This document shows, piece by piece, positions 1-64,000 of a stretch of 64,000 nucleotides of DNA. The stretch spans positions 62,001 to 126,000 of the forward strand of contig DASXUQ010000005.1 in NCBI GenBank assembly GCA_036504735.1, read 5' to 3'. Position numbers and translations under genes: made by a program. The notes below the pieces were generated by a model. The model searched no databases and was not told where the DNA came from. It worked only from the letters and a program-made list of their open reading frames with translations. How positions within the stretch are numbered: the stretch's first letter is position 1; each line of letters begins with the position of its first letter. Origin of the DNA: a bacterium. Lineage in GTDB: Bacteria; Electryoneota; RPQS01.

Positions 1-1
1 C

Positions 2-2506
2 ACCGCGAAGAATCTGCGCGCCAGGATCAAACAGAAGCCGCCGCACTTTCTGATTTCCAATCCCGACATGCTGCATCAGGCGATTCTTGCCTATCATCAG
101 GGATGGGACCATTTCTTCCGGCGGCTCAAGTACATCGTGATCGATGAACTGCATGCGTATCGCGGAGTGTTCGGGTCGCACATTCTGCAAGTCTTCAAGC
201 GGCTGTCGCGGCTGCTGGCGTATCACGACGTGCATCCGCAGTTCATCTGTCTCTCGGCGACCATTGCCAACCCGCTGGAACTTGCGCAAACCCTGACGGA
301 CCGCCCCTTCACCCTGATTCAGGAGTCCGGCGCGCCGCTGGGCGGCAAGGACGTGGTGTTCGTTAATTCGCAGACGACGATGACGAGCACGGTGACCAAG
401 CTGTTCATGAAGGCGCTGGACCAGGGGCTGAAGACGATTGTCTTCACCAAGTCGCGGGTAAACACTGAGATCATCTACCGCTCGATCATCGAAACGCGCC
501 CTGATCTTGCCGCGCACGTGAGTTCTTACCGCGCGGGATTCCTGCCCGAGGAGCGGCGCGAAATCGAACAAAAGATGGCCAGCGGTGTGCTGCGCGGAGT
601 GGTGTCCACCAGCGCGCTGGAACTCGGCATTGACATCGGAGGATTGGACGTCTGCATTCTGGCCGGATATCCCGGCAGCATGATGTCTTTCTGGCAGCGT
701 TCGGGACGCGTGGGACGGCGCGGCGACGAGAGCGTGATCTTTCTTGTGGCAGGGTACGATGCGCTGGACCAGTATTTCCTGTCGAACCCGCAGCAGCTCT
801 TAGGGCGCTCGTTCGAGTCGGCGCTGATCAACAACTCCAACGAAGAAATTCTCAAGGCGCATCTTCCCGCCGCGGCGGCGGAGATCCCGTTGATGACGGA
901 AGACCCGTACATCGACGTGGTGCGCCATAAGGATGTGATCGAAGATCTGGAACGCCAGGGACTGCTGGTGCGGAGCGCGTCGGGACAGCAATGGTTTTCG
1001 GGGGCGAGCCGTCCGCACAGCGCCGTAAGCCTGCGCAATATCGGCGGCACGTTCGAAGTCATGTGCGCCGATAATCCGCGTCCCATGGGAGAAATTTCCG
1101 GCGGCTCCGTCTTCCGCGAATGCCACGAAGGCGCAATTTATCTGCACCGCGGCGAACAGTTCTTTGTAGAAAAGCTCGACCTCGAAAAGAAGCAGGTGCG
1201 CGTGCGCCCTGTGCAAACCACCATCTACACGATGGTGCGGTCGGAGAAACAGACGGAGATCATCGACGACCGCGAGCGCAAAACTGTGCGGTCGTTTGTT
1301 GTTCATGTCGGCAAAGTGAAGGTTACCGAGACCTATCACAGTTTCGAACGGCGCCGCGTCTATTCGCAGGAACTGCTTTCCGTAGAGCCGCTCGATTTGC
1401 CGCCGCAGAGTTATGTCACCAGCAGCATCTGGGTGGAAATTCCCACGGCCCTTGGCGACTCGCTTGCCAAAGATGATCTGCATTTCATGGGCGGCATTCA
1501 CGCGGTGGAGCATGCAGCGATTTCGATGATTCCCCTGTTTGCACTCTGCGACCGCAATGATGTGGGTGGTATTACCTTCACGCGGCATAAGCAGCTTACC
1601 GGCGGCGCGATCTTTTTCTATGACGGTTATCCGGGCGGGGCGGGGATTGCCGAATACAACTATTCGATCATTGAAGAGTTGCTGCGGCGGACGCTGAACT
1701 TGATCGAGAACTGCCCATGCGAAGACGGCTGTCCTTCCTGCATTCAGTCGCCCAAGTGCGGCTCAGGCAATAAGCCGCTGGACAAACAGGCGTCGATTCG
1801 CGCGCTGAAATATCTGTTGCGCGAGCCCGGCGAAGACGAGGACGTGGAAGAGTCGCAAGCGGCCATCGTGGCTGAAGCGCCGCAAGAAGCCGTTGAAGTG
1901 ATCGACTGGCAGCCGCAGTCCATCCCCGCAGGCAAACGTGTGCTGGTCTTCGACCTCGAAACGCAACGCTCCGCCGATGAAGTAGGAGGCTGGTCCGAAG
2001 CCCGCCACATGCGGCTTGCCGTTGGCGCCGTGTGGGATAGTCTCACGGGCGAGATATCAACCTACGATGAATCGCGTGTGGCCGACCTGCTGGCGCATTT
2101 GAAGAGTGCCGATCTGGTGGTAGGGTACAATGTTGTGCGCTTCGATTACGAGGTGTTGCGCGGGTATACCTTCGAGAACCTGAACCGCCTGCACACGTTG
2201 GATCTGCTGACTGCGGTCACGGGTTCGCTGGGCAGGCGGCTGAAGCTGGATACGCTGGCACGAGCTACTCTGAATGCCGCAAAGAGTGCGGACGGCCTGC
2301 AATCGCTGGAGTGGTTTAAGGCCGGACAGATGGATCTGGTGACGGAATACTGTATCCACGACGTGGAAATTACGCGGGACTTGTTGCTGTTCGCCCTGGC
2401 GAACGGCTATTTGCTTTACGAAAGAAAAGATGTGGGACAAGTGCGCATTCCCTTGCGTCTCAACTTGACCGACTTCATGGCACATCCGGAGGCGCTTGCT
2501 TCATGA
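2..2506 (+). CDS. MrfA/YprA-type DEAD/DEAH helicase fused to a DEDD exonuclease (5' partial)
   Basis: The reading frame is open to the left window edge, so the N-terminus (Walker A) is missing. What remains starts just before the SNPDMLH motif. It then has the DELH Walker B box, an SAT motif III and the QRSGRVGRRGD motif VI (near 690-725). A DUF1998-type region with a four-Cys cluster (CPC...GCPSC...KC, about 1710-1760) follows, as in B. subtilis MrfA. The last ~180 residues (from about 1930) form a separate RNase H-like 3'-5' exonuclease: FDLET (Exo I), GYNVVRFD (Exo II) and YCIHD (Exo III). In B. subtilis MrfA and MrfB are separate proteins acting in repair of mitomycin-type DNA damage; here helicase and nuclease are joined. 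The stop overlaps the next start as ATGA. The helicase part is secure; the exact repair role is inferred. Confidence 0.9.
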   Translation, partial: TAKNLRARIKQKPPHFLISNPDMLHQAILAYHQGWDHFFRRLKYIVIDELHAYRGVFGSHILQVFKRLSRLLAYHDVHPQFICLSATIANPLELAQTLTDRPFTLIQESGAPLGGKDVVFVNSQTTMTSTVTKLFMKALDQGLKTIVFTKSRVNTEIIYRSIIETRPDLAAHVSSYRAGFLPEERREIEQKMASGVLRGVVSTSALELGIDIGGLDVCILAGYPGSMMSFWQRSGRVGRRGDESVIFLVAGYDALDQYFLSNPQQLLGRSFESALINNSNEEILKAHLPAAAAEIPLMTEDPYIDVVRHKDVIEDLERQGLLVRSASGQQWFSGASRPHSAVSLRNIGGTFEVMCADNPRPMGEISGGSVFRECHEGAIYLHRGEQFFVEKLDLEKKQVRVRPVQTTIYTMVRSEKQTEIIDDRERKTVRSFVVHVGKVKVTETYHSFERRRVYSQELLSVEPLDLPPQSYVTSSIWVEIPTALGDSLAKDDLHFMGGIHAVEHAAISMIPLFALCDRNDVGGITFTRHKQLTGGAIFFYDGYPGGAGIAEYNYSIIEELLRRTLNLIENCPCEDGCPSCIQSPKCGSGNKPLDKQASIRALKYLLREPGEDEDVEESQAAIVAEAPQEAVEVIDWQPQSIPAGKRVLVFDLETQRSADEVGGWSEARHMRLAVGAVWDSLTGEISTYDESRVADLLAHLKSADLVVGYNVVRFDYEVLRGYTFENLNRLHTLDLLTAVTGSLGRRLKLDTLARATLNAAKSADGLQSLEWFKAGQMDLVTEYCIHDVEITRDLLLFALANGYLLYERKDVGQVRIPLRLNLTDFMAHPEALAS

Positions 2507-4023
2507 TCAAGAGTGTATTAATTGCCAATCGGGGAGAAATCGCGGTGCGCATCGCGCGTACCTGCCGCGAAATGGGAATCCGGACGATTGGCGTATATTC
2601 CGAGGCGGACCGCAATGCGATGCACGTGAGCGTAATGGATGAAGCGCACGACATCGGCCCCGCTCCGGCTACCGAAAGCTACCTGCGGCAGGACCGTTTG
2701 CTGGCCGTTGCAGCGCGTACCAAGGCCGAGGCGGTGCATCCCGGCTATGGGTTTCTCGCCGAAAACGCGGTCTTCGCGCAGCACGTGGCCGAAGCAGGTC
2801 TGATCTGGGTTGGACCGCCCGCCTCCGCCATCGCCGCCATGGGATCGAAGACCGGGGCGCGAGCGTTAATGTTGAAGGCGAACGTGCCGATATTGCCCGG
2901 AAGCGAGGGTCCGATCCGCGCGGCGAAGGACGGCGAATTGTTCGCCAAGAAGGTTGGTTATCCAATCCTACTCAAAGCGGTCGCCGGCGGTGGGGGAAAG
3001 GGCATGCGTGTCGTGCATGGCCGTGAAGAGATGTGGAATGCGTTTGAAGCGGCGGGGCGTGAAGCCGCGGCGGCTTTCGGCGACGGCGCGGTGTACGGTG
3101 AAAAGTACTTGCCACGCGCCCGGCACATCGAAATTCAGATCATGGCCGATCAGCACGGCAACGTTGTCTATCTGGGCGAACGGGAGTGCTCGATCCAGCG
3201 GCGGCATCAGAAGATCATCGAAGAATCGCCGTCGGTGGCCGTGAGTTCAACGCTGCGTCAGCGCATGGGCGACGTCGCCGTGGCCGCGGCCAAGGCCTGT
3301 GGTTACACGAATGCGGGTACGGTGGAAATGCTGCTCGATGAGAACGGCAAGTTCTATTTCCTTGAAATGAACACTCGGCTGCAGGTCGAGCATCCTGTGA
3401 CTGAAGAGATCACCGGATTGGATCTGGTGCGGATGCAGTTGGATGTCGCGGCGGGCGGGAAGCTAAGTCTGTCGCAGGACGAGGTGACGCGTCGCGGTCA
3501 TGCCATTGAAGTGCGGTTGTATGCGGAAGACGTGCCCGGCGGCTTTCTGCCGTCTACCGGCGTGCTCAAGCGTTTGCGCCCGCCCAGCGGCCCCGGCATT
3601 CGTGAAGACAGCGGCCTGCGCGAAGGCGGCGAAGTGACGCGCTTCTACGATCCTATGATCTCCAAACTCATTGTGCGCGCCGAGACGCGTGAGGCCGCGC
3701 GGGTGCGGATGATCCGCGCTTTGCAGGAATATCAGATTGCGGGCGTGCGCACAAATATTCCGTTCTGCCTGCATATTCTTAAGGGTGACGCCTTCGCCAA
3801 AGGCGACTATCACACGCGCTCGGGGGACACGGAGTTCTATCAGAACTTCCTGGCCGATCAGAATCAGCCGGTGGAGCACGAAGAGACTCTGGCGGCGGCG
3901 CTGGCCCACGTCACCGTAATGTCCGAGCGAGCATATGCGGCGACGCCCACGGCCAATGGCGTCACTCCGCAGGATGGCGCATGGCGCGCCTCGGGGAAGA
4001 AACGTGCGATGGGAGGCGCGTAA
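2503..4023 (+). CDS. accC: biotin carboxylase subunit of acetyl/propionyl-CoA carboxylase
   Basis: This enzyme carries out the ATP-dependent carboxylation of biotin on the carrier protein. The 506-residue protein has the N-terminal biotin-carboxylase fold (IANRGEIAVRI), the ATP-grasp glycine loop GGGGKGMR near residue 165, the catalytic segment EMNTRLQVEHPVTE near residue 290, and a C-terminal domain with RLYAED. Its length is slightly above the usual 450, with a ~50-residue Ala/Glu-rich tail. The ATG overlaps the helicase stop (ATGA). A separate biotin carrier and a methylmalonyl-CoA mutase follow directly, and a PccB-type carboxyltransferase lies at 32886-34421. Together these suggest an acyl-CoA (probably propionyl-CoA) carboxylase rather than only the fatty-acid-synthesis enzyme; substrate choice is inference. 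Confidence 0.93.
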   Translation: MIKSVLIANRGEIAVRIARTCREMGIRTIGVYSEADRNAMHVSVMDEAHDIGPAPATESYLRQDRLLAVAARTKAEAVHPGYGFLAENAVFAQHVAEAGLIWVGPPASAIAAMGSKTGARALMLKANVPILPGSEGPIRAAKDGELFAKKVGYPILLKAVAGGGGKGMRVVHGREEMWNAFEAAGREAAAAFGDGAVYGEKYLPRARHIEIQIMADQHGNVVYLGERECSIQRRHQKIIEESPSVAVSSTLRQRMGDVAVAAAKACGYTNAGTVEMLLDENGKFYFLEMNTRLQVEHPVTEEITGLDLVRMQLDVAAGGKLSLSQDEVTRRGHAIEVRLYAEDVPGGFLPSTGVLKRLRPPSGPGIREDSGLREGGEVTRFYDPMISKLIVRAETREAARVRMIRALQEYQIAGVRTNIPFCLHILKGDAFAKGDYHTRSGDTEFYQNFLADQNQPVEHEETLAAALAHVTVMSERAYAATPTANGVTPQDGAWRASGKKRAMGGA

Positions 4024-4031
4024 ACACATCC

Positions 4032-4529
4032 ATGAGTGAACGACTGACAGTAGAAATCGGTGGACGCGAATACACCGTGGATATTCTTCCCGACCGCACG
4101 CTCGTCAACGGCGTGGCGGTGGACATCACGGACGTGGCCGTGGATGGCCACTGCGGATTGACCTTTCGCAAGGATGGCGACATGTTCCGCGCCGTGTTCG
4201 AACGCACGCCGGAGAGCTTCGTCTCCTATCAGGGTAGGGAATTGCCCGTAGCTATCGAGACGGATCGCGAACGGTTACTCAAGCAGTTCCTCGGCGGCGC
4301 TGAAGAGGTGCATCAGCACGCGGAAGTCCGGGCGTCCATGCCCGGATTGATTGTGCGCATCGGGGCGGAAATCGGCGGGCATGTCACAAAGGGTCACGCC
4401 GTCATCATTCTTGAAGCGATGAAAATGGAAAATGAGATTCGCGCGCCGATTGACGGAACCGTGCGCGAAATTCGCGTGCGCAAAGGCCAGCCTGTGGAAA
4501 AGGGCGACGTGCTGATGGTGCTGGATTGA
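4032..4529 (+). CDS. biotin carboxyl carrier protein of acyl-CoA carboxylase
   Basis: The product is 165 residues. The C-terminal biotinyl domain carries EAMKMEN, whose Lys (about residue 131) is the biotin attachment site. The N-terminal ~90 residues resemble the linker (BT-like) part of propionyl-CoA carboxylase alpha chains. I chose ATG 4032 because it follows the biotin carboxylase stop and has a GGGAGG sequence at 4011-4016; the frame stays open upstream to 3981, but that would overlap the previous gene by 43 bases with no recognisable sequence. It shuttles carboxybiotin between the carboxylase (2503-4023) and the carboxyltransferase (32886-34421). The birA gene three ORFs later would supply the modifying ligase. 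Confidence 0.9.
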
Positions 4530-6199
4530 TGGAAACGCAGGCGCCTTCACCCATTCACCCTTCCGCCGAGCAGCGTGATGCGGCGCGCGAGCGCTGGATG
4601 CGCGCGGTCAGCCAGCTTGTGGCACGCCATCCCGAGCGCAAACCGGTCTTCACAACGGACAGCAGCATCGAGGTCGAGCGTCTCTATGATGACGCTCCGC
4701 CCGAGGAACTGGGCTATCCCGGTTTCTACCCGTTTACGCGCGGCATTCATCCGAATCTCTATCGCGGCAAACTATGGACGATGCGGCAGTACGCCGGATT
4801 CGGGACCGCTGAAGAGTCCAATGCCCGCTACAAGTACCTGCTCTCGCAGGGCACGACCGGGCTTTCGGTAGCGTTCGACCTGCCGACGCAGATCGGCTAC
4901 GACAGCGATCATCCAGTGGCGGCGGGAGAAGTCGGACGCGTCGGTGTGGCCATCTGCAGTCTCGATGACATGGAGACTCTGCTGGATGGCATCCCGCTGG
5001 ACCGCATCAGCATCTCCATGACGATCAATGCCACCGCCGCGATTCTCATGGCGCTCTATATTGCGGTGGCGCGCCGCCGGGGCATTCCAGAAGCGAAGCT
5101 CGCGGGAACAGTTCAGAATGATATTCTGAAAGAATACATCGCGCGCGGCACATACATTTTTCCGCCGCGCCCGTCCATGCGCCTGGTTACGGATATCGTC
5201 GGCTATTGCCGCGAACATCTGCCGCAGTGGAATTCCATGTCGATCTCCGGCTATCACATTCGTGAGGCCGGATCGAACGCGGTGCAGGAACTGGCTTTCA
5301 CTTTTGCCAATGCCATTGCGTACGTCGATGCGGCCCGGCAGGCGGGGCTGGATGTGGATGAGTTCACGCCGCGACTGGCCTTCTTCTGGGGCTGTCACAA
5401 TCAGTTATTTGAAGAAGTGGCCAAGTTCCGCGCCGCGAGGCGCATCTGGGCGCGGATCATGAAGGAGCGCTTCGGCGCTCATGATGAGCGCTCGATGATG
5501 CTGCGCTTTCACACTCAGACGGCGGGATGCACCCTCACCGCTCAGCAGCCGATGAACAACGCGGCGCGCGTGACCATTCAGGCGCTGGCGGCGGTGCTGG
5601 GCGGCACACAAAGTCTGCACACCAATGCGATGGATGAAGCGCTCTCGCTGCCGACGGAGAGTTCCGCGCGGCTGGCGTTGCGCACGCAGCAGATTATCGC
5701 GCATGAATCCGGTGTTGCCGACACGGTGGATCCCCTCGGCGGCAGTTACTTCGTGGAAACGCTGACCGCGCAGCTTGAAGAACGCGTATGGGACTATTTG
5801 CAGCGCATCGATGCCATGGGCGGCGCAATCCCGGCCATTGAGAAAAAATACTTCCAGCACGAGATTGAGACCGAGGCCTACCGCTACCAGAAAGAGATAG
5901 AATCCCACGAACGCATTGTGGTTGGGGTGAATCGCTTCGCCGACGATGCGGAAGTCTCGCCGCCGCTGCTCAGGGTCAATCCTGAACTGGAGGAGCGGCA
6001 GAAGCAAAAGCTTGCTGCACTCCGTGCCCGCCGCGACAATGCGCGCGTCGCCGCCGGACTTGCGCGGTTGCGCGCCGCCGCAGAGAGTGACGCGAACCTC
6101 CTGCCGTTTCTGATTGAGGCGGTTGAATCGTACGCAACCCTCGGCGAGATCGCAGACGGTCTGCGCGGCGTCTGGGGCGAATTCCGCGACCAGTCATGA
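4529..6199 (+). CDS. mcmA1: methylmalonyl-CoA mutase large (catalytic) subunit, lacking the B12-binding domain
   Basis: The 556-residue protein matches the TIM-barrel catalytic part of the mutase: [36 protein letters not shown], and the [15 protein letters not shown] and DPLGGSY segments. The Tyr of HPNLY and the Arg of YIARG correspond to the two residues that bind the substrate carboxylate in methylmalonyl-CoA mutase, so an isobutyryl- or hydroxyisobutyryl-CoA mutase is less likely. The C-terminal cobalamin domain (DxHxxG) is absent, so a separate small subunit is needed, and none is in this window. ATG 4529 overlaps the carrier-protein stop (TGATG). The neighbouring biotin carboxylase genes fit interconversion of propionyl-CoA and succinyl-CoA through methylmalonyl-CoA. 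Confidence 0.9.
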
Positions 6200-6981
6200 G
6201 TTGGGATTCCAAACTCTTCAACCTGCATCTGACCACGCGTCGCTTTGGCCGGGAATCCGTCTGGCTCGAAGAACTGGATTCTACCAATCGCTGGTTGATG
6301 GAGAATCAGGCGCAGTTCACGATGTCCGGCGGCATCATTGTAACGGACCATCAGACCAGCGGACGCGGACGCCGCGAACGCACGTGGCATGATGCTCCGG
6401 GAGACTCGCTGCTGTTCACGGTTCTGCTGCGTCATCCTGCCGACAACACATCGCTGGGATTCCTGAGTCTCACGCCGGCCATCTCACTGGCGCGTGTGCT
6501 TCACAAGCGATTCGGCGCGCTGCACCGGGTGTCCGTCAAGTGGCCCAACGACGCGCAGATCAATAGTCGAAAAGTGGCGGGTGTGCTTGGGCAGAGCGTG
6601 ATTCACGGCATGCAGTCGACGTCAGTGGTCGGTGTCGGCATCAACGCCTATACGCGCCGCGAGGACTTCCCCGAAGAGTGCCGCGACCGTTCGACGTCCA
6701 TTCTGGCGGAGACCGGAGAGCGTGTACCGCGCGAGATTTTGCTGGCGGAAATGCTTAATCAATGGGAGCCGCTGTTCGACGATCTTCTGGAACGGCGCTT
6801 TGACGTGCTGACCGCGCACTGGGAGTCGTTCGGTCCGGCCCGCAGCAGCGCCATCACTCGGCAGGAATCCGGGGAATCGATCACGGGGACATTTGAGGGG
6901 TTAGGCAGTCACGGCCAGCTTATGCTGCGGGATGAGCAAGGCGCTCTTCACGAACTTTTTACGGGAGACCTCACATCGTGA
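6196..6981 (+). CDS. birA: biotin--[acetyl-CoA-carboxylase] ligase
   Basis: This ligase activates biotin as biotinyl-AMP and attaches it to the carrier-protein Lys. The sequence shows [11 protein letters not shown] (biotinyl-AMP loop), KWPND, the segment VVGVGINAY, and a C-terminal SH3-like domain ending in ELFTGDLTS. There is no N-terminal winged-helix domain, so this is a monofunctional (group I) ligase without the repressor role of E. coli BirA. Its ATG overlaps the mutase stop (ATGA), and its target carrier protein is encoded 1.7 kb upstream in the same operon. Confidence 0.93.
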
Positions 6982-7748
6982 GCCGCCGGCTCTTAGCGAT
7001 TGACATCGGCAACACGCACACCACGCTCGGCCTGTTCGACGGCGTGTCCCTGCGGGAATGCTGGCGCATGGCGACCCGTGCCGCGCGTACCGGCGACGAG
7101 TTGTGGATCAGCCTGCGTCAGTTCTTCGAAGGCAGCGGCGTCGACCTACAGGCGCTGGACGCCGTGTCGATTTCTTCCGTTGTGCCCGATCTTACGGCGG
7201 CCTATGTGTCGATGTCGAAGAGCCGGTTGCGCCTCGAACCGCTGGTTATCCGCGCCGACTCCGTGCGGAATCTGCGCATCGCCTACGATCCCCCGGCCTC
7301 GGTCGGTCCCGACAGGCTTTGCGGCGCTGTGGCCGCCTTTGCAAAATATGGCGGGCCGCTGGTGGTGGTGGATCTCGGAACGGCCACCGTCTTTGATGTG
7401 GTGAGCGCCGATGCTGTTTATCTGGGCGGCCTGATCGCCCCCGGTCTGATGACCGCGCTGGAATCCCTGCACACAAAAGCCGCGCTTCTGCCGCGAGTCG
7501 AACCGGAGTTTCCGCAAAAAGTAATCGGCGGCAATACGGTCACGGCGATACAATCCGGGATTCTCAATGGCGCGGTGGAAATGGTCAACGGCCTCGTCGC
7601 CAGAATCGAGCTGGAAGTGGGCATGGCGGTTAACGTGATTGGCACCGGAGGATTTGCGCTGCTGCTTCAGCCGCATTGCGCTCGGATGCGGCATGTGGAG
7701 CCCGATCTTGTCCTGGACGGCATCCGCCTGATTACGGATCAGCAATGA
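6978..7748 (+). CDS. coaX: type III pantothenate kinase
   Basis: This enzyme phosphorylates pantothenate in the first step of CoA biosynthesis. The 256-residue protein begins with the ASKHA phosphate-binding motif AIDIGNTHTTLGLFDG. It also has GPDRLCGAVAA, VVVDLGTATVFDVV and the C-terminal GTGGFALLL motif, all typical of CoaX and absent from CoaA. A GTG start overlaps the birA stop. The birA-coaX pair is a common neighbourhood, and the pairing with biotin- and CoA-dependent enzymes upstream gives a coherent cofactor-supply operon. Confidence 0.95.
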   Translation: MSRRLLAIDIGNTHTTLGLFDGVSLRECWRMATRAARTGDELWISLRQFFEGSGVDLQALDAVSISSVVPDLTAAYVSMSKSRLRLEPLVIRADSVRNLRIAYDPPASVGPDRLCGAVAAFAKYGGPLVVVDLGTATVFDVVSADAVYLGGLIAPGLMTALESLHTKAALLPRVEPEFPQKVIGGNTVTAIQSGILNGAVEMVNGLVARIELEVGMAVNVIGTGGFALLLQPHCARMRHVEPDLVLDGIRLITDQQ

Positions 7749-9214
7749 AGCGGATATCGCTCGCGGTGCTTTGTGCGCTGATTCTGTCGCCGGCTCTGAT
7801 GGCGTCGCAGATTGTTCTGGTCTACCCGCGTGCCGAAGGCGCCGCGCGCACGCACGTGTATGCCGCCACGCTGGACTCGACCTTTGTGCTGGGCCGCGTG
7901 GAGCCGCCTTCCGGTGAGTTGTCGGTGAACGGCGCTCCGGTTTCATTCGATAGCCGCGGTGCGTTTCTCGCATGGCTGCCGTTGCGAAAGGCCGCCGGGC
8001 AAAGATCCTGGGATTTTGTTCTGAATCAAAAAGGTCAACGTGCGGCAACGCTGAGTTTTCCATACGCGGTTGTTTCCGACACGACGGTGCCGGTGTCCGC
8101 AGCGGCTACTGAGAACATAACGTTCCCGCGCGTTCTCCGCGTAACGGCCAACAACGCGCACACCCGTTCGGCGCCGGATGGCACCTATCATGTGTTTCCA
8201 GATTCCGGATGCAGAGTGCTGGCGGTGGGGCAAACCGATGGCTACTATCGTGTGAAGCTGTGCGAGGGCTTGGAGGAGTTGCTGGAGAGTTCCTCGGCAA
8301 CGCTGGATACGTCATCCCGTCTCATCCCCCTGCTCCTCAGAAACGGAGTATGCAGCCGTTCCGGCTCTGCCTCTATAATAGCCATTGGCGCAAGCCGGCC
8401 GGTGCCGTGGATCTCCACGCTGAGCCCCGACCGGCGCTCGCTGCGAGTCACGCTGTTTGGCGCGCTGGCGGGAAGCAACCGTATCCGCTACGATGTCCGC
8501 GATGAGTTTCTGAGCGGCGTCGAATGGGAACAACTTCCCGGCAGACTGCAACTGGACATTCGCTGTGCGCAGGATATCACTCGCGGTTATACGGTGAGTT
8601 TCGCGAACGACAGCTTGCGAATCCATATTCGGGCTCCGTACTTCCCTGAAGATCGCCGGTTGCGCGGAAAGGTGATTGTGCTCGATCCGGGGCATGGCGG
8701 CGCATCTTCCGGAACCATTGGCCCTCTTGGCACAGAGGAGAAGGATGTTGTTCTGAAGTGGGCGGAAATGGTGGGCAAGGAGCTGCGCCGGAAGGGTGCG
8801 GTCGTCTATTTCACGCGCGAGACGGATACTGATGTTGCTTTGTACGACCGGACGCGACTGGCAGAGCGGCTTCATCCCGATCTCTTTCTCAGCCTGCACT
8901 GCAACGCGCTGCCCGACAGCCAGAATCCGTTGCTGCGTCATGGCACTGGGACGTATTACTATCAATCGCAGTCCCGCGATGCGGCGGTGGCGCTGCACAC
9001 GCAACTTCTAACGGACGGAAAGCTTGCCGATGACGGCCTGTACGATGCGAATTTGGCCGTGGTTCGGCCAACGGATTTTCCCGCAGTGCTCATCGAGGCG
9101 GCCTATCTGATCTACCCGCCCGAAGAGCAATTGCTGCGGTCGGACGTCTTTCTCCGCGCTCTGGCACAAGGAGTTGCGCGCGGTCTCAACGATTACTTTC
9201 AACGTGTACCATAG
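7745..9214 (+). CDS. secreted N-acetylmuramoyl-L-alanine amidase (Amidase_3)
   Basis: The 489-residue protein has an N-terminal signal peptide (MKRISLAVLCALILSPALMAS). A ~290-residue N-terminal region contains an Ig-like and an SH3-like stretch (RVTANNAHTRSAPDG). The C-terminal zinc amidase domain has VLDPGHGG (His), TEEKDVVL (Glu), LSLHCNA (His) and VLIEAAYL (catalytic Glu). It should cleave the lactyl-peptide bond of peptidoglycan in the periplasm during cell separation or turnover. I chose ATG 7745 because it directly precedes the signal peptide and overlaps the coaX stop as ATGA, although the frame is open further upstream. Confidence 0.92.
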   Translation: MKRISLAVLCALILSPALMASQIVLVYPRAEGAARTHVYAATLDSTFVLGRVEPPSGELSVNGAPVSFDSRGAFLAWLPLRKAAGQRSWDFVLNQKGQRAATLSFPYAVVSDTTVPVSAAATENITFPRVLRVTANNAHTRSAPDGTYHVFPDSGCRVLAVGQTDGYYRVKLCEGLEELLESSSATLDTSSRLIPLLLRNGVCSRSGSASIIAIGASRPVPWISTLSPDRRSLRVTLFGALAGSNRIRYDVRDEFLSGVEWEQLPGRLQLDIRCAQDITRGYTVSFANDSLRIHIRAPYFPEDRRLRGKVIVLDPGHGGASSGTIGPLGTEEKDVVLKWAEMVGKELRRKGAVVYFTRETDTDVALYDRTRLAERLHPDLFLSLHCNALPDSQNPLLRHGTGTYYYQSQSRDAAVALHTQLLTDGKLADDGLYDANLAVVRPTDFPAVLIEAAYLIYPPEEQLLRSDVFLRALAQGVARGLNDYFQRVP

Positions 9215-9220
9215 GTGGAG

Positions 9221-9706
9221 ATGAGTTTGGACAGGGAATATGTGAGCAAAGCCGGGATGGAAAAGTTGCAGTCCGAGTTGAATGACTGGCGCAACACGAA
9301 ACGTCCCGCGATGGTCAAGCAGCTCGCAACGGCGCGGGCCCACGGTGATCTTTCCGAGAACGCGGAATACCATGCGGCGCGTGAGGAGCTGACCCGGATC
9401 GATCAAAAGATCATGCAACTGGAGGTGGCCATCCGCTCCGCCGTGCTCGTCGATGAGAACAGCGTGAACACCGATCAGGTCCGGCCCTTTACACGGGTGC
9501 GCGTGATGGATACCCACAAGAAAACCACGCGCGAATTCGCGCTGGTGTCTGCAACCGAGGCGAATCCCACGGAAGGGAAAATCAGCCACCAGTCGCCCGT
9601 GGCGCGCGGGTTGATCGGCGCCAAGGTCGGGCAGACGGTGGAGATTCAGATCCCTTCCGGAACAGTGTCGTGGAAGATTCTCGAAATCCTTCCCTACCAG
9701 ACGTAA
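9221..9706 (+). CDS. greA: transcription elongation factor GreA
   Basis: GreA rescues backtracked RNA polymerase by stimulating transcript cleavage. The 161-residue product has the N-terminal coiled coil with LSENAEYHAAREE, whose acidic tip residues are in GDLSENAEY, and a C-terminal FKBP-like domain with SPVARGLIGAKVG. The start is uncertain by a few codons: a GGTGGAG sequence at 9214-9220 directly abuts ATG 9221. TTG 9227 would have a better-placed ribosome binding site, and a GTG lies at 9242. The gene sits seven bases after the amidase stop. Confidence 0.94.
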   Translation: MSLDREYVSKAGMEKLQSELNDWRNTKRPAMVKQLATARAHGDLSENAEYHAAREELTRIDQKIMQLEVAIRSAVLVDENSVNTDQVRPFTRVRVMDTHKKTTREFALVSATEANPTEGKISHQSPVARGLIGAKVGQTVEIQIPSGTVSWKILEILPYQT

Positions 9707-9716
9707 GGACACAGGC

Positions 9717-10373
9717 ATGGAGACTGCTGCACGCCGCCTGACGCGCTCCCGCCGCAACCGGGTCTTTGCGGGAGTCTGTGGCGGACTGGCGGAATATCTC
9801 GGATGGGATACGGTGCTGGTGCGCATCGCCTACGTGGCGCTGACGCTGATTTCTTTTGGCGCCGCCGGCATTCTGCTCTATCTGCTCGCGTGGATGATGA
9901 TTCCTCTTGAGGACGAGCAGCCTGCGGGTTTCCTCGCGGACGAGCCGCCGCGCTCTCGGGCTCGCGCCACGGTGGGCGCTCTGCTGATTATCGTGGGCGC
10001 TTTGGCGTTGCTGGATTCCTTTATGCCGTGGTTCTGGCATATGTTCAGCTTTCACATCGTGGTTTCCGCGGTGCTGATTGCCATCGGTCTCATCATCATT
10101 TTCTGGAAGAACCCTGAGCCCGCGCCTGCGGCCGTGCCCGCCGGTGCCTCTGAGGTTCCGCATCAGGAAATTCCACGCGCGCCTTCTGAGCGCCGCCTGA
10201 TGCGCTTGCAGCAGGGACGCAAGATCGCCGGTGTCTGCGCCGGACTCGGGAGCTATTTCGGCGTCGATCCCACCATCGTGCGCCTGGTCTTCCTGGCACT
10301 GGTGCTGGTCGGCGGAAGCGGTTTGCTGCTTTACATTATTCTGTGGGTTGTGATGCCCCTTGAAATCACGTGA
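9717..10373 (+). CDS. membrane protein with two PspC domains
   Basis: The product is 218 residues. A PspC domain at residues 5-62 (NRVFAGVCGGLAEYLGWD, then a TM helix and WMMIPLE) is followed by a two-helix hydrophobic middle part. A second PspC domain covers residues 157-218 (GRKIAGVCAGLGSYFGVD, then a TM helix and WVVMPLE). PspC family proteins take part in envelope-stress sensing in phage-shock systems. No pspA or pspB gene is visible nearby, so the role here is unknown. The internal repeat of the domain is clear in the sequence. Confidence 0.88.
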   Translation: METAARRLTRSRRNRVFAGVCGGLAEYLGWDTVLVRIAYVALTLISFGAAGILLYLLAWMMIPLEDEQPAGFLADEPPRSRARATVGALLIIVGALALLDSFMPWFWHMFSFHIVVSAVLIAIGLIIIFWKNPEPAPAAVPAGASEVPHQEIPRAPSERRLMRLQQGRKIAGVCAGLGSYFGVDPTIVRLVFLALVLVGGSGLLLYIILWVVMPLEIT

Positions 10374-10403
10374 TCCAACGCCGGACGATTTACTTCGACA
10401 CGT

Positions 10404-12197
10404 ATGCTTGAACGAATCCGAAATTTCTGTATCATCGCTCATATCGATCACGGCAAGTCCACCCTTGCGGACCGCTTGCTCGAGCTGACTCATACCATCG
10501 ATCCCCGCCAGATGCGCAAGCAGGTGCTGGATTCGATGGATCTGGAGCAGGAGCGCGGCATCACGATTAAGATGCACGCCATCACCATGAATTATCATCA
10601 TAGTGACGGTCAGGACTATACTCTGAATCTGATCGACACCCCGGGCCACGTGGACTTCACCTATGAGGTGTCCCGCAGCCTGCGCGCCTGCGAAGGAGCG
10701 TTGCTGGTCGTCGATGCCACGCAGGGCCTTGAAGCTCAGACTCTCTCCAATCTCTATCTGGCGATGGACGCCAATCTCGAGATCATTCCGGTCCTCAACA
10801 AGATCGACCTGGCTGTCGCCCGCGTAGAGGAAGTGACGAAGCAGATCACGGACCTGCTCGGCGTGTCGGAAGAAGAAGTGCTGATGGTCAGCGCCAAAAC
10901 CGGACAAAACTGCGAATCGATTCTTAAAACCGTGGTGGAACGCGTGCCGCCGCCCACGGGAGATCCGGAAGGAAACCTGCGCGCGCTGATTTTCGATTCC
11001 CTCTACGAGTCCTATCGCGGAGCCATCGCTTATGTGCGCGTCGTGGATGGCCGCATTACACCGGGGACCCGCATCCGGTTCACGGCCACGGGGAAGGAAT
11101 TCGACGTCACCGATGTCGGGATTCTGCGCCTCGAGCAGATCAAAAAGGAAGCCCTCACCGCGGGAGATGTCGGTTACGTGGTGACGGGGTGCCGCGACGT
11201 GCGCGACATCAGCGTTGGCGATACGATCTTTGACGCGTCGCAGCCCGCGGGCGAACCGCTGCCGGGATACCGCGAAGTCAAACCGATGGTTTACGCCGGC
11301 GTCTATCCCTCCGACACCAACGATTACGAGGTGCTGCGCGATTCACTGGCGAAGCTGCGTCTGAACGATTCCGCCCTCCTCTATGAGCCGGAAACATCCA
11401 TCGCCCTCGGTTTCGGATTCCGCGTCGGCTTTCTCGGACTGCTGCATTTCGAAATTGTACAAGAGCGGCTGGAGCGCGAATACAATCTCGACCTTGTGTG
11501 CACCGTGCCGTCGGTGGAGTACCGCGCCATCATGCTGGACGGCAAGCTCAAACTGGTGGACAATCCGGTGCTGCTGCCGTCGCCGATGGAAGTGCAGACC
11601 CTCGAAGAGCCGTTCATCCAGGCCTCGATTATCACGCCCGAAGAGTACATCGGGCAAATCATGCAGATCTCGATTGAGCATCGCGGCGTGCACATGAACA
11701 CGGAATACATCGACGCCAAGCGGGTGAACATGCATTATGAGTTTCCGCTGGCGGAAATTATTTTTGATTTTTACGACAAGCTGAAAAGCGTCTCCCGCGG
11801 CTACGCCTCGTTCGACTATGAGTTCCTCGATTACCGGAAGAGCGAACTGACCAAGCTGGACATTCTCGTGAATGGCGAGGTCGTGGACGCGTTGTCGGTG
11901 ATCGTGCATGCCGACAAAGCCTACAGTTGGGGACGCCGCGTGTGCGACCGCCTTGAAACGCTGATTCCACGGCAGCTTTTCGACGTGGCTATTCAGGCGG
12001 CGCTGGGATCGAAGATTATTGCCCGCTCAACGGTGAAGGCGATGCGCAAAAACGTGCTCGCCAAGTGCTACGGCGGCGATGTCAGCCGTAAGAAGAAGCT
12101 GCTCGAAAAGCAGAAGGCCGGCAAGAAACGCATGAAGGCTATCGGAAACGTGGAAATTCCGCAGGACGCGTTTCTCGCCATCCTGCGGGCCGAGTGA
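10404..12197 (+). CDS. lepA: elongation factor 4 (back-translocating GTPase LepA)
   Basis: The 597-residue protein has the full EF4 architecture. The GTPase domain contains [14 protein letters not shown] (G1), [16 protein letters not shown] (G3) and NKIDL (G4). The EF-G-like domains III and V follow, then the EF4-specific C-terminal domain with [20 protein letters not shown]. It acts on stalled or mistranslocated ribosomes at the membrane or in the cytoplasm. It is followed 41 bases later by signal peptidase I, the classical lepA-lepB pairing. Confidence 0.98.
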
Positions 12198-12238
12198 GCA
12201 GGTCCCGGACGTTAGAGTTAGTGAACAGAGGTTGATTC

Positions 12239-13039
12239 GTGCAACTACCCACAGAAAAGAGCCCCCAGCAATCGATGCCAACCCGGCCCGAACCGCCGCG
12301 CCGCAAAAGCGTACTCCGTGAGTGGACGGAGTTTATTGTTACGCTCGTGCTGATGGTGTTTTTCATTCGCGTAACGACGGTGGAGGCGTTCCGCATTCCG
12401 ACGGGCTCGATGGAAGATACTCTGCTGATCGGTGACTTCCTGCTGGTCAACAAGTTCGTCTACGGCATTCACACCCCGGATTGGATCGGCATTCCCTTCA
12501 CCAAAATCGGGTTTCATATTCCCGCCACTCGCCTGCCCGGACCGCGCAAAGTCACTCCGGGAGATATTATCGTCTTCAAGTATCCGCCGTCTCCGATGTG
12601 GAACCGCATGACTTCCGAGCAGAAGGAGCACACGGAGCGCGTGAATTACATCAAACGCTGTATCGCGGGGCCCGGCCAGACGGTTGAAATCCGCGAAGCG
12701 CAGGTCTATGTGGACGGCAAGCCGTTTGTCAACCCGCCGCACTCCAAGTTCACCAAGCCGACGTTGCCGGCGAACATCATGGATCGCGACATCTTCGCGC
12801 CTCCGGGAGCGAACTGGAACCGCGACAACTACGGGCCGATTACGGTTCCTCCCGGCCACTTCTGGGCCATGGGGGACAACCGCGACAACTCCGCCGACTC
12901 GCGCTACTGGGGATTTCTCAGCGAGGACGACGTCGTGGGCGAAGCGCTGGTGATCTATCTCAGCGTCAACAAGTTCGTGCCGATGAGCAAGTTCTGGGAG
13001 TTCATCCGGTGGAATCGCATGGCGTCGATGATTCACTGA
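12239..13039 (+). CDS. lepB: signal peptidase I
   Basis: This membrane protease cleaves signal peptides from exported proteins. A single N-terminal TM helix (FIVTLVLMVFFIRV) precedes the catalytic Ser motif PTGSMEDTL. The general-base Lys lies in YIKRCIAGPGQ, and box E GDNRDNSADSRYWG is present. The start is GTG 12239, seven bases after an AGAGG sequence; ATG 12275 is the alternative and would remove only a hydrophilic leader. The length of 266 residues is normal for Gram-negative bacteria. Confidence 0.95.
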   Translation: MQLPTEKSPQQSMPTRPEPPRRKSVLREWTEFIVTLVLMVFFIRVTTVEAFRIPTGSMEDTLLIGDFLLVNKFVYGIHTPDWIGIPFTKIGFHIPATRLPGPRKVTPGDIIVFKYPPSPMWNRMTSEQKEHTERVNYIKRCIAGPGQTVEIREAQVYVDGKPFVNPPHSKFTKPTLPANIMDRDIFAPPGANWNRDNYGPITVPPGHFWAMGDNRDNSADSRYWGFLSEDDVVGEALVIYLSVNKFVPMSKFWEFIRWNRMASMIH

Positions 13040-13104
13040 CCGGCCGCGCCGGCGGCATCCGGTGTCTCCGGCTGCGCGTTCCGCGGCTGCTGTGCGGCCT
13101 TTGA

Positions 13105-13350
13105 ATGATGCGCGTGCTGTCCGTCCTGGAAGGGCGGAAGGGAGTGAGCGGGGCCGGGCCCGATCCCGCGCCCAGGACGGTTCGCGTTTATTATGATCCC
13201 CGGATCATCACGCCCAAAGAGTTGGTGCAGACCGTTGATCGCGCCGACATCCGCCTGCAAGTCCGTCACCGCTTGATCCACTGGCTTGGTTTGCTGAAAC
13301 CCGTCAAGGGTGCGCGGCGAACACAGATCCTCAGCGATGAGCCTGAATAA
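13105..13350 (+). CDS. small protein, possible HMA-like ferredoxin fold, function unknown
   Basis: This 81-residue ORF lies between lepB and the palindromic terminator. The segment TVRVYYDPRIITPKELVQTVDRAD resembles the second half of a heavy-metal-associated (HMA) fold, with strand, YDP and helix. The first strand and the CxxC metal site are absent from this frame. A stop codon lies directly upstream (13102-13104), so the start cannot move further back. The neighbouring frame between lepB and this ORF encodes a Cys-rich stretch without a start codon (see findings). It could be a real small protein or a remnant. Confidence 0.45.
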   Translation: MMRVLSVLEGRKGVSGAGPDPAPRTVRVYYDPRIITPKELVQTVDRADIRLQVRHRLIHWLGLLKPVKGARRTQILSDEPE

Positions 13351-13354
13351 ATGA

Positions 13355-13386
13355 GAAGAGGCCGACGATGCATCGTCGGCCTCTTC
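13355..13386. terminator. perfect palindrome, bidirectional terminator
   Basis: A 16-base arm (GAAGAGGCCGACGATG) is followed at once by its exact reverse complement, giving a 32-base perfect inverted repeat. It lies between two convergent genes (ends at 13350 and 13406). The outermost pairs give A-rich and T-rich flanks on both strands, so it can terminate transcription from both sides. Confidence 0.8.
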
Positions 13387-13405
13387 TGTGTATCTGCTAC
13401 CCTGC

Positions 13406-14353
13406 TTACTTCGGCGCGGGCTGTTTGAGCGCCGCGGCGAACAGCGGAATCATGATCTCGTGGTGTCCCGTGAAGGCGTAACCTTTCCCGCCGGTCATCG
13501 TGGGGCGTCGCACCACATTCTGCTGCGGACGGTAATGCTGCACCATGTCGAAATTCGCCGTGTAGAAATTGTGGCTGGGAAACCCGAGATTGCGCGCAAT
13601 CGCCAGCGCCTTCAAAAAAACCTCCGGCATGATCACCGCGCTGCCGACGTTGATTACCGCGCCGCCCTCGCCAAGCTGCGAAACCATGTGGCAGAAAATC
13701 AGGAAATCGCGGTACGACGCTTCACCCAGTCCCGCGCCGGAAAGCCCTGCATGCTCATGCACGATGTCCGTTCCCACCGCCACGTGAATCGTCACCGGAA
13801 CGCCCGCCTCCAGGCACTGCACCAGCATGGAATCCTTCGCAAAGGGCGCGTTCTCGCGGACCAGCGCTTCCCCCAGCGCCTCGCCCAGGCCGAGCCGCTT
13901 GTCATGCACCGTCGCCACGGCCCGGCGGAAAAAGTCTCCCGTTTCCCGCGCCATGCCGAAACGGCCGTCGCGCAACGCATCCGCCACATCCTCAGACGTT
14001 CGTCCGAAGAGCGCAATTTCGCAATCATGCACGGTGAACGCGCCGTGCGATGAGACCGAGGAGATGAACCCCTGGCGCAGCAAATCGAGAAACACCGGCG
14101 AGAGTCCAACCTTCAAGGGATGCGCCCCCATCATCCACAAAATCGGCTTGCGGCCCCGGGCATCCTGCACATGTCCCACGAATTCCCGCAGCTCTTTCAC
14201 CGCCAGAAAATCCGGAAGGGAAGCCCAGAAATCGGCGAAACTCGCACCGCTCTCCAGTGGGCGTGCAAACTCGTCGCGCTCCACTTTCGAGAATCGCTGC
14301 TGCACGGAGTAGGTCGTTACCCCGCTGAGATCAATTTCTTTGTATCGCGACAT
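13406..14353 (-). CDS. conserved protein, possibly deoxyhypusine-synthase-like
   Basis: This 315-residue protein shows Rossmann-like alternation. Notable segments are KPILWMMGAHPLKVGLSP, SSHGAFTVHDCEIALFG, GVPVTIHVAVGTDIVHEH, NVGSAVIMPEVFLKAL and GGKGYAFTGHHEIMIP. The order and spacing resemble deoxyhypusine synthase (NAD-binding Gly-rich turn, then a late Gly-Lys segment before a hydrophobic C-terminus), but similarity is weak and judged by eye. Bacteria lack eIF5A, so if related it must use another substrate. It is the last gene of the minus-strand cluster, 30 bases after the DUF3108 gene. Function unassigned. Confidence 0.75.
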   Translation of the reverse strand: MSRYKEIDLSGVTTYSVQQRFSKVERDEFARPLESGASFADFWASLPDFLAVKELREFVGHVQDARGRKPILWMMGAHPLKVGLSPVFLDLLRQGFISSVSSHGAFTVHDCEIALFGRTSEDVADALRDGRFGMARETGDFFRRAVATVHDKRLGLGEALGEALVRENAPFAKDSMLVQCLEAGVPVTIHVAVGTDIVHEHAGLSGAGLGEASYRDFLIFCHMVSQLGEGGAVINVGSAVIMPEVFLKALAIARNLGFPSHNFYTANFDMVQHYRPQQNVVRRPTMTGGKGYAFTGHHEIMIPLFAAALKQPAPK

Positions 14354-14383
14354 GAAGAATCCTGTGGGATACGGAAGGAATCG

Positions 14384-15220
14384 TCAGGGCGTGTGGCCCG
14401 TCGGCGGTGTATAAGCGTCCATCGTTGCGGTTACCGATCCGAAAGACACCTTGGACTGCATCTGCACCGGAATGCGCCGCTGGTCGGCGGTCACCCAGAT
14501 GAAGACGCGGGCACTCTTTTCCTTTTGAAACAGGCCGCCGCTCTTCAGCACCGGTTCCACCTTGAAGCAGTCGAACCTTCCGGCGGGTGTCTCCACCGTC
14601 TCCCGCCCGCGCACAAACACCAGCAGATCATAAACCTTGTCGACATCGTGGGTCTTGAACAGAATCGTGTCTCCCACGGACAGCGGCACGGTGCGCGCCT
14701 TGTAGCCGGCGGCCAGCACGTCCACCACGTGCGGATCCACGTTCTGCACCGGCTTTTCCTTGCCACGACTCCACAGTTGCGCGAGTCCATTGGCGTGATC
14801 GTACACCACTTTCTGATCGTCGTGGAAACGGCCTTCGCTGAGCCGCTTGTGGAAACGCAGACTGTAGACGGAGTCAGCGTCAAACCATGTCTCGATGGAG
14901 TCGCGCACACGGTAAACCACGTCAAAAGCCTTGGCCGAGCGCGCGGTAGAAATGGCATGCACCGCCGTATGACCGTCCAGCGTGGTCGTGTCCAGCACGG
15001 ACAGGCGAGCCGCGCCTGCTGGAATCACGCCGAAGGCCACCCGGTAGTTGATAACCTCGCCGATCCAATGGACCGGCGACATTTGAGGAGCCGGTGCGGC
15101 GTCTTCCGCGCGTGCGGTCCGGGGCAATCCGGCGGCAAACATGCAGAGTACAAGGACCGGAACTGCGAGTCCGCGAAGAACGGGCCTCGCGGCGCGGTGG
15201 CGTTGTAACCTATATTTCAA
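14384..15220 (-). CDS. DUF3108 family exported protein
   Basis: This 278-residue protein has an N-terminal signal peptide (hydrophobic VLRGLAVPVLVLCMFAAGL, cleavage near ARA). The DUF3108 domain follows: GEVINYRVAFGVIPAGAARL, VYRVRDSIETWFDAD, DHANGLAQ and AGRFDCFKVEP...VFIWVTADQRRIPVQM. The family is beta-rich, periplasmic and of unknown function. The start codon is TTG, supported by an AGAGGAG ribosome binding site six bases upstream. It lies 32 bases after tsaC in an envelope-related cluster with lptE. Confidence 0.85.
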   Translation of the reverse strand: MKYRLQRHRAARPVLRGLAVPVLVLCMFAAGLPRTARAEDAAPAPQMSPVHWIGEVINYRVAFGVIPAGAARLSVLDTTTLDGHTAVHAISTARSAKAFDVVYRVRDSIETWFDADSVYSLRFHKRLSEGRFHDDQKVVYDHANGLAQLWSRGKEKPVQNVDPHVVDVLAAGYKARTVPLSVGDTILFKTHDVDKVYDLLVFVRGRETVETPAGRFDCFKVEPVLKSGGLFQKEKSARVFIWVTADQRRIPVQMQSKVSFGSVTATMDAYTPPTGHTP

Positions 15221-15252
15221 TTCAGTCTCCTCTAAGTAGTGAACGGGCAGCG

Positions 15253-15888
15253 CTAAGCGTTCTTCCAGATCTTGCGGATGTCACTTTCCTTCACGCCCGA
15301 CTCGCGGATGATCAGCGGCTCTCTTCCGCGCACGTCCACCACCGTGGACGCCTTGCCCGTAAGAAATTCCTTCGTCTGGATCACCAGATCGCAAGCATTG
15401 AGGACCGCTTCCTTGATTTCGGAATAGATTCGCGGCGCGGGATGCCCCGGCAAATTGGCGCTGGTCGCCCACATCGGAGTCTCCAATTCACGCAGGAGTT
15501 CCAGCAGAAAGGGATGATTCGGCACGCGATATCCCAGCGAGTGATCCGTAGTCTGAAACTCCGCGGGAATGGCATTGGACGCCTTCCACACCATCGTCAG
15601 CGGGCCCGGCCAGAACGTCTCGGCCAGCGCGACCAGCCGCTGCCCCGGCACGTCGCCGCCGCATTGGCTCATGCGAATGATATTGTCGATCAAAACTGCC
15701 GTCGGCTTTCCGCCTCGTTCGGGCTTAATCCTTCTCAGTTTTTCCAGCACCCGCTTGCTGAAGGCCATACCCCCCAGACCGTACACCGTGTCGGTCGGGA
15801 AAAGGATCAGGTCGCCCCGCCGTGCCGCCTCGGCTGTCGCTGCGACAGCCTCGGACATGTTACTGGAGTCGAGGTCAATAAGTTGCAT
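15253..15888 (-). CDS. tsaC: L-threonylcarbamoyladenylate synthase
   Basis: This enzyme makes threonylcarbamoyl-AMP from threonine, bicarbonate and ATP for the t6A modification of ANN-decoding tRNAs. The 211-residue Sua5/YrdC/YciO protein has FPTDTVYGLGG, KPERGGKPTAVLI, FWPGPLTMVW, GYRVPNHPFL, ATSANLPG and STVVDVRG. It lacks the Sua5 C-terminal domain, so it is the short form. The start abuts the lptE stop. The partner gene tsaD is at 29673-30692. Confidence 0.93.
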   Translation of the reverse strand: MQLIDLDSSNMSEAVAATAEAARRGDLILFPTDTVYGLGGMAFSKRVLEKLRRIKPERGGKPTAVLIDNIIRMSQCGGDVPGQRLVALAETFWPGPLTMVWKASNAIPAEFQTTDHSLGYRVPNHPFLLELLRELETPMWATSANLPGHPAPRIYSEIKEAVLNACDLVIQTKEFLTGKASTVVDVRGREPLIIRESGVKESDIRKIWKNA

Positions 15889-16374
15889 TTACCAGCTTCC
15901 CACAATTCGGTTAAGAATGTCTTGCTGCAGTTTGTTGACGGCTTCCTGAATCGCCTGATCGCGGAATTCCTGTGAGCCGTTGTAGGGATAAATGGCCCAC
16001 TCGGTATTCGTCTGTGTCCAGATCGGCGTCTGCGTCTTGTTGTCAATCAGCTCAATCTGGCACGTCATGGAAAAACGGTATTCATCCACAGTCTGGTCGG
16101 CGCGCGCGGTATAGGGCAGATCTTCGATGCGCAGCACGGTCCCGTGCAGCACCGCATCGGCCTGATCCGCCGTGGTAACGCGCAGCGTGCCGTCGCTCTG
16201 AAAACCTGTGGTCAATTGCTGCGTCACACGTTCCGCCAGGCCGAACTCGGTGGACTCATTTTCGAAAGTGGGAATGGCCATTGATTTTATCGCTCCGGCA
16301 CTTTGGCCGCGAAACGAGTAGCAGCCTGTCAAGGCCAGTGCGGCCATGAGCACAATCACTCTAAAGGATCTCAT
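15889..16374 (-). CDS. lptE: LPS-assembly lipoprotein LptE family
   Basis: The 161-residue protein has a lipoprotein signal peptide with lipobox LTGC (MRSFRVIVLMAALALTGC). Then come SFRGQSAGAIKSMAIPTFENESTEFGLAERVTQQL, typical of the LptE family, and a C-terminal helix with QEAVNKLQQDIL. LptE plugs the LptD barrel that inserts LPS into the outer membrane; lptD is not in this window. The start overlaps the end of the sigma-54 activator by 14 bases, so the two are translationally linked. Confidence 0.85.
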   Translation of the reverse strand: MRSFRVIVLMAALALTGCYSFRGQSAGAIKSMAIPTFENESTEFGLAERVTQQLTTGFQSDGTLRVTTADQADAVLHGTVLRIEDLPYTARADQTVDEYRFSMTCQIELIDNKTQTPIWTQTNTEWAIYPYNGSQEFRDQAIQEAVNKLQQDILNRIVGSW

Positions 16375-17437
16375 ATTCCTTCAGTTTCCGGTAAAGTGTT
16401 CTCTCGCCAATGCCGAGATCGCGAGCCGTCTTGCGGCGGTTGCCTCTGTTTTCATTCAGAGTGCGCAGAATCTGTTCCCGTTCCATATCCCGCAGCTTGA
16501 CCGACTCGGCTGTCGACTGTGTCGGTTGGCTGCTGCTGATGGCCGCCACCAGCAAGGTCTTGACCTCGCCGACTTCCCGGCGCAGATCCAGCAACGTACG
16601 CAGCAGCAATTCCTGTTCCAGTGCCTCCGGCGAACGATGTACCAGCACGGGAAGGTTGGACGCCGTGGCTCCATTCGGCAGGTGCGGCCTGAAATGCTCC
16701 GCCTTGAGCAGTGATACGCCGCGCTCGAGGGTAAGCACCGTTTCTACCACGTTGCGCAGTTCACGCACGTTTCCGCTCCAGTACTGACCCTTCAGAAGCT
16801 GCTTGGCTTCGTCGGAGATGACGGGTTCGGCCAGGTGATTCCGCTCACAGAACAGCTTCAGAAAATGATCGCACAGCAAGGGGATATCCTCGGCGCGGTC
16901 ACGCAGCGGCGGAACGGTTACGGTTACGGCCTTCAGCCGGTAATACAAATCCTGCCGGAAATCGCCGCGCGCTACCGCCGCCATCAGATCGACGTGCGTC
17001 GCGGCGATAATGCGCACATTTACCTTGCGGATGGAACTCGAGCCGACACGCATGAACTCACCCTGTTCAAGCACCCGCAGCAGCTTCACTTGTGCGCCCA
17101 TCGGCATCTCGCCGATCTCGTCGAGCACCAGTGTGCCGCCGTCGGCCTGTTCGAAGTAGCCTAAACGCAGCTTCTCCGCGCCGGTATAGCTGCCGCGCTC
17201 GTGGCCGAAGACTTCGCTCTCGAAAATTCCCTGCGGAATGGCGCCGCAATTCACGAACAGCAGCGGCTTGGAACGGCGGGGAGACAGGTCATGCAGTGCC
17301 CGCGCCACCAGCTCTTTGCCCGTGCCGCTTTCGCCGATCACCAGCACGGAAATATCCGTCGGCGCAACCTGGCTGATCAAGGCGCGCAAGCCGCGCATCG
17401 CTTCGCTGTTTCCCAAAAGTGATTTGAGTGCGTTCAC
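16361..17437 (-). CDS. sigma-54-dependent transcriptional activator without a sensory domain
   Basis: The product is 358 residues from the GTG at 17437. The AAA+ domain has GESGTGKE (Walker A), GHERGSYTGAE (the sigma-54-contacting loop, GSYTGA instead of GAFTGA), GGTLVLDEIGEMP (Walker B), RQDLYYRL and a WSGNVRELRN sensor II region. A C-terminal Fis-type helix-turn-helix follows (NRRKTARDLGIGERTLYRKLKEY). There is almost no N-terminal regulatory part, as in PspF. I chose GTG 17437 since it follows the purD stop by seven bases; the frame continues upstream inside purD without domain similarity. What controls its activity is unknown. Confidence 0.88.
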   Translation of the reverse strand: MNALKSLLGNSEAMRGLRALISQVAPTDISVLVIGESGTGKELVARALHDLSPRRSKPLLFVNCGAIPQGIFESEVFGHERGSYTGAEKLRLGYFEQADGGTLVLDEIGEMPMGAQVKLLRVLEQGEFMRVGSSSIRKVNVRIIAATHVDLMAAVARGDFRQDLYYRLKAVTVTVPPLRDRAEDIPLLCDHFLKLFCERNHLAEPVISDEAKQLLKGQYWSGNVRELRNVVETVLTLERGVSLLKAEHFRPHLPNGATASNLPVLVHRSPEALEQELLLRTLLDLRREVGEVKTLLVAAISSSQPTQSTAESVKLRDMEREQILRTLNENRGNRRKTARDLGIGERTLYRKLKEYEIL

Positions 17438-17444
17438 GTCTGCT

Positions 17445-18710
17445 TCACACTCCCGCTGCAATATCAGACCGGAACCGCAAGCCCGGCACCCGCAACTGCT
17501 CCGCGAATTCATACGCGTTCCGCCGCGCGTCCGCCATAGTCGCGCCAAGGCCAACCGCATTCAGCACGCGGCCGCCGCTGCTCAGCAGCGCACCATCCTT
17601 GCGAACTGTCCCGGCATGGAATGTCACGGCATGATCCGTATCTGCGGCATCGCGCAGAGGAATAGACTTCCTATAGTGCTCCGGATAACCTTCTGCGGCC
17701 AGCACCACGCACACCGCCGCGCCGGAGGTCGCCAATGAATGAGCGCCGGCGACCGATAGCTTACCCTCGGCGCAGGCCAGCAAGGTCTTGGCGAAGTCGC
17801 CCTTCAGCACGGGCAGAATCACCTGTGTTTCCGGATCTCCAAAGCGGCAGTTGAATTCGATCACCTGCGGACCGTCCGCCGTCAGCATCAACCCGGCATA
17901 GAGCACACCCCGGTACGGCGCGGCGTCTTCGGCCAGCGCGCGCAACGTGGGTTCGATAATCGTGCGTTCAACATCCTGCTGCATGGCAGGTGTCAGGTGT
18001 GCTGCCGGACAAAACGTTCCCATGCCCCCGGTATTGGGGCCGCGATCTCCATCTTCTGCCCGTTTGTAATCTTGAGCGGGGGGGAGGGCAATATAGTCTT
18101 TTCCGTCACACAGATACAGCGCCGAGACTTCCCGCCCCGCAAGTTTTCGCTCGAGTACTACGGTCACGCCCGCCCCGCCAAGCTTCTTCTCTACGAGCAG
18201 GTCGTGCGCTGTCTGCAGCGTCTCCTTAAGTGAGGTGCAGACATACGCGCCCTTTCCCGCAGCAAGACCATCCGCCTTCACCACCCAGCAATTCCCCTCG
18301 GGCTGCGAGTGAACAAAGCTCTCGAGCTTGGCGTAGTCCTCAAAAATCTCAAAGTCCGCTGTCGGGATGCCATGCTTGCGCATGAGCAGTTTGGAGAAAG
18401 CCTTCGAGGCTTCAATCCGCGCTGCCGCCGCCACAGGTCCGAAACAGGGGATGCCATCTATCAACAACTGATCCGCAATGCCTGCCGCCAGCGGAACCTC
18501 CGGCCCAATCACCGCCAAATCCGGCGCAATGCTCCGAAGTGCTGATCGCAAAGCCGCCGTATCATTTGTGTCAACTGGGATCGACCTCGCAAGGCCTTCG
18601 GTACCCCCGTTTCCCGGCAAGGCATAAAGTTCTCGCGTCCCGGCGTCGCGCGCCAACCGCCACAACAGCGCGTGCTCGCGTCCGCCGGAACCTACCACCG
18701 CAATCTTCAA
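17445..18710 (-). CDS. purD: phosphoribosylamine--glycine ligase
   Basis: PurD is the GARS step of purine synthesis, an ATP-grasp ligase joining glycine to phosphoribosylamine. The 421-residue protein has VVGSGGREHAL at the N-terminus, IGPEVPLAAGI, KADGLAAGKGAYV, AQDYKRAEDGDRGPNTGGMG and EFNCRFGDPETQ. The start is TTG 18710 with GGAAG just upstream. It sits between a lipoprotein gene and the sigma-54 activator. Another purine gene, purM, is at 40451-41452. Confidence 0.96.
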   Translation of the reverse strand: MKIAVVGSGGREHALLWRLARDAGTRELYALPGNGGTEGLARSIPVDTNDTAALRSALRSIAPDLAVIGPEVPLAAGIADQLLIDGIPCFGPVAAAARIEASKAFSKLLMRKHGIPTADFEIFEDYAKLESFVHSQPEGNCWVVKADGLAAGKGAYVCTSLKETLQTAHDLLVEKKLGGAGVTVVLERKLAGREVSALYLCDGKDYIALPPAQDYKRAEDGDRGPNTGGMGTFCPAAHLTPAMQQDVERTIIEPTLRALAEDAAPYRGVLYAGLMLTADGPQVIEFNCRFGDPETQVILPVLKGDFAKTLLACAEGKLSVAGAHSLATSGAAVCVVLAAEGYPEHYRKSIPLRDAADTDHAVTFHAGTVRKDGALLSSGGRVLNAVGLGATMADARRNAYEFAEQLRVPGLRFRSDIAAGV

Positions 18711-18757
18711 AGTGCTTCCTTCAAGGTAAATGTCAAAGTCTACACCAGCGGAACAGG

Positions 18758-19522
18758 TTACTGGAATCGTCGCCCCATAGCAAAGGTGCCACGGTCATAG
18801 GATCCGTTGGATCCGGCTTCCCACGAGCCGGCGATACTGTCGTGGGTCACGTAATTGCCGGCCACCAACACCGGGTAATCGCTACTTGAGATCCGCATGG
18901 TTCCGGTCATCTGGAATGAACTTCCATTGTAGCCTCCCGACCGGAAGCTGATCTCCGCGTGCTCAAACAGATTTGCATCGAGGGTTCCGTAGAATGAGGA
19001 GCCTTCCTGATCCATGCTCATTGCCGCGCCGGTCTGCTGCTGCAGGTTCACGCTGTACATCAGACCCTGCCAGTACCCGGACATATTGAAGCCGCCGATT
19101 TCGCGGTTCAACCGGAATGCATCGATGCCGGTGGGTGCCACGAAATGTACCTGCAGTCCCGTGGTGCTGAAGAGCGCCCATGCGCTGTAAGCCGTATTGT
19201 TGCGCAGATATTGAAAGCGGAGCGTGTCGCCCGTCGAGTCGCGCAGCACCGTCGCCAGATCCGTTAGCACAGAACGGTAGCCGATCTGTCCGGCATAATG
19301 TCCCGCGCTGTCCGGGCCGGTAAGCGCCAGCGATATATTGTAGGTGTCCGATGCGTGGTCGAGGTTGCCTAAACCGACATACGATCCCTGCAACGGCACC
19401 TGAGTATCCTGCGGGTTGTCGGGATAATGCTTGCAGCCGCTGCTGCTCATCGCCACCACGAGGGCCAGGGCCAGGGCGATACACCCCGCGCGTCTAAGCC
19501 CGGTCTTTGTCTGTTGCGTCAC
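18758..19522 (-). CDS. lipoprotein of unknown function
   Basis: This 254-residue protein has a lipobox signal ([16 protein letters not shown]). The rest is rich in Ser, Gly, Tyr and beta-strand-like segments ([47 protein letters not shown]-like turns near the end), suggesting a beta-barrel or lipocalin-like fold. I do not recognise the family. Its GTG start overlaps the uvrB stop (GTGA), so it is translationally coupled to a DNA-repair gene. Confidence 0.8.
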
Positions 19523-21507
19523 TTCAGTTGCTCCTTGAGTCTGCCGATCTCGTCCCGCAATTGCGCCGCCTTCTCGTATTCCTGCTTCTTTGCCATAGTC
19601 TTCATTTCTCGCTCGAGGCGGTCGATCAGATCTTCCATCGCTGACAGCGTCATGCTGTCCTGCGTCACATCCCCTACAATCTCCTTCACCCGCGCATCCG
19701 CCACCGCCGTGCTGTGCAGCACGTCCTCGATGGACTTGACAATCGTCATCGGTGTGATGCCGTGGGCTGTATTGTACTCGCGCTGAATGGTGCGGCGCCG
19801 CTCGGTTTCGGTAATCACCTTACGCATCGAATCCGTGATATTGTCTGCATAGAATACCACTTTGCCACGGACATTACGCGCGGCGCGCCCGGCAATCTGC
19901 ATCAGGCTGCGTTCGCTGCGCAAAAAACCCTCCTTGTCGGCATCGAGAATTGCCACGAGGGAAACTTCCGGCAAATCGAGACCTTCTCTCAGCAAATTGA
20001 TTCCCACCAGCACGTCGAACTGGGCCAGCCGCAGCTCCCGCAAAATCTCCACGCGGTCCAGCGCCTCGATCTCGCTGTGCAGGTAGCGGACCTTGATATT
20101 CACGCCTTCGAGATATTCCGAGAGGTCCTCGGCCATCCGTTTGGTCAGCGTCAGCACCAGCGCCCGTTCTTTGCGCTCCACCACCGATTTGAGTTCCGCA
20201 ATCAGGTCGTCAATCTGACCTTTCGTCGGGCGCACCTCGATCTCCGGATCGATCAGCCCCGTGGGCCGGATGATCTGCTCCACCAGAACGCCCTTGCTCT
20301 TTTCCATCTCGTAATCGCTGGGCGTTGCGCTGACAAAGATGCAGCGCTTGGCCATCGTTTCCCACTCTTCGAAGAACATGGGCCGGTTATCGAACGCGGA
20401 CGGCAGGCGGAAACCATATTCCACAAGGTTTTCCTTGCGGTTGCGGTCGCCGCGGTACATGGCCCGGATTTGCGGAATGGTCACGTGCGATTCATCCACC
20501 ACCAGCAGGAAATCGTCCGGGAAGTAATCCATCAAGGTGTCGGGCCGTTCGCCGGGCCGCCTCCCCGAGAGGTGCCGCGAGTAATTTTCGATCCCGCTGC
20601 AATAGCCCACCTCCCGCAGCATCTCCAGATCGAAACGCGTCCGCTGCTCCAGCCGCTGGGCTTCCAGCAGCTTGTTCTGTGAGCGCAATTCCGCCAGCCG
20701 CTCCTCTAATTCCGCCGTAATCGCCACCATCGCGCGCTTCAGATTCGGCTCGCTGGTCACAAAATGCTTGGCCGGATACAGCGCGAACGTCTCCCGGGTA
20801 TCCAGCACATCCCCCGTCACAATCGCGACGTGCTTGATCGATTCCAGGGTATCGCCGAAGAACTCCAGCCGGAAGGCGGTCTCTTCGTAGGCCGGATGAA
20901 CTTCCAGCACATCGCCGCGTACCCGGAAGCTCCCTCTCGGAAACTCGATGTCGTTCCGGGTGTAATGCATGTCCACCAGCCGCCGCAGCATCTCCCGCCG
21001 GTCGTATTCCTCTCCGGTATGGAGCATCAGCAGCAGATCCCGGAAGGTCTGCGGTGAACCCAAACCATAAATGCAGGAGACCGAGGCCACAATAATCACA
21101 TCCTGCCGTTCCAGCAGGGCGGTGGTGGCTTTCAGCCTTAGCCGATCAATCTCTTCATTGATCTGGGTCTCTTTTTCGATAAACGTGTCCGTCGTCGGGA
21201 CATAGGCTTCCGGCTGATAATAATCGTAATAAGATATGAAGAACTCTACAGCATTATGAGGGAAAAAGCCCTTGAATTCGCCATAGAGCTGCGCGGCCAG
21301 GGTCTTATTATGCGACATGATCAGGGTCGGCTTCTTCACCTCCTTGATCACATTGGCAATCGAAAAAGTCTTGCCCGAGCCGGTAATTCCCAGGAGGGTC
21401 TGGTACCGTTCCCCGTTGCGGATGCCCGCCACGAGTTCATCTATTGCCTGCTGTTGGTCCCCTTGAGGACGGAGGTCAGTAATCAGTTCAAATTCAGACA
21501 TGGTCAT
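19519..21507 (-). CDS. uvrB: excinuclease ABC subunit B
   Basis: UvrB is the damage-verification helicase of nucleotide excision repair. The 662-residue protein has [10 protein letters not shown] (Walker A), the beta-hairpin [20 protein letters not shown], the SATPSDYE region, [22 protein letters not shown] and the C-terminal UVR domain ([24 protein letters not shown]). I chose ATG 21507; ATG 21501 and an upstream TTG 21528 are alternatives, and no strong ribosome binding site decides. It is the first gene of the minus-strand cluster. Confidence 0.97.
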
Positions 21508-21635
21508 AATGTACGGCTTGTCTGCCAAAAATGCAAGTTTTTCAAGAACGTAAAATGAAGGGTAAAGCCCGAATGCACTTCAAGTTAGCGCCAGCGGTCA
21601 GTTACCCTTATACCCTCTTTGCGCCCCAAAGTTGC

Positions 21636-21664
21636 TTGCATTTCAAACCGGATTTTCGTATTAT
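21636..21664 (+). promoter_or_regulatory. sigma-70-like promoter for the PpiD-like gene
   Basis: TTGCAT (21636-21641), a 17-base spacer and TATTAT (21659-21664) lie in the divergent region between uvrB and the plus-strand gene. The expected start site leaves a leader of about 36 bases containing an AAAGGGAG ribosome binding site. Confidence 0.6.
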
Positions 21665-21706
21665 TATGTTTTCGTAAAATCAATAGGATGAAAGGGAGAC
21701 TTGGCC

Positions 21707-23533
21707 ATGATGACCCAAATGCGCGAGAACATGCCGCTGATCATGTGGATCCTGGTAGGGGCCTTCCTCGCGACCATCGTCTTCTCTTGGGGTATGGGCG
21801 GGTTCAAGAACAAAGGCCAGCTCGACGGGGTCGTGGGTAAGGTTGGGAATAAAGAAATCCTCTATGACCAGTACAATCGTCTCGTGCAAGATCGTGTTGC
21901 TTCGGAACGCAAGCAGGACGACAAAAAACAACTTACCGATGCCGATATCCGCAAAATTCGTCAGGAAGTGTGGGATGAGCTTGTCAGAAACGATCTGATG
22001 GCTGAGTTTCAGACGAAATGGGGCATTGTCACATCGGACGCTGAAGTCGCGTACGCCGTTCAGAACAATCCGCCAAGCTGGATCCGGGAAAATGAGAACT
22101 TCCTGAAGGACGGACAGTTTGATCCTTCCAAGTACCATGAATTTCTTAAGGATCCCCGTTCGGCCCAGTTGCTCGTCATGATCGAGAAAGAATACCGTTC
22201 GAGCATTGGCAATCAGAAGGTCATTGATCGCATCATTGCTCCGGTGTTTGTCAGCCCCACGGAAGTCCAGGATGAATACCAGGCGACGACCCAGAAATTG
22301 AACGCCGCCGTCGTCAGTTTCCCCGTGAAGAACTTCCCGGTGGATTCGGGCTCGGTTTCCGCGGCGGAGATTCAGGACTATTACTCCAAGCACAAAGCGG
22401 ACTATGAACGCCCAGAAAAGCGCCAGTTGTCCTATGTCGCGATTCCCATCGTGGCTACCCGCGAAGACTCCAGCCGCATCGTCGAGACCGCTCAGGAAGC
22501 TCTTCAGCGCGCCAAGGCCGGCGAGGATTTCGCGTCTTTGGCCAAGGAATATTCCGAAGATGAAGGCTCCGCGACGCAGGGGGGTGACCTTGGATATTTC
22601 ACCCGCGGCCGCATGGTCAAAGAGTTTGATTCAACCGCTTTTGTCACGGACACCGGCAAGGTTGCCGGTCCCGTCACCACACGCTTCGGTGTGCATATCA
22701 TCAAGGTGTTCGATCGCAAGCACGGTGCCGATGGGGACTCGGTGAAGGCGAGCCACATTCTGCTCAAGTGGAAAGTCAGTCCCGAGACCGATGAACGCGC
22801 TTCCCAGAAGGCCAAGGACTTCTCCGACGCCATTAAGTCCGACGGCTTCGCCACCTCGGCGCCCCGTTTTGGCCTGCAGGTCAAGGAAACCGAATTCTTC
22901 CAGAAGAACCCTTCCGGCAACATCCCGGGCATTGGCTCGCTCCTTCCGGCAATGGACTTTGCCTTCGGCTCCAAGATCAATGCCGTCAGCCACGTGTTCA
23001 AGACCAAGGTCCGCAACGAAGACTCCTATGTGGTCTTCCAGATCAAGGCCATTCAGCCTAAGGGCGTGGCTCTTCTTACCGACGTGCAAAGTCAAATCCG
23101 TGGCATACTGGTGAAGGACAAGCAGGAAGCGGCAGCCCTCGAAGCCGCCAAGAAATTCCGCAGCAGAGTGACCGATCCTCAGACCTTCCTGTCTGTCGCA
23201 TCCCGCGAAAGCCTCAAGGTCGATACCACCGGTGAACACCTTCGCCGGGATTATATGCGCGGTTTGGGATCCGACGAGACCATCGCCAAGACCCTGCTGA
23301 CGCTGAACCCCGGTCAACTGTCGGATGCACTGGCTAACAGCCGTGGCGCCTATGTTGCCGTCCTGATCAGCAAGACCAGCCCTGACATGAGCGGATTCGA
23401 CTCCCAGAAGGGTGACATTCTGAACAAGCTCCGCCAGAACCGCCAAAACAGCGTCTACGCCGACTGGCTGGCTCAGGCCGAAAAACAGGTCAAGGTGGAT
23501 GATAAACGGTATCTGTACTACACCGACTATTGA
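21707..23533 (+). CDS. PpiD/SurA-type membrane-anchored peptidyl-prolyl isomerase
   Basis: The product is 608 residues. An N-terminal TM helix (PLIMWILVGAFLATIVFSWGM) is followed by a SurA-N-like helical chaperone region. A parvulin (PpiC) domain lies at about residues 240-345 (KRQLSYVAIPI, GEDFASLAKEYSEDEGSATQGGDLGYF, VTTRFGVHIIKV). A second, more degenerate parvulin-like segment follows (KASHILLKWKV). It should assist folding of exported proteins at the periplasmic face of the inner membrane. I prefer ATG 21707, eight bases after GGGAG, over TTG 21701. Confidence 0.9.
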   Translation: MMTQMRENMPLIMWILVGAFLATIVFSWGMGGFKNKGQLDGVVGKVGNKEILYDQYNRLVQDRVASERKQDDKKQLTDADIRKIRQEVWDELVRNDLMAEFQTKWGIVTSDAEVAYAVQNNPPSWIRENENFLKDGQFDPSKYHEFLKDPRSAQLLVMIEKEYRSSIGNQKVIDRIIAPVFVSPTEVQDEYQATTQKLNAAVVSFPVKNFPVDSGSVSAAEIQDYYSKHKADYERPEKRQLSYVAIPIVATREDSSRIVETAQEALQRAKAGEDFASLAKEYSEDEGSATQGGDLGYFTRGRMVKEFDSTAFVTDTGKVAGPVTTRFGVHIIKVFDRKHGADGDSVKASHILLKWKVSPETDERASQKAKDFSDAIKSDGFATSAPRFGLQVKETEFFQKNPSGNIPGIGSLLPAMDFAFGSKINAVSHVFKTKVRNEDSYVVFQIKAIQPKGVALLTDVQSQIRGILVKDKQEAAALEAAKKFRSRVTDPQTFLSVASRESLKVDTTGEHLRRDYMRGLGSDETIAKTLLTLNPGQLSDALANSRGAYVAVLISKTSPDMSGFDSQKGDILNKLRQNRQNSVYADWLAQAEKQVKVDDKRYLYYTDY

Positions 23534-23561
23534 TCCTTGCCCCGTTCGATAATCGAGATCT

Positions 23562-23600
23562 GAGAAAGCGCGACTCGAGAACGTTAGGGTCGCGCTTCTC
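23562..23600 (+). terminator. hairpin after the PpiD-like gene
   Basis: GAGAAAGCGCGAC (23562-23574) pairs with GTCGCGCTTCTC (23589-23600), with one bulged A and a 14-base loop. No long T tract follows, so termination may be partial. Confidence 0.5.
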
Positions 23601-23614
23601 ACATCGTTAAAGTA

Positions 23615-23643
23615 TTGACTTTGTTGCGCAAATTGCTTAGAAT
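23615..23643 (+). promoter_or_regulatory. sigma-70-like promoter for the exopolysaccharide genes
   Basis: TTGACT (23615-23620), a 17-base spacer and TAGAAT (23638-23643) lie 35 bases before the wzz start. This is a near-consensus promoter directly after the hairpin at 23562-23600, so the block at 23678-27750 is probably its own transcription unit. Confidence 0.75.
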
Positions 23644-23677
23644 ACGGCGTCCCCTTCAGATAATCAGGTAATCCGCG

Positions 23678-24892
23678 ATGCCCGAGACCCCCTCTCATCA
23701 GATCAATCTCCTCGACTTCTTAGCCTTCCTGCTCCGATGGCGAAAGTTCTTGCTCACTGCAGTGATCGCCGTCTCCGTCATTGTGGGTATCGTCGCGTTC
23801 ATCATGAAACCTCTCTATCGAAGCACTGCGGTGGTTCACGGGACTGAGCAGTCTTCACAAGGTTTCGGTGGATTGATTGCATCCAAGCTCTCGGAGCTAA
23901 GCGGATTCGCGGGAATTGGATCCATGTTTGGAGCTCCTTCTTCGGAAATCTATGTCCAAATACTTCGCAGTCGTTGGATGAGCGAGCGACTAGTGGAGAA
24001 GTTTGACCTGCGTAGTGTGTACAAGATGAAGGATGCAAAACTCGAAGACGTTCTCGACGCAGCGAAGGCGCATACGCGTTTCGAATTGGATCCTCAGTCC
24101 GGGTCAGTCATAATCTATTCGGAAGATACTGAGCCTAAGCGGTCACAAGCCATGACCCAGTTTCTCGTTGATGAATTGGACAAGAGAAATCAGGAGTTGC
24201 GCGCTTCGGGCGCACAACGGGAGCGTGAATTCATCGGTCAACGGCTCAATGAAGCTCGAGCAACATTGACGTCGCTCGAAGATAGTCTGTCGCGGTACCA
24301 GTTGGCAACTGGGGTCTTTAATGTCAATGAGCAGGTCAAGGCAACGCTCGAAGCCGCGGCGCAACTCGAAGCGCAGCGGCTGGCGGTTCAGACAGAGTTG
24401 GAAATGAGTAATCAGGTCTACAACTCTCAAAATCCGCAGGTTGCATATCTGCGCCTGAAAATGGCTAGTATAGACTCCACCATTCGATCCCTCTCGCGGG
24501 GCAAAGCGACGGATGCCCAAGGAGTGGATGTCTTGCTTCATCTGCAGGATACACCGAATCAGGCAATGGGGTACTTGCGACTAACACGCGATATTGAGAT
24601 ACAACAACTCCTTGTTGCCTTCCTTATCCAGCAATTTGAGCAAGCAAGAATTGAAGAACAGCGCAACACACCGACGTTTATGCGGGTAGACCCCCCCGTG
24701 GTGGGCACGCGCAAGGTGTGGCCGCAACGTGCCATGATGGTGGCTATCGGCGCTTTTGCCGCCTTCTTCTTCGGCATATTATATGCCCTTGCGAATGAGT
24801 TCTTCCGCCGAGCCGGAACCGACCCTTCGCACCCACAGCATGAGAGTCTCCTCAGCGTGAAACAAGCATGGTCGGGAAGCCGGGAGTCGTAG
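23678..24892 (+). CDS. Wzz-type polysaccharide chain-length determinant
   Basis: The 404-residue protein has an N-terminal TM helix (FLLTAVIAVSVIVGIVAFIM) right after a short cytoplasmic LLDFLAFLLRWRK segment. A long periplasmic coiled-coil region (residues ~165-330) follows. A C-terminal TM helix (AMMVAIGAFAAFFFGILYAL) is preceded by a Pro-rich segment (VDPPVVGTRKVWPQRA), as in Wzz/GumC proteins. No cytoplasmic tyrosine-kinase domain is attached. It should set the chain length of a surface polysaccharide made with the next two genes. Confidence 0.88.
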   Translation: MPETPSHQINLLDFLAFLLRWRKFLLTAVIAVSVIVGIVAFIMKPLYRSTAVVHGTEQSSQGFGGLIASKLSELSGFAGIGSMFGAPSSEIYVQILRSRWMSERLVEKFDLRSVYKMKDAKLEDVLDAAKAHTRFELDPQSGSVIIYSEDTEPKRSQAMTQFLVDELDKRNQELRASGAQREREFIGQRLNEARATLTSLEDSLSRYQLATGVFNVNEQVKATLEAAAQLEAQRLAVQTELEMSNQVYNSQNPQVAYLRLKMASIDSTIRSLSRGKATDAQGVDVLLHLQDTPNQAMGYLRLTRDIEIQQLLVAFLIQQFEQARIEEQRNTPTFMRVDPPVVGTRKVWPQRAMMVAIGAFAAFFFGILYALANEFFRRAGTDPSHPQHESLLSVKQAWSGSRES

Positions 24893-24895
24893 CGC

Positions 24896-26323
24896 TTGAA
24901 TGTTCACACGCACATCCGTGATGTTTGGGACCGTACTCGAAAGTTGCGCCACTCGCAAGCAGGGAGCGGAGTTGTGCTCGCCCTGCTGATCGTCTTGGCG
25001 TGGTACGGTTGGAATGTCAACGGACGGCTCGCCTTGATCGGACTCGGCATCGTGGCTATGGGTATGGCAGCGATGGTGCTGCATGAGCCTGCATTGGGGA
25101 CGGCTGTTGCGATTTTCGTAATCAGCTCGAATGTGACGGCTTTTCTACCGACCATAACCTCGCCATTCTTGGGACTCGCGGTCTTTTCCATACTGATTCG
25201 TAAGCTGATCGCCCGCAACCTCAATTTCCGAGTTACGCCGTTCTTCGTGTGTACGCTACTTTTCTTCACATGGGAGTGGATGTCCAAACTATGGGCGCCG
25301 ACGGATAATCCGCTCACGCCTCTGCCACTAACCACTTTTGTGCGGGACTTGCTTATTATTGTTGCGGTCTCCTGGACAGTCGAAACACCGCGCCAATTGC
25401 GCCTGGTCATTATTGCGGGTGTACTCGGCGCTATTGTATCCGCATCCCTTACGATCCAGAGTTTCTACGCCTTTCTCGCGAGCAAGGAAGCTGCCGAATT
25501 AGCCAAACGCGCGAGCGAGATTCGCTTTGCAGGTACATTCGTGGATCCCAACATGGCTGCTCTCTCTGTCATTCCATTTGTTGGGCTCGGTATTGTACTT
25601 TTTCGGAGCCGAGGTCCATGGTTACTCCGTCTTCTTGGAGTTGTGGCGCTCGTGGTTCCCCTCGTTGCGGTCGCCTTGTCCCTTTCTCGCGGAGGTACAA
25701 TAACGGCCCTCATTTTGTTATTGATGATGGTCTGGGCGGAGCGCCGCCGTTGGCTCCTGTTCAGCATGATTGGTGTCGTAATTGTTATTGTGCTTTCAGT
25801 CGTTCCCGTGGATGTCATCGGGCGAATCGCTACCATTGGCCAAGGTAGCCGCGATGCATCAATCGGTCAGCGCGCAGATATGTTTTGGGGAGGGTTGCAG
25901 ATGGCGTGGGACCACTTCCCTCTCGGCGTCGGCCTCGGAAACTATGGTAATTTTGCGATGGATTACTGCCGCACAATGGACCATGGAAACGTCGCGCACG
26001 AAGCGTATATCGATACTATCGCTGAATCCGGCCCGGTCGGTCTCTTACTTCTTCTTGTGATGCTTGCATCGCTTATTCCTGAACTTCGAGTCAAAAAATG
26101 GCGCATTTCGCCCGACGACTTTGATACAAACATCGGTGTGGCGATGGCAGCCATTTTCGTGTACATAATCTTGGCGTTGGCTCACAATAGTTATCAGCAC
26201 TATCCTCTCTATTTTGTGATAATGTCTGTCATGAGCATGAGGTCCACCATATTTTCTGATTCGCGCCTGCGGCACCTGAGTACGAGCACCTTGGATACTT
26301 TGCCCTCTTCTGATGAGGTGTAG
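24896..26323 (+). CDS. O-antigen ligase/polymerase family membrane protein
   Basis: This 475-residue protein has about 11-12 hydrophobic helices. The Wzy_C signature is present: FAGTFVDPNMAAL, a positively charged LSLSRGG, GVGLGNYGNF and the periplasmic HEAYIDTIAESGPVGLLLLL. Members either polymerise repeat units (Wzy) or ligate glycan to lipid A core (WaaL); these cannot be told apart here. The start is TTG 24896, ten bases after GGGAG. Base composition is visibly more AT-rich than the flanking housekeeping genes. Confidence 0.85.
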   Translation: MNVHTHIRDVWDRTRKLRHSQAGSGVVLALLIVLAWYGWNVNGRLALIGLGIVAMGMAAMVLHEPALGTAVAIFVISSNVTAFLPTITSPFLGLAVFSILIRKLIARNLNFRVTPFFVCTLLFFTWEWMSKLWAPTDNPLTPLPLTTFVRDLLIIVAVSWTVETPRQLRLVIIAGVLGAIVSASLTIQSFYAFLASKEAAELAKRASEIRFAGTFVDPNMAALSVIPFVGLGIVLFRSRGPWLLRLLGVVALVVPLVAVALSLSRGGTITALILLLMMVWAERRRWLLFSMIGVVIVIVLSVVPVDVIGRIATIGQGSRDASIGQRADMFWGGLQMAWDHFPLGVGLGNYGNFAMDYCRTMDHGNVAHEAYIDTIAESGPVGLLLLLVMLASLIPELRVKKWRISPDDFDTNIGVAMAAIFVYIILALAHNSYQHYPLYFVIMSVMSMRSTIFSDSRLRHLSTSTLDTLPSSDEV

Positions 26324-26352
26324 CGACAAACCGTCTTTGACGTGTTAAGCTC

Positions 26353-27750
26353 ATGAAGCACCTTCGGCTCGTGCGTCTATGGCTCTTCCTCACCGACTTC
26401 GCGCTCCTCGAAGCCGCCTTCTTCGGTGTCTACTGGTGGCGCTTCGAGTCGGGGATGTTCCGCAATCCGGTGTCTTTCAGCCCGGGAGAACTGCTCGCTC
26501 CCAGTCTGTTCGTTACCGCGTATTGGCTGCTGCTCTTTGCATGGTTCGGACTCTTCCGGTTCGATCCTCTGCAGTCGCGCCGGATCGCCGCGCTCGCGGC
26601 GTCTAAAGCCGCGGCTATCGGTGTGCTGGTTCTGTTCATTCTGACATTCCAGATCAGCGATCCGCTGCCCAGTACGAGATTGATCTTGGTCTCCTACGGC
26701 GTGGCCATCTTCATTATTGTCTCCGGAGATCGCCTTGCGCTGTTGACGATTTTGCGCGCATTCCGTATTCGCGGCATGGGAGCGTTTCGCACTCTGCTCG
26801 TGGGGGATGGAAACCGTGCTCGGCAGATCCTGCGGCATGTGGCCATGCATCCCGAATTGGGTTTTCGGGTCCAAGCGGTGATCGCCCGTCTGCCTGACCA
26901 AGCCGTCACAGACAGCGGCATTCCCTGGGTCGGCACGCTCTCCGGTTTTCGCAAGGTTCTGCGGTTCGGACACTATGATGCCGTGTTGCTCGCTCCCGAT
27001 GAGCGCGATGAGTCCAGCCTGGGCCGTCTGCTGCGCATCCTGCGAGAGTTTCGCGTCCGCTGCCTGATCTTCGCCGACCAGTACAACCTTCTTGTCGGAG
27101 AGGTCAAGCCGACCCGGGTGTATGGTCACCCTCTGGTCGATGTCCGACCGGAACTCCTGAGTTCGGCCGAGCGCACTCTCAAGCGAATCACCGACGTGGC
27201 CTTCGCGCTGCTGTTGCTGATCGTGACGCTGCCCGTGTGGGTCATTCTGGCGATCGCCATTCCACTGGATTCCCGTGGCGCTATCTTCTACGCCCAAAAA
27301 CGGGTGGGCCTGAACGGCCGGGCCTTTACTCTGTACAAGTTCCGTTCGATGGCCCATGATGCCGAATCGCGAACCGGCGCCGTGCTCGCCGCACCCGGCG
27401 ATCCCCGCGTAACGCGTGTAGGACGGTTGATCCGCTCGACTCGCCTTGACGAATTGCCACAATTGATCAATGTGCTCTCCGGCGAAATGAGCCTTGTAGG
27501 GCCAAGGCCGGAACGGAAGGAGTTCGTCGAGCGTTTTGTAAAGGAGATTCCGCTCTATGAACGCCGGTTGAATGTGAAGCCGGGTCTGACAGGCTGGTCG
27601 CAGGTCCATCTGAAATACGACAGCCGCGCCGACCAGATTTCCACCAAACTGCAATACGATTTCTTCTATATCGAAAACATGTCCCTGCCGCTGGATGTCA
27701 AAATCCTCTTCATGACCCTGTTTGTCATGCTCCGCGGCGAGGGGACGTAA
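26353..27750 (+). CDS. exopolysaccharide polyprenyl glycosylphosphotransferase
   Basis: This enzyme transfers the first sugar phosphate to undecaprenyl phosphate. The 465-residue protein has four N-terminal TM helices and a CoA-binding-like middle domain (RTLLVGDGNRARQIL). The catalytic bacterial-sugar-transferase domain has YAQKRVGLNGRAFTLYKFRSM, RVTRVGRLIRSTRLDELPQLINVLSGEMSLVGPRPE, and LNVKPGLTGWSQV. This is the WbaP/WcaJ group. No glycosyltransferases follow, so other genes must finish the repeat unit. serS begins 24 bases later. Confidence 0.93.
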   Translation: MKHLRLVRLWLFLTDFALLEAAFFGVYWWRFESGMFRNPVSFSPGELLAPSLFVTAYWLLLFAWFGLFRFDPLQSRRIAALAASKAAAIGVLVLFILTFQISDPLPSTRLILVSYGVAIFIIVSGDRLALLTILRAFRIRGMGAFRTLLVGDGNRARQILRHVAMHPELGFRVQAVIARLPDQAVTDSGIPWVGTLSGFRKVLRFGHYDAVLLAPDERDESSLGRLLRILREFRVRCLIFADQYNLLVGEVKPTRVYGHPLVDVRPELLSSAERTLKRITDVAFALLLLIVTLPVWVILAIAIPLDSRGAIFYAQKRVGLNGRAFTLYKFRSMAHDAESRTGAVLAAPGDPRVTRVGRLIRSTRLDELPQLINVLSGEMSLVGPRPERKEFVERFVKEIPLYERRLNVKPGLTGWSQVHLKYDSRADQISTKLQYDFFYIENMSLPLDVKILFMTLFVMLRGEGT

Positions 27751-27773
27751 CACGGTTTACACCATAAATTCCT

Positions 27774-29057
27774 ATGCTTGACATCCGCTTGATCCGCGAA
27801 AACCCCGAGGAAGTTCGGACTCGCCTGGCGACCAAAGGCGAAAACACTGCCTTGGACGAACTTCTGGCCCTCGATGCCCGTCGTCGTGCCTTGATCGAAG
27901 AGACCGACGGTCTGAAGGCCCGGCGCAACGTGCTCAGCCGCGAAATCGCCGCCAAGTCCAAGGCAGGCGAGGATGCAGCCGCGTTGAAGGATGAAAGCCG
28001 CGAAGCGGGCAACCGCATCAGCACGGGCGATGACGCTCTGCGCGAGATTGAAGCCAGTCTGAAGGAAATTCTGCTTCGCCTGCCCAACCTGCCGCACTCC
28101 AGCGTGCCCGTGGGCGTTTCCGCTGCGGAAAACGTCGTCGTGCGCGAATGGGGCAAAGCGGCAACCTTCGACTTCACACCCAAAGATCATTTGGTGCTCG
28201 GCGAATCGCTGGGCATTCTCGATTTCCCACGCGGTACCAAAATCACGGGCTCCGGTTTTCCTGTTTATAAGGGTGCCGGCGCGATTCTCGAGCGTGCGCT
28301 CATCAACTTCATGCTCGACACCCACCGCGCGCGGGGAACCTACACGGAAATCTCCACGCCGTTCGTGGTGAACCGGGCGTCCTTGCTGGGCACCGGCCAA
28401 TTGCCGAAGTTCGAAGAGGATCTCTATCACTGTGATGCCGATGACCTGTTCCTGATCCCCACCGCCGAAGTGCCGATCACCAACTACCATCGCGACGAAC
28501 TGCTGCCCGAGGCCGACCTGCCGATTTGCTACTGCGGCTACTCACCATGCTTTCGCCGCGAAGCCGGTTCCTACGGAAAGGAAACGCGCGGATTCCTCCG
28601 CGTCCACCAGTTCGACAAGGTGGAAATGGTCAAGTTCGTCGTTCCCGAAACCTCCTATGAAGAGCTGGAAGCTCTGGTCAAGGACGCCTGTTCGATCCTC
28701 GAAGCTCTCGACATCCGCTACCGGGTGCTCGCGCTGTGCACAGGCGACCTGTCCTTCAGTGCCGCCAAGTGCTATGATCTTGAGGCTTGGGCCCCGGTCG
28801 AACAGCGCTGGCTGGAAGTGTCGTCCTGCTCCAATTTCGAAGATTTCCAGGCGCGCCGCGCCAACATTCGGTTCCGCCGCAAAGAGACCGGTAAACCCGA
28901 ATTCCTGCACACCCTAAATGGCTCCGGTCTGGCCACGTCGCGCCTGCTCGCGGCCATGTATGAAACCTATCAGAATGATGACGGCACACTGACGGTTCCG
29001 CCGCCGCTCAAGAAATACACGGGATTCGGTTTGATTACTCCGGATGGAGTCAAGTAA
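27774..29057 (+). CDS. serS: seryl-tRNA synthetase
   Basis: The 427-residue class II synthetase has the N-terminal tRNA-binding coiled coil (residues ~28-105). The catalytic core has LIPTAEVPITNYHRDELL, CFRREAGSYGKETRGFLRVHQFDKVEM (motif 2), DLEAWAP and the motif 3 region LNGSGLATSRLLAAMYE. It charges tRNA-Ser. Its 3' end overlaps the next start by 14 bases. Confidence 0.98.
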   Translation: MLDIRLIRENPEEVRTRLATKGENTALDELLALDARRRALIEETDGLKARRNVLSREIAAKSKAGEDAAALKDESREAGNRISTGDDALREIEASLKEILLRLPNLPHSSVPVGVSAAENVVVREWGKAATFDFTPKDHLVLGESLGILDFPRGTKITGSGFPVYKGAGAILERALINFMLDTHRARGTYTEISTPFVVNRASLLGTGQLPKFEEDLYHCDADDLFLIPTAEVPITNYHRDELLPEADLPICYCGYSPCFRREAGSYGKETRGFLRVHQFDKVEMVKFVVPETSYEELEALVKDACSILEALDIRYRVLALCTGDLSFSAAKCYDLEAWAPVEQRWLEVSSCSNFEDFQARRANIRFRRKETGKPEFLHTLNGSGLATSRLLAAMYETYQNDDGTLTVPPPLKKYTGFGLITPDGVK

Positions 29058-29679
29058 GTTGGTGCGCGATCCGCAACGCGAACTGCTCTCGGCTTTGCTG
29101 CGTGCAGGACGCCTTCTTGATCAGGCCGGCTTCTGTCTGGCCACTGATGGGAATTTCTCCGCCCGTTTGGATTCGCAGACCATTCTGCTCACGCGCTCCG
29201 GCATTGAAAAGCGCGGACTGGACGAAACATCCTTTGTCCCCGTTCCCTTGTCCGATGCAAAACCCCCGCAGGGCTCCAGTGAGTGGCCGTTGCATCGCGC
29301 AATCTACCGTGCGCGTGCCGAAGTGATGTGCATTCTTCATGTGCATTCGCCTTTTCTGACCACGTACGCCGCTGCGCGCCGCGTGCCGCCGCCCATGCTC
29401 CTTGCCGAATCTCACATGGCCATCGGAGAAATGGCCGCTGTGCCCTTCTGCCCGCCGGGAACACCTGAAGTGGGGGAGAGTGCTCTGAAGGCCGGCCCTC
29501 AAGCCATGGTGTATCTGCTCGCCAATCATGGTGCGGTCGCCTTAGGTTCGTCCGTGGACGATGCTCTTCACCGTTTGGAGCGAGCGGAGTTTCTGGCGCG
29601 AGTGGCCTGGCAGTGTGAAGCTTTGGGTGGCGGACTTCCGCTTACGGCGCAGCAACTGTCGGAGGTGCCGCCGTGCTGA
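29044..29679 (+). CDS. class II aldolase/adducin family protein
   Basis: The 211-residue protein has ATDGNFSARL and LTRSGIEKRGLDETSFVPV (phosphate-binding part), SSEWPLHRAIYRARAEVMCILHVHSPF (two zinc His) and LLANHGAVALG (third zinc His). The pattern is closest to L-fuculose-phosphate aldolase types, while methylthioribulose-phosphate dehydratase (MtnB) is another member of this family. The substrate cannot be read from the sequence. ATG 29044 lies inside the end of serS; TTG 29059 or GTG 29062 are possible starts. Confidence 0.85.
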   Translation: MESSKLVRDPQRELLSALLRAGRLLDQAGFCLATDGNFSARLDSQTILLTRSGIEKRGLDETSFVPVPLSDAKPPQGSSEWPLHRAIYRARAEVMCILHVHSPFLTTYAAARRVPPPMLLAESHMAIGEMAAVPFCPPGTPEVGESALKAGPQAMVYLLANHGAVALGSSVDDALHRLERAEFLARVAWQCEALGGGLPLTAQQLSEVPPC

Positions 29680-30692
29680 TCCTTGCCGTGGAATCCAGTT
29701 GCGATGAGAATTCGGTTGCCGTCGTCCGTGATGGTCAACTGCTCTCTGTTTGCACACGCACGCAAACAGTCCATCAGCAATTCGGCGGCGTTGTCCCCGA
29801 ATTGGCCGGACGCTCTCACCTCGAGCTGGTCGACCCGCTGACCACAGAAGCTCTCGCCGCGGCAAAAGTTTCTGCGCGGGAGCTTGACGTTGTCGCCGCG
29901 ACCGTGGGACCCGGCCTCATCGGATCATTGCTTGTCGGCGCCAGCTACGCGCGAGGCCTTGCCCTGGCTTTGGGCAAGCCGTTTCGCGGCATGAACCATG
30001 TCGAGGCTCATCTCTGGTCGGGTGAGATCGATAGCCAGCCGATGCCGCTGCCGTTCCTTGTACTTCTGGTGAGCGGCGGTCATACGCTGCTTGTCCGCGT
30101 TGATGGACTGCGCCGGTACACCGTGCTCGGCTCCACCCTCGATGATGCCCTCGGCGAAGCCTATGACAAAGTTGGCAAACTGGTTGGGCTCAAGTTCCCT
30201 GCCGGTGCTGAAGTGGACCGTCTCGCCTCGCAGGGTAACCCTGCCACGTATCCCTTTACGCTTCCCCTGGCAGATGGCTCGCTCAATTTCAGTTTCTCCG
30301 GCCTGAAGACCGCGTTTCTCTACAAGCTGCGCACTATGTCACAGCATAGTGTGCCGGATCTTGCGCCTGACCTGCTGGCATCCTTTCAGGATGCCGCTCT
30401 GACCGCCGTGCTGCAAAAGATTCGCGCCGCAACCATTGCCGTCCACCCCAAAGCGCTGGTTGCTGCAGGCGGCGTCGCCGCTAATTCGGTGTTGCGCGCA
30501 AAGCTCGAACAACTCGCGCGAGACTTCGGAGTCGCATGCCGCGTTCCTGCCCTGCGCTATTGCGGCGACAACGCGGCCATGATCGCCTACCTTGCGTGGA
30601 AGCTGGAGAACGCCGGCCTTGGCGATGCGGATTACACGGTGCGGCCCCGCTGGGGACTCGAAACACTCACGGTGCAGGGTGCAGCCGCATGA
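29673..30692 (+). CDS. tsaD: tRNA N6-adenosine threonylcarbamoyltransferase
   Basis: TsaD transfers the threonylcarbamoyl group made by TsaC (15253-15888) to A37 of tRNAs. The 339-residue ASKHA protein has AVESSCDENSVAVV, QFGGVVPELAGRSHLEL (metal His), GPGLIGSLLVGASYARGLA, MNHVEAHLWS (metal His), LVSGGHT, LGSTLDDALGEAYDKVGKL, FSFSGLKTAF and GDNAAMIAY. The usual SSCDET reads SSCDEN here. The GTG start overlaps the aldolase gene by seven bases. Confidence 0.96.
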   Translation: MLILAVESSCDENSVAVVRDGQLLSVCTRTQTVHQQFGGVVPELAGRSHLELVDPLTTEALAAAKVSARELDVVAATVGPGLIGSLLVGASYARGLALALGKPFRGMNHVEAHLWSGEIDSQPMPLPFLVLLVSGGHTLLVRVDGLRRYTVLGSTLDDALGEAYDKVGKLVGLKFPAGAEVDRLASQGNPATYPFTLPLADGSLNFSFSGLKTAFLYKLRTMSQHSVPDLAPDLLASFQDAALTAVLQKIRAATIAVHPKALVAAGGVAANSVLRAKLEQLARDFGVACRVPALRYCGDNAAMIAYLAWKLENAGLGDADYTVRPRWGLETLTVQGAAA

Positions 30693-32872
30693 ACCAGGCG
30701 TCACTTCCCCTGCTTATCGCCAACATTCACCTCGGACTCTCCGCGAGCGCCTGGTGGTATATCCTGCTCGCGCTGCTTGCAGTCGGCGGATCCTTTCTCA
30801 TTTATCGCTTCACGCTGCCTCCGGTCAGTCCCCTGCGCAAAGCCCTGCTCTGGGTACTCCGGTCGGCCGCACTCGTGTTGCTGCTTCTGCTGCTCTTCGA
30901 ACCGGTTCTAAGTTATCTTCGCCATCAGGCCAAGCCCCCGGTGGTTGCATTGCTTGTGGACCGCTCGGCATCGATGAGTATCAGCGCGGGACAGGAAGAC
31001 CGCGGCGAGACCCTGAAACGTCTGTTGGCTTCTCCCGCGCTGCGCGACCTTGCGCACAAGTCGCAACTGAAAGTCTTCGAATTTGCCGATACGACCACCG
31101 AAGTCCCGCTGGATTCGCTCCGTACCCTCACTCCTTCGGGTGTGGGCACGGATGTGGCCGGGAGTTGGGTGCAGGCGCAGAAGGCGCTGGCGGGCGAGAA
31201 TCTGGCCGCCGGAGTCTTAATCAGCGATGGCGCCTACAATCTCGGGCAGAACCCCGCGCGTGTTGCCGGTGAATCCGCTATTCCCCTCTACACGATCGGC
31301 ATTGGCGACACGTCATCCAGTACCGATGCCGCCGTTGCAGAAGTTGTCACCAATGATGTGACCTACGTCGGCAGCAAGGTCCCGGTTGATGTGCGCATCC
31401 GCGCTCATGGTCTGGACGGGCGGTCCTCCGTCGTGCATCTGCTCAGTGGGAAGGGGGGAGAGTTCGACCGCCAGCCGGTGCGCTTTGCCTCCGATGATGC
31501 CGAAGATCCTCTCACCCTGAATCTTGTTGCCCGCGAGCCGGGTGATCTTCGGATCACCGTCGCCCTCGATTCCGTTCCGGGTGAGCGCTCCATAACCAAT
31601 AACCGGCGTTCCGTCGTTATCCGTGTGCTCGAGCGCAAATCCCGCGTCCTGCTCTTTGCCGGTGCGCCCAGCGCGGATCTTTCTATCTTGCGCCAAACCC
31701 TCGAAGCAGATACAACCCTCGAGGTTTCCGCACTGGTGGAAATCGGCGCAGGAAGGTTTCTACACGGCGCGGTCGAGCCTTCACAAGACGACATGTCGCG
31801 CGCCAGTCTGATTGTGCTCTGCGAGTTTCCTTCCCGGGGCACATCCGACGCCTTGCTGCAGAAAATCTCCCATGCGGTTCAGGACAAGCACGTTCCGCTT
31901 TTGTTGCTGGCCGGTCCGCATTTGTCGGCATCCCGCCTCGCGGCGTTGAATGATGTTGTGCCCATTCAGGCCAACAAACCGGCGTTAACGGAGGAACAGG
32001 TCACCCTGCGTCCCGCCGCCAGTCATCCGGCATTGGAAGGAAAGAATCCGCTGCCCGCGCAGTGGTCCGAATTGCCTCCGGTCCTCGGCGGCGCCGGCAA
32101 CTTCAGCGTAGCGCCCTCGGCCCAGGTCGTCGCAAAGATTTCCCGCGAGAACCTCGGTATCAGTGAAGACGAACCCGGCATCGCCGTGTGGCAAACCGGA
32201 TTTCGCCGTGGAGCCGCCTTTCTCTGCTGGGGCACATCGCGCTGGAAAATGCAGCTTGCCGGAACGCAAAATGCGTCCGCCTTCTATGACGAACTGGTGA
32301 CTCGTGTGCGCGGCTGGCTGATTGCTCCCGCCGAAGAGCAGCGCGTCAAGATCCGCACCACCAAGAAAGTCTATTCCGGCGGCGAACCGGTGCGGTTTGT
32401 GGCTCAGGTCTACGGCGCGGATCTTGCCCCCCGTGATGATGCCAGCATCGCTCTGCGCGCCACCTCCGGTTCACGTACCGAAGTGGTGCCCATGCGCGGA
32501 CTCGGCAATGGCCGCTATGAGGGCCAACTCACACCATGGATCGATGGCGACTACCGCTTCACCGGATCGGCGGTCGCCGGCAAGGATACTCTCGGATCGG
32601 ACAACGGCCTGTTCGCGGTCGAAGCCTTCAACATTGAATTGATGGACCCGCGCGCCCGTTTCGATGTGCTGCAGCAGGTCGCGGCGGCCTCCAAGGCCGC
32701 CTTCGTCCCCGCGTCCCGGGCAGACTCTCTGCTGTCGCGGCTGCAGTTCGCGCCGCAAACCATCACGTCCCGCAAGGAGTGGTCGCTCTGGAGTCAGGGA
32801 CCTGTCATCTGGATCATCATCGGACTTTTAGTGATAGAGTGGATTGTCCGCAAACGTAGCGGCATGTTATAG
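30689..32872 (+). CDS. membrane protein with von Willebrand factor A-like domain
   Basis: The product is 727 residues. Two N-terminal TM helices (residues ~20-45 and ~52-72) precede a VWA-like domain. Its MIDAS motif is DRSASMS at residue 91, with VGTDVAGSW and VLISDGAYNLG further on. Two Ig-like segments and a ThuA/glutamine-amidotransferase-like middle part (LIVLCEFPSRGTSDAL) follow, and then a C-terminal TM helix (VIWIIIGLLVIEWIV). Function is unknown. I chose ATG 30689 because it overlaps the tsaD stop (ATGA) and leads straight into the first TM helix. Confidence 0.85.
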   Translation: MNQASLPLLIANIHLGLSASAWWYILLALLAVGGSFLIYRFTLPPVSPLRKALLWVLRSAALVLLLLLLFEPVLSYLRHQAKPPVVALLVDRSASMSISAGQEDRGETLKRLLASPALRDLAHKSQLKVFEFADTTTEVPLDSLRTLTPSGVGTDVAGSWVQAQKALAGENLAAGVLISDGAYNLGQNPARVAGESAIPLYTIGIGDTSSSTDAAVAEVVTNDVTYVGSKVPVDVRIRAHGLDGRSSVVHLLSGKGGEFDRQPVRFASDDAEDPLTLNLVAREPGDLRITVALDSVPGERSITNNRRSVVIRVLERKSRVLLFAGAPSADLSILRQTLEADTTLEVSALVEIGAGRFLHGAVEPSQDDMSRASLIVLCEFPSRGTSDALLQKISHAVQDKHVPLLLLAGPHLSASRLAALNDVVPIQANKPALTEEQVTLRPAASHPALEGKNPLPAQWSELPPVLGGAGNFSVAPSAQVVAKISRENLGISEDEPGIAVWQTGFRRGAAFLCWGTSRWKMQLAGTQNASAFYDELVTRVRGWLIAPAEEQRVKIRTTKKVYSGGEPVRFVAQVYGADLAPRDDASIALRATSGSRTEVVPMRGLGNGRYEGQLTPWIDGDYRFTGSAVAGKDTLGSDNGLFAVEAFNIELMDPRARFDVLQQVAAASKAAFVPASRADSLLSRLQFAPQTITSRKEWSLWSQGPVIWIIIGLLVIEWIVRKRSGML

Positions 32873-32885
32873 CCATCACAGGAAC

Positions 32886-34421
32886 ATGAAAGAACGACTC
32901 GAGAAACTTCGGGAGATGCGCGAACGCGCGCAGTTGGGCGGAGGAAAGCTTCGCATCGATGCTCAGCATGGTAAAGGGAAACTCACGGCAAGAGAGCGCT
33001 TGCAGCTTTTGCTCGATCCCGGTACGTTCTGCGAGTTGGATGCATTGGCCACAAGCCGCAGCAGCAACGGTGACCAGCCGATCCTTGGCGACGGCGTCAT
33101 TACCGGGTATGGCCGCATTGATGGCCGCACCGTCTTCGTCTTTGCTCAGGACTTCACCACCTTCGGCGGTTCGCTGTCCGAAACTCACGGCGCGAAGATT
33201 TGCAAGGTGCTGGACATGGCCATGAAGAACGGCGCTCCGGTCATCGGCCTTAACGATTCCGGCGGTGCCCGTGTGCAGGAAGGCGTCGTGTCGCTCGGCG
33301 CGTATGCGGAGATTTTTCTGCGCAATACTCTGGCGTCCGGCGTGGTGCCGCAGATCAGCGCCATCATGGGTCCGTGCGCGGGCGGCGCAGTCTACAGTCC
33401 CAGCATTACCGATTTCATCCTCATGGTGGAACGCACCAGCTACATGTTCGTCACCGGACCCAAAGTGGTCAAAGCGGTGACCCATGAAGATGTGACCAGC
33501 GAGGAACTCGGCGGCGCGGACACCCATGCGGCCAAATCCGGCGTGGCGCACTTCGCCTGCCGCAATGAAGCCGAATGTCTGCTCACCATGCGCAAGCTGC
33601 TTTCCTACCTGCCGCAGAACAACATGGAAGATCCTCCGCGCGGCATTCCGCCCAAGGATCAACCGCTGCGCGACTACACGCTGGCCGACATCATCCCCGA
33701 CAGCCCGAACAAGCCCTATGATGTCACCGAGATTGTCACTCGCATCGTCGACACCGACAGCTTCCTCGAAATCCACGCCGATTTCGCCCAGAATGTTATC
33801 GTCGGCTTCGCGCGCATCAACGGCTATTCGGTGGGTATCGTCGCCAATCAGCCTGCGGTGCTGGCCGGAGTGCTGGACATTAATTCTTCGCGCAAAGCGG
33901 GGCGCTTCGTCCGCTTCTGCGACGCCTTCAATATTCCTATTATCACGTTCGAGGATGTGCCGGGATTTTTGCCGGGCACCGATCAGGAATGGGATGCCAT
34001 CATCACCAACGGCGCCAAGCTTCTCTATGCCTATTGCGAAGCCACCGTGCCCAAGATCTGCGTGATTCTGCGCAAGGCCTACGGCGGCGCGTACTGCGTG
34101 ATGAGTCCCAAACACACGCGCGGCGATCTGAATTTCGCCTGGCCTTCCGCCGAAATCGCCGTCATGGGTGCGTCGGGCGCGGTCGAGATCATCTATGCCA
34201 AGGAAATCACCGGCGCCGGCGATCCCGATGCCGTCAAGGCGCAACTCGTGGCCGATTATACCGACCGCTTCGCCACGCCCTACGTCGCGGCATCCCGCGG
34301 CTATGTGGATGAAGTGATCGATCCCGCCGAAACCCGCGCGCGCCTGATCAGCGGCCTCGAATTGCTGCGCAACAAGGTGGATACCAATCCGCGCAAAAAA
34401 CACGGTAACATTCCTCTGTAA
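32886..34421 (+). CDS. pccB: acyl-CoA (propionyl-CoA) carboxylase carboxyltransferase subunit
   Basis: The 511-residue protein transfers CO2 from carboxybiotin to acyl-CoA. It has GKLTARERLQLLLDPGTF, FAQDFTTFGGSL, GLNDSGGARVQEG (oxyanion region), GPCAGGAVYSPS in the N-terminal crotonase domain, and EDVPGFLPGTDQEWDAIITNGAKLLYA, KAYGGAYCVM in the second domain. This is the full PccB layout. Its partner subunits are at 2503-4529. ATG 32886 follows an AGGA; the frame extends upstream into the VWA gene without similarity. Propionyl-CoA as substrate is inferred from the mutase gene. Confidence 0.93.
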   Translation: MKERLEKLREMRERAQLGGGKLRIDAQHGKGKLTARERLQLLLDPGTFCELDALATSRSSNGDQPILGDGVITGYGRIDGRTVFVFAQDFTTFGGSLSETHGAKICKVLDMAMKNGAPVIGLNDSGGARVQEGVVSLGAYAEIFLRNTLASGVVPQISAIMGPCAGGAVYSPSITDFILMVERTSYMFVTGPKVVKAVTHEDVTSEELGGADTHAAKSGVAHFACRNEAECLLTMRKLLSYLPQNNMEDPPRGIPPKDQPLRDYTLADIIPDSPNKPYDVTEIVTRIVDTDSFLEIHADFAQNVIVGFARINGYSVGIVANQPAVLAGVLDINSSRKAGRFVRFCDAFNIPIITFEDVPGFLPGTDQEWDAIITNGAKLLYAYCEATVPKICVILRKAYGGAYCVMSPKHTRGDLNFAWPSAEIAVMGASGAVEIIYAKEITGAGDPDAVKAQLVADYTDRFATPYVAASRGYVDEVIDPAETRARLISGLELLRNKVDTNPRKKHGNIPL

Positions 34422-34451
34422 ATCGGTCCCTCAAGTTCGAGAGGCTTAAGG

Positions 34452-34922
34452 ATGGCGCGTATTCTGGTGATTGATGACGATGAAGGCTATCGCTCGATTC
34501 TCCGCAGTTTCATTGAGGAGAAGGGCCACACCGTCATCGAGGCGGACGGAGCGGACGCCGGACTCAAGGTCTTTATGGAAGAAAAAGTCGATCTGGTGAT
34601 CTCCGATCTGATGATGCCCGTCAAGTCGGGCATGGATCTGCTGCGTGAACTGCGCGGCATTCAGCCCAAGGTATTGTTCATCATGGTAACCGGCTATCCG
34701 GGGCTGGATACCGCCACGGCAGCCATCCGCGAAGGTGCCTTCGATTATCTGATTAAGCCCGTGGACATGCATCAGTTGACGGCCGTGATGCAGCGCGCGC
34801 TGTCAACCGTCGAGTTGCGCACCCATCTGTCCACCATGCGCGGTTTGAATGTCGCGTTGCTCATTTCCATTCCCTTCTGGATTCTGATCGGCGTTCTTGT
34901 GCGCGCGCTGATTCTTCGTTAA
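34452..34922 (+). CDS. single-domain response regulator with C-terminal membrane anchor
   Basis: The 156-residue protein has a CheY-like receiver: IDDDEGYRS (acidic pocket), phosphoacceptor Asp52 in ISDLMMPVKSG, MVTGYPG, and Lys in YLIKPVD. Instead of an output domain it ends in a linker and a ~20-residue hydrophobic helix (GLNVALLISIPFWILIGVLVRALI), which should hold it at the inner membrane. No histidine kinase is nearby; the gene follows pccB by 30 bases. Its partner is unknown. Confidence 0.9.
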   Translation: MARILVIDDDEGYRSILRSFIEEKGHTVIEADGADAGLKVFMEEKVDLVISDLMMPVKSGMDLLRELRGIQPKVLFIMVTGYPGLDTATAAIREGAFDYLIKPVDMHQLTAVMQRALSTVELRTHLSTMRGLNVALLISIPFWILIGVLVRALILR

Positions 34923-34958
34923 CCGCCTTGCTCGTTCATTCAGCGATGAGGACTCTTC

Positions 34959-35774
34959 ATGCTTCGCCAACATCATGTGCACCCTTGGAAGCTGCTCGCG
35001 GCGTGCTTGATCGTGCTGCCTGCCCTGAGTCTGTCCCTTCTCGAAACGGGTTGCAACAAAAAAGCAACCGGAAATGATGGCGGTCCCGAACCGGGCGCAT
35101 GGCGTCTGGAATTGCGCGCATCGCCGGTTATGCATCGTGATGCCACCCAGCACCACGTCATCAACGATACGGTAGTAGTTCGTCTCTACAACAGCTCGGG
35201 TGCGATTGCCGGCGGCATCGTGATCAATTCGCAAGCGATCCAAAGCCCCAACACGGTGACCCGTACCGTTACGTCTCAATCCGACACCATTACCTATCCC
35301 TGGGGCTGCCTGCCCGCGTTAATTTACTGGGGCAGCGGAGACCCCGATCCCAACACTCCGGAAGTCATCCAGTCGCAGGCCGTCGTCGGCAACGACACCG
35401 TTGCCCGTGGTGAAGCCCGTTTCCTCGTCCATGATCCGATTCAGCTCGAGTTGACCGGCCCGGATACCATGCGGCGCGACGGAACAGGTCACGTGCCTCA
35501 CACCCGGCTCACTGTGCGGCTGCGCAACGAAACCGGCGCTCTGCTTAATGATGTCCCGGTGTACTGCACGGCCCTCATCGGCGCCGGCATGGTCACACCG
35601 GTCGTCAATACCCGCGCCGACACCGTGCTTCGCCCGTGGGGATCCGATCCTGCCATCGAATATTCCGGCGCGGGAGACATCACGGAGCCGGACCGCTTGG
35701 AGACCATCTACGGCTATGCCATCGTGGACAATGACACGATTCGCGCCACGAAGAATTTTGCGGTCGTAAATTAG
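34959..35774 (+). CDS. lipoprotein made of two tandem copies of an Ig-like repeat
   Basis: The 271-residue protein has a lipobox (LSLLETGC). Two ~110-residue repeats follow, each with LEL..(M)RD, TVVVRLYNSSGA or LTVRLRNETGA, an N-T-V-T/R-A-D-T stretch, a PWG motif, IYWGSGD or IEYSGAGD, and a closing VVGNDTV or IVDNDTI followed by A-x-F-x-V. The repeats are clearly related. Similar bacterial Ig-like modules occur on cell-surface proteins. Function unknown. Confidence 0.82.
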   Translation: MLRQHHVHPWKLLAACLIVLPALSLSLLETGCNKKATGNDGGPEPGAWRLELRASPVMHRDATQHHVINDTVVVRLYNSSGAIAGGIVINSQAIQSPNTVTRTVTSQSDTITYPWGCLPALIYWGSGDPDPNTPEVIQSQAVVGNDTVARGEARFLVHDPIQLELTGPDTMRRDGTGHVPHTRLTVRLRNETGALLNDVPVYCTALIGAGMVTPVVNTRADTVLRPWGSDPAIEYSGAGDITEPDRLETIYGYAIVDNDTIRATKNFAVVN

Positions 35775-35796
35775 CATTTCATTCGATAGGAAATAG

Positions 35797-35824
35797 AAAA
35801 GGCGGACACGGCGTCCGCCTTTTT
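35797..35824. terminator. bidirectional rho-independent terminator
   Basis: AAAA, then GGCGGAC (35801-35807), a five-base loop, GTCCGCC (35813-35819) and TTTTT. The symmetric A and T tracts serve both the lipoprotein gene ending at 35774 and the convergent ThyX-like gene ending at 35848. Confidence 0.88.
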
Positions 35825-35847
35825 CAGTAGCATCTTGCAGCTCTCCG

Positions 35848-37380
35848 TCACACGGAGCCGAACACCCGGTCATAGATGGCTGCAAACTGATCTTTGCCGC
35901 AGGCCAGCATAAACAGATTCGGCCACAGCGCGCGCGCCTGCTCCAGCATCTGCTCGGCCAGCAAGCGAATCTCCCATTGCGCATGACTGTCCGCCCGGAG
36001 CCGCGCAAAATGATAGAACTCCCGTGCGTTCATGTGTATCATCACGCGCTTGCGATGAGCGTTGGTCAGGAAATACGGCGCCAGCAGCGGTGAACGCGCG
36101 GAGAGCTTTCGTGCGGCCTCCAACGCCGTCTCCACCGCTTCGCGAAACGGCGCTTCAAGCTGTGCATCCATCAGGCTCGGCGGTGTGATCACCCCGTCTT
36201 CCAGCCTGTACGGCTGTGTAAGCATCGTCATCATCCTGTGCCGCTTGAGTTGCGCGAAACAGGACGCGCTGATCTCCGCTTCAAATGTCATGCTCGCCAG
36301 TTCAAATTCGCGCAGCGCTCCGTCATGCGGTCCCATGCCACGGAACAGTGTCCGCCAAATATCGGGCGAAGGAGAGTCCGCTTTGCCGCAGGTAAACGCC
36401 AGCGCGCGCAGCACCACCGCTTCTCCATCCGGTGTGGATTGAACCAGTCGCACCGTCGGACTCGTGATCACCGCTGCGCCTGTCAAAGGCTGCGCCGCAT
36501 CCCCTATGCTCGCGCACACCCCGCGCCGGTTCTCGCGCGGATAGCTGTCACGCACGACGTACTTTACCACCGATGGCGCAAGGTTCTTCAAGGACTCATA
36601 CAGGCGCCTGCCCAGATCTCGCAATTCCTGCAAAGGATGGTCGGACAAATCCCGTACCACGTGCTCAATCATCCGCGCGTTCACGGTCATGCCCATCTGA
36701 GTACTGCACGCCAGTGGGAGGAGGTAACGGGCATCTTCTTTAGCCCGGTTCTCGGCTTCCTTGACCTCGTCCTTCATCGCCTCGTGGTCAAAGCCCTTAA
36801 GGTATCCCGCTGCCAGGATCTCGGAGAGGGTCTGGTACGATTGAAACAGCCGCGGAATCGTCTCGTGGAACAGCACCTCATCCGCAGTACCCTTAACCTC
36901 CGGCGCCACCACGTAGTCCGTCGTCAGCGTGATATACCTCTGCGACTTTTCCGTAAAGCTCAATAGCCTGTGCGATTGCAACTCCTCCGAGGCCAGCCTC
37001 GAAAGCCCCAGTACATCAAAATTGAAGCAGGCATGTTCCGCCACAGAGGCATGTCCGAGCCCGAAAATAATGTTTTCATTGGATTTTCTGGCCCGCGCCA
37101 CCCCAAACCGCGCCGCTCGTCGCAGCTCCGTTACCTGCTTGGGATCTCTGCTGATCCGCGCATAGGCGGCAGAGAGCGTCTCCGGCGTGAAAGAGCCCGT
37201 GTCGAGGCGGGTGCGGACCGTCTCGGCCAGAGAGGTCACAAACTGCCTGCTGTCTGCCGCCTGATAGCCGCCCGCCTCAAGGTCGGACGCGCCCTGTTCA
37301 AGCCTGACCAGCAGATCCAGCACGTCCGACAGTAAATCGGCATCTAAGTTATACCCGGCAAGGCGGACAGACAATCCCAT
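35848..37380 (-). CDS. double-length ThyX (FAD-dependent thymidylate synthase) homologue
   Basis: ThyX converts dUMP to dTMP using methylene-folate and FAD. This 510-residue protein is about twice the usual length and contains two ThyX modules. Module 1 has GHASVAEHACFNFDVLGLSRL, then SHRLLSFTEKSQRY at residue 136 (the RHRx7S signature with the first Arg replaced by Ser). Module 2 has KRHRMMTMLTQP at residue 379 (RHR kept, Ser replaced by Pro) and NAREFYHFARLRADSHAQWEIR, which matches the C-terminal ThyX motif well. Whether it is an active synthase, with sites shared between modules, is not known. The dUTPase gene at 59390 belongs to the same pathway. Confidence 0.85.
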   Translation of the reverse strand: MGLSVRLAGYNLDADLLSDVLDLLVRLEQGASDLEAGGYQAADSRQFVTSLAETVRTRLDTGSFTPETLSAAYARISRDPKQVTELRRAARFGVARARKSNENIIFGLGHASVAEHACFNFDVLGLSRLASEELQSHRLLSFTEKSQRYITLTTDYVVAPEVKGTADEVLFHETIPRLFQSYQTLSEILAAGYLKGFDHEAMKDEVKEAENRAKEDARYLLPLACSTQMGMTVNARMIEHVVRDLSDHPLQELRDLGRRLYESLKNLAPSVVKYVVRDSYPRENRRGVCASIGDAAQPLTGAAVITSPTVRLVQSTPDGEAVVLRALAFTCGKADSPSPDIWRTLFRGMGPHDGALREFELASMTFEAEISASCFAQLKRHRMMTMLTQPYRLEDGVITPPSLMDAQLEAPFREAVETALEAARKLSARSPLLAPYFLTNAHRKRVMIHMNAREFYHFARLRADSHAQWEIRLLAEQMLEQARALWPNLFMLACGKDQFAAIYDRVFGSV

Positions 37381-37719
37381 AGGACGGCAGGCTCCAACGT
37401 TTCATTTCAGAACTCTCTTTAGGCCGTCTCCGCCCGTCATGGCCTCCTCAAAGCGGGGAGGACACGAGTCTTGCGGCCTCAAACGTGGCACAATATAACG
37501 AATTATCTCTGTAAATCCATAGTTCTACAGGAGAAATTGGCGGCCAGCCTTTCACCGCAAAGGGGTTCTTGCGTTTTATGATTCAAGGCTTTATATTGTG
37601 GCATTAACGATTCTGAGACGAGAGGATTTACCACCGGCTGCGTCGCAGCTATGATGATTGGCCCCCCACGATCATCAAGCTCCGTTATGCTGGTGGTAGT
37701 TTTTGGACGGTAGTGTCCT
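37381..37719. other. 339-base intergenic region before tRNA-Leu
   Basis: This is the longest gene-free stretch in the window. It should hold the promoters of the leftward ThyX-like gene and the rightward tRNA. A TATATT box on the minus strand (37492-37497) could be a -10, but its -35 is poor. I see no strong tRNA promoter and no other conserved element. Confidence 0.4.
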
Positions 37720-37804
37720 GCCGGGGTGGTGGAACTGGTAGACGCAGTGGACTCAAAATCCACCGAAGTTTGACTTCATGCGGGTTCGAGTCCCGCCCTC
37801 GGCA
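37720..37804 (+). tRNA. tRNA-Leu (anticodon CAA)
   Basis: The acceptor stem GCCGGGG pairs with CCTCGGC with one G-U pair. The anticodon loop CTCAAAA gives CAA, the long variable arm expected for Leu is present, and the T arm contains GGTTCGAGTCC. Discriminator A is at 37804; CCA is not fully encoded (ACCG follows). Confidence 0.95.
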
Positions 37805-37819
37805 CCGACCACCAATAAA

Positions 37820-37846
37820 CAGCCTCACCTTCCGGTGAGGCTGTTT
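37820..37846 (+). terminator. terminator after tRNA-Leu
   Basis: CAGCCTCACC (37820-37829), loop TTCC, GGTGAGGCTG (37834-37843), then TTT. It lies 16 bases after the tRNA and 25 bases before the convergent CydA-like gene ends. Confidence 0.8.
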
Positions 37847-37870
37847 GCATTCTTAGACTTCTCTTCGCCA

Positions 37871-38953
37871 TCATTTCGGGGTTTTTGCCTTCCCCAAAAT
37901 CAGCAGCAGAATCCACAGCAGCACGCCCATCCCCGCCAGCAGCAGCAGAAAAAAGAAGAACATCGGCTGCACCTGCGTGGAATAGGGGAGACGTTGCAGA
38001 TGGAAATCCGGTCCGAAGGCCGTCTGCCGCACCAACTCGCGGCCAGCCGCCATTCCGAACAGCGTCCATCCCAACAAAGCCGTGCTCACCTTCTGCCAGA
38101 ACTTCCGGTCCGGGAACACCGCCGCCACAATCAGCGATCCCAGCATCAGCAGACCCGTGGTGACTCCGGTAATCCAAATGGTCGCAGGAAAAGATCCGCT
38201 GAACAGCTTGTCCCACACCTCGATGGGCTGCCAGATCAAAAACCAGATGCCCACGCTGATCTGTACGCCCGTTGCTCCGGCGGCCAGAAAGATGCCCTGC
38301 TGCCGGAATGGCTTGTAGAGTTCTTCCGCCACCCCGCGCCGCTCGCGCCACCAGGAAATCCACACCATCCAGAATCCGGTCACCGCAAAGGCCCCGGTCA
38401 GAAAGTGCATGGCGCGCGGCGTAAAGGTCTTCGTGCGCAGGATGCCCTGCCAGTGCCCCAGCAACTCGTGCCAGTGGGCGCTGTCCGTTTCCAGATAATA
38501 GTTGGCAATCATGATCGCGGCAATGGTCCACACCAGTCCGGTGACAAGCACCGCCACGCCGCCCGCCGCAAGCTCCGGCCTGTTGAACTTGCGCAGGATG
38601 CGGTTCGCCGCGTACGCGGCATAGAAGCCGAGCAGCAGCAACAGGATCACCGCCAGCCACACCTTGCCGAGAATAATATTCGCCGTGAAGAATCGCTCCG
38701 CAAACAACACCTGTGTAAACAGCAGCGAAGCCACGCCGAAATTTATCGCAAAACTGAAATTCACCGGCAGCGCCGCAGCCAGCCAATCGGCGAACTGCTT
38801 GCCGTCCTGCTGACGCGTCCACAGATACCACACCATCAGCGGCGGCGCGGCAATCACGAAATTCATGAACACCACGTGCACCACGAACAGCAGGCCCAGC
38901 AGATGGTCAATCAAAAACGGCGGCCCGGGAATTAAGGGGTAGGAAGGACTCAT
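37871..38953 (-). CDS. CydA-like membrane subunit (cytochrome bd superfamily), second of a pair
   Basis: This 360-residue protein has about nine TM helices. Though its overall similarity to CydA is weak, the helix order and key sites match: His26 in the first helix (VVHVVFMNF), the region VWTIAAIMIANYYLETD aligning with WILVANGWMQNP of CydA, His183 in PRAMHFLTGAFAVTGFWMV (position of E. coli CydA His186, a low-spin heme b558 ligand), and RELVRQ near residue 306-310 (position of the E-x-x-R-Q pair around Glu445). The paired Glu of CydA (Glu99, Glu107) is not found. ATG 38953 overlaps the stop of the upstream subunit (ATGA), so they are made together. Identification is by eye and the reaction is unproven. 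Confidence 0.7.
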   Translation of the reverse strand: MSPSYPLIPGPPFLIDHLLGLLFVVHVVFMNFVIAAPPLMVWYLWTRQQDGKQFADWLAAALPVNFSFAINFGVASLLFTQVLFAERFFTANIILGKVWLAVILLLLLGFYAAYAANRILRKFNRPELAAGGVAVLVTGLVWTIAAIMIANYYLETDSAHWHELLGHWQGILRTKTFTPRAMHFLTGAFAVTGFWMVWISWWRERRGVAEELYKPFRQQGIFLAAGATGVQISVGIWFLIWQPIEVWDKLFSGSFPATIWITGVTTGLLMLGSLIVAAVFPDRKFWQKVSTALLGWTLFGMAAGRELVRQTAFGPDFHLQRLPYSTQVQPMFFFFLLLLAGMGVLLWILLLILGKAKTPK

Positions 38954-40317
38954 TGCACACCCCCTTCCGGCAGAGCCTGCCACGAGGTATCTGCGGGCGC
39001 GCTGGTTTGCAGAGTGTCCGAAGACATGACTCCCTTCCGGGTAAGGGTCATCAGGTAATCCGCCAGCGCCTGCTTCTCCGCTTCGGTTCCGATAAACGGC
39101 GGCATGAAATTCCGGATTCGGTCAAGGTGATTCAGTGCTGACACAATCAGATTCCGGTTCCACTCCCGGATCAGTGGCACCATGCCGTTATAACCTTCTA
39201 CTTCATGGCAGCGGATGCACTCTGCGCGGTACACGGCTTCGCCCACCGCCACACTGCCCTGATACTTCACTGTATCCGGAGTGAGCCAGGTGGATGACGC
39301 CAGCACCCCGTTCTCCTGAATAACGGGCACGTCCTTCAGCAGAATGCCGCTGGAATACATCACGTTCACCAGCACAAACGGCTTGCGGATCCCTTCGCGC
39401 ACAAACTCCATCGAGCCCGTGGCAATCACGGCAATCGCCAGGAGCAGCAAGGCCGTCTCCACATTCATGTCCCGTGGCTTGCGCAGCATTCCAAAGAAGA
39501 CATATAGGGCCACAAGGAAGGACGCGATCACTCCGAACAGGAAGATAAACGTCATCGCCACCGTGCCGCCCAACGCCAGTTCGCGCGCATTCTGCGGGAC
39601 CACCGAAAAGTACCAATAAGCCAGCACCGGCATCAGCGCCAGTGGCAGCAAAAAGCGTGTTCCCCACGCGACAATCCCCGCCCGCTGATCGGCATTGTAT
39701 TTCTTCCGCCGCGAAGAGGCCACAATCGCTGCAAAGATTCCAGCCAGTGCCAAGGATGACACGGTACGAATCAGCGTGGAGGGCAGGAAGGAGGGATTCA
39801 GCCATGCATCCCACACGTTACCGGTCTGCAGCCACTTGCCGGGAGTCAGCATAAATGCCAAAATCCCGTTGATCAGCACCAGTGACCCAAAGGCCGAAAT
39901 CGCGTAGATCCACCCCACAAGGATATGTGCCCTCGCTGAAATCTTATCCCAGGTATAGTAATAGACATACCCTGCGACCAGTTCGAGAATAAAGAACACA
40001 TATTCTGAGGCCCAGATCCACAAAAAGAGGCGGATCAGGAACGTTGTCGCCTCCGGCGCGACGATACTGATCGAAAACCAGATCCCCACACCCAAGACGG
40101 CTCCCGCCACAAACGATAAGTAAATGACAAAGATGGAGTTATCTTTGACAAACTGGAGCAGCGCCTGATCATTCTGCCGCCGGGCGCGGATTTCCGAGAA
40201 GACATTGAAAAAGCCCGCTCCGACTGCAAAGTGGGCAATAATAACATGAAAGATAGAAATCCCGGCGATCACTAAAGCCCCGCCGAGGAGAGGCATGTCC
40301 CACAAAGGGTAATGCAT
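38950..40317 (-). CDS. CydA-like oxidoreductase subunit with C-terminal cytochrome c domain
   Basis: The product is 455 residues. The first ~335 residues match cytochrome bd subunit I: His24 and His29 in helix 1, ASEYVFFILELVAGY with Glu105 and Glu112 (like Glu99/Glu107), LINGILAFMLTPGKW, and REGIRKPF with Glu308 and Arg311 (like Glu445/Arg448). The expected low-spin heme His (E. coli His186) is Arg184 here (TLIRTVSSLALAG). There is no long Q loop for quinol. After the last helix comes a cytochrome c domain with CIRCH (residues 367-371) and candidate Met405 in NFMPPF. It probably accepts or donates electrons through heme c, on the periplasmic side. Its relation to quinol or oxygen is inferred. 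Confidence 0.82.
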   Translation of the reverse strand: MHYPLWDMPLLGGALVIAGISIFHVIIAHFAVGAGFFNVFSEIRARRQNDQALLQFVKDNSIFVIYLSFVAGAVLGVGIWFSISIVAPEATTFLIRLFLWIWASEYVFFILELVAGYVYYYTWDKISARAHILVGWIYAISAFGSLVLINGILAFMLTPGKWLQTGNVWDAWLNPSFLPSTLIRTVSSLALAGIFAAIVASSRRKKYNADQRAGIVAWGTRFLLPLALMPVLAYWYFSVVPQNARELALGGTVAMTFIFLFGVIASFLVALYVFFGMLRKPRDMNVETALLLLAIAVIATGSMEFVREGIRKPFVLVNVMYSSGILLKDVPVIQENGVLASSTWLTPDTVKYQGSVAVGEAVYRAECIRCHEVEGYNGMVPLIREWNRNLIVSALNHLDRIRNFMPPFIGTEAEKQALADYLMTLTRKGVMSSDTLQTSAPADTSWQALPEGGVQ

Positions 40318-40413
40318 AAAGGCCTTTCGGTCAAGACAAAATCTACCTAATTTCGTTCATTTCCGTCACAAATTCAACTCTCCACCATTGAGAGCATGGA
40401 TAGTGCCAGCCAC

Positions 40414-40442
40414 TTGACTTTCCTAAGCCAATTTGGTAAACT
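40414..40442 (+). promoter_or_regulatory. sigma-70-like promoter of purM-plsY-gpsA
   Basis: TTGACT (40414-40419), a 17-base spacer and TAAACT (40437-40442). The -10 box ends only eight bases before the purM ATG at 40451, so the transcript would have almost no 5' leader. Confidence 0.7.
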
Positions 40443-40450
40443 CAAAGATT

Positions 40451-41452
40451 ATGACTGACTACGCCTCCTCTGGAGTAAATCTCGATCGTGCCGCCGCCGC
40501 CAAAGCGCGTATCGCCGCCGCCGCCCGCACGACCTTTGGCCCCCAAGTGCTCACCGATGTCGGGCACTTTGGCGGCTTTTTCGCGCTGAACGATGGTGCC
40601 GCCGACAATGTACTCGTCGCCTCTGCCGACGGTGTGGGCACCAAGCTTCTGCTCGGTATCCGTCTGGGCAAAATCTCCGGCCTGGGCCGCGATCTGGTCC
40701 AGCACTGCATCAATGACATCCTCATGTGCGGTGCCCGGCCTCTCTTTTTCCTCGATTATATGGCCTTTGGCAAGCTCGACCCCGATGTGGCCGGGACCCT
40801 TGCCGAAAGCCTCTCCGCGGCCTGCCGTGAGCATGGCGTGGCCCTCATCGGTGGGGAAACCGCCGAAATGCCCGACCTCTATGAGCCCGGCCACTTTGAC
40901 TTGGCCGGCACCATCATCGGCAGTGTCCGCCGCGACCGCATCTTCGACGGCTCCAAAGTTAAAGCAGGCGATATGCTCATCGGCCTCGCTTCCAACGGCT
41001 TGCATACCAACGGCTATTCCCTCGTCCGCAGCGTCTTTGCCAAGGAGATTGCCGACGGCAGCCTCGAGCGCGAACATCTGTCCGATGGAACCTCGCTGGC
41101 GGATGCTCTGATGAAAGCTCATCGCTGCTATCTGCCCAGCGTCGGTCCACTGCTCGATAATCCCGACGTCCACGCTCTTTCGCACATCACCGGCGGTGGC
41201 CTTGAAGAAAACACCCTCCGTGTGATCCCCAAAGGCCTGCATCTGGATGTGAGCTGGGCAAGTTGGAACCGTCCGGATATCTATCGCGTGATTCAAGAGC
41301 GCGGCAACGTGCCCGAAGAAGAAATGCGCCGTGTCTTCAATCTGGGCATCGGTGTGGTCATGGTCGTCGAAGCCTGTGCGGCTTACGAGCTGACCCAAAC
41401 CATGAAGGCTAAGGGAGAACAGGCCGTCGTCATCGGCCGGGTTTCCGCGTGA
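40451..41452 (+). CDS. purM: phosphoribosylformylglycinamidine cyclo-ligase
   Basis: PurM (AIR synthetase) is the fifth step of purine synthesis. The 333-residue protein has DVGHFGGFFAL, SADGVGTKLLLG, HCINDILMCGARPLFFLDY, LIGGETAEMPDLY, GLASNGLHTNGYSLVR and HITGGGLEENTLRV. ATG 40451 gives the normal PurM N-terminus (MTDYASSGVNLD). It has no ribosome binding site and lies just after a good -10 box, so translation may be leaderless. purD is at 17445-18710 in another operon. Confidence 0.96.
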   Translation: MTDYASSGVNLDRAAAAKARIAAAARTTFGPQVLTDVGHFGGFFALNDGAADNVLVASADGVGTKLLLGIRLGKISGLGRDLVQHCINDILMCGARPLFFLDYMAFGKLDPDVAGTLAESLSAACREHGVALIGGETAEMPDLYEPGHFDLAGTIIGSVRRDRIFDGSKVKAGDMLIGLASNGLHTNGYSLVRSVFAKEIADGSLEREHLSDGTSLADALMKAHRCYLPSVGPLLDNPDVHALSHITGGGLEENTLRVIPKGLHLDVSWASWNRPDIYRVIQERGNVPEEEMRRVFNLGIGVVMVVEACAAYELTQTMKAKGEQAVVIGRVSA

Positions 41453-42051
41453 GCATTGTCTTATCCCTTGTCATTGGCTACCTGATCGGCGGCATCCCCA
41501 CCGGCATTCTCGTCTGCCGTCTTGTGAAGGGGATAGACCCGCGCGGCATAGGTAGCGGCAGTTCAGGCGCGACCAACGTCTCCCGCGTGGCCGGCAAGGG
41601 ATGGGCCATCTTTGTATTGCTGATCGACATCGTGAAGGGTTTCGCGCCCGTCAAATTCCTCGCGCCGGTTTTCGCGTCTCCTGCGCCGGAAAGCGTGGTC
41701 GCCTGCAGCCTCGCCATGACGGTTGGCCTCGTCGCCGGACATATCTGGACACCCTACGCCAATTTTCGCGGCGGCAAAGGTGTGGCGACTACAACCGGTG
41801 CCATGCTGGCGTTGGACGCGTTCAGCGTGCTGATTGCCCTCGCCGTCTGGTTCGTGCTGTTCCTCGTATTCCGCTACGTATCCCTCGCGTCCATCATCGC
41901 GGCCATTGTCCTTCCCGTGACGATGTTTCTGCTGCATGATCAGCCCCTGCCTTATCAGGTAGCCGCTGCCGTGCTGGCGCTGCTGATTCTCTTTACCCAT
42001 CGCGGCAACATTCGCCGCCTGCTTAAGGGAGAGGAGAAGCGTTTCCTGTGA
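41449..42051 (+). CDS. plsY: acyl-phosphate:glycerol-3-phosphate acyltransferase
   Basis: PlsY makes lysophosphatidic acid, the first step of phospholipid synthesis. The 200-residue protein has about five TM helices. The motifs are IGGIPTGILVCRL, GSGSSGATNVSR (usually GSGNxGATN) and a FRGGKGVATTTGA phosphate-binding loop. The GTG start overlaps the purM stop. gpsA, which makes its substrate glycerol-3-phosphate, follows directly. Confidence 0.95.
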   Translation: MSIVLSLVIGYLIGGIPTGILVCRLVKGIDPRGIGSGSSGATNVSRVAGKGWAIFVLLIDIVKGFAPVKFLAPVFASPAPESVVACSLAMTVGLVAGHIWTPYANFRGGKGVATTTGAMLALDAFSVLIALAVWFVLFLVFRYVSLASIIAAIVLPVTMFLLHDQPLPYQVAAAVLALLILFTHRGNIRRLLKGEEKRFL

Positions 42052-43043
42052 ACATCACCGTTCTCGGCGCAGGCAACTGGGGAACCACGATGGCCCTCGT
42101 GCTGCATCGCAAAGGCCATCAGATCACGCTCTGGGAGTTCGATCCGCAGCAGGCAGAACTCCTTGCGCGTACCCATCGCAATGACAAATTCCTGCCGGGC
42201 TTTTCTCTGCCGGAAGACATGCACGCCACCTCCGACGTGCAGGCGGCAATTCGCGACGCGCAGATGATTCTGCTCGCTGTTCCCGCGCAAACTTGCCGCG
42301 CCGTTCTGCATGGCGTCGGCAAACTGAACGGCGGCATTCCGCTCATCAGTCTTATGAAGGGCGTGGAGCGGGATACTCTGAACCGCATCTCCGAAATCTG
42401 CGCACAAGAGCTTGCAGGTTTCGATCCCGGTTGCTATGCCGTAATTTCCGGCCCGACCATTGCACCCGAAGTCGCTTCCGGCATGCCGACCTCCGCCGTC
42501 GTTGCCTCACTCACGCAACAAACCGCGCAACAGGTGCAGCATGAGTTTTCTACCCGCGAGTTGCGTCTCTACACATCCGATGATGTGGTCGGCGTCGAAC
42601 TGGCAGGTGCGCTCAAGAACGTCATTGCTCTGGCGGCGGGAATCTGCGATGGCCTGGACCTGGGCTTTAATGCCAAAGGTACGTTGTTAACGCGCGGCCT
42701 TACCGAAATCACCCGCCTTGGCACCGCTATGGGCGGGAACCGCCACACCTTCGGCGGCCTTTCCGGCATGGGAGATCTCGTTACGACGTGCACCTCTCCC
42801 CAAAGCCGTAACCACACCGTCGGCGAGCGCATCGGAAAAGGCGAAACTCTCGATCACATTTTGAGTGACATGGTGATGGTCGCCGAGGGCGTCTGGACCG
42901 CCCGCGCCGCCAATGATCTGGCCCATCGCTATGGTGTGGAAATGCCCATCACCGCCGCCGTCTGTGACATCCTCGATCACGGAAAAGACCCGCGCTTAGC
43001 CGTCGGCGAACTCATGCAACGCAGCCTCAAAGCCGAAGACTGA
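42048..43043 (+). CDS. gpsA: glycerol-3-phosphate dehydrogenase [NAD(P)+]
   Basis: GpsA reduces dihydroxyacetone phosphate to glycerol-3-phosphate for the PlsY reaction. The 331-residue protein has the NAD-binding VLGAGNWGTTMA, the middle segment ISGPTIAPEVA, the catalytic VELAGALKNVIALAAGICDGLDLGFNAKGTL and TFGGLSGMGDLVTTCTS. The GTG start overlaps the plsY stop by four bases, so the three genes form one translationally coupled unit. Confidence 0.97.
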   Translation: MNITVLGAGNWGTTMALVLHRKGHQITLWEFDPQQAELLARTHRNDKFLPGFSLPEDMHATSDVQAAIRDAQMILLAVPAQTCRAVLHGVGKLNGGIPLISLMKGVERDTLNRISEICAQELAGFDPGCYAVISGPTIAPEVASGMPTSAVVASLTQQTAQQVQHEFSTRELRLYTSDDVVGVELAGALKNVIALAAGICDGLDLGFNAKGTLLTRGLTEITRLGTAMGGNRHTFGGLSGMGDLVTTCTSPQSRNHTVGERIGKGETLDHILSDMVMVAEGVWTARAANDLAHRYGVEMPITAAVCDILDHGKDPRLAVGELMQRSLKAED

Positions 43044-43075
43044 CGATTATGCATCACGGCACGAATCTGTCGTAG

Positions 43076-43095
43076 GGGCACGACATGTCGTGCCC
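43076..43095. repeat. 20-base perfect palindrome in the gpsA-asnS gap
   Basis: GGGCACGACATGTCGTGCCC reads the same on both strands and is followed by GCCATTTTC. A partial, imperfect copy of its arm (CACGGCACGAATCTGTCGT) lies just upstream. It may be a terminator for purM-plsY-gpsA, but its form (TAGGGGCACGAC...) resembles dispersed intergenic palindromic repeats found in many genomes. Confidence 0.6.
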
Positions 43096-43142
43096 GCCAT
43101 TTTCTAATCAGAACGATACCGAAATCCGAAAGAATCTATTCC

Positions 43143-44444
43143 ATGGATAGCGCTCCCCATATTTACATCGAAGACGCCGGCAAATACGACGGCCAGATTG
43201 TAACCATTAAGGGCTGGGTCTACAACAAACGATCTTCCGGCAAAATCTGGTTTGTCGTCGTCCGTGACGGCACCGGAATCATGCAGTGCGTGGCCTCCTT
43301 TGCGGATGTCGGCGAAGCCGCCTTCGAAACTCTTGGCAAGCTCACGCAGGAATCCTCGCTCATCGTCACCGGCAAGGTGCATGCCGACAAGCGCGCACCC
43401 GGCGGTTACGAGCTGCAGTTGACGTCTTTAGAACTGGTGGCGCTCGCCGATGAGTACCCAATTTCGCCCAAGGAGCACGGCACCGCGTTCCTCATGGATC
43501 ATCGCCATCTCTGGATCCGCAGCCGCCGCCAGCATGCCATTCTGCGCATCCGGCACACGATTGTCAAAGCCATCCGTGATTTCTTCGATGAGCGCCAGTT
43601 CACCCTCTTCGATCCGCCCATCTTCACGCCGTCCGCTTGTGAGGGAACCTCGACGTTGTTCGAAACCGATTACTTCGGTGAGAAGGCCTATCTGACGCAA
43701 TCCGGTCAGCTCTATGGTGAAGCGGGCGCAATGGCCTTCGGAAAAATCTACACCTTCGGCCCCACCTTCCGCGCCGAAAAATCCAAAACCCGCCGCCACC
43801 TCACCGAGTTCTGGATGATCGAACCCGAGGTCGCCTACCTCGATCTCAACGGTGACATGGACCTCGCCGAAGACCTGATCGTCTTCATCATGCAACGGGT
43901 GCTCGAGACGCGGCAGGAAGAGTTGAAGGCCATCGAGCGCGACGTGTCCTTCCTCGAACGCATTCAGAAACCCTTCCCGCGCATCACCTACACTGAGGCC
44001 GTGGAAATTCTGCGCACCAACAACATCGAGTTCAACTGGGGCGATGACATCGGCGGCGATGAAGAAACCATTGTCTCCAACCAGTTCGACCGCCCGGTCA
44101 TGGTGCATCATTTCCCGTCGGCCATCAAGGCCTTCTACATGAAGCGCGATCCGCAGGATGACAAGCTCGCCCTCGGCTTCGATATGCTCGCCCCCGAAGG
44201 TCGCGGTGAAATCATCGGCGGCGCGCAGCGTGAAGATGATCTGAACAAACTGATCGAACGCATCCACGAAGAAAATCTGCCGGAAGAAGGCTACGACTGG
44301 TACCTGGATCTGCGCCGCTTCGGCAGCGTGCCCCACGCCGGTTTCGGCCTTGGTCTCGAACGCGTTGTCGGCTGGGTCTGCGGCCTGCCTCACGTCCGCG
44401 AAACAATTCCCTTCCCCCGCATGATGTCCCGCCTGAAACCATAA
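43143..44444 (+). CDS. asnS: asparaginyl-tRNA synthetase
   Basis: The 433-residue class IIb synthetase has an N-terminal OB-fold ([18 protein letters not shown]). The class II core follows, with [44 protein letters not shown] (motif 2) and [27 protein letters not shown] (motif 3). The Asn-type features separate it from AspRS. It charges tRNA-Asn directly, so the organism does not depend solely on the amidotransferase route. Confidence 0.96.
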
Positions 44445-44453
44445 GAGGCGTTC

Positions 44454-44750
44454 GTGCAACAGCGTACCAAAACACTGATCCGTGTTCAAGCCATTGCCTC
44501 CGGTCTCGTGCAGGGAGTCAACTACCGCTGGTTTGTCGTCGAACATGCCAAAGAACTCGAACTGCATGGCTGGGTGCGCAACCTCGCCGATGGCTGCGTC
44601 GAAGCGGAAATCGAGGGCGCAAAAGAGGACGTCGAGAAACTCGTCGAAGCCATGAAGCAAGGCCCCGGCTCCGCTCATGTCACCGGAGTTGCCACCGTCG
44701 ACTTGCCCTTTGAGAACTCGTACCACGATTTTCAGGTGCGCTACCGTTAA
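44454..44750 (+). CDS. acyP: acylphosphatase
   Basis: This small enzyme hydrolyses acyl phosphates. The 98-residue protein has the phosphate-binding loop GLVQGVNYRWF with the catalytic Arg, and HGWVRNLADG with the catalytic Asn. The GTG start is five bases after an AAGAGG site. It sits between asnS and a GlcD-type gene, with its stop overlapping the next ATG (TAATG). Confidence 0.93.
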   Translation: MQQRTKTLIRVQAIASGLVQGVNYRWFVVEHAKELELHGWVRNLADGCVEAEIEGAKEDVEKLVEAMKQGPGSAHVTGVATVDLPFENSYHDFQVRYR

Positions 44751-46141
44751 TGTCTCAGGATCTTTGGATACAACGACTGGCCGACATCGTCGGTGAGAGC
44801 CATCTGCTCTTGCCATCAAGCGATGACTTCTCCAAATACGAGCAGGATGAAACCGAAGATCTGCGCTTTGCGCCGCAGGTCGTAGTGAAGCCATCGGATG
44901 CCCGCGAGATTCAGGAAATTGTCCGCCTGGCCGAAGTCGAGCGCATCCCCATCGTCCCCCGTGGTGGCGGCACAGGGCTTTCCGGCGGCGCATTGGCGAC
45001 CCGCGGCGGCATCGTGCTCAGTCTCGAGCGCATAAACCGCATCCTCGAGATCGACGAGCGCAATTTCTTCGTCGTCGTGCAGCCCGGCGTCATTACCCAG
45101 CATCTGCAGGAAGCCGTCGAGGCTCGCGGTCTCTTTTATCCGCCTGATCCTGCCAGTCGCGGCTCCTGCACCATCGGCGGCAACATTGCCGAAAATGCCG
45201 GCGGCCCGCGTGCGCTGAAATACGGCGTCACCAAGGATTACGTCTACGGTCTGCAAGCCGTGCTCTCCGGCGGCGCTCTGGCCACCTTCGGCGGCAAGCG
45301 TCTCAAGGATGTGACCGGCTACAACATGGTGCAGCTCCTCGTCGGCAGTGAAGGCACTCTCGGCATTGTCACCGAGATCACTCTCAAGCTGCTCGCGCTC
45401 CCCAAATTTCGCCGCACACTGCTCGCTCCGTTTGATACCGTGGATGCCGCTGCTGCCGCTGTTCCCGCCATCATGGCGCGCGGCGTGGTGCCCTGCGCGC
45501 TCGAATTCATGGAGCAGGATTGCCTCAAGGCCATCGAAGAGCATCGCGGCACTCATGTGCGCTTTTCCGACAAAGCCGCCGTGTTGCTGATCGAAGTCGA
45601 CGGCAATCAGGAGGCCGCGCTGGATGCCGATATGGAAATTATCGCCGAAGTGCTCGATGAGCAGGGTGCGGTGGATGTGTTCCTCGCCGAGACCGCCGCG
45701 CAGCAGACCGAAATCTGGGATCTTCGCCGCAGCGCCGGAGAATCGGTCAAGTCCATCTGTGCCTACAAAGAGGAGGACACGGTCGTTCCGCGCTCCAATC
45801 TGCCCGCGCTGGTCAAAGGCGTCCATGAGATCTGCAATCGCTGGGGCTTAAGGATGATCTGCTACGGCCATGCCGGAGACGGCAACCTGCACTGCAACAT
45901 CCTCAAGGCCGATCTTTCCGATGACAAGTGGGAGAATGAACTCCCCGCCGCCATCGAGCAGGTCTTCCGCCTCACCGTGAGCCTCGGAGGCACCATTTCC
46001 GGCGAGCATGGTATCGGTCATGTTCAGCGGCGCTACGTCGCTCTGGCCCAGAGCCCCGCCGAATTGGAGGCTCAGAGACGGTTGAAGCAGGCCCTCGACC
46101 CTGTCGGCATCTTCAACCCCGGAAAAGCCCTTCCGGATTGA
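44750..46141 (+). CDS. FAD-linked oxidase, glycolate oxidase GlcD / D-lactate dehydrogenase type
   Basis: The 463-residue flavoprotein oxidises a 2-hydroxyacid. Its FAD-binding domain (PCMH type) shows VPRGGGTGLSGGA, PDPASRGSCTIGGNIAENAGGPRALKYGVTKDY and LLVGSEGTLGIVTE. The C-terminal domain has CYGHAGDGNLHCNI and GGTISGEHGIGHVQRRY. No glcE or glcF (FeS) gene is beside it, so it may be a stand-alone D-lactate/glycolate dehydrogenase or work with distant partners. Confidence 0.9.
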   Translation: MSQDLWIQRLADIVGESHLLLPSSDDFSKYEQDETEDLRFAPQVVVKPSDAREIQEIVRLAEVERIPIVPRGGGTGLSGGALATRGGIVLSLERINRILEIDERNFFVVVQPGVITQHLQEAVEARGLFYPPDPASRGSCTIGGNIAENAGGPRALKYGVTKDYVYGLQAVLSGGALATFGGKRLKDVTGYNMVQLLVGSEGTLGIVTEITLKLLALPKFRRTLLAPFDTVDAAAAAVPAIMARGVVPCALEFMEQDCLKAIEEHRGTHVRFSDKAAVLLIEVDGNQEAALDADMEIIAEVLDEQGAVDVFLAETAAQQTEIWDLRRSAGESVKSICAYKEEDTVVPRSNLPALVKGVHEICNRWGLRMICYGHAGDGNLHCNILKADLSDDKWENELPAAIEQVFRLTVSLGGTISGEHGIGHVQRRYVALAQSPAELEAQRRLKQALDPVGIFNPGKALPD

Positions 46142-46157
46142 CGTTGTGATGTGGGGC

Positions 46158-46186
46158 TTGATTTTAAGCTGGGAATGTTGTAATTT
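46158..46186 (+). promoter_or_regulatory. possible promoter of tRNA-Arg
   Basis: TTGATT (46158-46163), a 17-base spacer and TAATTT (46181-46186) lie 17 bases before the tRNA. The -10 is weak, so the call is tentative. Confidence 0.4.
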
Positions 46187-46203
46187 CAAAGCTTGCAACC
46201 TAC

Positions 46204-46277
46204 GCCCCCGTAGCTCAGATGGATAGAGCGAGAGTTTCCTAAACTCTGCGTCGGAGGTTCGAGTCCTCTCGGGGGTA
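46204..46277 (+). tRNA. tRNA-Arg (anticodon CCU)
   Basis: The acceptor stem GCCCCCG pairs with CGGGGGT (a G-U at the first pair). The D arm contains AGCTCAGATGGATAGAGC, the anticodon loop TTCCTAA gives CCU, and the T arm contains GGTTCGAGTCC. The discriminator is A; CCA is not encoded. Confidence 0.95.
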
Positions 46278-46375
46278 CAGCCCGACGGAATAAGAACACC
46301 TGACCCGTCGGCGGAAGTAATGACAGCGCGGCCATTGGCCCCGATTGACCAAACGAGATAGCCTTGAGGAATGGA

Positions 46376-47056
46376 ATGAGCAAAGTAACTTCTGCGAAAA
46401 CAAAAGGTCGCCTGACCAAGAAGGAACTGAAGCAGGACAAGTTAGTCGAGTTTACGTACAAGGCAGAGGCGTTCTACGCCACCCACCAAAGGCTCGTCCT
46501 CGGTGTCGTCGGCGGAGTCGTCGTCGTCATTCTCGGCGTCATCCTGCTGCGCCATACCATCCAAAATGCTCGCCTCGAAGAGAGCTACGATCTGACCATC
46601 GCCAAGATGCAGTTCGGCTCGGGCAAGTACGAGGACGCCCGCACGGCCTTCCAGAAGGTCATCGGCGAAGGCGGTTCGGCTGCCGGCGAAGCCAAGTACT
46701 TCCTTGCCCGCATTGCCTTTGAAAAAGGTAACTTTACTCAGGCTGCTGATGAATTCAAAGGTTATTTGAAGGACTTCTCGGTAGATGACCAGATGGACTG
46801 CGCCGCCATGGCCGGTCTGGCGGCCACCTACGAAGCCCAGGGCAATGACTCCGAAGCTGCCAAAGTGTATGAAGAAACGGCAGAAAAATACTCCAAGAAC
46901 GTTTACGCTTCTCAGGCACTCTATCAGGCTTCCCGCATTTATCTGAAATTGGGACAGAAAGATAAAGCAGTTCACGATCTTCAGCAGATCCGCGACAAAT
47001 ATGCTGAAGCATCGATCACTCCGCAGGCCAAACGCGACCTCGACAACCTCGAGTAA
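46376..47056 (+). CDS. inner-membrane tetratricopeptide protein (YfgM-like)
   Basis: The 226-residue protein has a Lys-rich cytoplasmic N-terminus, one TM helix (LVLGVVGGVVVVILGVILL) and a periplasmic TPR region with four repeats (YLARIAFEKGNFTQAADEFKGYL, GLAATYEAQGNDSEAAKVYEE, QASRIYLKLGQKDKAVHDL). It resembles YfgM, which works with PpiD-type chaperones at the translocon; a PpiD-like gene is at 21707. I chose ATG 46376 over TTG 46364. The functional link is inference. Confidence 0.85.
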   Translation: MSKVTSAKTKGRLTKKELKQDKLVEFTYKAEAFYATHQRLVLGVVGGVVVVILGVILLRHTIQNARLEESYDLTIAKMQFGSGKYEDARTAFQKVIGEGGSAAGEAKYFLARIAFEKGNFTQAADEFKGYLKDFSVDDQMDCAAMAGLAATYEAQGNDSEAAKVYEETAEKYSKNVYASQALYQASRIYLKLGQKDKAVHDLQQIRDKYAEASITPQAKRDLDNLE

Positions 47057-47066
47057 CTGCTGCTTG

Positions 47067-47096
47067 TTTGCTTTTCGTCCATTTTTTCCGTATATT
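47067..47096 (+). promoter_or_regulatory. possible promoter ahead of the rimP-nusA-infB operon
   Basis: TTTGCT (47067-47072), an 18-base spacer and TATATT (47091-47096). Transcription from here would start just before the hairpin at 47112-47136. The -35 is weak. Confidence 0.4.
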
Positions 47097-47111
47097 TAGG
47101 TGTTTTCAAAG

Positions 47112-47136
47112 AGTGGGCCACGCCCACTTTTTATTT
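47112..47136 (+). terminator. rho-independent terminator or attenuator before rimP
   Basis: AGTGGGC (47112-47118), loop CAC, GCCCACT (47122-47128), then TTTTATTT. It ends the TPR gene; if the promoter at 47067-47096 is real, it sits in the leader of the rimP operon and could act as an attenuator. Confidence 0.8.
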
Positions 47137-47163
47137 ACCCTATGTCGAAACTTTAGTTTACCC

Positions 47164-47643
47164 TTGCCGCATTCCTCTAACCGGCTCGAGTCCGAAATCC
47201 GTCAATTGTTCGAAGATGAGGGCATCATTCTCCTCGAGTTCAACACTTCAGGACATGCTGGCCGCCTCATGCTGCGTGCCGTCGCCGACCGCCGCAGCGG
47301 TGCCGTTTCCATTGACGATTGTGTCCGTCTCACCCGGGAAATTCAACATCTGATCACCGAAAAGCGTCTGCTGGCCGAAGAATACCGGCTGGAAGTCAGC
47401 TCGCCGGGCCTCGACTATCCCCTTCGTGAAGAATGGCAGTTTGTCAAGAACGTGGGACGATTGCTCAAAGTGCAGGTCCCGGGGGAGAAGGGACCCAAGG
47501 AAATTAGCGGCCGACTGATGTCCGCCAACCTCGACGGCATTGCCCTGACGGCTGAGAAGACGGAATGGAAGTTGAGTTATAGCGATGTGCTGTCGGCACA
47601 TGTTCTCCCAGAGTTCAAACCACCACGTATGGAGTCGAAGTGA
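47164..47643 (+). CDS. rimP: ribosome maturation factor RimP
   Basis: RimP is needed for 30S subunit maturation. The 159-residue protein has FEDEGIILLEFNTSGHAGRLMLRAVAD, the VSIDDCVRLTREIQHL helix, YRLEVSSPGLDYPL and a C-terminal SH3-like domain. The start must lie after the upstream terminator; the only in-frame start codon there is TTG 47164, which lacks a clear ribosome binding site. The stop overlaps the nusA start (TGATG). Confidence 0.9.
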   Translation: MPHSSNRLESEIRQLFEDEGIILLEFNTSGHAGRLMLRAVADRRSGAVSIDDCVRLTREIQHLITEKRLLAEEYRLEVSSPGLDYPLREEWQFVKNVGRLLKVQVPGEKGPKEISGRLMSANLDGIALTAEKTEWKLSYSDVLSAHVLPEFKPPRMESK

Positions 47644-49004
47644 TGAACGCTCCCATCGTTGAAGCGGTCAGCCAGATCCTCCGCGAAAAAAACATTGATA
47701 AAGACGTGTTTCAGGAGATCATCGAAGGCGTATTCCTTTCCATGATCAAGAAGAAATACGGCAGCGCCGATAATTTCAATGTGATTTTCAACCTGGAAAA
47801 GGGCGACATCGAAATCTTCTGCGAGAAGACCATCGTGGATGATGACGATCTCACCGATCCGGTCACGCAGATTCCCCTCTCCCGTGCCCTGACTCTGGAT
47901 CCGGATCTGGATATTGACGATCAATACGCCGAACTGGTCCCGCTGAACGATTTTGGCCGCCGCCTTGTGACGTCCGCACGGCAGAATCTGACGCAGAAGA
48001 TCAAAGAGATCGAGAAAGAGAATATCTATTCCGAATTCTCTGCCCGCGTCGGTGAAGTCGTCTCCGGTGAAATCCACCAGATCAACCGCCGCGAAATCCG
48101 TGTCAATCTCGACCGCCACGATGCTCTGCTGCCCAAAAATGAGCAGATCTACAACGAAAAATACGTACGCGGCAAAGGCATTCGCGCTATCATCAAGGAA
48201 GTCCGCCGCACCACCAAGGAGCCGGAGATTATTCTCTCCCGCGCCGATGGCATGTTCGTGCGCCGCCTGTTTGAACTTGAAGTGCCTGAAATCTTCGACA
48301 ACATCATCGAAATCAAAGGCATCGTCCGCGAAGCCGGCGACCGCACCAAGATCGCCGTCATGAGCCACGATAAGCGCATTGACCCCGTCGGCGCCTGCGT
48401 GGGCATGAAGGGTGTGCGTATTCAGGCTGTGGTCCGGGAACTGAACAACGAGAAAATCGATATAGTACATTGGAGCCCCGATGCGGAGATCTTCATCAAG
48501 CGCGCAATGGCGCCGGTGACTCCGCTGCTGGTAATGGTCGATGAAGAGGCCCGCTCGGCCTCGGTGGTAGTGCCGGACGACCAGATTCAGTTCGCCATTG
48601 GCCGCCGCGGGCAGAATATCCGCCTCGCATCCCAGCTCACAGGCTACCAGATTGAGCCCATCAAGGAATCGGAATATCTTGCCCCCGAAGAACTCTCCGT
48701 CGCGGAAGTGGTTGAACTGTCCGATGACGTCAAAGAGAAGCTCAAGGGCGCAGGGTACGAGTCCGCCGAATCCGTCCTCGATGCCGGAGCCGAGAAGCTC
48801 CGCGAAATCGAAGGCATGGATGAGGAGATGGTGCGCCACACTCTGGAAGTATTGAGCACCTATTTTGAAGAAGCGAATGACAAGGATTCCGACCGCAGCG
48901 AGCACTCCGAGGCGGAGAACTTGCAGGAAGTTCATGCCGGTTCCGAGCACGAGCACGAACATGAGTCGGATGGCCGCCCGAATGCGGCGGAATCGGAAGG
49001 ATAA
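47643..49004 (+). CDS. nusA: transcription termination/antitermination factor NusA
   Basis: NusA binds RNA polymerase and modulates pausing, termination and antitermination. The 453-residue protein has the N-terminal domain (FQEIIEGVFLSMIKKKYG), an S1 domain (VSGEIHQINRREIRVNL), two KH domains (GACVGMKGVRIQAVVREL, FAIGRRGQNIRLASQLTGY) and an acidic, His/Glu-rich C-terminal tail (EHEHEHE) after one helix-hairpin-helix repeat. Confidence 0.97.
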   Translation: MNAPIVEAVSQILREKNIDKDVFQEIIEGVFLSMIKKKYGSADNFNVIFNLEKGDIEIFCEKTIVDDDDLTDPVTQIPLSRALTLDPDLDIDDQYAELVPLNDFGRRLVTSARQNLTQKIKEIEKENIYSEFSARVGEVVSGEIHQINRREIRVNLDRHDALLPKNEQIYNEKYVRGKGIRAIIKEVRRTTKEPEIILSRADGMFVRRLFELEVPEIFDNIIEIKGIVREAGDRTKIAVMSHDKRIDPVGACVGMKGVRIQAVVRELNNEKIDIVHWSPDAEIFIKRAMAPVTPLLVMVDEEARSASVVVPDDQIQFAIGRRGQNIRLASQLTGYQIEPIKESEYLAPEELSVAEVVELSDDVKEKLKGAGYESAESVLDAGAEKLREIEGMDEEMVRHTLEVLSTYFEEANDKDSDRSEHSEAENLQEVHAGSEHEHEHESDGRPNAAESEG

Positions 49005-49018
49005 CGAGGCAATACTGC

Positions 49019-52000
49019 GTGACCGCTGAAAAGCAGAAGAAGGTTTATCAGGTCGCAAAAGAATTGAATGTTGCGACACCGGCCATCGTCGAGTTTCTCG
49101 AGGACCGGGGTTTTGACGTGCCCAAAAAGCACATGTCGGCCCTCACCGAAGAAATGTACGTGGAGGTGATCAAGAAGTTTGATCCCGCCCGGTGGCAGCG
49201 TCAACTCGAAGATGAAACCCGCGTCATAGACGATAACCGTCGTGCCGAGGCGGAACGCGCGCGGACCGAGCAATCACTCAAAATTCTCGATGATCTGGCG
49301 ACACAGGCGACGGAAGCCGCCGAAACGCTCATCCGCCAGGTTCAGGAACAGAAGCAGGAGCGGGCGCGCAAGGCTCAGCAGCAGACCGAACAGCAGGATT
49401 CCGAGAAGATCGCCGAGGAGCGCCGAATCGCCGAAGACGCGGAACGCGCCCGTCAGGTCGCCGAGGAAAACGAGCGCCGTGAAGCCGAACGCCGCGAAGC
49501 GGAACGCATCGAAGCCGAGCGCCGGGAATCCGAACGCGCCGAAGCCGAACGTCTCGCTGCTCAAAAGCCCACCGAGGCTCAGGGTCGCCAGCCTGCCGCT
49601 CCCGCAGCAGAACAGCCGCCGCGCGCGCCCTATCAACCTTCCTCCCGTGATCAGGAGCCCAGAAGGCCCCGCACGCCGCAGGATGGGCGCGACAGCCGCC
49701 CGCAGGGACCGGGTGGAGATCGCCCGCGTTATCAGGGACCGCAAGGTCAGGGACAAGGCCGCCCCGGTGACGGTCGTCCGCAAGGACCGGGGGGAGATCG
49801 TCCACGTTATCAGGGACAAGGTCAGGGGCAAGGTCGCCCCGGTGAAGGCCGTCCGCAGGGTCCGGGTGGAGATCGCCCGCGTTATCAGGGGCCGCAAGGA
49901 CAGGGACAAGGCCGTCCGGGTGAAGGCCGTCCGCAGGGTCAGGGCCGTCCCGGTGACGGTGGCAGACCGCAGGGTCCGCCGCGCACCGGTGAAGCCGGCA
50001 GACCGCAAGGTGGTCCGCCGCGTCCGGGTGCCCCCGAACGTCCGGGTGCTCCAAGGCCGCCGCTGAACAAGCCCAAGGAAGGACCGCCGCGCCGCCGTCC
50101 TACCAAAGAAGATATTGAGGCTCTGGAAAAGCAGAAGAAACTGCTGGCCGCCCAGAAGTCCGAAAAATACCGTAAAGTTACGGTTGAGGAACTCGACAGC
50201 CCGGCCCGCCGCAAGCAGCGTCGCAAGCGCGTGGACCAGAAGGAAGTGGCCGCTACAATTAAGCAGACTCTGGCTTCGATGGATGCGTCCAAGAAGCAGC
50301 GCCATCGCCGCCGCGAACGCGGTACGGAGGTCCTCGCGGAAGACGATAACAAGTTGCGCTTGACCGAATTCGTCACCACGTCGGAACTGGCCAATCTCAT
50401 GGGGGTGGAATTCAGCGACGTCATCGCCAAGTTCCTCAGCATGGGCAAGCTCGTGTCCATCAATCAGCGTCTCGATAAGGACCTGATCGAGTTGATCGCC
50501 GACGAGTTCGGATTCGAAGTCGAATTCACCACGGGTAAGGAAGAAGAGGAGATTGAGGAAGAAGAAGCCGAAGCTCCGGAAGACCTCATCCCGCGTCCGC
50601 CCGTTGTGACCGTCATGGGCCACGTCGATCACGGCAAGACCACGCTCCTCGATTACCTGCGCAAGACGTCCGTCACCGCCGGCGAAAGCGGCGGCATTAC
50701 GCAGCACATGGGCGCGTACGAACTCGTCTACCACGACCGCTCCATCACCTTCCTCGACACCCCCGGCCACGAAGCCTTTACCGCCATGCGTGCCCGCGGC
50801 GCGCAGATTACAGACATCGTGATTCTCGTGGTCGCCGCCGACGATCAGGTGCGTCCGCAGACGCTCGAAGCCATCAGCCACGCGCAGTCCGCCGGTGTGC
50901 CGATTGTCGTCGCCATTAACAAGGTCGACAAACCCAGCGCCGATCCAGAACGCGTCCGCCAGCAGCTCGCGGAGCACAATGTGCTCGTCGAGCAGTGGGG
51001 CGGCAAGGTGCAGAGTGCCGAGATCTCCGCCAAGTTCGGCCAGGGTCTCGACAACCTGCTCGATGAAGTGCTGCTCTGCGCCGATTTGCTCGAACTGAAA
51101 TCCAATCCCAACCGCCATGCCCGCGCCACGGTGCTCGAGAATCGTCTCGACAAGGGCCGCGGTATTGTGGCTACCGTCATCGTTACGGCGGGAACGCTGC
51201 GTGTCGGTGACAACTTCGTCGCCGGACAGCAATACGGCAAGGTGCGTCTGCTGCTGAATGAGTGGGGCGAGAGCAGGGATAAGGCTTTCCCCGGTCATCC
51301 CATTCAGGTCATCGGTTTCTCCGGTGCGCCGCAGCCCGGTGATACCTTCGTCGTCTTCGAGAGTGAACGTGAAGTCAAGGAGATCGCCATGCGCCGGCAG
51401 ATCCTGCAGCGCGAGCAGACCTTCCGCCAGATCCACATGCTCAGTCTCGATCAGATATCCCAGCGCATCAAGGAAGGCGGCGTCCGTGAGTTGTCCCTGA
51501 TCATCAAGGGCGACGCCGACGGTTCCGTCGAAGCCATTTCCGATACTCTTCAGCGTTTGGGCACCAGTGAAGTCGCCGTGCGCATCGTGCACCGCGGCGT
51601 CGGCGCCATTTCCGAGAGTGACGTGCTGTTGGCCTCCGCCACCGGCTCGATCATCCTCGGTTTCCACGTGCATCCCAATATCAAGGCGCGTGAACTGGCG
51701 GGCCGCGAGCAGGTCGACATCCGCGTTTACCGCGTGATTTACGAAATGGAAGATGACATCCGCGCCGCGCTCGAGGGCATGTTGGCTCCCGATACGCGTG
51801 AGGACGTCGTCGGCCTCGTCGAGATCCGCGAGCTGTTCGTCATTCCCAAAATCGGCACCATCGCCGGCAGTTTCGTGGTCTCCGGAAAAATCCTTCGCAG
51901 CAGTCAGGTTCGCCTGCTGCGCGATGGACGCGAAATCTGGCGCGGCAAGCTCTCCTCGCTGCGCCGCTTCAAGGATGACGTGCGCGAAGTCAAGCAAGGT

Positions 52001-52111
52001 TTCGATTGCGGTATCGGCCTCGACGGCAATCCCGAAATCAAGCCCAACGATACGCTCGAAGTCTTTGAGGTCGTCGAAGTCAAGCGGAAGCTCGAACAGA
52101 CGTCGGCATGA
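49019..52111 (+). CDS. infB: translation initiation factor IF-2
   Basis: The 1030-residue GTPase positions initiator tRNA on the 30S subunit. An N-terminal IF2N domain ([24 protein letters not shown]) is followed by a long charged helix and a Gly/Pro/Gln/Arg repeat linker (about residues 227-350), then a second IF2N domain ([17 protein letters not shown]). The G domain has [25 protein letters not shown] and [10 protein letters not shown]; domains II-IV follow. The GTG start lies ten bases after GAGG. The linker is unusually repetitive (see repeat at 49697). Confidence 0.98.
49697..50068 (+). repeat. degenerate tandem repeats inside infB
   Basis: Repeat units of roughly 60-100 bases encode variations of [14 protein letters not shown] followed by QGQGQGRPG (D/E)G. 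Three close copies are followed by shorter GRPQGP remnants. The DNA copies differ mainly at third positions, so the array is not fresh. The segment is the flexible linker between the two IF2N-type domains. Confidence 0.85.
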
Positions 52112-52398
52112 AGCACTGCCTCGGCCTGCTGACGGCCGAACTGCACTTTGAAACCAGCCACTCGTTGAAGGACCGCCGCAGCCTGATGACGTCCATTAAG
52201 GAACGCCTGCGCCACCGGTTCAATGTCTCCGTCGCCGAAGCGGACTTTGGCGACAAGTGGCAGCGCGGCGGACTGATCGTGTCCTGTGCCGGCTCCGCCG
52301 CGGCGCAAGTGGAAGAGTCGTTGCGCGCGGTTCTGTCCTTTGTCGAAAATGATCCGCGCCTGCTGGTCATTGATTCTCAAATCCGTTTCTACGAGTAA
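52108..52398 (+). CDS. DUF503 family protein (YlxP-like)
   Basis: The 96-residue protein has LGLLTAELHFETSHSLKDRRSLMTSIKERLRHRFNVSVAEAD and a ferredoxin-like beta-alpha pattern. The family, present between infB and rbfA in many bacteria (YlxP in B. subtilis), has no confirmed role. ATG 52108 overlaps the infB stop (ATGA). Confidence 0.92.
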   Translation: MKHCLGLLTAELHFETSHSLKDRRSLMTSIKERLRHRFNVSVAEADFGDKWQRGGLIVSCAGSAAAQVEESLRAVLSFVENDPRLLVIDSQIRFYE

Positions 52399-52406
52399 GC
52401 AAGCCG

Positions 52407-52808
52407 ATGCGCAGACCCGATGCCCCCAATGGCAAAAAACGCCCGCTCCGGATCGCCGCCGAAATTCTGCGCGACTTGCCGGAGATTCTGCGCGCCCAAG
52501 TGGATCTGCCCGACGGCGTGATGGTCAGCATCACCGATGTCGAAGTGAACGACGACCTCACCACGGCGAAGATCTTCTTCAGCGTCTTCGGGGGCGACGA
52601 AACCCGCACCGGACCCTACGTCCAGAAGCTGCTCAACGCGCGCAAGGGTGCCGTGCGCCACGAAATCGCCCAGCGCCTCGTCATGCGCCAGCACCCCGAA
52701 GTGCGGTTCATCTATGATGAAACGCCCGCCCGCGCCGCGCACATCGAGGAACTGCTTAAGAAGGCTCGCGAAATCCAAAGTCCTGAAGACGGCGGAGAGA
52801 ACGCGTGA
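52407..52808 (+). CDS. rbfA: ribosome-binding factor A
   Basis: RbfA helps mature the 16S rRNA end of the 30S subunit. The 133-residue KH-type protein has RIAAEILRDLPEILRAQV, VEVNDDLTTAKIFFSVFG and RHEIAQRLVMRQHPEVRFIYDET. Its stop overlaps the next GTG start. Confidence 0.94.
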   Translation: MRRPDAPNGKKRPLRIAAEILRDLPEILRAQVDLPDGVMVSITDVEVNDDLTTAKIFFSVFGGDETRTGPYVQKLLNARKGAVRHEIAQRLVMRQHPEVRFIYDETPARAAHIEELLKKAREIQSPEDGGENA

Positions 52809-53797
52809 TCTTTGCTCCGGCGGACCTCGACGCGTTTAAGCAGGCGGTGCGCGGAGCCCGTGTGCTGATCTCCACGCATATTCATCCCGATCCCGATGCC
52901 ATCGGTTCCGCCCTTGCCGTGCGTGAAATGCTGCTGCAACTCGGCGCGGACCCGCAGGTGCTCCTTGGCGATGACGTACCCGCGCGGCTCACGTTGCTCC
53001 CCGGCGCGGAGCACATCATTTCCTTTCCCAAAACAGCGGTCAGCGAGAGCTTTCACGTGGCCGTTGTGGTGGATGCCGGCGGTCTGTCCCGTATCGGAGA
53101 TGTGCAGCATCTGATCGCCTCCGGCGCGCTGATCGTGAATATCGACCATCACTTTTCCAACGATGACTTCGGCGCCGTCAATTTCGTCAGTCAGCACTGC
53201 GCGGCTACAGCCGAGATGCTGTATGACCTGCTTCGCGCGCTGGACCTGGATCTGACGCAGAGCATCGCCAATAATCTGTTTGCCGGTCTGCTCACCGACA
53301 CGGGCCGCTTCCGCTATTCCAACACCACGGCAAGCGTGTACCGTATGGCGGCGGACCTGACCGATGCCGGCGCGGAAATCTTCCGCATCACCGATGCCAT
53401 GTATTACGACATCGCTCCTGCGGACGTGCGCTCCATGGGCGCGATCTACTCTACCCTCGAACTGTTCGCCGACGGCGCCATCAGCACGCTGTTTACGCGC
53501 CTCGAACATCTCGTGGAAGACCCCGATACGGTGGTGGACACCGCTCTTTCCATTCGCGGCGTAAAGGTTGCCGTCCTGATGAGTGAAACGTGGGAAGGCA
53601 AGATCCGCGTCTCGCTGCGCTCCAAAAGCCACGTCAATGTTGCCGTCATTGCCGAGAGTCTCGGCGGCGGCGGGCATGAAAAGGCGGCGGGCTTCCGGAT
53701 GCGCGGCACCCTCGAATCGGTGCGCGAGCGCCTGATTCCCATTTTGCTGTCTGCGCTGGAAATGACTCCGGACACCGTGTCCATCGAACAGGTGTGA
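52805..53797 (+). CDS. nrnA: DHH-family bifunctional oligoribonuclease/pAp phosphatase
   Basis: NrnA degrades short RNA oligonucleotides and dephosphorylates pAp. The 330-residue protein has THIHPDPDAIGSALAV (DxD metal site), VVVDAGGLSRIGDV, NIDHHFSND (DHH motif), LLTDTGRFRYSNTT and the DHHA1 domain with SLGGGGHEKAAGFRMRG. It lies between rbfA and truB, a standard position. The GTG start overlaps rbfA. Confidence 0.93.
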   Translation: MIFAPADLDAFKQAVRGARVLISTHIHPDPDAIGSALAVREMLLQLGADPQVLLGDDVPARLTLLPGAEHIISFPKTAVSESFHVAVVVDAGGLSRIGDVQHLIASGALIVNIDHHFSNDDFGAVNFVSQHCAATAEMLYDLLRALDLDLTQSIANNLFAGLLTDTGRFRYSNTTASVYRMAADLTDAGAEIFRITDAMYYDIAPADVRSMGAIYSTLELFADGAISTLFTRLEHLVEDPDTVVDTALSIRGVKVAVLMSETWEGKIRVSLRSKSHVNVAVIAESLGGGGHEKAAGFRMRGTLESVRERLIPILLSALEMTPDTVSIEQV

Positions 53798-54465
53798 AAG
53801 CACCCGGCCTCATCCTGTCGGTGAACAAGCCGCTGGGATGGACGTCTTTCGACGTCGTCAACAAACTGCGCGGCGCGCTGCGCTACAAAAGTGTCGGACA
53901 CGCGGGGACCCTCGATCCGGCTGCGGATGGTGTGCTGATTGTGCTCTGCGGCGAAGCCACGGCCCGCTCCGGCGAGTTTATGGATCTGCCCAAGCGGTAC
54001 CGCGCTCGCATCCGTCTCGGCATCACGACTCCCAGCGACGATCTCGAAGGCGTGGATAGTCCCGCAGTGCCCCTTGATGACTGGAATGAAGCGCGCATTG
54101 CCGCCGCGCTCGCGGAGTTCGTCGGCAATATCGAGCAGGTTCCCCCCGCCGTTTCCGCGGTGAAAGTCGCCGGTCGCCGCAGTTATAAACTGGCGCGTGC
54201 CGGACAGGCGGTGGATCTGGCTCCCCGTCCGGTGCAGGTCTATGAAGCGCGCGTGCTCGGCGCCTGTAACCCCGACGTCGATGTGGTGATTTCCTGCTCT
54301 CGCGGGACATACATTCGTTCCATTGCGCGGGACCTTGGAGCCCGGCTTGAAGTGGGCGGCACGCTGGCAGGATTGACACGGTTGGCCATCGGTCCCTACC
54401 GGATCGAGCAGGCTCTCCCGCTGTCGGAGATTTTGAAACGTTCGTTTGAGTTCGCATCCGGATAA
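53794..54465 (+). CDS. truB: tRNA pseudouridine(55) synthase
   Basis: TruB makes pseudouridine-55 in the T loop of tRNA. The 223-residue protein has VNKPLGWTSFDVVNKLR, GHAGTLDPAADGVLIV with the catalytic Asp, KRYRARIRLGITTPSDD, PPAVSAVKVAGRRSYKLAR and CSRGTYIRSIARDLG. It is short because the C-terminal PUA-like domain is reduced. The GTG start overlaps the nrnA stop. Confidence 0.96.
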   Translation: MKAPGLILSVNKPLGWTSFDVVNKLRGALRYKSVGHAGTLDPAADGVLIVLCGEATARSGEFMDLPKRYRARIRLGITTPSDDLEGVDSPAVPLDDWNEARIAAALAEFVGNIEQVPPAVSAVKVAGRRSYKLARAGQAVDLAPRPVQVYEARVLGACNPDVDVVISCSRGTYIRSIARDLGARLEVGGTLAGLTRLAIGPYRIEQALPLSEILKRSFEFASG

Positions 54466-54468
54466 GAG

Positions 54469-55425
54469 ATGGAAATATTTCGCGGTCCCTGGTCAAACTT
54501 TGTTGATGTTCGCGATTCGGCGGTGACGGTAGGCTTTTTCGACGGCGTGCATGTCGGGCACAGGGCGATTCTCGATGCGCTGATCACGGACGCCAAGGCC
54601 CAGAGTCTGCGGAGTGTCGTGCTCACGTTCGACACCCATCCTCGCCATGTGCTGCGCGAAACCAATGCGCCCATTGGCCTGCTGACGACTCCCGAAGAGA
54701 AGATCGCCCTGCTTTCCCGGACCGGCGTGGATCAGGCGTTGGTTGTCCATTTCGATCCCACCCTTGCGCAGATGAGCGCGGCGGATTTCGTGCAGATCGT
54801 CCTCAAGGGACGCATCGGCATGAAGAAAATCGTCATCGGCTACAATCACGGCTTCGGCAAGGGCCGCATGGGCGACCGCGAAACGCTCATCGCCATGTCC
54901 CGCCAGCTCGGGTTCTCGGTGGACGTTGTCAACCCCACTCGCGTCAATGACACCATCGTCTCGTCCACCTACCTTCGGGAATTGATCGCCGACGGCCAGG
55001 TGGCTGTGGCGGCGGAGGGGCTTGGCCGCTACTATTCCATCCGCGGCATGGTGATTCACGGCTACGGACGCGGCAAGCGACTCAACTGGCCCACCGCCAA
55101 TCTCGGCCTCGTGTCTCCCGGAAAACTGAGCCCCCGCGACGGCATTTATGCCGGGCTGGCCCGCTTGCGCGACGAGACCTTCCCCGCCGCGATTTCCATC
55201 GGCTACAATCCGACCTTCACCGAAGGCAAGCATTCCCTCGAAGCTCACCTCATCGACTTCGACCGGAATATTTACGACGAAGAATTGGAACTGGAATTCG
55301 TGGAGCGCATCCGCAGCGAGAAAAAATTCTCCTCGGAGACGGAACTCTCGAAGCAGATCGCCGCGGACGTTCAAGCCTGCGCCGATCTCCTGACGTCGCG
55401 CGGACTCGTCCGCCGCGTCTCCTGA
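54469..55425 (+). CDS. ribF: bifunctional riboflavin kinase/FAD synthetase
   Basis: RibF makes FMN and then FAD. The 318-residue protein has the adenylyltransferase domain with GFFDGVHVGHRAILDAL, TFDTHPRHVL, GYNHGFGKGRMGDRETL and SSTYLRELIADG. The riboflavin-kinase domain has GKRLNWPTANLGL, DGIYAGLARL and LEAHLIDFDRNIYDEELELEF. It follows truB by three bases. Confidence 0.96.
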   Translation: MEIFRGPWSNFVDVRDSAVTVGFFDGVHVGHRAILDALITDAKAQSLRSVVLTFDTHPRHVLRETNAPIGLLTTPEEKIALLSRTGVDQALVVHFDPTLAQMSAADFVQIVLKGRIGMKKIVIGYNHGFGKGRMGDRETLIAMSRQLGFSVDVVNPTRVNDTIVSSTYLRELIADGQVAVAAEGLGRYYSIRGMVIHGYGRGKRLNWPTANLGLVSPGKLSPRDGIYAGLARLRDETFPAAISIGYNPTFTEGKHSLEAHLIDFDRNIYDEELELEFVERIRSEKKFSSETELSKQIAADVQACADLLTSRGLVRRVS

Positions 55426-55491
55426 GATTTCCGCCGGTCAATTCGACAGAACAAATCACAACTACAAGCATACAACGTACAAGAGGAAACA

Positions 55492-55761
55492 ATGTCCGTC
55501 ACGGCCACCGAGCGCACGTCGGTTATCGAGAAGTTTGCGCAGCAGAAAGGTGACACGGGAAGCCCCGAGGTTCAGGTTGCCTTACTGACGCAGAGAATCA
55601 ACGATCTGACTGAGCATCTCAAAGTCCACAAGAAGGACAAGCACTCCCGCCGAGGCTTGATGCTGATGGTGGGGCAGCGCAGACGCCTGCTCACTTACCT
55701 CACAAGAAAAGACATTACACGTTACAGAAAGCTCGTCGAGGCCCTCGAACTGCGCCGCTGA
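55492..55761 (+). CDS. rpsO: 30S ribosomal protein S15
   Basis: The 89-residue protein has the conserved [51 protein letters not shown] and ends [14 protein letters not shown]15 binds the 16S central domain early in assembly. An AGAGGAAAC ribosome binding site precedes the ATG. The 66-base gap after ribF could hold a promoter or the S15 autoregulatory site; I cannot see a clear structure. pnp follows, the usual pairing. Confidence 0.98.
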
Positions 55762-55798
55762 CGAAAAAGAAGCAGAAGAAGAAGTGGAGAAGAAGAGA

Positions 55799-58006
55799 AT
55801 GGTATTCAGAAAAAGCATGGAGCTGGGCGGCCTGACCCTGACACTGGAAACCGGTCGTGTGGCCAAACAGGCGGACGGCTCATGCTGGCTGACCTACGGC
55901 GACACAGTGGTGATGGCGACGGTGGTCGCGAACCTCGATGCGGAGACCGATGCGGATTTCTTGCCCTTAAGTGTGGACTATCGTGAGAAACTTTACGCTG
56001 TGGGCCGCATCCCGGGCGGGTTTTTCAAGCGCGAAGGACGGCCTTCCGAAAAGGAAATTCTCAGCGCCCGTTTGACGGATCGCCCTATCCGCCCCCTCTT
56101 TCCCGATGGCTTCCATCAGGAAATGCAGGTGATGATCAACGTGCTCTCCTCCGACGGCGAGCATGATCCCGATGTCCTCGGCACCCTTGCCACCTCCGCC
56201 GCCCTGAGCCTGTCCGAAGTGCCCTTCCTGGGCCCGGTCGGTTCCGTGCGCATGGGTCTCATCGGCGGCGAGTATGTCGTCAATCCCACGTACAAGCAGC
56301 TCGAAGAATCCGTGCTCGACCTCGTGGTGTCCGGCACCGAAGATTCGATTATCATGATCGAAGGCGAAGCCAAGGAAGTCTCCGAGGACGTGTTCCTCGA
56401 AGGCATCGCCCGCGCCCACGCTGAGATCAAGCGCCTTGTCGCCCTTCAAAAGGAACTCATGGCCGAAGCCGGCCAGCCGAAGCGCGAGTTTTCCGGCCCG
56501 GAACGCAATACGGATCTGGATGCCATCCTCGAACGCACGTTCGGCAAGCGCGTGACCGAGTCCTGCACGATCCTCGAGAAGAAGGAACGCCGCGACGCGT
56601 GGAAGGAAATCGAAATGGACGCCATTGAGGCGACCATCGAGAAGTTTCCCGACACCGAAAAATACGTCAAGCAGTGGGTGCATGACGCCACGCAGAAAGT
56701 CGTTCGCAAGAACACTGTGAAGGGCCGCCGCCTCGATGGCCGCAAGACCACCGAAATCCGTCCCATCACCGTGGAAGTCGACCTGCTTCCCCGCACGCAC
56801 GGCAGCGCGCTCTTTACGCGCGGCCAGACCCAGGCTCTCGCCACCGTGACCCTCGGCGTCAAGTTCGACGAGCAGCGCGTGGACGGCCTCGACGGCGTCT
56901 ACACCAAGCCGTATCTGCTGCACTATAATTTCCCGCCGTTTTCCGTCGGTGAAATTCGCAAGTTCCTCGGCCAGTCCCGCCGCGAAGTCGGCCACGGCAA
57001 CCTTGCCTGGCGCGCGCTGCATTCGGTGCTGCCCTCCTGGGAAGATTTCCCTTATACGATCCGCGTGGTCTCCGAAGTTCTCGAGTCCAACGGGTCCTCG
57101 TCGATGGCCACGGTCTGCGGCGGCTGCGTCGCGCTCGAAGCCGCCGGCGTTCCCATCAAGAAGCCGGTCGCCGGTATCGCCATGGGCCTCATCAAGGAAG
57201 GATCTGATATCGCGATTCTCTCCGACATCCTCGGCGATGAAGATCACCTCGGCGACATGGACTTCAAAGTCACCGGTACGGCGGACGGAATTTCCGCCTG
57301 CCAGATGGATATCAAGATCAAGGGGATTTCTCTGGAACTGATGAAGACCGCCATTCAGCAGGCCCGCAACGGCATCCAGTTCATCCTCGGCAAGATGGCC
57401 GAAGCCATGCCCGAGCCGCGCAAAGAGATCTCCGAATACGCTCCGCGTATCGAGTTCATCAAGGTCGACCCGGACAAGATCGGTCTCATCATCGGCCCCG
57501 GCGGCAAGACGATTCGCGACATCATCGCCCGCTCGGAAGCGTCCATCGACATCGAAGACGACGGCACCATCTGTATTTCCTCTTCCAATTCCGCCAAGGT
57601 GCAGGCGGCCGTGGATATTATCCGCGGGATGGTCGAGATGCCCGAAGTGGGCAAGGTTTATCACGGCAAGGTCAAAAAGATTACCGACTTTGGCGCCTTT
57701 GTTGAGATTCTTCCCGGACGGGAAGGTCTGCTCCACATTAGCGAAATCGAACACCATCGCATTCGGAAGGTCAGCGACCACCTGAATGTCGGCGATGAAG
57801 TCGATGTGAAACTGGTGAATGTGGATCCTATGGGCAAGTTGGATCTTTCTCGCCGCGCCTTGCTGCCTGTTCCCGAAGGTATGGAGGAACAGCCGCCGCG
57901 AGGTCCGCGTCCGGAGCGTTCGTCGTCTTCCCATCACGGCAAGCGTGAAGAGGGCGGGGAGCACGGCGGCAGACGCCCGCATAAACCATCTAAGGTGGAC
58001 GACTAA
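55799..58006 (+). CDS. pnp: polyribonucleotide nucleotidyltransferase (PNPase)
   Basis: PNPase is a phosphorolytic 3'-5' exoribonuclease in mRNA decay. The 735-residue protein has two RNase PH domains (YREKLYAVGRIPGGFFKREGRPSE; RTHGSALFTRGQTQALATVTLG with FPPFSVGE), a KH domain (IGLIIGPGGKTIRDI) and an S1 domain (KITDFGAFVEILPGREGLLHISE), then a charged tail. I chose ATG 55799 (GGAG ten bases upstream) over GTG 55784. Confidence 0.97.
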   Translation: MVFRKSMELGGLTLTLETGRVAKQADGSCWLTYGDTVVMATVVANLDAETDADFLPLSVDYREKLYAVGRIPGGFFKREGRPSEKEILSARLTDRPIRPLFPDGFHQEMQVMINVLSSDGEHDPDVLGTLATSAALSLSEVPFLGPVGSVRMGLIGGEYVVNPTYKQLEESVLDLVVSGTEDSIIMIEGEAKEVSEDVFLEGIARAHAEIKRLVALQKELMAEAGQPKREFSGPERNTDLDAILERTFGKRVTESCTILEKKERRDAWKEIEMDAIEATIEKFPDTEKYVKQWVHDATQKVVRKNTVKGRRLDGRKTTEIRPITVEVDLLPRTHGSALFTRGQTQALATVTLGVKFDEQRVDGLDGVYTKPYLLHYNFPPFSVGEIRKFLGQSRREVGHGNLAWRALHSVLPSWEDFPYTIRVVSEVLESNGSSSMATVCGGCVALEAAGVPIKKPVAGIAMGLIKEGSDIAILSDILGDEDHLGDMDFKVTGTADGISACQMDIKIKGISLELMKTAIQQARNGIQFILGKMAEAMPEPRKEISEYAPRIEFIKVDPDKIGLIIGPGGKTIRDIIARSEASIDIEDDGTICISSSNSAKVQAAVDIIRGMVEMPEVGKVYHGKVKKITDFGAFVEILPGREGLLHISEIEHHRIRKVSDHLNVGDEVDVKLVNVDPMGKLDLSRRALLPVPEGMEEQPPRGPRPERSSSSHHGKREEGGEHGGRRPHKPSKVDD

Positions 58007-58012
58007 GGAATT

Positions 58013-59386
58013 GTGACGACCTCTCCATTCTATCAAAAAACGGTGTTGCCCAACGGGCTGCGCGTCGTGACGGAAAAGATCCCCGGCGTGCGGTCCGCCT
58101 CCCTGGGCATATGGGTCTCGGTTGGTTCTCGACATGAGACCCCGGCTGAGAACGGCATTTCTCACTTTATCGAACACATGGCGTTCAAAGGCACGGAAAC
58201 CCGCAGTGCCCTGGACATTGCCCGCACGGTGGAGCAGGGGGGGGGCTATATCAATGCCTTCACCAGCAAGGAGCTGACCTGCTTCCATGTGCATGTGCTC
58301 GATGAGCGACTCCCGAGCGCGCTCGACATCCTGGCCGATATTCTGCGGGATTCCGTTTGTGATCCCGCCGAAATGGAAAAGGAAAAACAGGTGATCCTCG
58401 ACGAAATCCGCGATCACGAGGATATGCCTGACGACGTGGCTCATGAGCGTTTCGTAAAGGCCCTTTTCAACCCGCACCCGCTTGCCCAGCCGATTCTCGG
58501 CCCGCCGGAGAACATTCGCGGTTTCTCCCGGGACGATGTGCTGAAATTTGTCAGTCAGCACTATCTGCCGGATAGAATGGTGGTCGCCGCCGCGGGGCAC
58601 GTCAACCACGCGGCCATCGTGAAACGTGTGGCGCAGGCGCTCGATCTCAGCGGCAAGAGCAAAATCCGCCGCGATCCTGCCAGCACGAATCATCACAATC
58701 ACATCGAGCGCATCAGCCGTCCGATTCAGCAGGCGCACATGGTCATCGGTACGTCCGGACTTCCGTACAACCATCCGGACCGCCTGACGCTCTCCATCAT
58801 GAATACGATCCTCGGCGGCGGCATGTCCTCGCGTCTGTTTCAGAACATCCGCGAGAAGCATGGCATCGCCTACTCGATCTATTGTTTCACCGAAATGTTC
58901 GCCGACTCCGGTCTGTGGGGAGTTTATCTCGCCACAGATCCGGAGCGGGTGGAACGCGCGCGGGAAATGGTCATTGCCGAACTCAAGGATCTCGCCTCCA
59001 AGCCTCTCCCCAAAGAGGAAATCGACGGCGTGAAGACCGGACTTAAGGGCAACATCATGCTCGGGCTGGAAAGTGTGTCCAGTCGCATGATGCGTCTCGG
59101 GCGGATGGAAGTTTACCTCGGCCGCTATCAGACTCTGCAGGATGTGAGTCAGCAGATTGATGCCGTCACTCCCAAGCGCGTCTATGATCTGGTCAACCGT
59201 CTGATCGACGAGGACAATCTGATTACCACGATTGTCCAGCCCGAGCAGACGAAGAAGACGAAGAGCAAGGCCAAGGCAAAGCCAAAGGCGGCCGTTCTGC
59301 CGAAGGTCAAGGTCGCGGCGGTCAAGGTGGCCGCGCTCGCCGGTAAGAACGGCGACAGCAACGGCAAGAACGGGAAGAAGAAGTAG
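58013..59386 (+). CDS. M16 family zinc metallopeptidase
   Basis: The 457-residue protein has the inverted zinc motif HFIEH (His51, Glu54, His55), then YINAFTSKELTCFHVH and the second domain with GGGMSSRLFQNIREKHGIAYSI. A Lys/Ala-rich tail (KKTKSKAKAKPKAA...) closes it. It lies directly after pnp, as PqqL/YmxG-type M16 peptidases often do. A run of nine G (58237-58245) lies in the coding region. Natural substrate unknown. Confidence 0.92.
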   Translation: MTTSPFYQKTVLPNGLRVVTEKIPGVRSASLGIWVSVGSRHETPAENGISHFIEHMAFKGTETRSALDIARTVEQGGGYINAFTSKELTCFHVHVLDERLPSALDILADILRDSVCDPAEMEKEKQVILDEIRDHEDMPDDVAHERFVKALFNPHPLAQPILGPPENIRGFSRDDVLKFVSQHYLPDRMVVAAAGHVNHAAIVKRVAQALDLSGKSKIRRDPASTNHHNHIERISRPIQQAHMVIGTSGLPYNHPDRLTLSIMNTILGGGMSSRLFQNIREKHGIAYSIYCFTEMFADSGLWGVYLATDPERVERAREMVIAELKDLASKPLPKEEIDGVKTGLKGNIMLGLESVSSRMMRLGRMEVYLGRYQTLQDVSQQIDAVTPKRVYDLVNRLIDEDNLITTIVQPEQTKKTKSKAKAKPKAAVLPKVKVAAVKVAALAGKNGDSNGKNGKKK

Positions 59387-59389
59387 AGG

Positions 59390-59842
59390 ATGAAGACGCC
59401 GCCGGTGACCGTGCAGATCCAGCGTTTGCCCCACGCCCCCGCCCAGTTGCCTTCCTACGCTACAGCAGGGGCTGCGGGAATGGATTTACGCCATGCCGGG
59501 GAAGAGACCACTCTCGAACCCGGCAGCCGCGTACTCCTGCCTACAGGCTTCTGTGTGGCCATTCCGGAAGGCTGTGAAGCCACGGTCCGGCTGCGGTCGG
59601 GTTTCGCTTTGCAGACCGGTCTCCTGATGCTGAACGCACCCGGCACGATTGACTCCGATTACCGCGGTGAAATCAAACTTCTGCTCATGAATCCCGGCAA
59701 GGATCCCGTCCGCATTCCCAAGGATGAACGCATTGCCCAGCTCGTGATTGCTCCCGTAATCCGCTGCGCATGGCAGGAAGTCGAGAGGCTTGCCGAAACG
59801 GATCGCAGCAGCGGAGGCTTTGGCAGCACCGGGAAATCATAA
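59390..59842 (+). CDS. dut: deoxyuridine 5'-triphosphate nucleotidohydrolase
   Basis: Dut hydrolyses dUTP to dUMP, keeping uracil out of DNA and feeding dTMP synthesis. The 150-residue trimer-type protein has all five motifs: AGMDLRHA, VRLRSGFALQ, APGTIDSDYRGEI, ERIAQLVIAPV and the C-terminal RSSGGFGSTGK arm. It follows the M16 gene by three bases. The ThyX-like gene (35848-37380) uses the dUMP product. Confidence 0.96.
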   Translation: MKTPPVTVQIQRLPHAPAQLPSYATAGAAGMDLRHAGEETTLEPGSRVLLPTGFCVAIPEGCEATVRLRSGFALQTGLLMLNAPGTIDSDYRGEIKLLLMNPGKDPVRIPKDERIAQLVIAPVIRCAWQEVERLAETDRSSGGFGSTGKS

Positions 59843-59868
59843 GATCACACTGTTGATCCTGTCTTTCC

Positions 59869-59896
59869 TCATCCCTCATCCTTCATCCTTCATCCT
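59869..59896. repeat. heptanucleotide tandem repeat (TCATCCT)
   Basis: One TCATCCC and three TCATCCT units follow each other directly in the dut-merR gap. It is a short simple-sequence repeat, just upstream of the merR promoter. Confidence 0.85.
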
Positions 59897-59910
59897 TTCT
59901 TCAGGCCGTC

Positions 59911-59939
59911 TTGCGCGTTTAGCGTATTTTCACTATATT
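59911..59939 (+). promoter_or_regulatory. sigma-70-like promoter of the MerR gene and tRNA-Pro
   Basis: TTGCGC (59911-59916), a 17-base spacer and TATATT (59934-59939) lie 19 bases before the GTG start. No terminator separates the gene from the tRNA, so both probably come from this promoter. Confidence 0.65.
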
Positions 59940-59958
59940 TCTTGCAGGTCAGTTTGTT

Positions 59959-60321
59959 GTGGTGCCATCGAACGTGGATACGGATCGAAAGGGACCCGCG
60001 ATCAGGAAACTTTACTATAGCATTGGTGAAGTCTCCGAGCTGACGGGTATTCCAGCACATGTTCTCCGCTACTGGGAGAGCGAGTTTCCGCAATTGCATC
60101 CGAAGAAAAGTCGGACTGGAAACCGCACCTACCAGGAAAAGGATCTCGAGGTAGTGCTCAAGATCAAGGCCCTGCTCTATGAGCAGCGGTTTACGATCGC
60201 GGGAGCCAAAACACAACTCGGCAGTTCTGCTCCACAGCAGAGCAATGGAAACGGAAACATCATCGAGGATGTCCGGCGCGAATTGCAGGAAATTCTCGAT
60301 TTAATGGGTAATCACAAATAG
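59959..60321 (+). CDS. MerR-family transcriptional regulator
   Basis: This 120-residue protein has a winged-helix MerR domain ([28 protein letters not shown], then [19 protein letters not shown]) and a short C-terminal helix ([15 protein letters not shown]) for dimerisation. No Cys or other effector-binding domain is present, so it is not a metal sensor of the MerR/CueR type. GTG 59959 or 59962 may be the start. Its stop codon ends two bases before tRNA-Pro. Confidence 0.88.
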
Positions 60322-60323
60322 TT

Positions 60324-60398
<75 letters not shown>

Positions 60399-60403
60399 TA
60401 TAG

Positions 60404-60435
60404 AAAACACGAGTTTAGGCTCGTGTTTTTGTTTT
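60404..60435 (+). terminator. rho-independent terminator after tRNA-Pro
   Basis: AAAACACGAG (60404-60413), loop TTTAGG, CTCGTGTTTT (60420-60429), then TGTTTT. Strong stem followed by a T-rich tract. Confidence 0.9.
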
Positions 60436-60591
60436 GCACTGAGGCGCGATTGAGGGGTGCGATGCATGGCGCTCTTCTTGCAGAGCAAAGGGTAGAGAAG
60501 TCACTTATCTCTCAACCAAACTGCAACCTTGTTTCCTCGGCGTGAAGCGGGCGTTGTCGGGCATATCTCCAACTGCTCAAGGGCTTGATGC

Positions 60592-62463
60592 ATGTTCAGA
60601 CGAATCCAGACAAAGATTGTTGTTCTGATCACCATAATTGCTTCGCTTTTCCTCCTCGCGCTCTTCATTGGCTGGTTCGCGCAGCATAGGCAGATGGCCT
60701 TGCTCCTGCAGGAACGCCAGCAGGAGAAGGGTGTGCTGTTGGACAAGGCTGTGGCGGTACTCAGTAAGAGTGTGGCCAGTCTTACCTATGACTACACCTG
60801 CTGGGACGAAATGTTGGAATTCATCCACTGTCCGGACTCGACATGGGCGGAGGAAAACCTGGTGACCGCCATGACGACGTTCTCCGTGAATGCGCTATGG
60901 CTTTACAACACCAATCTGGACATCGTCTATTCGGCGAGTGGCAAAGAGGATTCGGTCACGCTGGCGTTGCCTGTGCCGATAGAAGATCTGCAACGCATCC
61001 TCACAAAAGTCCCATTTTCCCATTTCTACGCGCGCACACCGGCGGGCCTTATGGAACTCTGCACGGCTCCCTGCCAACCTTCCGCCGACGTCACTCGCGT
61101 ATCACCGGCCCAAGGGTATTTCATAGTGGGAAGGCTTTGGTCGCCGGAGTACGTCCGCGAAATCTCACTCCTGACATCAAGCCATATCAGCCTCACGTCA
61201 CCCAAAGCGCCTGGCGCGGCACCCACGCTTGACAGGCGCAATTCCTACGGAGTGTTGAGCAGCAAGCCGCTTCTGTCCTTGAAGGGCGACACGGTCATGT
61301 GGGTGTCCGCTTATGCCGAATATCCGGCCATGCACGAGTCCCAGGCCATGGCATGGCAGATGTCCGCTGCGAGTTTGCTCTTTGCCCTTCTGATGACCGG
61401 ATCGATCGCCTTCTTTCTCCTGCGATTCGTCAGCACTCCGCTGAACCAGATATCTGCAGCCCTGGAGTCGGCCAATCTCGATCACTTGCGGAAGCTTCGG
61501 GGAGATCGGACTGAGTTCGGCAGAATAAGTGCGCTGATCACCAGCTTCTTCGAACAGCGTGATTCATTGACTCTGGAGATGGCCCAGCGGCGGCAGGCCG
61601 ATGAGAAAGCGGAAACATCGTTGTCTCTGTTGCAGGCGACGCTCGAGTCTACGACGGACGGGCTCCTCGTCGTAGACATGCAAGGAAGAATCCGCAGCTA
61701 TAATCAGCGCTTCCTTGAACTATGGAGGATTCCACTGGGCATGGCAGAATGCGGCGAAGATGAGCGCCTGCTGAAATATGCCGTCGCTCAACTCAGGGAT
61801 CCGGACGAATTCCGCAAACGCGTACAGGAACTGTATTCTCATCCGGAAGAAGAGAGCCTTGAGATCATCGAGTTTGAAGATGGCAGATATTATGAGCGGA
61901 ATTCGAGGCCACAGGTCATGGGGGGCGTGGCTGTCGGGCGAGTCTGGAGCTTCCGCGATGTCACCGAACGGATGCGCGCCGAGATGACTCTGCGCGAGAG
62001 TGAGAGCCGCTTCCGCACGCTGGCCGACTCCGCGCCGGTTCTCGTGTGGATGGCAGGACTCAACCGGCATTATCACTACTTCAACCGAACATGGCTGGCA
62101 TTTACCGGACGCACCTATCAGCAGGAGTATGGTCGCGGCTGGCTGGACGGAGTGCATCCGGATGATCGGCAGAAGTGTGAAAATGTCTATCAGGCGGCCT
62201 TCACGTCGCGGCGGCCATTCTCCACGGAATTCCGGCTTAAGCACAATGATGGAACGTATCACTGGGTGCTGGATATGGGAACGCCGCGATTTGCCGCTGG
62301 CGGAGAATTTACGGGATTCATCGGAAGCAGCACCGACGTGACCGATCAGATTCAGGCTCGCGATGGCAAACGGATTACATCGATGAACGGCCCGGAAATC
62401 CCGGTCGCCGCGCAAAAGTCCGCTGAGGATGCGTCTAAGAACATTGCGCGGCAACTCGATTAA
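60592..62463 (+). CDS. CHASE4/HAMP/PAS sensor protein without an output domain
   Basis: The product is 623 residues. TM helix 1 (IVVLITIIASLFLLALFIGWF) is followed by a periplasmic CHASE4-type domain (LTYDYTCWDEMLEFI, WAEENL). TM helix 2 (residues ~258-282) leads into a HAMP segment, a PAS domain (STTDGLLVVDMQGRIRSYNQRFLELW) and a second PAS/PAC domain (ADSAPVLVWMAGLNRHYHYFNRTWLAFTG, HPDDRQKC, STDVTDQIQ). The protein ends 40 residues later in low-complexity sequence. No kinase, GGDEF, EAL or cyclase domain is present and none follows downstream. Confidence 0.88.
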   Translation: MFRRIQTKIVVLITIIASLFLLALFIGWFAQHRQMALLLQERQQEKGVLLDKAVAVLSKSVASLTYDYTCWDEMLEFIHCPDSTWAEENLVTAMTTFSVNALWLYNTNLDIVYSASGKEDSVTLALPVPIEDLQRILTKVPFSHFYARTPAGLMELCTAPCQPSADVTRVSPAQGYFIVGRLWSPEYVREISLLTSSHISLTSPKAPGAAPTLDRRNSYGVLSSKPLLSLKGDTVMWVSAYAEYPAMHESQAMAWQMSAASLLFALLMTGSIAFFLLRFVSTPLNQISAALESANLDHLRKLRGDRTEFGRISALITSFFEQRDSLTLEMAQRRQADEKAETSLSLLQATLESTTDGLLVVDMQGRIRSYNQRFLELWRIPLGMAECGEDERLLKYAVAQLRDPDEFRKRVQELYSHPEEESLEIIEFEDGRYYERNSRPQVMGGVAVGRVWSFRDVTERMRAEMTLRESESRFRTLADSAPVLVWMAGLNRHYHYFNRTWLAFTGRTYQQEYGRGWLDGVHPDDRQKCENVYQAAFTSRRPFSTEFRLKHNDGTYHWVLDMGTPRFAAGGEFTGFIGSSTDVTDQIQARDGKRITSMNGPEIPVAAQKSAEDASKNIARQLD

Positions 62464-62490
62464 CGGAATTCTCGAACAGAAGAGTAAGCA

Positions 62491-62512
62491 GGGCGGACCC
62501 AACGGTTCGCCC
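62491..62512 (+). terminator. hairpin after the CHASE4/PAS gene
   Basis: GGGCGGACC (62491-62499), loop CAAC, GGTTCGCCC (62504-62512), with one G-U pair. T-richness downstream is modest. Confidence 0.6.
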
Positions 62513-62646
62513 CGCTTGCATTTGCGCCCATGAGAATACGATGGAATCAGGAAACTTTCCGCCTTTAGGGACGTGTTATGAGCATTGCAGGATAAACTTT
62601 TCCAAATGGACGGCATTTGTTCAACTAACGTAATAATGGAGTTAAC

Positions 62647-63477
62647 ATGGACGCAGTCATGAAGAGATTTGTTTTGGTGTTACTTATGACTTTGTTTGGT
62701 TCCACTCTGGCCGCTCACGCCACTATTTGGAACGTCGACGTGGCAGATTTCCAATTCACCCCGTCCTCCTTAACAATCCTCCAGGGCGACACCGTTCGCT
62801 GGACAAATTCTCTCGGCTTCCATAGTGTGACACCCGACTGCGACCCGGCGCTCTTTGGTACTCCGGCGCAGGCTTCACCGTGGCAGTACGTTTTCATCTT
62901 CAACCTTCCCATCGGCTCCTACGGGTACCATTGCGAAGTCCACCCGCACATGATGGGTACAATCACCGTGCAGGATCGCGGCACGTGGCATGTCACCGTC
63001 CAGAGCTTTTCGTTCACCCCCGCAAACTTAACCATCACCCGCGGCGATACGGTCATCTGGAGCGCCATCAACGGTTTCCACAATGTCCACCACAATGCGA
63101 CGCCTTCTCTGTTCGGCACCGCCCCCGCCACCGCACCGTGGACCTATCAGTTTGTCTTCAGCAACGTGGGCGACAGCACGCTTCACTACATCTGTCAGGT
63201 TCACCCGACACTGATGCAGGGAGCGATTACCGTCTCCGAACCGCAGGCCCTGCCTGCCCCCGCCGCTTTAACAGCATACCCCTCGGACACAGCCCACATT
63301 CGCCTGACTTGGGGTAGCGTCTGCGGTGCCGGCAGTTATGCCGTCTTCAAGTCGCTGGACGCGTCTTCGCCGGTCTTTCCCGATTCCTTCGCCACCACGA
63401 CCGACACCACCCTCATCGATTCCATTGGCTCACCCCGGGCCTTCTATCTGGTCAAAGCTCTCGGAGTCGCGCGTTAA
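62647..63477 (+). CDS. exported protein with two cupredoxin domains and an FN3-like end
   Basis: The 276-residue protein has a signal peptide ending near AAHA. Two plastocyanin-like domains follow. The first has GFHSVTP and YHCEVHPHMMG (His, Cys, His, Met type-1 copper ligands). The second has GFHNVHHN and YICQVHPTLMQG with the same ligand pattern. The last ~75 residues form a fibronectin-type-III-like module (LRLTWGSVCGAGSYAVFKS-like). It should bind two copper ions outside the cytoplasm and may carry electrons. The ribosome binding site GGAG lies five bases before ATG 62647. Confidence 0.87.
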   Translation: MDAVMKRFVLVLLMTLFGSTLAAHATIWNVDVADFQFTPSSLTILQGDTVRWTNSLGFHSVTPDCDPALFGTPAQASPWQYVFIFNLPIGSYGYHCEVHPHMMGTITVQDRGTWHVTVQSFSFTPANLTITRGDTVIWSAINGFHNVHHNATPSLFGTAPATAPWTYQFVFSNVGDSTLHYICQVHPTLMQGAITVSEPQALPAPAALTAYPSDTAHIRLTWGSVCGAGSYAVFKSLDASSPVFPDSFATTTDTTLIDSIGSPRAFYLVKALGVAR

Positions 63478-63488
63478 TCAGTTTCCGC

Positions 63489-63517
63489 TTGACTTTTTGC
63501 CAACTTATTCCTATACT
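63489..63517 (+). promoter_or_regulatory. sigma-70-like promoter of pcm
   Basis: TTGACT (63489-63494), a 17-base spacer and TATACT (63512-63517), close to consensus, 66 bases before the pcm start. Confidence 0.75.
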
Positions 63518-63583
63518 GAGTTGCTCAAGGACGCGAGTCCCCCCGGCGCTTCTTAGCTTACTCAAGCTTGCAGGGTCATCTTG

Positions 63584-64000
63584 TTGAATTATAAGTTGTC
63601 GCGCGAAGAGATGGTGCTCACCCAGCTTGAGCGGCGGGGGATTACGGATAGCCGGGTTCTGGAAGCGATGCGCAAAGTCAAACGCCATCACTTTGTAGAA
63701 GCTGCCTTTCGTGACCGCGCGTATGACGATACCCCGCTGCCCCTTGAGGCGGGTCAGACCATCAGTCAGCCCTATGTCGTCGCCCGTATGACCAGTTTGC
63801 TGGATATTCGGCCCACCGACAAGGTGCTGGATATTGGTACAGGTTCCGGGTACCAGACGGCAATTCTCGCCGAATTGGCGCGCAAAGTCTATTCGATTGA
63901 GCGCCACATGCCTCTGGTGATGAAGGCGCGACGCAATCTTGAAGCCGAAGGATACGCCAACGTCATCCTCAAGCAGGGAGACGGCACCATCGGCTGGGCC
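63584..64000 (+). CDS. pcm: protein-L-isoaspartate O-methyltransferase (3' partial)
   Basis: Pcm methylates isoaspartyl residues in damaged proteins, using S-adenosylmethionine. The window holds the first 139 codons: MLNYKLSREEMVLTQLERRGITDSRVLEAMRKVKRHHFV, AYDDTPLPLEAGQTISQPYVVARMT (substrate loop), and VLDIGTGSGYQTAILAEL (SAM motif I). The start is TTG 63584, eight bases after AGGG; an adjacent TTG at 63581 is possible. The C-terminal third lies beyond the window edge. Confidence 0.94.
   Translation, partial: MNYKLSREEMVLTQLERRGITDSRVLEAMRKVKRHHFVEAAFRDRAYDDTPLPLEAGQTISQPYVVARMTSLLDIRPTDKVLDIGTGSGYQTAILAELARKVYSIERHMPLVMKARRNLEAEGYANVILKQGDGTIGWA

Follow-up and report, generated by a model that had tools for sequence, protein, structure and literature searches.

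Humans lack flavin-dependent thymidylate synthase (ThyX), an enzyme under study as an antimicrobial target. The site of a normal ThyX is built from several identical chains, and this arrangement makes changes on just one side of the site hard to introduce; two unlike modules, covalently joined, would allow the sides to be examined one by one. How a site of this kind draws on two chains is described for PBCV-1 ThyX, in which the contacts of an inhibitor occupying the uracil place are Ser-88 and Gln-89 from monomer B and Gln-75 and Arg-182 from monomer A (excerpts of PMC3498832). We use T. maritima (Tm) numbering, which is that of the PDB construct minus 12 and places the RHR at 78-80, and we take PBCV-1 Arg-182 to be Tm Arg174, the two being equated by role rather than by alignment. 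In the T. maritima enzyme, the S88A, R90A and Y91A changes strongly lower activity and Arg174 activates dUMP (excerpts of PMC8316439 and PMC11940539). In docking to M. tuberculosis (Mtb) ThyX, Arg87, Gln106, Arg107 and Arg172 hold the dUMP phosphate, and the base is bound by Arg199 and again by Arg107 (excerpts of PMC9571937).

Valas and Bourne reported in 2009 a domain-duplicated, uncharacterised ThyX in Chloroflexi and a few other species; Chloroflexi, Dehalococcoides excepted, have no other synthase (excerpts of PMC3224940). With two ThyX domains in one protein, as in the protein analysed here, it probably belongs to the same class, judged by that description; unlike the present analysis, the excerpted text (PMC3224940) has nothing on residues or a split site. 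No account of a divided ThyX site was found in the open-licence literature searched.

Two further enzymes bear on how such a protein might be read. The ThyX of Chlamydia trachomatis (CT632), of about 530 aa, is perhaps of the tandem kind, and if it is, activity of the class would already be known. That enzyme, whose original paper is Griffin et al. 2005, was cloned and is named in an NADPH oxidation assay (excerpts of PMC3498832). The atypical ThyX of Corynebacterium glutamicum (PDB 3ge9, 3fnn), which by its entries has the ThyX fold in common with the tandem protein, is described in the title of 3ge9 as 'not required for thymidylate biosynthesis', and by analogy we counted this dispensability against reading the tandem as a synthase.

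A gene for two fused ThyX modules

The window, that is, the whole stretch of 64,000 nucleotides analysed, contains a 510-aa open reading frame with an ATG start, whose product we call P0001. The gene and its two modules are located as follows.

35848 to 37380, minus strand: tandem ThyX gene encoding P0001 (open reading frame with TIGR02170 and Pfam Thy1 matches)
36517 to 37380, minus strand: module 1, residues 1-288, ThyX fold plus an N-terminal helical stretch, Ser88 side of the site kept (Pfam Thy1 match at 65-270; 3gwc_D match)
35851 to 36474, minus strand: module 2, residues 303-510, ThyX fold, Arg78/Arg174 side kept (1o26_A match)

Two stretches of P0001 matched Pfam PF02511 (Thy1), with 233.8 bits over the whole protein, and two matched NCBIfam thyX TIGR02170, with 151.3 bits against a cut-off of 87.9. 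An AlphaFold model of the single chain, built with 21 sequences, had a mean pLDDT of 79.7 and a pTM of 0.76. Residues 305-501 of the model, in module 2, superposed on T. maritima ThyX 1o26_A (Z 16.4, rmsd 2.3, 190 residues aligned), and residues 1-284, in module 1, on Mtb ThyX 3gwc_D (Z 15.4, rmsd 5.4, 211 aligned), which among the PDB matches listed for the model was the only one to cover module 1 at length. The predicted structure has the ThyX fold in both modules, and P0001 is a ThyX by sequence family (PF02511, TIGR02170) as well as by fold, on these two Z scores. Confidence was low at residues 63-111 and 146-152, around the module 1 site, and for this reason no geometry was drawn from the model.

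The initial annotation had described a tandem ThyX whose modules carry two differently altered signature motifs, and the translation and the two Thy1 stretches bear this out: module 1 has SHRLLSFTEKS at residues 136-146 (SHRx7S) and module 2 has RHRMMTMLTQP at residues 380-390 (RHRx7P). The C-terminal segment that it had assigned to module 2 is likewise there, as NAREFYHFARLRADSHAQWEIR at residues 451-472. A whole RHRx7S within one chain segment is absent from P0001. Since its parts are present and divided between the modules, we call the protein a fused variant rather than a standard ThyX. When the modules are summed, the dUMP-binding or catalytic residues Gln75, Arg78, Ser88, Arg90, Tyr91, Arg147 and Arg174 are all found. 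P0001 thus shares with ThyX as represented by PF02511, TIGR02170 and T. maritima TM0449 (PDB 1o26) the fold of each module and, modules summed, the same dUMP-binding and catalytic residues; it differs from a standard ThyX in having two fused unequal modules, neither with the whole RHRx7S, and probably half the sites.

Division of the site residues between the modules

Residues were counted in 52 tandem proteins, cut into modules and aligned with 28 single-module ThyX (27 plus that of T. maritima; L055, all gaps, was left out). The 52 consist of 38 frames from a Pfam search (37 with two matches, plus G043), picked without regard to likeness to P0001, and 14 found by likeness to it, and the residue division appears in the 38 as well as in the 14. 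Duplicate proteins (L002, L003, L026, L028-L031, L038) were excluded from the counts, as was the tandem of G035 (L054, L024), which is split over two contigs; in L020 the start of module 1 is missing. The residues concerned lie in P0001 at the following positions.

37051 to 37053, minus strand: His110 (Tm His53), module 1; His in 51/52 module 1 and 0/52 module 2 rows
36934 to 36951, minus strand: E144-K-S146-Q-R148-Y149 (Tm Glu86, Ser88, Arg90, Tyr91), module 1; S, R and Y in 52/52, E in 49/52, Q in 3
36727 to 36729, minus strand: Arg218 (Tm Arg147), module 1; 52/52 in module 1, 0/52 in module 2
36967 to 36975, minus strand: S136-H137-R138, module 1, at the place of Tm Arg78-His79-Arg80, first Arg lost; Arg in 5/52, His in 33/52, Arg in 49/52
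36235 to 36243, minus strand: R380-H381-R382 (Tm Arg78-His79-Arg80), module 2; 52/52 each
35995 to 35997, minus strand: Arg462 (Tm Arg174, Mtb Arg199), module 2; 52/52 in module 2, 17/52 in module 1; aligned on Mtb Arg199
36310 to 36312, minus strand: Arg357 (place of Tm Thr55), module 2; Arg in 52/52

Module 1 rows have Ser88, Arg90, Tyr91 and Arg147 without exception and His53 in all but one, with Glu86 in 49/52 (Gln in 3) and Glu144 in 49/52 (Asp in 3). Arg stands at the Arg78 place in 5 of these rows and at the Arg174 place in 17, where the alignment is uncertain, and neither Gln nor Glu occurs at Gln180; His79 is retained in 33/52 and Arg80 in 49/52. The Gln75 place is occupied in module 1 by Glu in 24/52 rows and by Gln in 2/52, and because Glu also occurs there in 3/28 single-module ThyX, the loss of Gln75 is a soft one. 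Module 2 rows have Arg78, His79, Arg80 and Arg174 in 52/52 and Gln75 and Gln180 in 49/52 each, with His53 and Arg147 in 0/52, Arg90 in 1/52 and Ser or Thr in the Ser88 column in 9/52. Tyr91 is kept in 46/52 module 2 rows, in a loop whose shortening makes single alignment columns unsure. Arg80 and Tyr91 accordingly remain in both modules, and Glu58, Arg80, Asn163 and Arg165 are common to the two. At the Tm Thr55 place, Ser or Thr is found in 28/28 single-module ThyX and 52/52 module 1 rows, and Arg (R357 of P0001) in 52/52 module 2 rows.

We considered whether an alignment slip could account for the loss of Ser from module 2. In an ungapped count, S stands at the Ser88 place in 3/52 module 2 sequences (L018, L022, L050), each time followed directly by Y rather than by xRY, and Arg at the Arg90 place in 3/52, as against 1/52 in the alignment. 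The same count gave S, R and Y in 51/52 module 1 sequences, L083 being shifted by one residue, and S in 25/28 single-module ThyX. The exact letters S and P of the altered motifs differ among family members; the constant feature is the catalytic subset that each module keeps. The divergent tandems L076, L079, L081, L078, L080 and L083 have the same split, the exceptions being Asp for His53 in module 1 of L083 and, in module 2 of L078, L080 and L083, the replacement of Gln75 by Asp and of Gln180 by His.

A broader tally was made over the 27 positions conserved in the 28 single-module ThyX. With a position called kept in at least 45/52 rows, 11 were kept by module 1 only, 8 by module 2 only, 6 by both and 2 (Tm Pro151 and Thr156) by neither, against 4.8 by neither expected with independent losses; the hypergeometric P of 0.03 is post hoc and treats positions as independent. 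As far as aligned sequences can carry the case, its weight lies in the identity and invariance of the divided residues more than in this modest P.

Alignment with crystallised ThyX, proposed as a check when the gene was first annotated, demonstrated that the site residues of the T. maritima and Mtb enzymes divide between modules 1 and 2. Mtb Arg87, Ser105, Gln106, Arg107 and Tyr108 align on R128, S146, Q147, R148 and Y149 of module 1, Mtb Arg95 on S136, and Mtb Arg199 on R462 of module 2; P435, also in module 2, aligns with Mtb Arg172, whose module 1 counterpart in the 52-protein alignment is R218. By these correspondences the phosphate-binding set belongs to module 1, and Arg199, which binds the base, to module 2.

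The division of residues follows the two-monomer make-up of the PBCV-1 site, and on this ground one composite site, with the reciprocal site given up, is the most likely arrangement. We consider it very probable that in P0001 two fused ThyX modules divide the labour and form a flavin-dependent thymidylate synthase with one composite site per chain. Of the two options put forward in the initial annotation, that of one hybrid site gains support, as the dUMP-binding and catalytic residues are divided alike in 52 proteins and in a manner matching the PBCV-1 site. The other, that of a structural module, is the poorer fit, since invariant catalytic residues occur in both modules, and we rejected a purely structural module as the main reading for that reason. 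Counted against a composite site are the absence of Pro151 and Thr156 from both modules, the presence of Arg80 and Tyr91 in both, and the retention of His79 in 33/52 module 1 rows.

We also weighed an arrangement in which one module alone is catalytic, as a homo-oligomer formed with the same module of the other chain, while its partner has a structural or regulatory role. Each module retains shared residues such as Glu58, Arg80, Asn163 and Arg165, and module 2 tends towards the longer branches that a relaxed domain might have. This arrangement is nevertheless unlikely: neither module has the full set, module 1 falling short at Arg78 (5/52) and Arg174 (17/52) and module 2 at His53 (0), Arg147 (0) and Arg90 (1/52), and the invariance of R380-H381-R382 and R462 in 52/52 module 2 rows would be needless for a mere scaffold.

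Distribution of tandem ThyX and of other thymidylate synthases

Profile searches covered 99 genomes, namely the window's own (G000), its relatives and a selection from across the domain. In 37/99 a single frame holds two Thy1 matches; G043 has one Thy1 match in a 558-aa frame, yet both modules align, and in G035 the tandem ThyX is split over two contigs. This recurrence, in 37 genomes plus G043 and G035, rules out a chance open reading frame or an assembly artefact. The titles of loci resembling P0001 include Calditrichaeota, KSB1, Acidobacteria, Margulisiibacteriota, Elusimicrobiota, Omnitrophota, Syntrophales, Spirochaetia, Myxococcota, WOR-3 and Stahlbacteria. The tandem ThyX represents a known enzyme in a variant form that is widely shared. 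That the gene is decaying, chimeric or an assembly error is scarcely credible: both signature motifs are altered in P0001, and an internal stop occurs in 2/34 matched places (one TAG in G002, one TAA in G035), but order and residue pattern are the same in 52 proteins from many phyla, with open frames of 417-666 aa, and on this conservation the explanation was rejected.

PF00303 (ThyA) gave no match in the 39 tandem genomes among the 99 and matched in 19 of the 60 non-tandem genomes, 18 of them over the cut-off, several being partial and weak. Only the window's own among the 39 has a further Thy1 match over the cut-off. For the 21 loci found by likeness to P0001, 16 genomes were profile-searched, the remaining 5 loci coming from genomes already among the 99; PF00303 matched in 0/16, two of which are apparently G035 and G036. 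Across the 52 genomes with an intact tandem frame, 52/52 are without a ThyA match and 50/52 without another ThyX over the cut-off, which argues that the tandem ThyX is probably a working thymidylate synthase, as judged from genome content. The C. glutamicum case differs in this respect, its host depending on ThyA, by the title of the structure entry, whereas no ThyA match occurs in any of the tandem genomes. Many of the genomes are drafts, so that an unseen synthase is possible in any single one but hardly in all. Neither Thy1 nor PF00303 matched in G010, G028, G055 and G075 (4/99 genomes), the first of which belongs to the window's own family; draft gaps, salvage or another source of dTMP are possible there.

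A further ThyX piece, with RHRTFSFSQES, lies in G109, one of these 16 tandem-bearing genomes, on the minus strand of contig 101 (locus L102, 1-1400), a 5-kb contig at whose edge it is cut. The first two Thy1 matches of this piece are separated by an unusual stretch.

Whether another synthase exists outside the window had been left open in the initial annotation. In the window's own genome, PF00303 (ThyA) gave 0 matches, and one further ThyX was found, single-module and with an intact RHRx7S, on contig 9.

9486 to 10430 of locus L087 (G000 contig 9, 128000-147000), minus strand: normal ThyX (Thy1 match)

With this second, normal ThyX present, the tandem gene may be dispensable in that genome. 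A canonical synthase elsewhere, together with loss of the FAD- and dUMP-binding residues from both modules, had been named as pointing to a non-synthase role; the first is there, and the residues are not lacking. The neighbours of the contig-9 gene are an integrase, a PtuA-like ATPase, a CARF-like protein (PADLOC CARF6), an ORC-CDC6-like ATPase, and HD-CE, AIPR/MzaE-like and MzaD-like proteins. Given the integrase and the defence-type genes, the contig-9 ThyX looks acquired, and by its context it looks like the cargo of a defence-type island rather than an inherited housekeeping copy. The seven other island genes had no match in the 10 stretches compared, each from a different genome; the contig-9 ThyX was matched in 9, and several stretches are short. 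A literature search on ThyX with CARF or defence returned no mention of ThyX among the matches listed. A 939-aa open frame in L098 (G062 contig 59, 6639-9455), a possible fusion or merely a long frame, contains a ThyX resembling the contig-9 one.

The extra ThyX with its RHRx7S would suit a division of tasks in which the normal enzyme makes dTMP and the tandem carries out another reaction, for example methylation of another nucleotide. A precedent exists in PolB, a ThyX paralogue of nucleoside-antibiotic synthesis (excerpts of PMC5954106) that is a UMP/dUMP methylase by PDB title. We regard this as very unlikely for the tandem, since 50/52 tandem genomes have neither a ThyA match nor another ThyX over the cut-off, the extra ThyX adjoins an integrase and defence-type genes and looks acquired, and the dUMP-contacting residues named in the literature are present across the two modules.

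Proposed working and origin of the tandem enzyme

In the composite-site enzyme that we favour, module 1 would supply the phosphate-binding, Ser88/Arg90/Tyr91 and His53 side of the site and module 2 the Gln75/Arg78/His79/Arg80/Arg174 side. Two chains would pair into a pseudo-tetramer resembling the normal ThyX homotetramer, with the catalytic site between module 1 and module 2 surfaces binding FAD, dUMP and methylene-tetrahydrofolate. The reciprocal site, in which the changed RHR side of module 1 would face the changed Ser side of module 2, is predicted to be dead. Because this mirror-image site has lost residues on both sides, one working site is expected per chain, which would give two working sites per four modules instead of four. 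In most of the bacteria that carry it, the tandem ThyX would be the main source of newly made dTMP.

Such an enzyme would reveal the smallest number of sites with which a ThyX can manage, and would account for thymidylate synthesis in bacteria whose only ThyX motifs are seemingly 'broken'. More tentatively, an old duplication and fusion may have converted a symmetric enzyme with four sites into an obligate two-part one, catalytic only where module 1 faces module 2, whose vacated reciprocal pocket, marked by R357, was then reused, for example for allosteric nucleotide binding or for locking the assembly; we consider this reading conceivable but doubtful. If it is true, the protein would be a natural pseudo-heteromer in one chain, present across many phyla as the only source of newly made thymidylate.

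Phylogenetic analysis of all modules placed the module 2 rows on one side of a branch with an SH-aLRT of about 85. Module 1 rows were not grouped in the free tree, and the tree holding module 1 together was the better one (p-AU 0.93). In a mixture-model tree of 21 of the 52 tandems, 20/21 module 1 rows grouped at 100 and 21/21 module 2 rows at 84. Across phyla the two modules form separate groups, a pattern that fits one old duplication at the origin of the tandem ThyX, several duplications also being possible. Deep branches are long in the module trees and module 2 tends to have the longer ones; the divergent module 1 of L076 strays on a long branch in the mixture-model tree.
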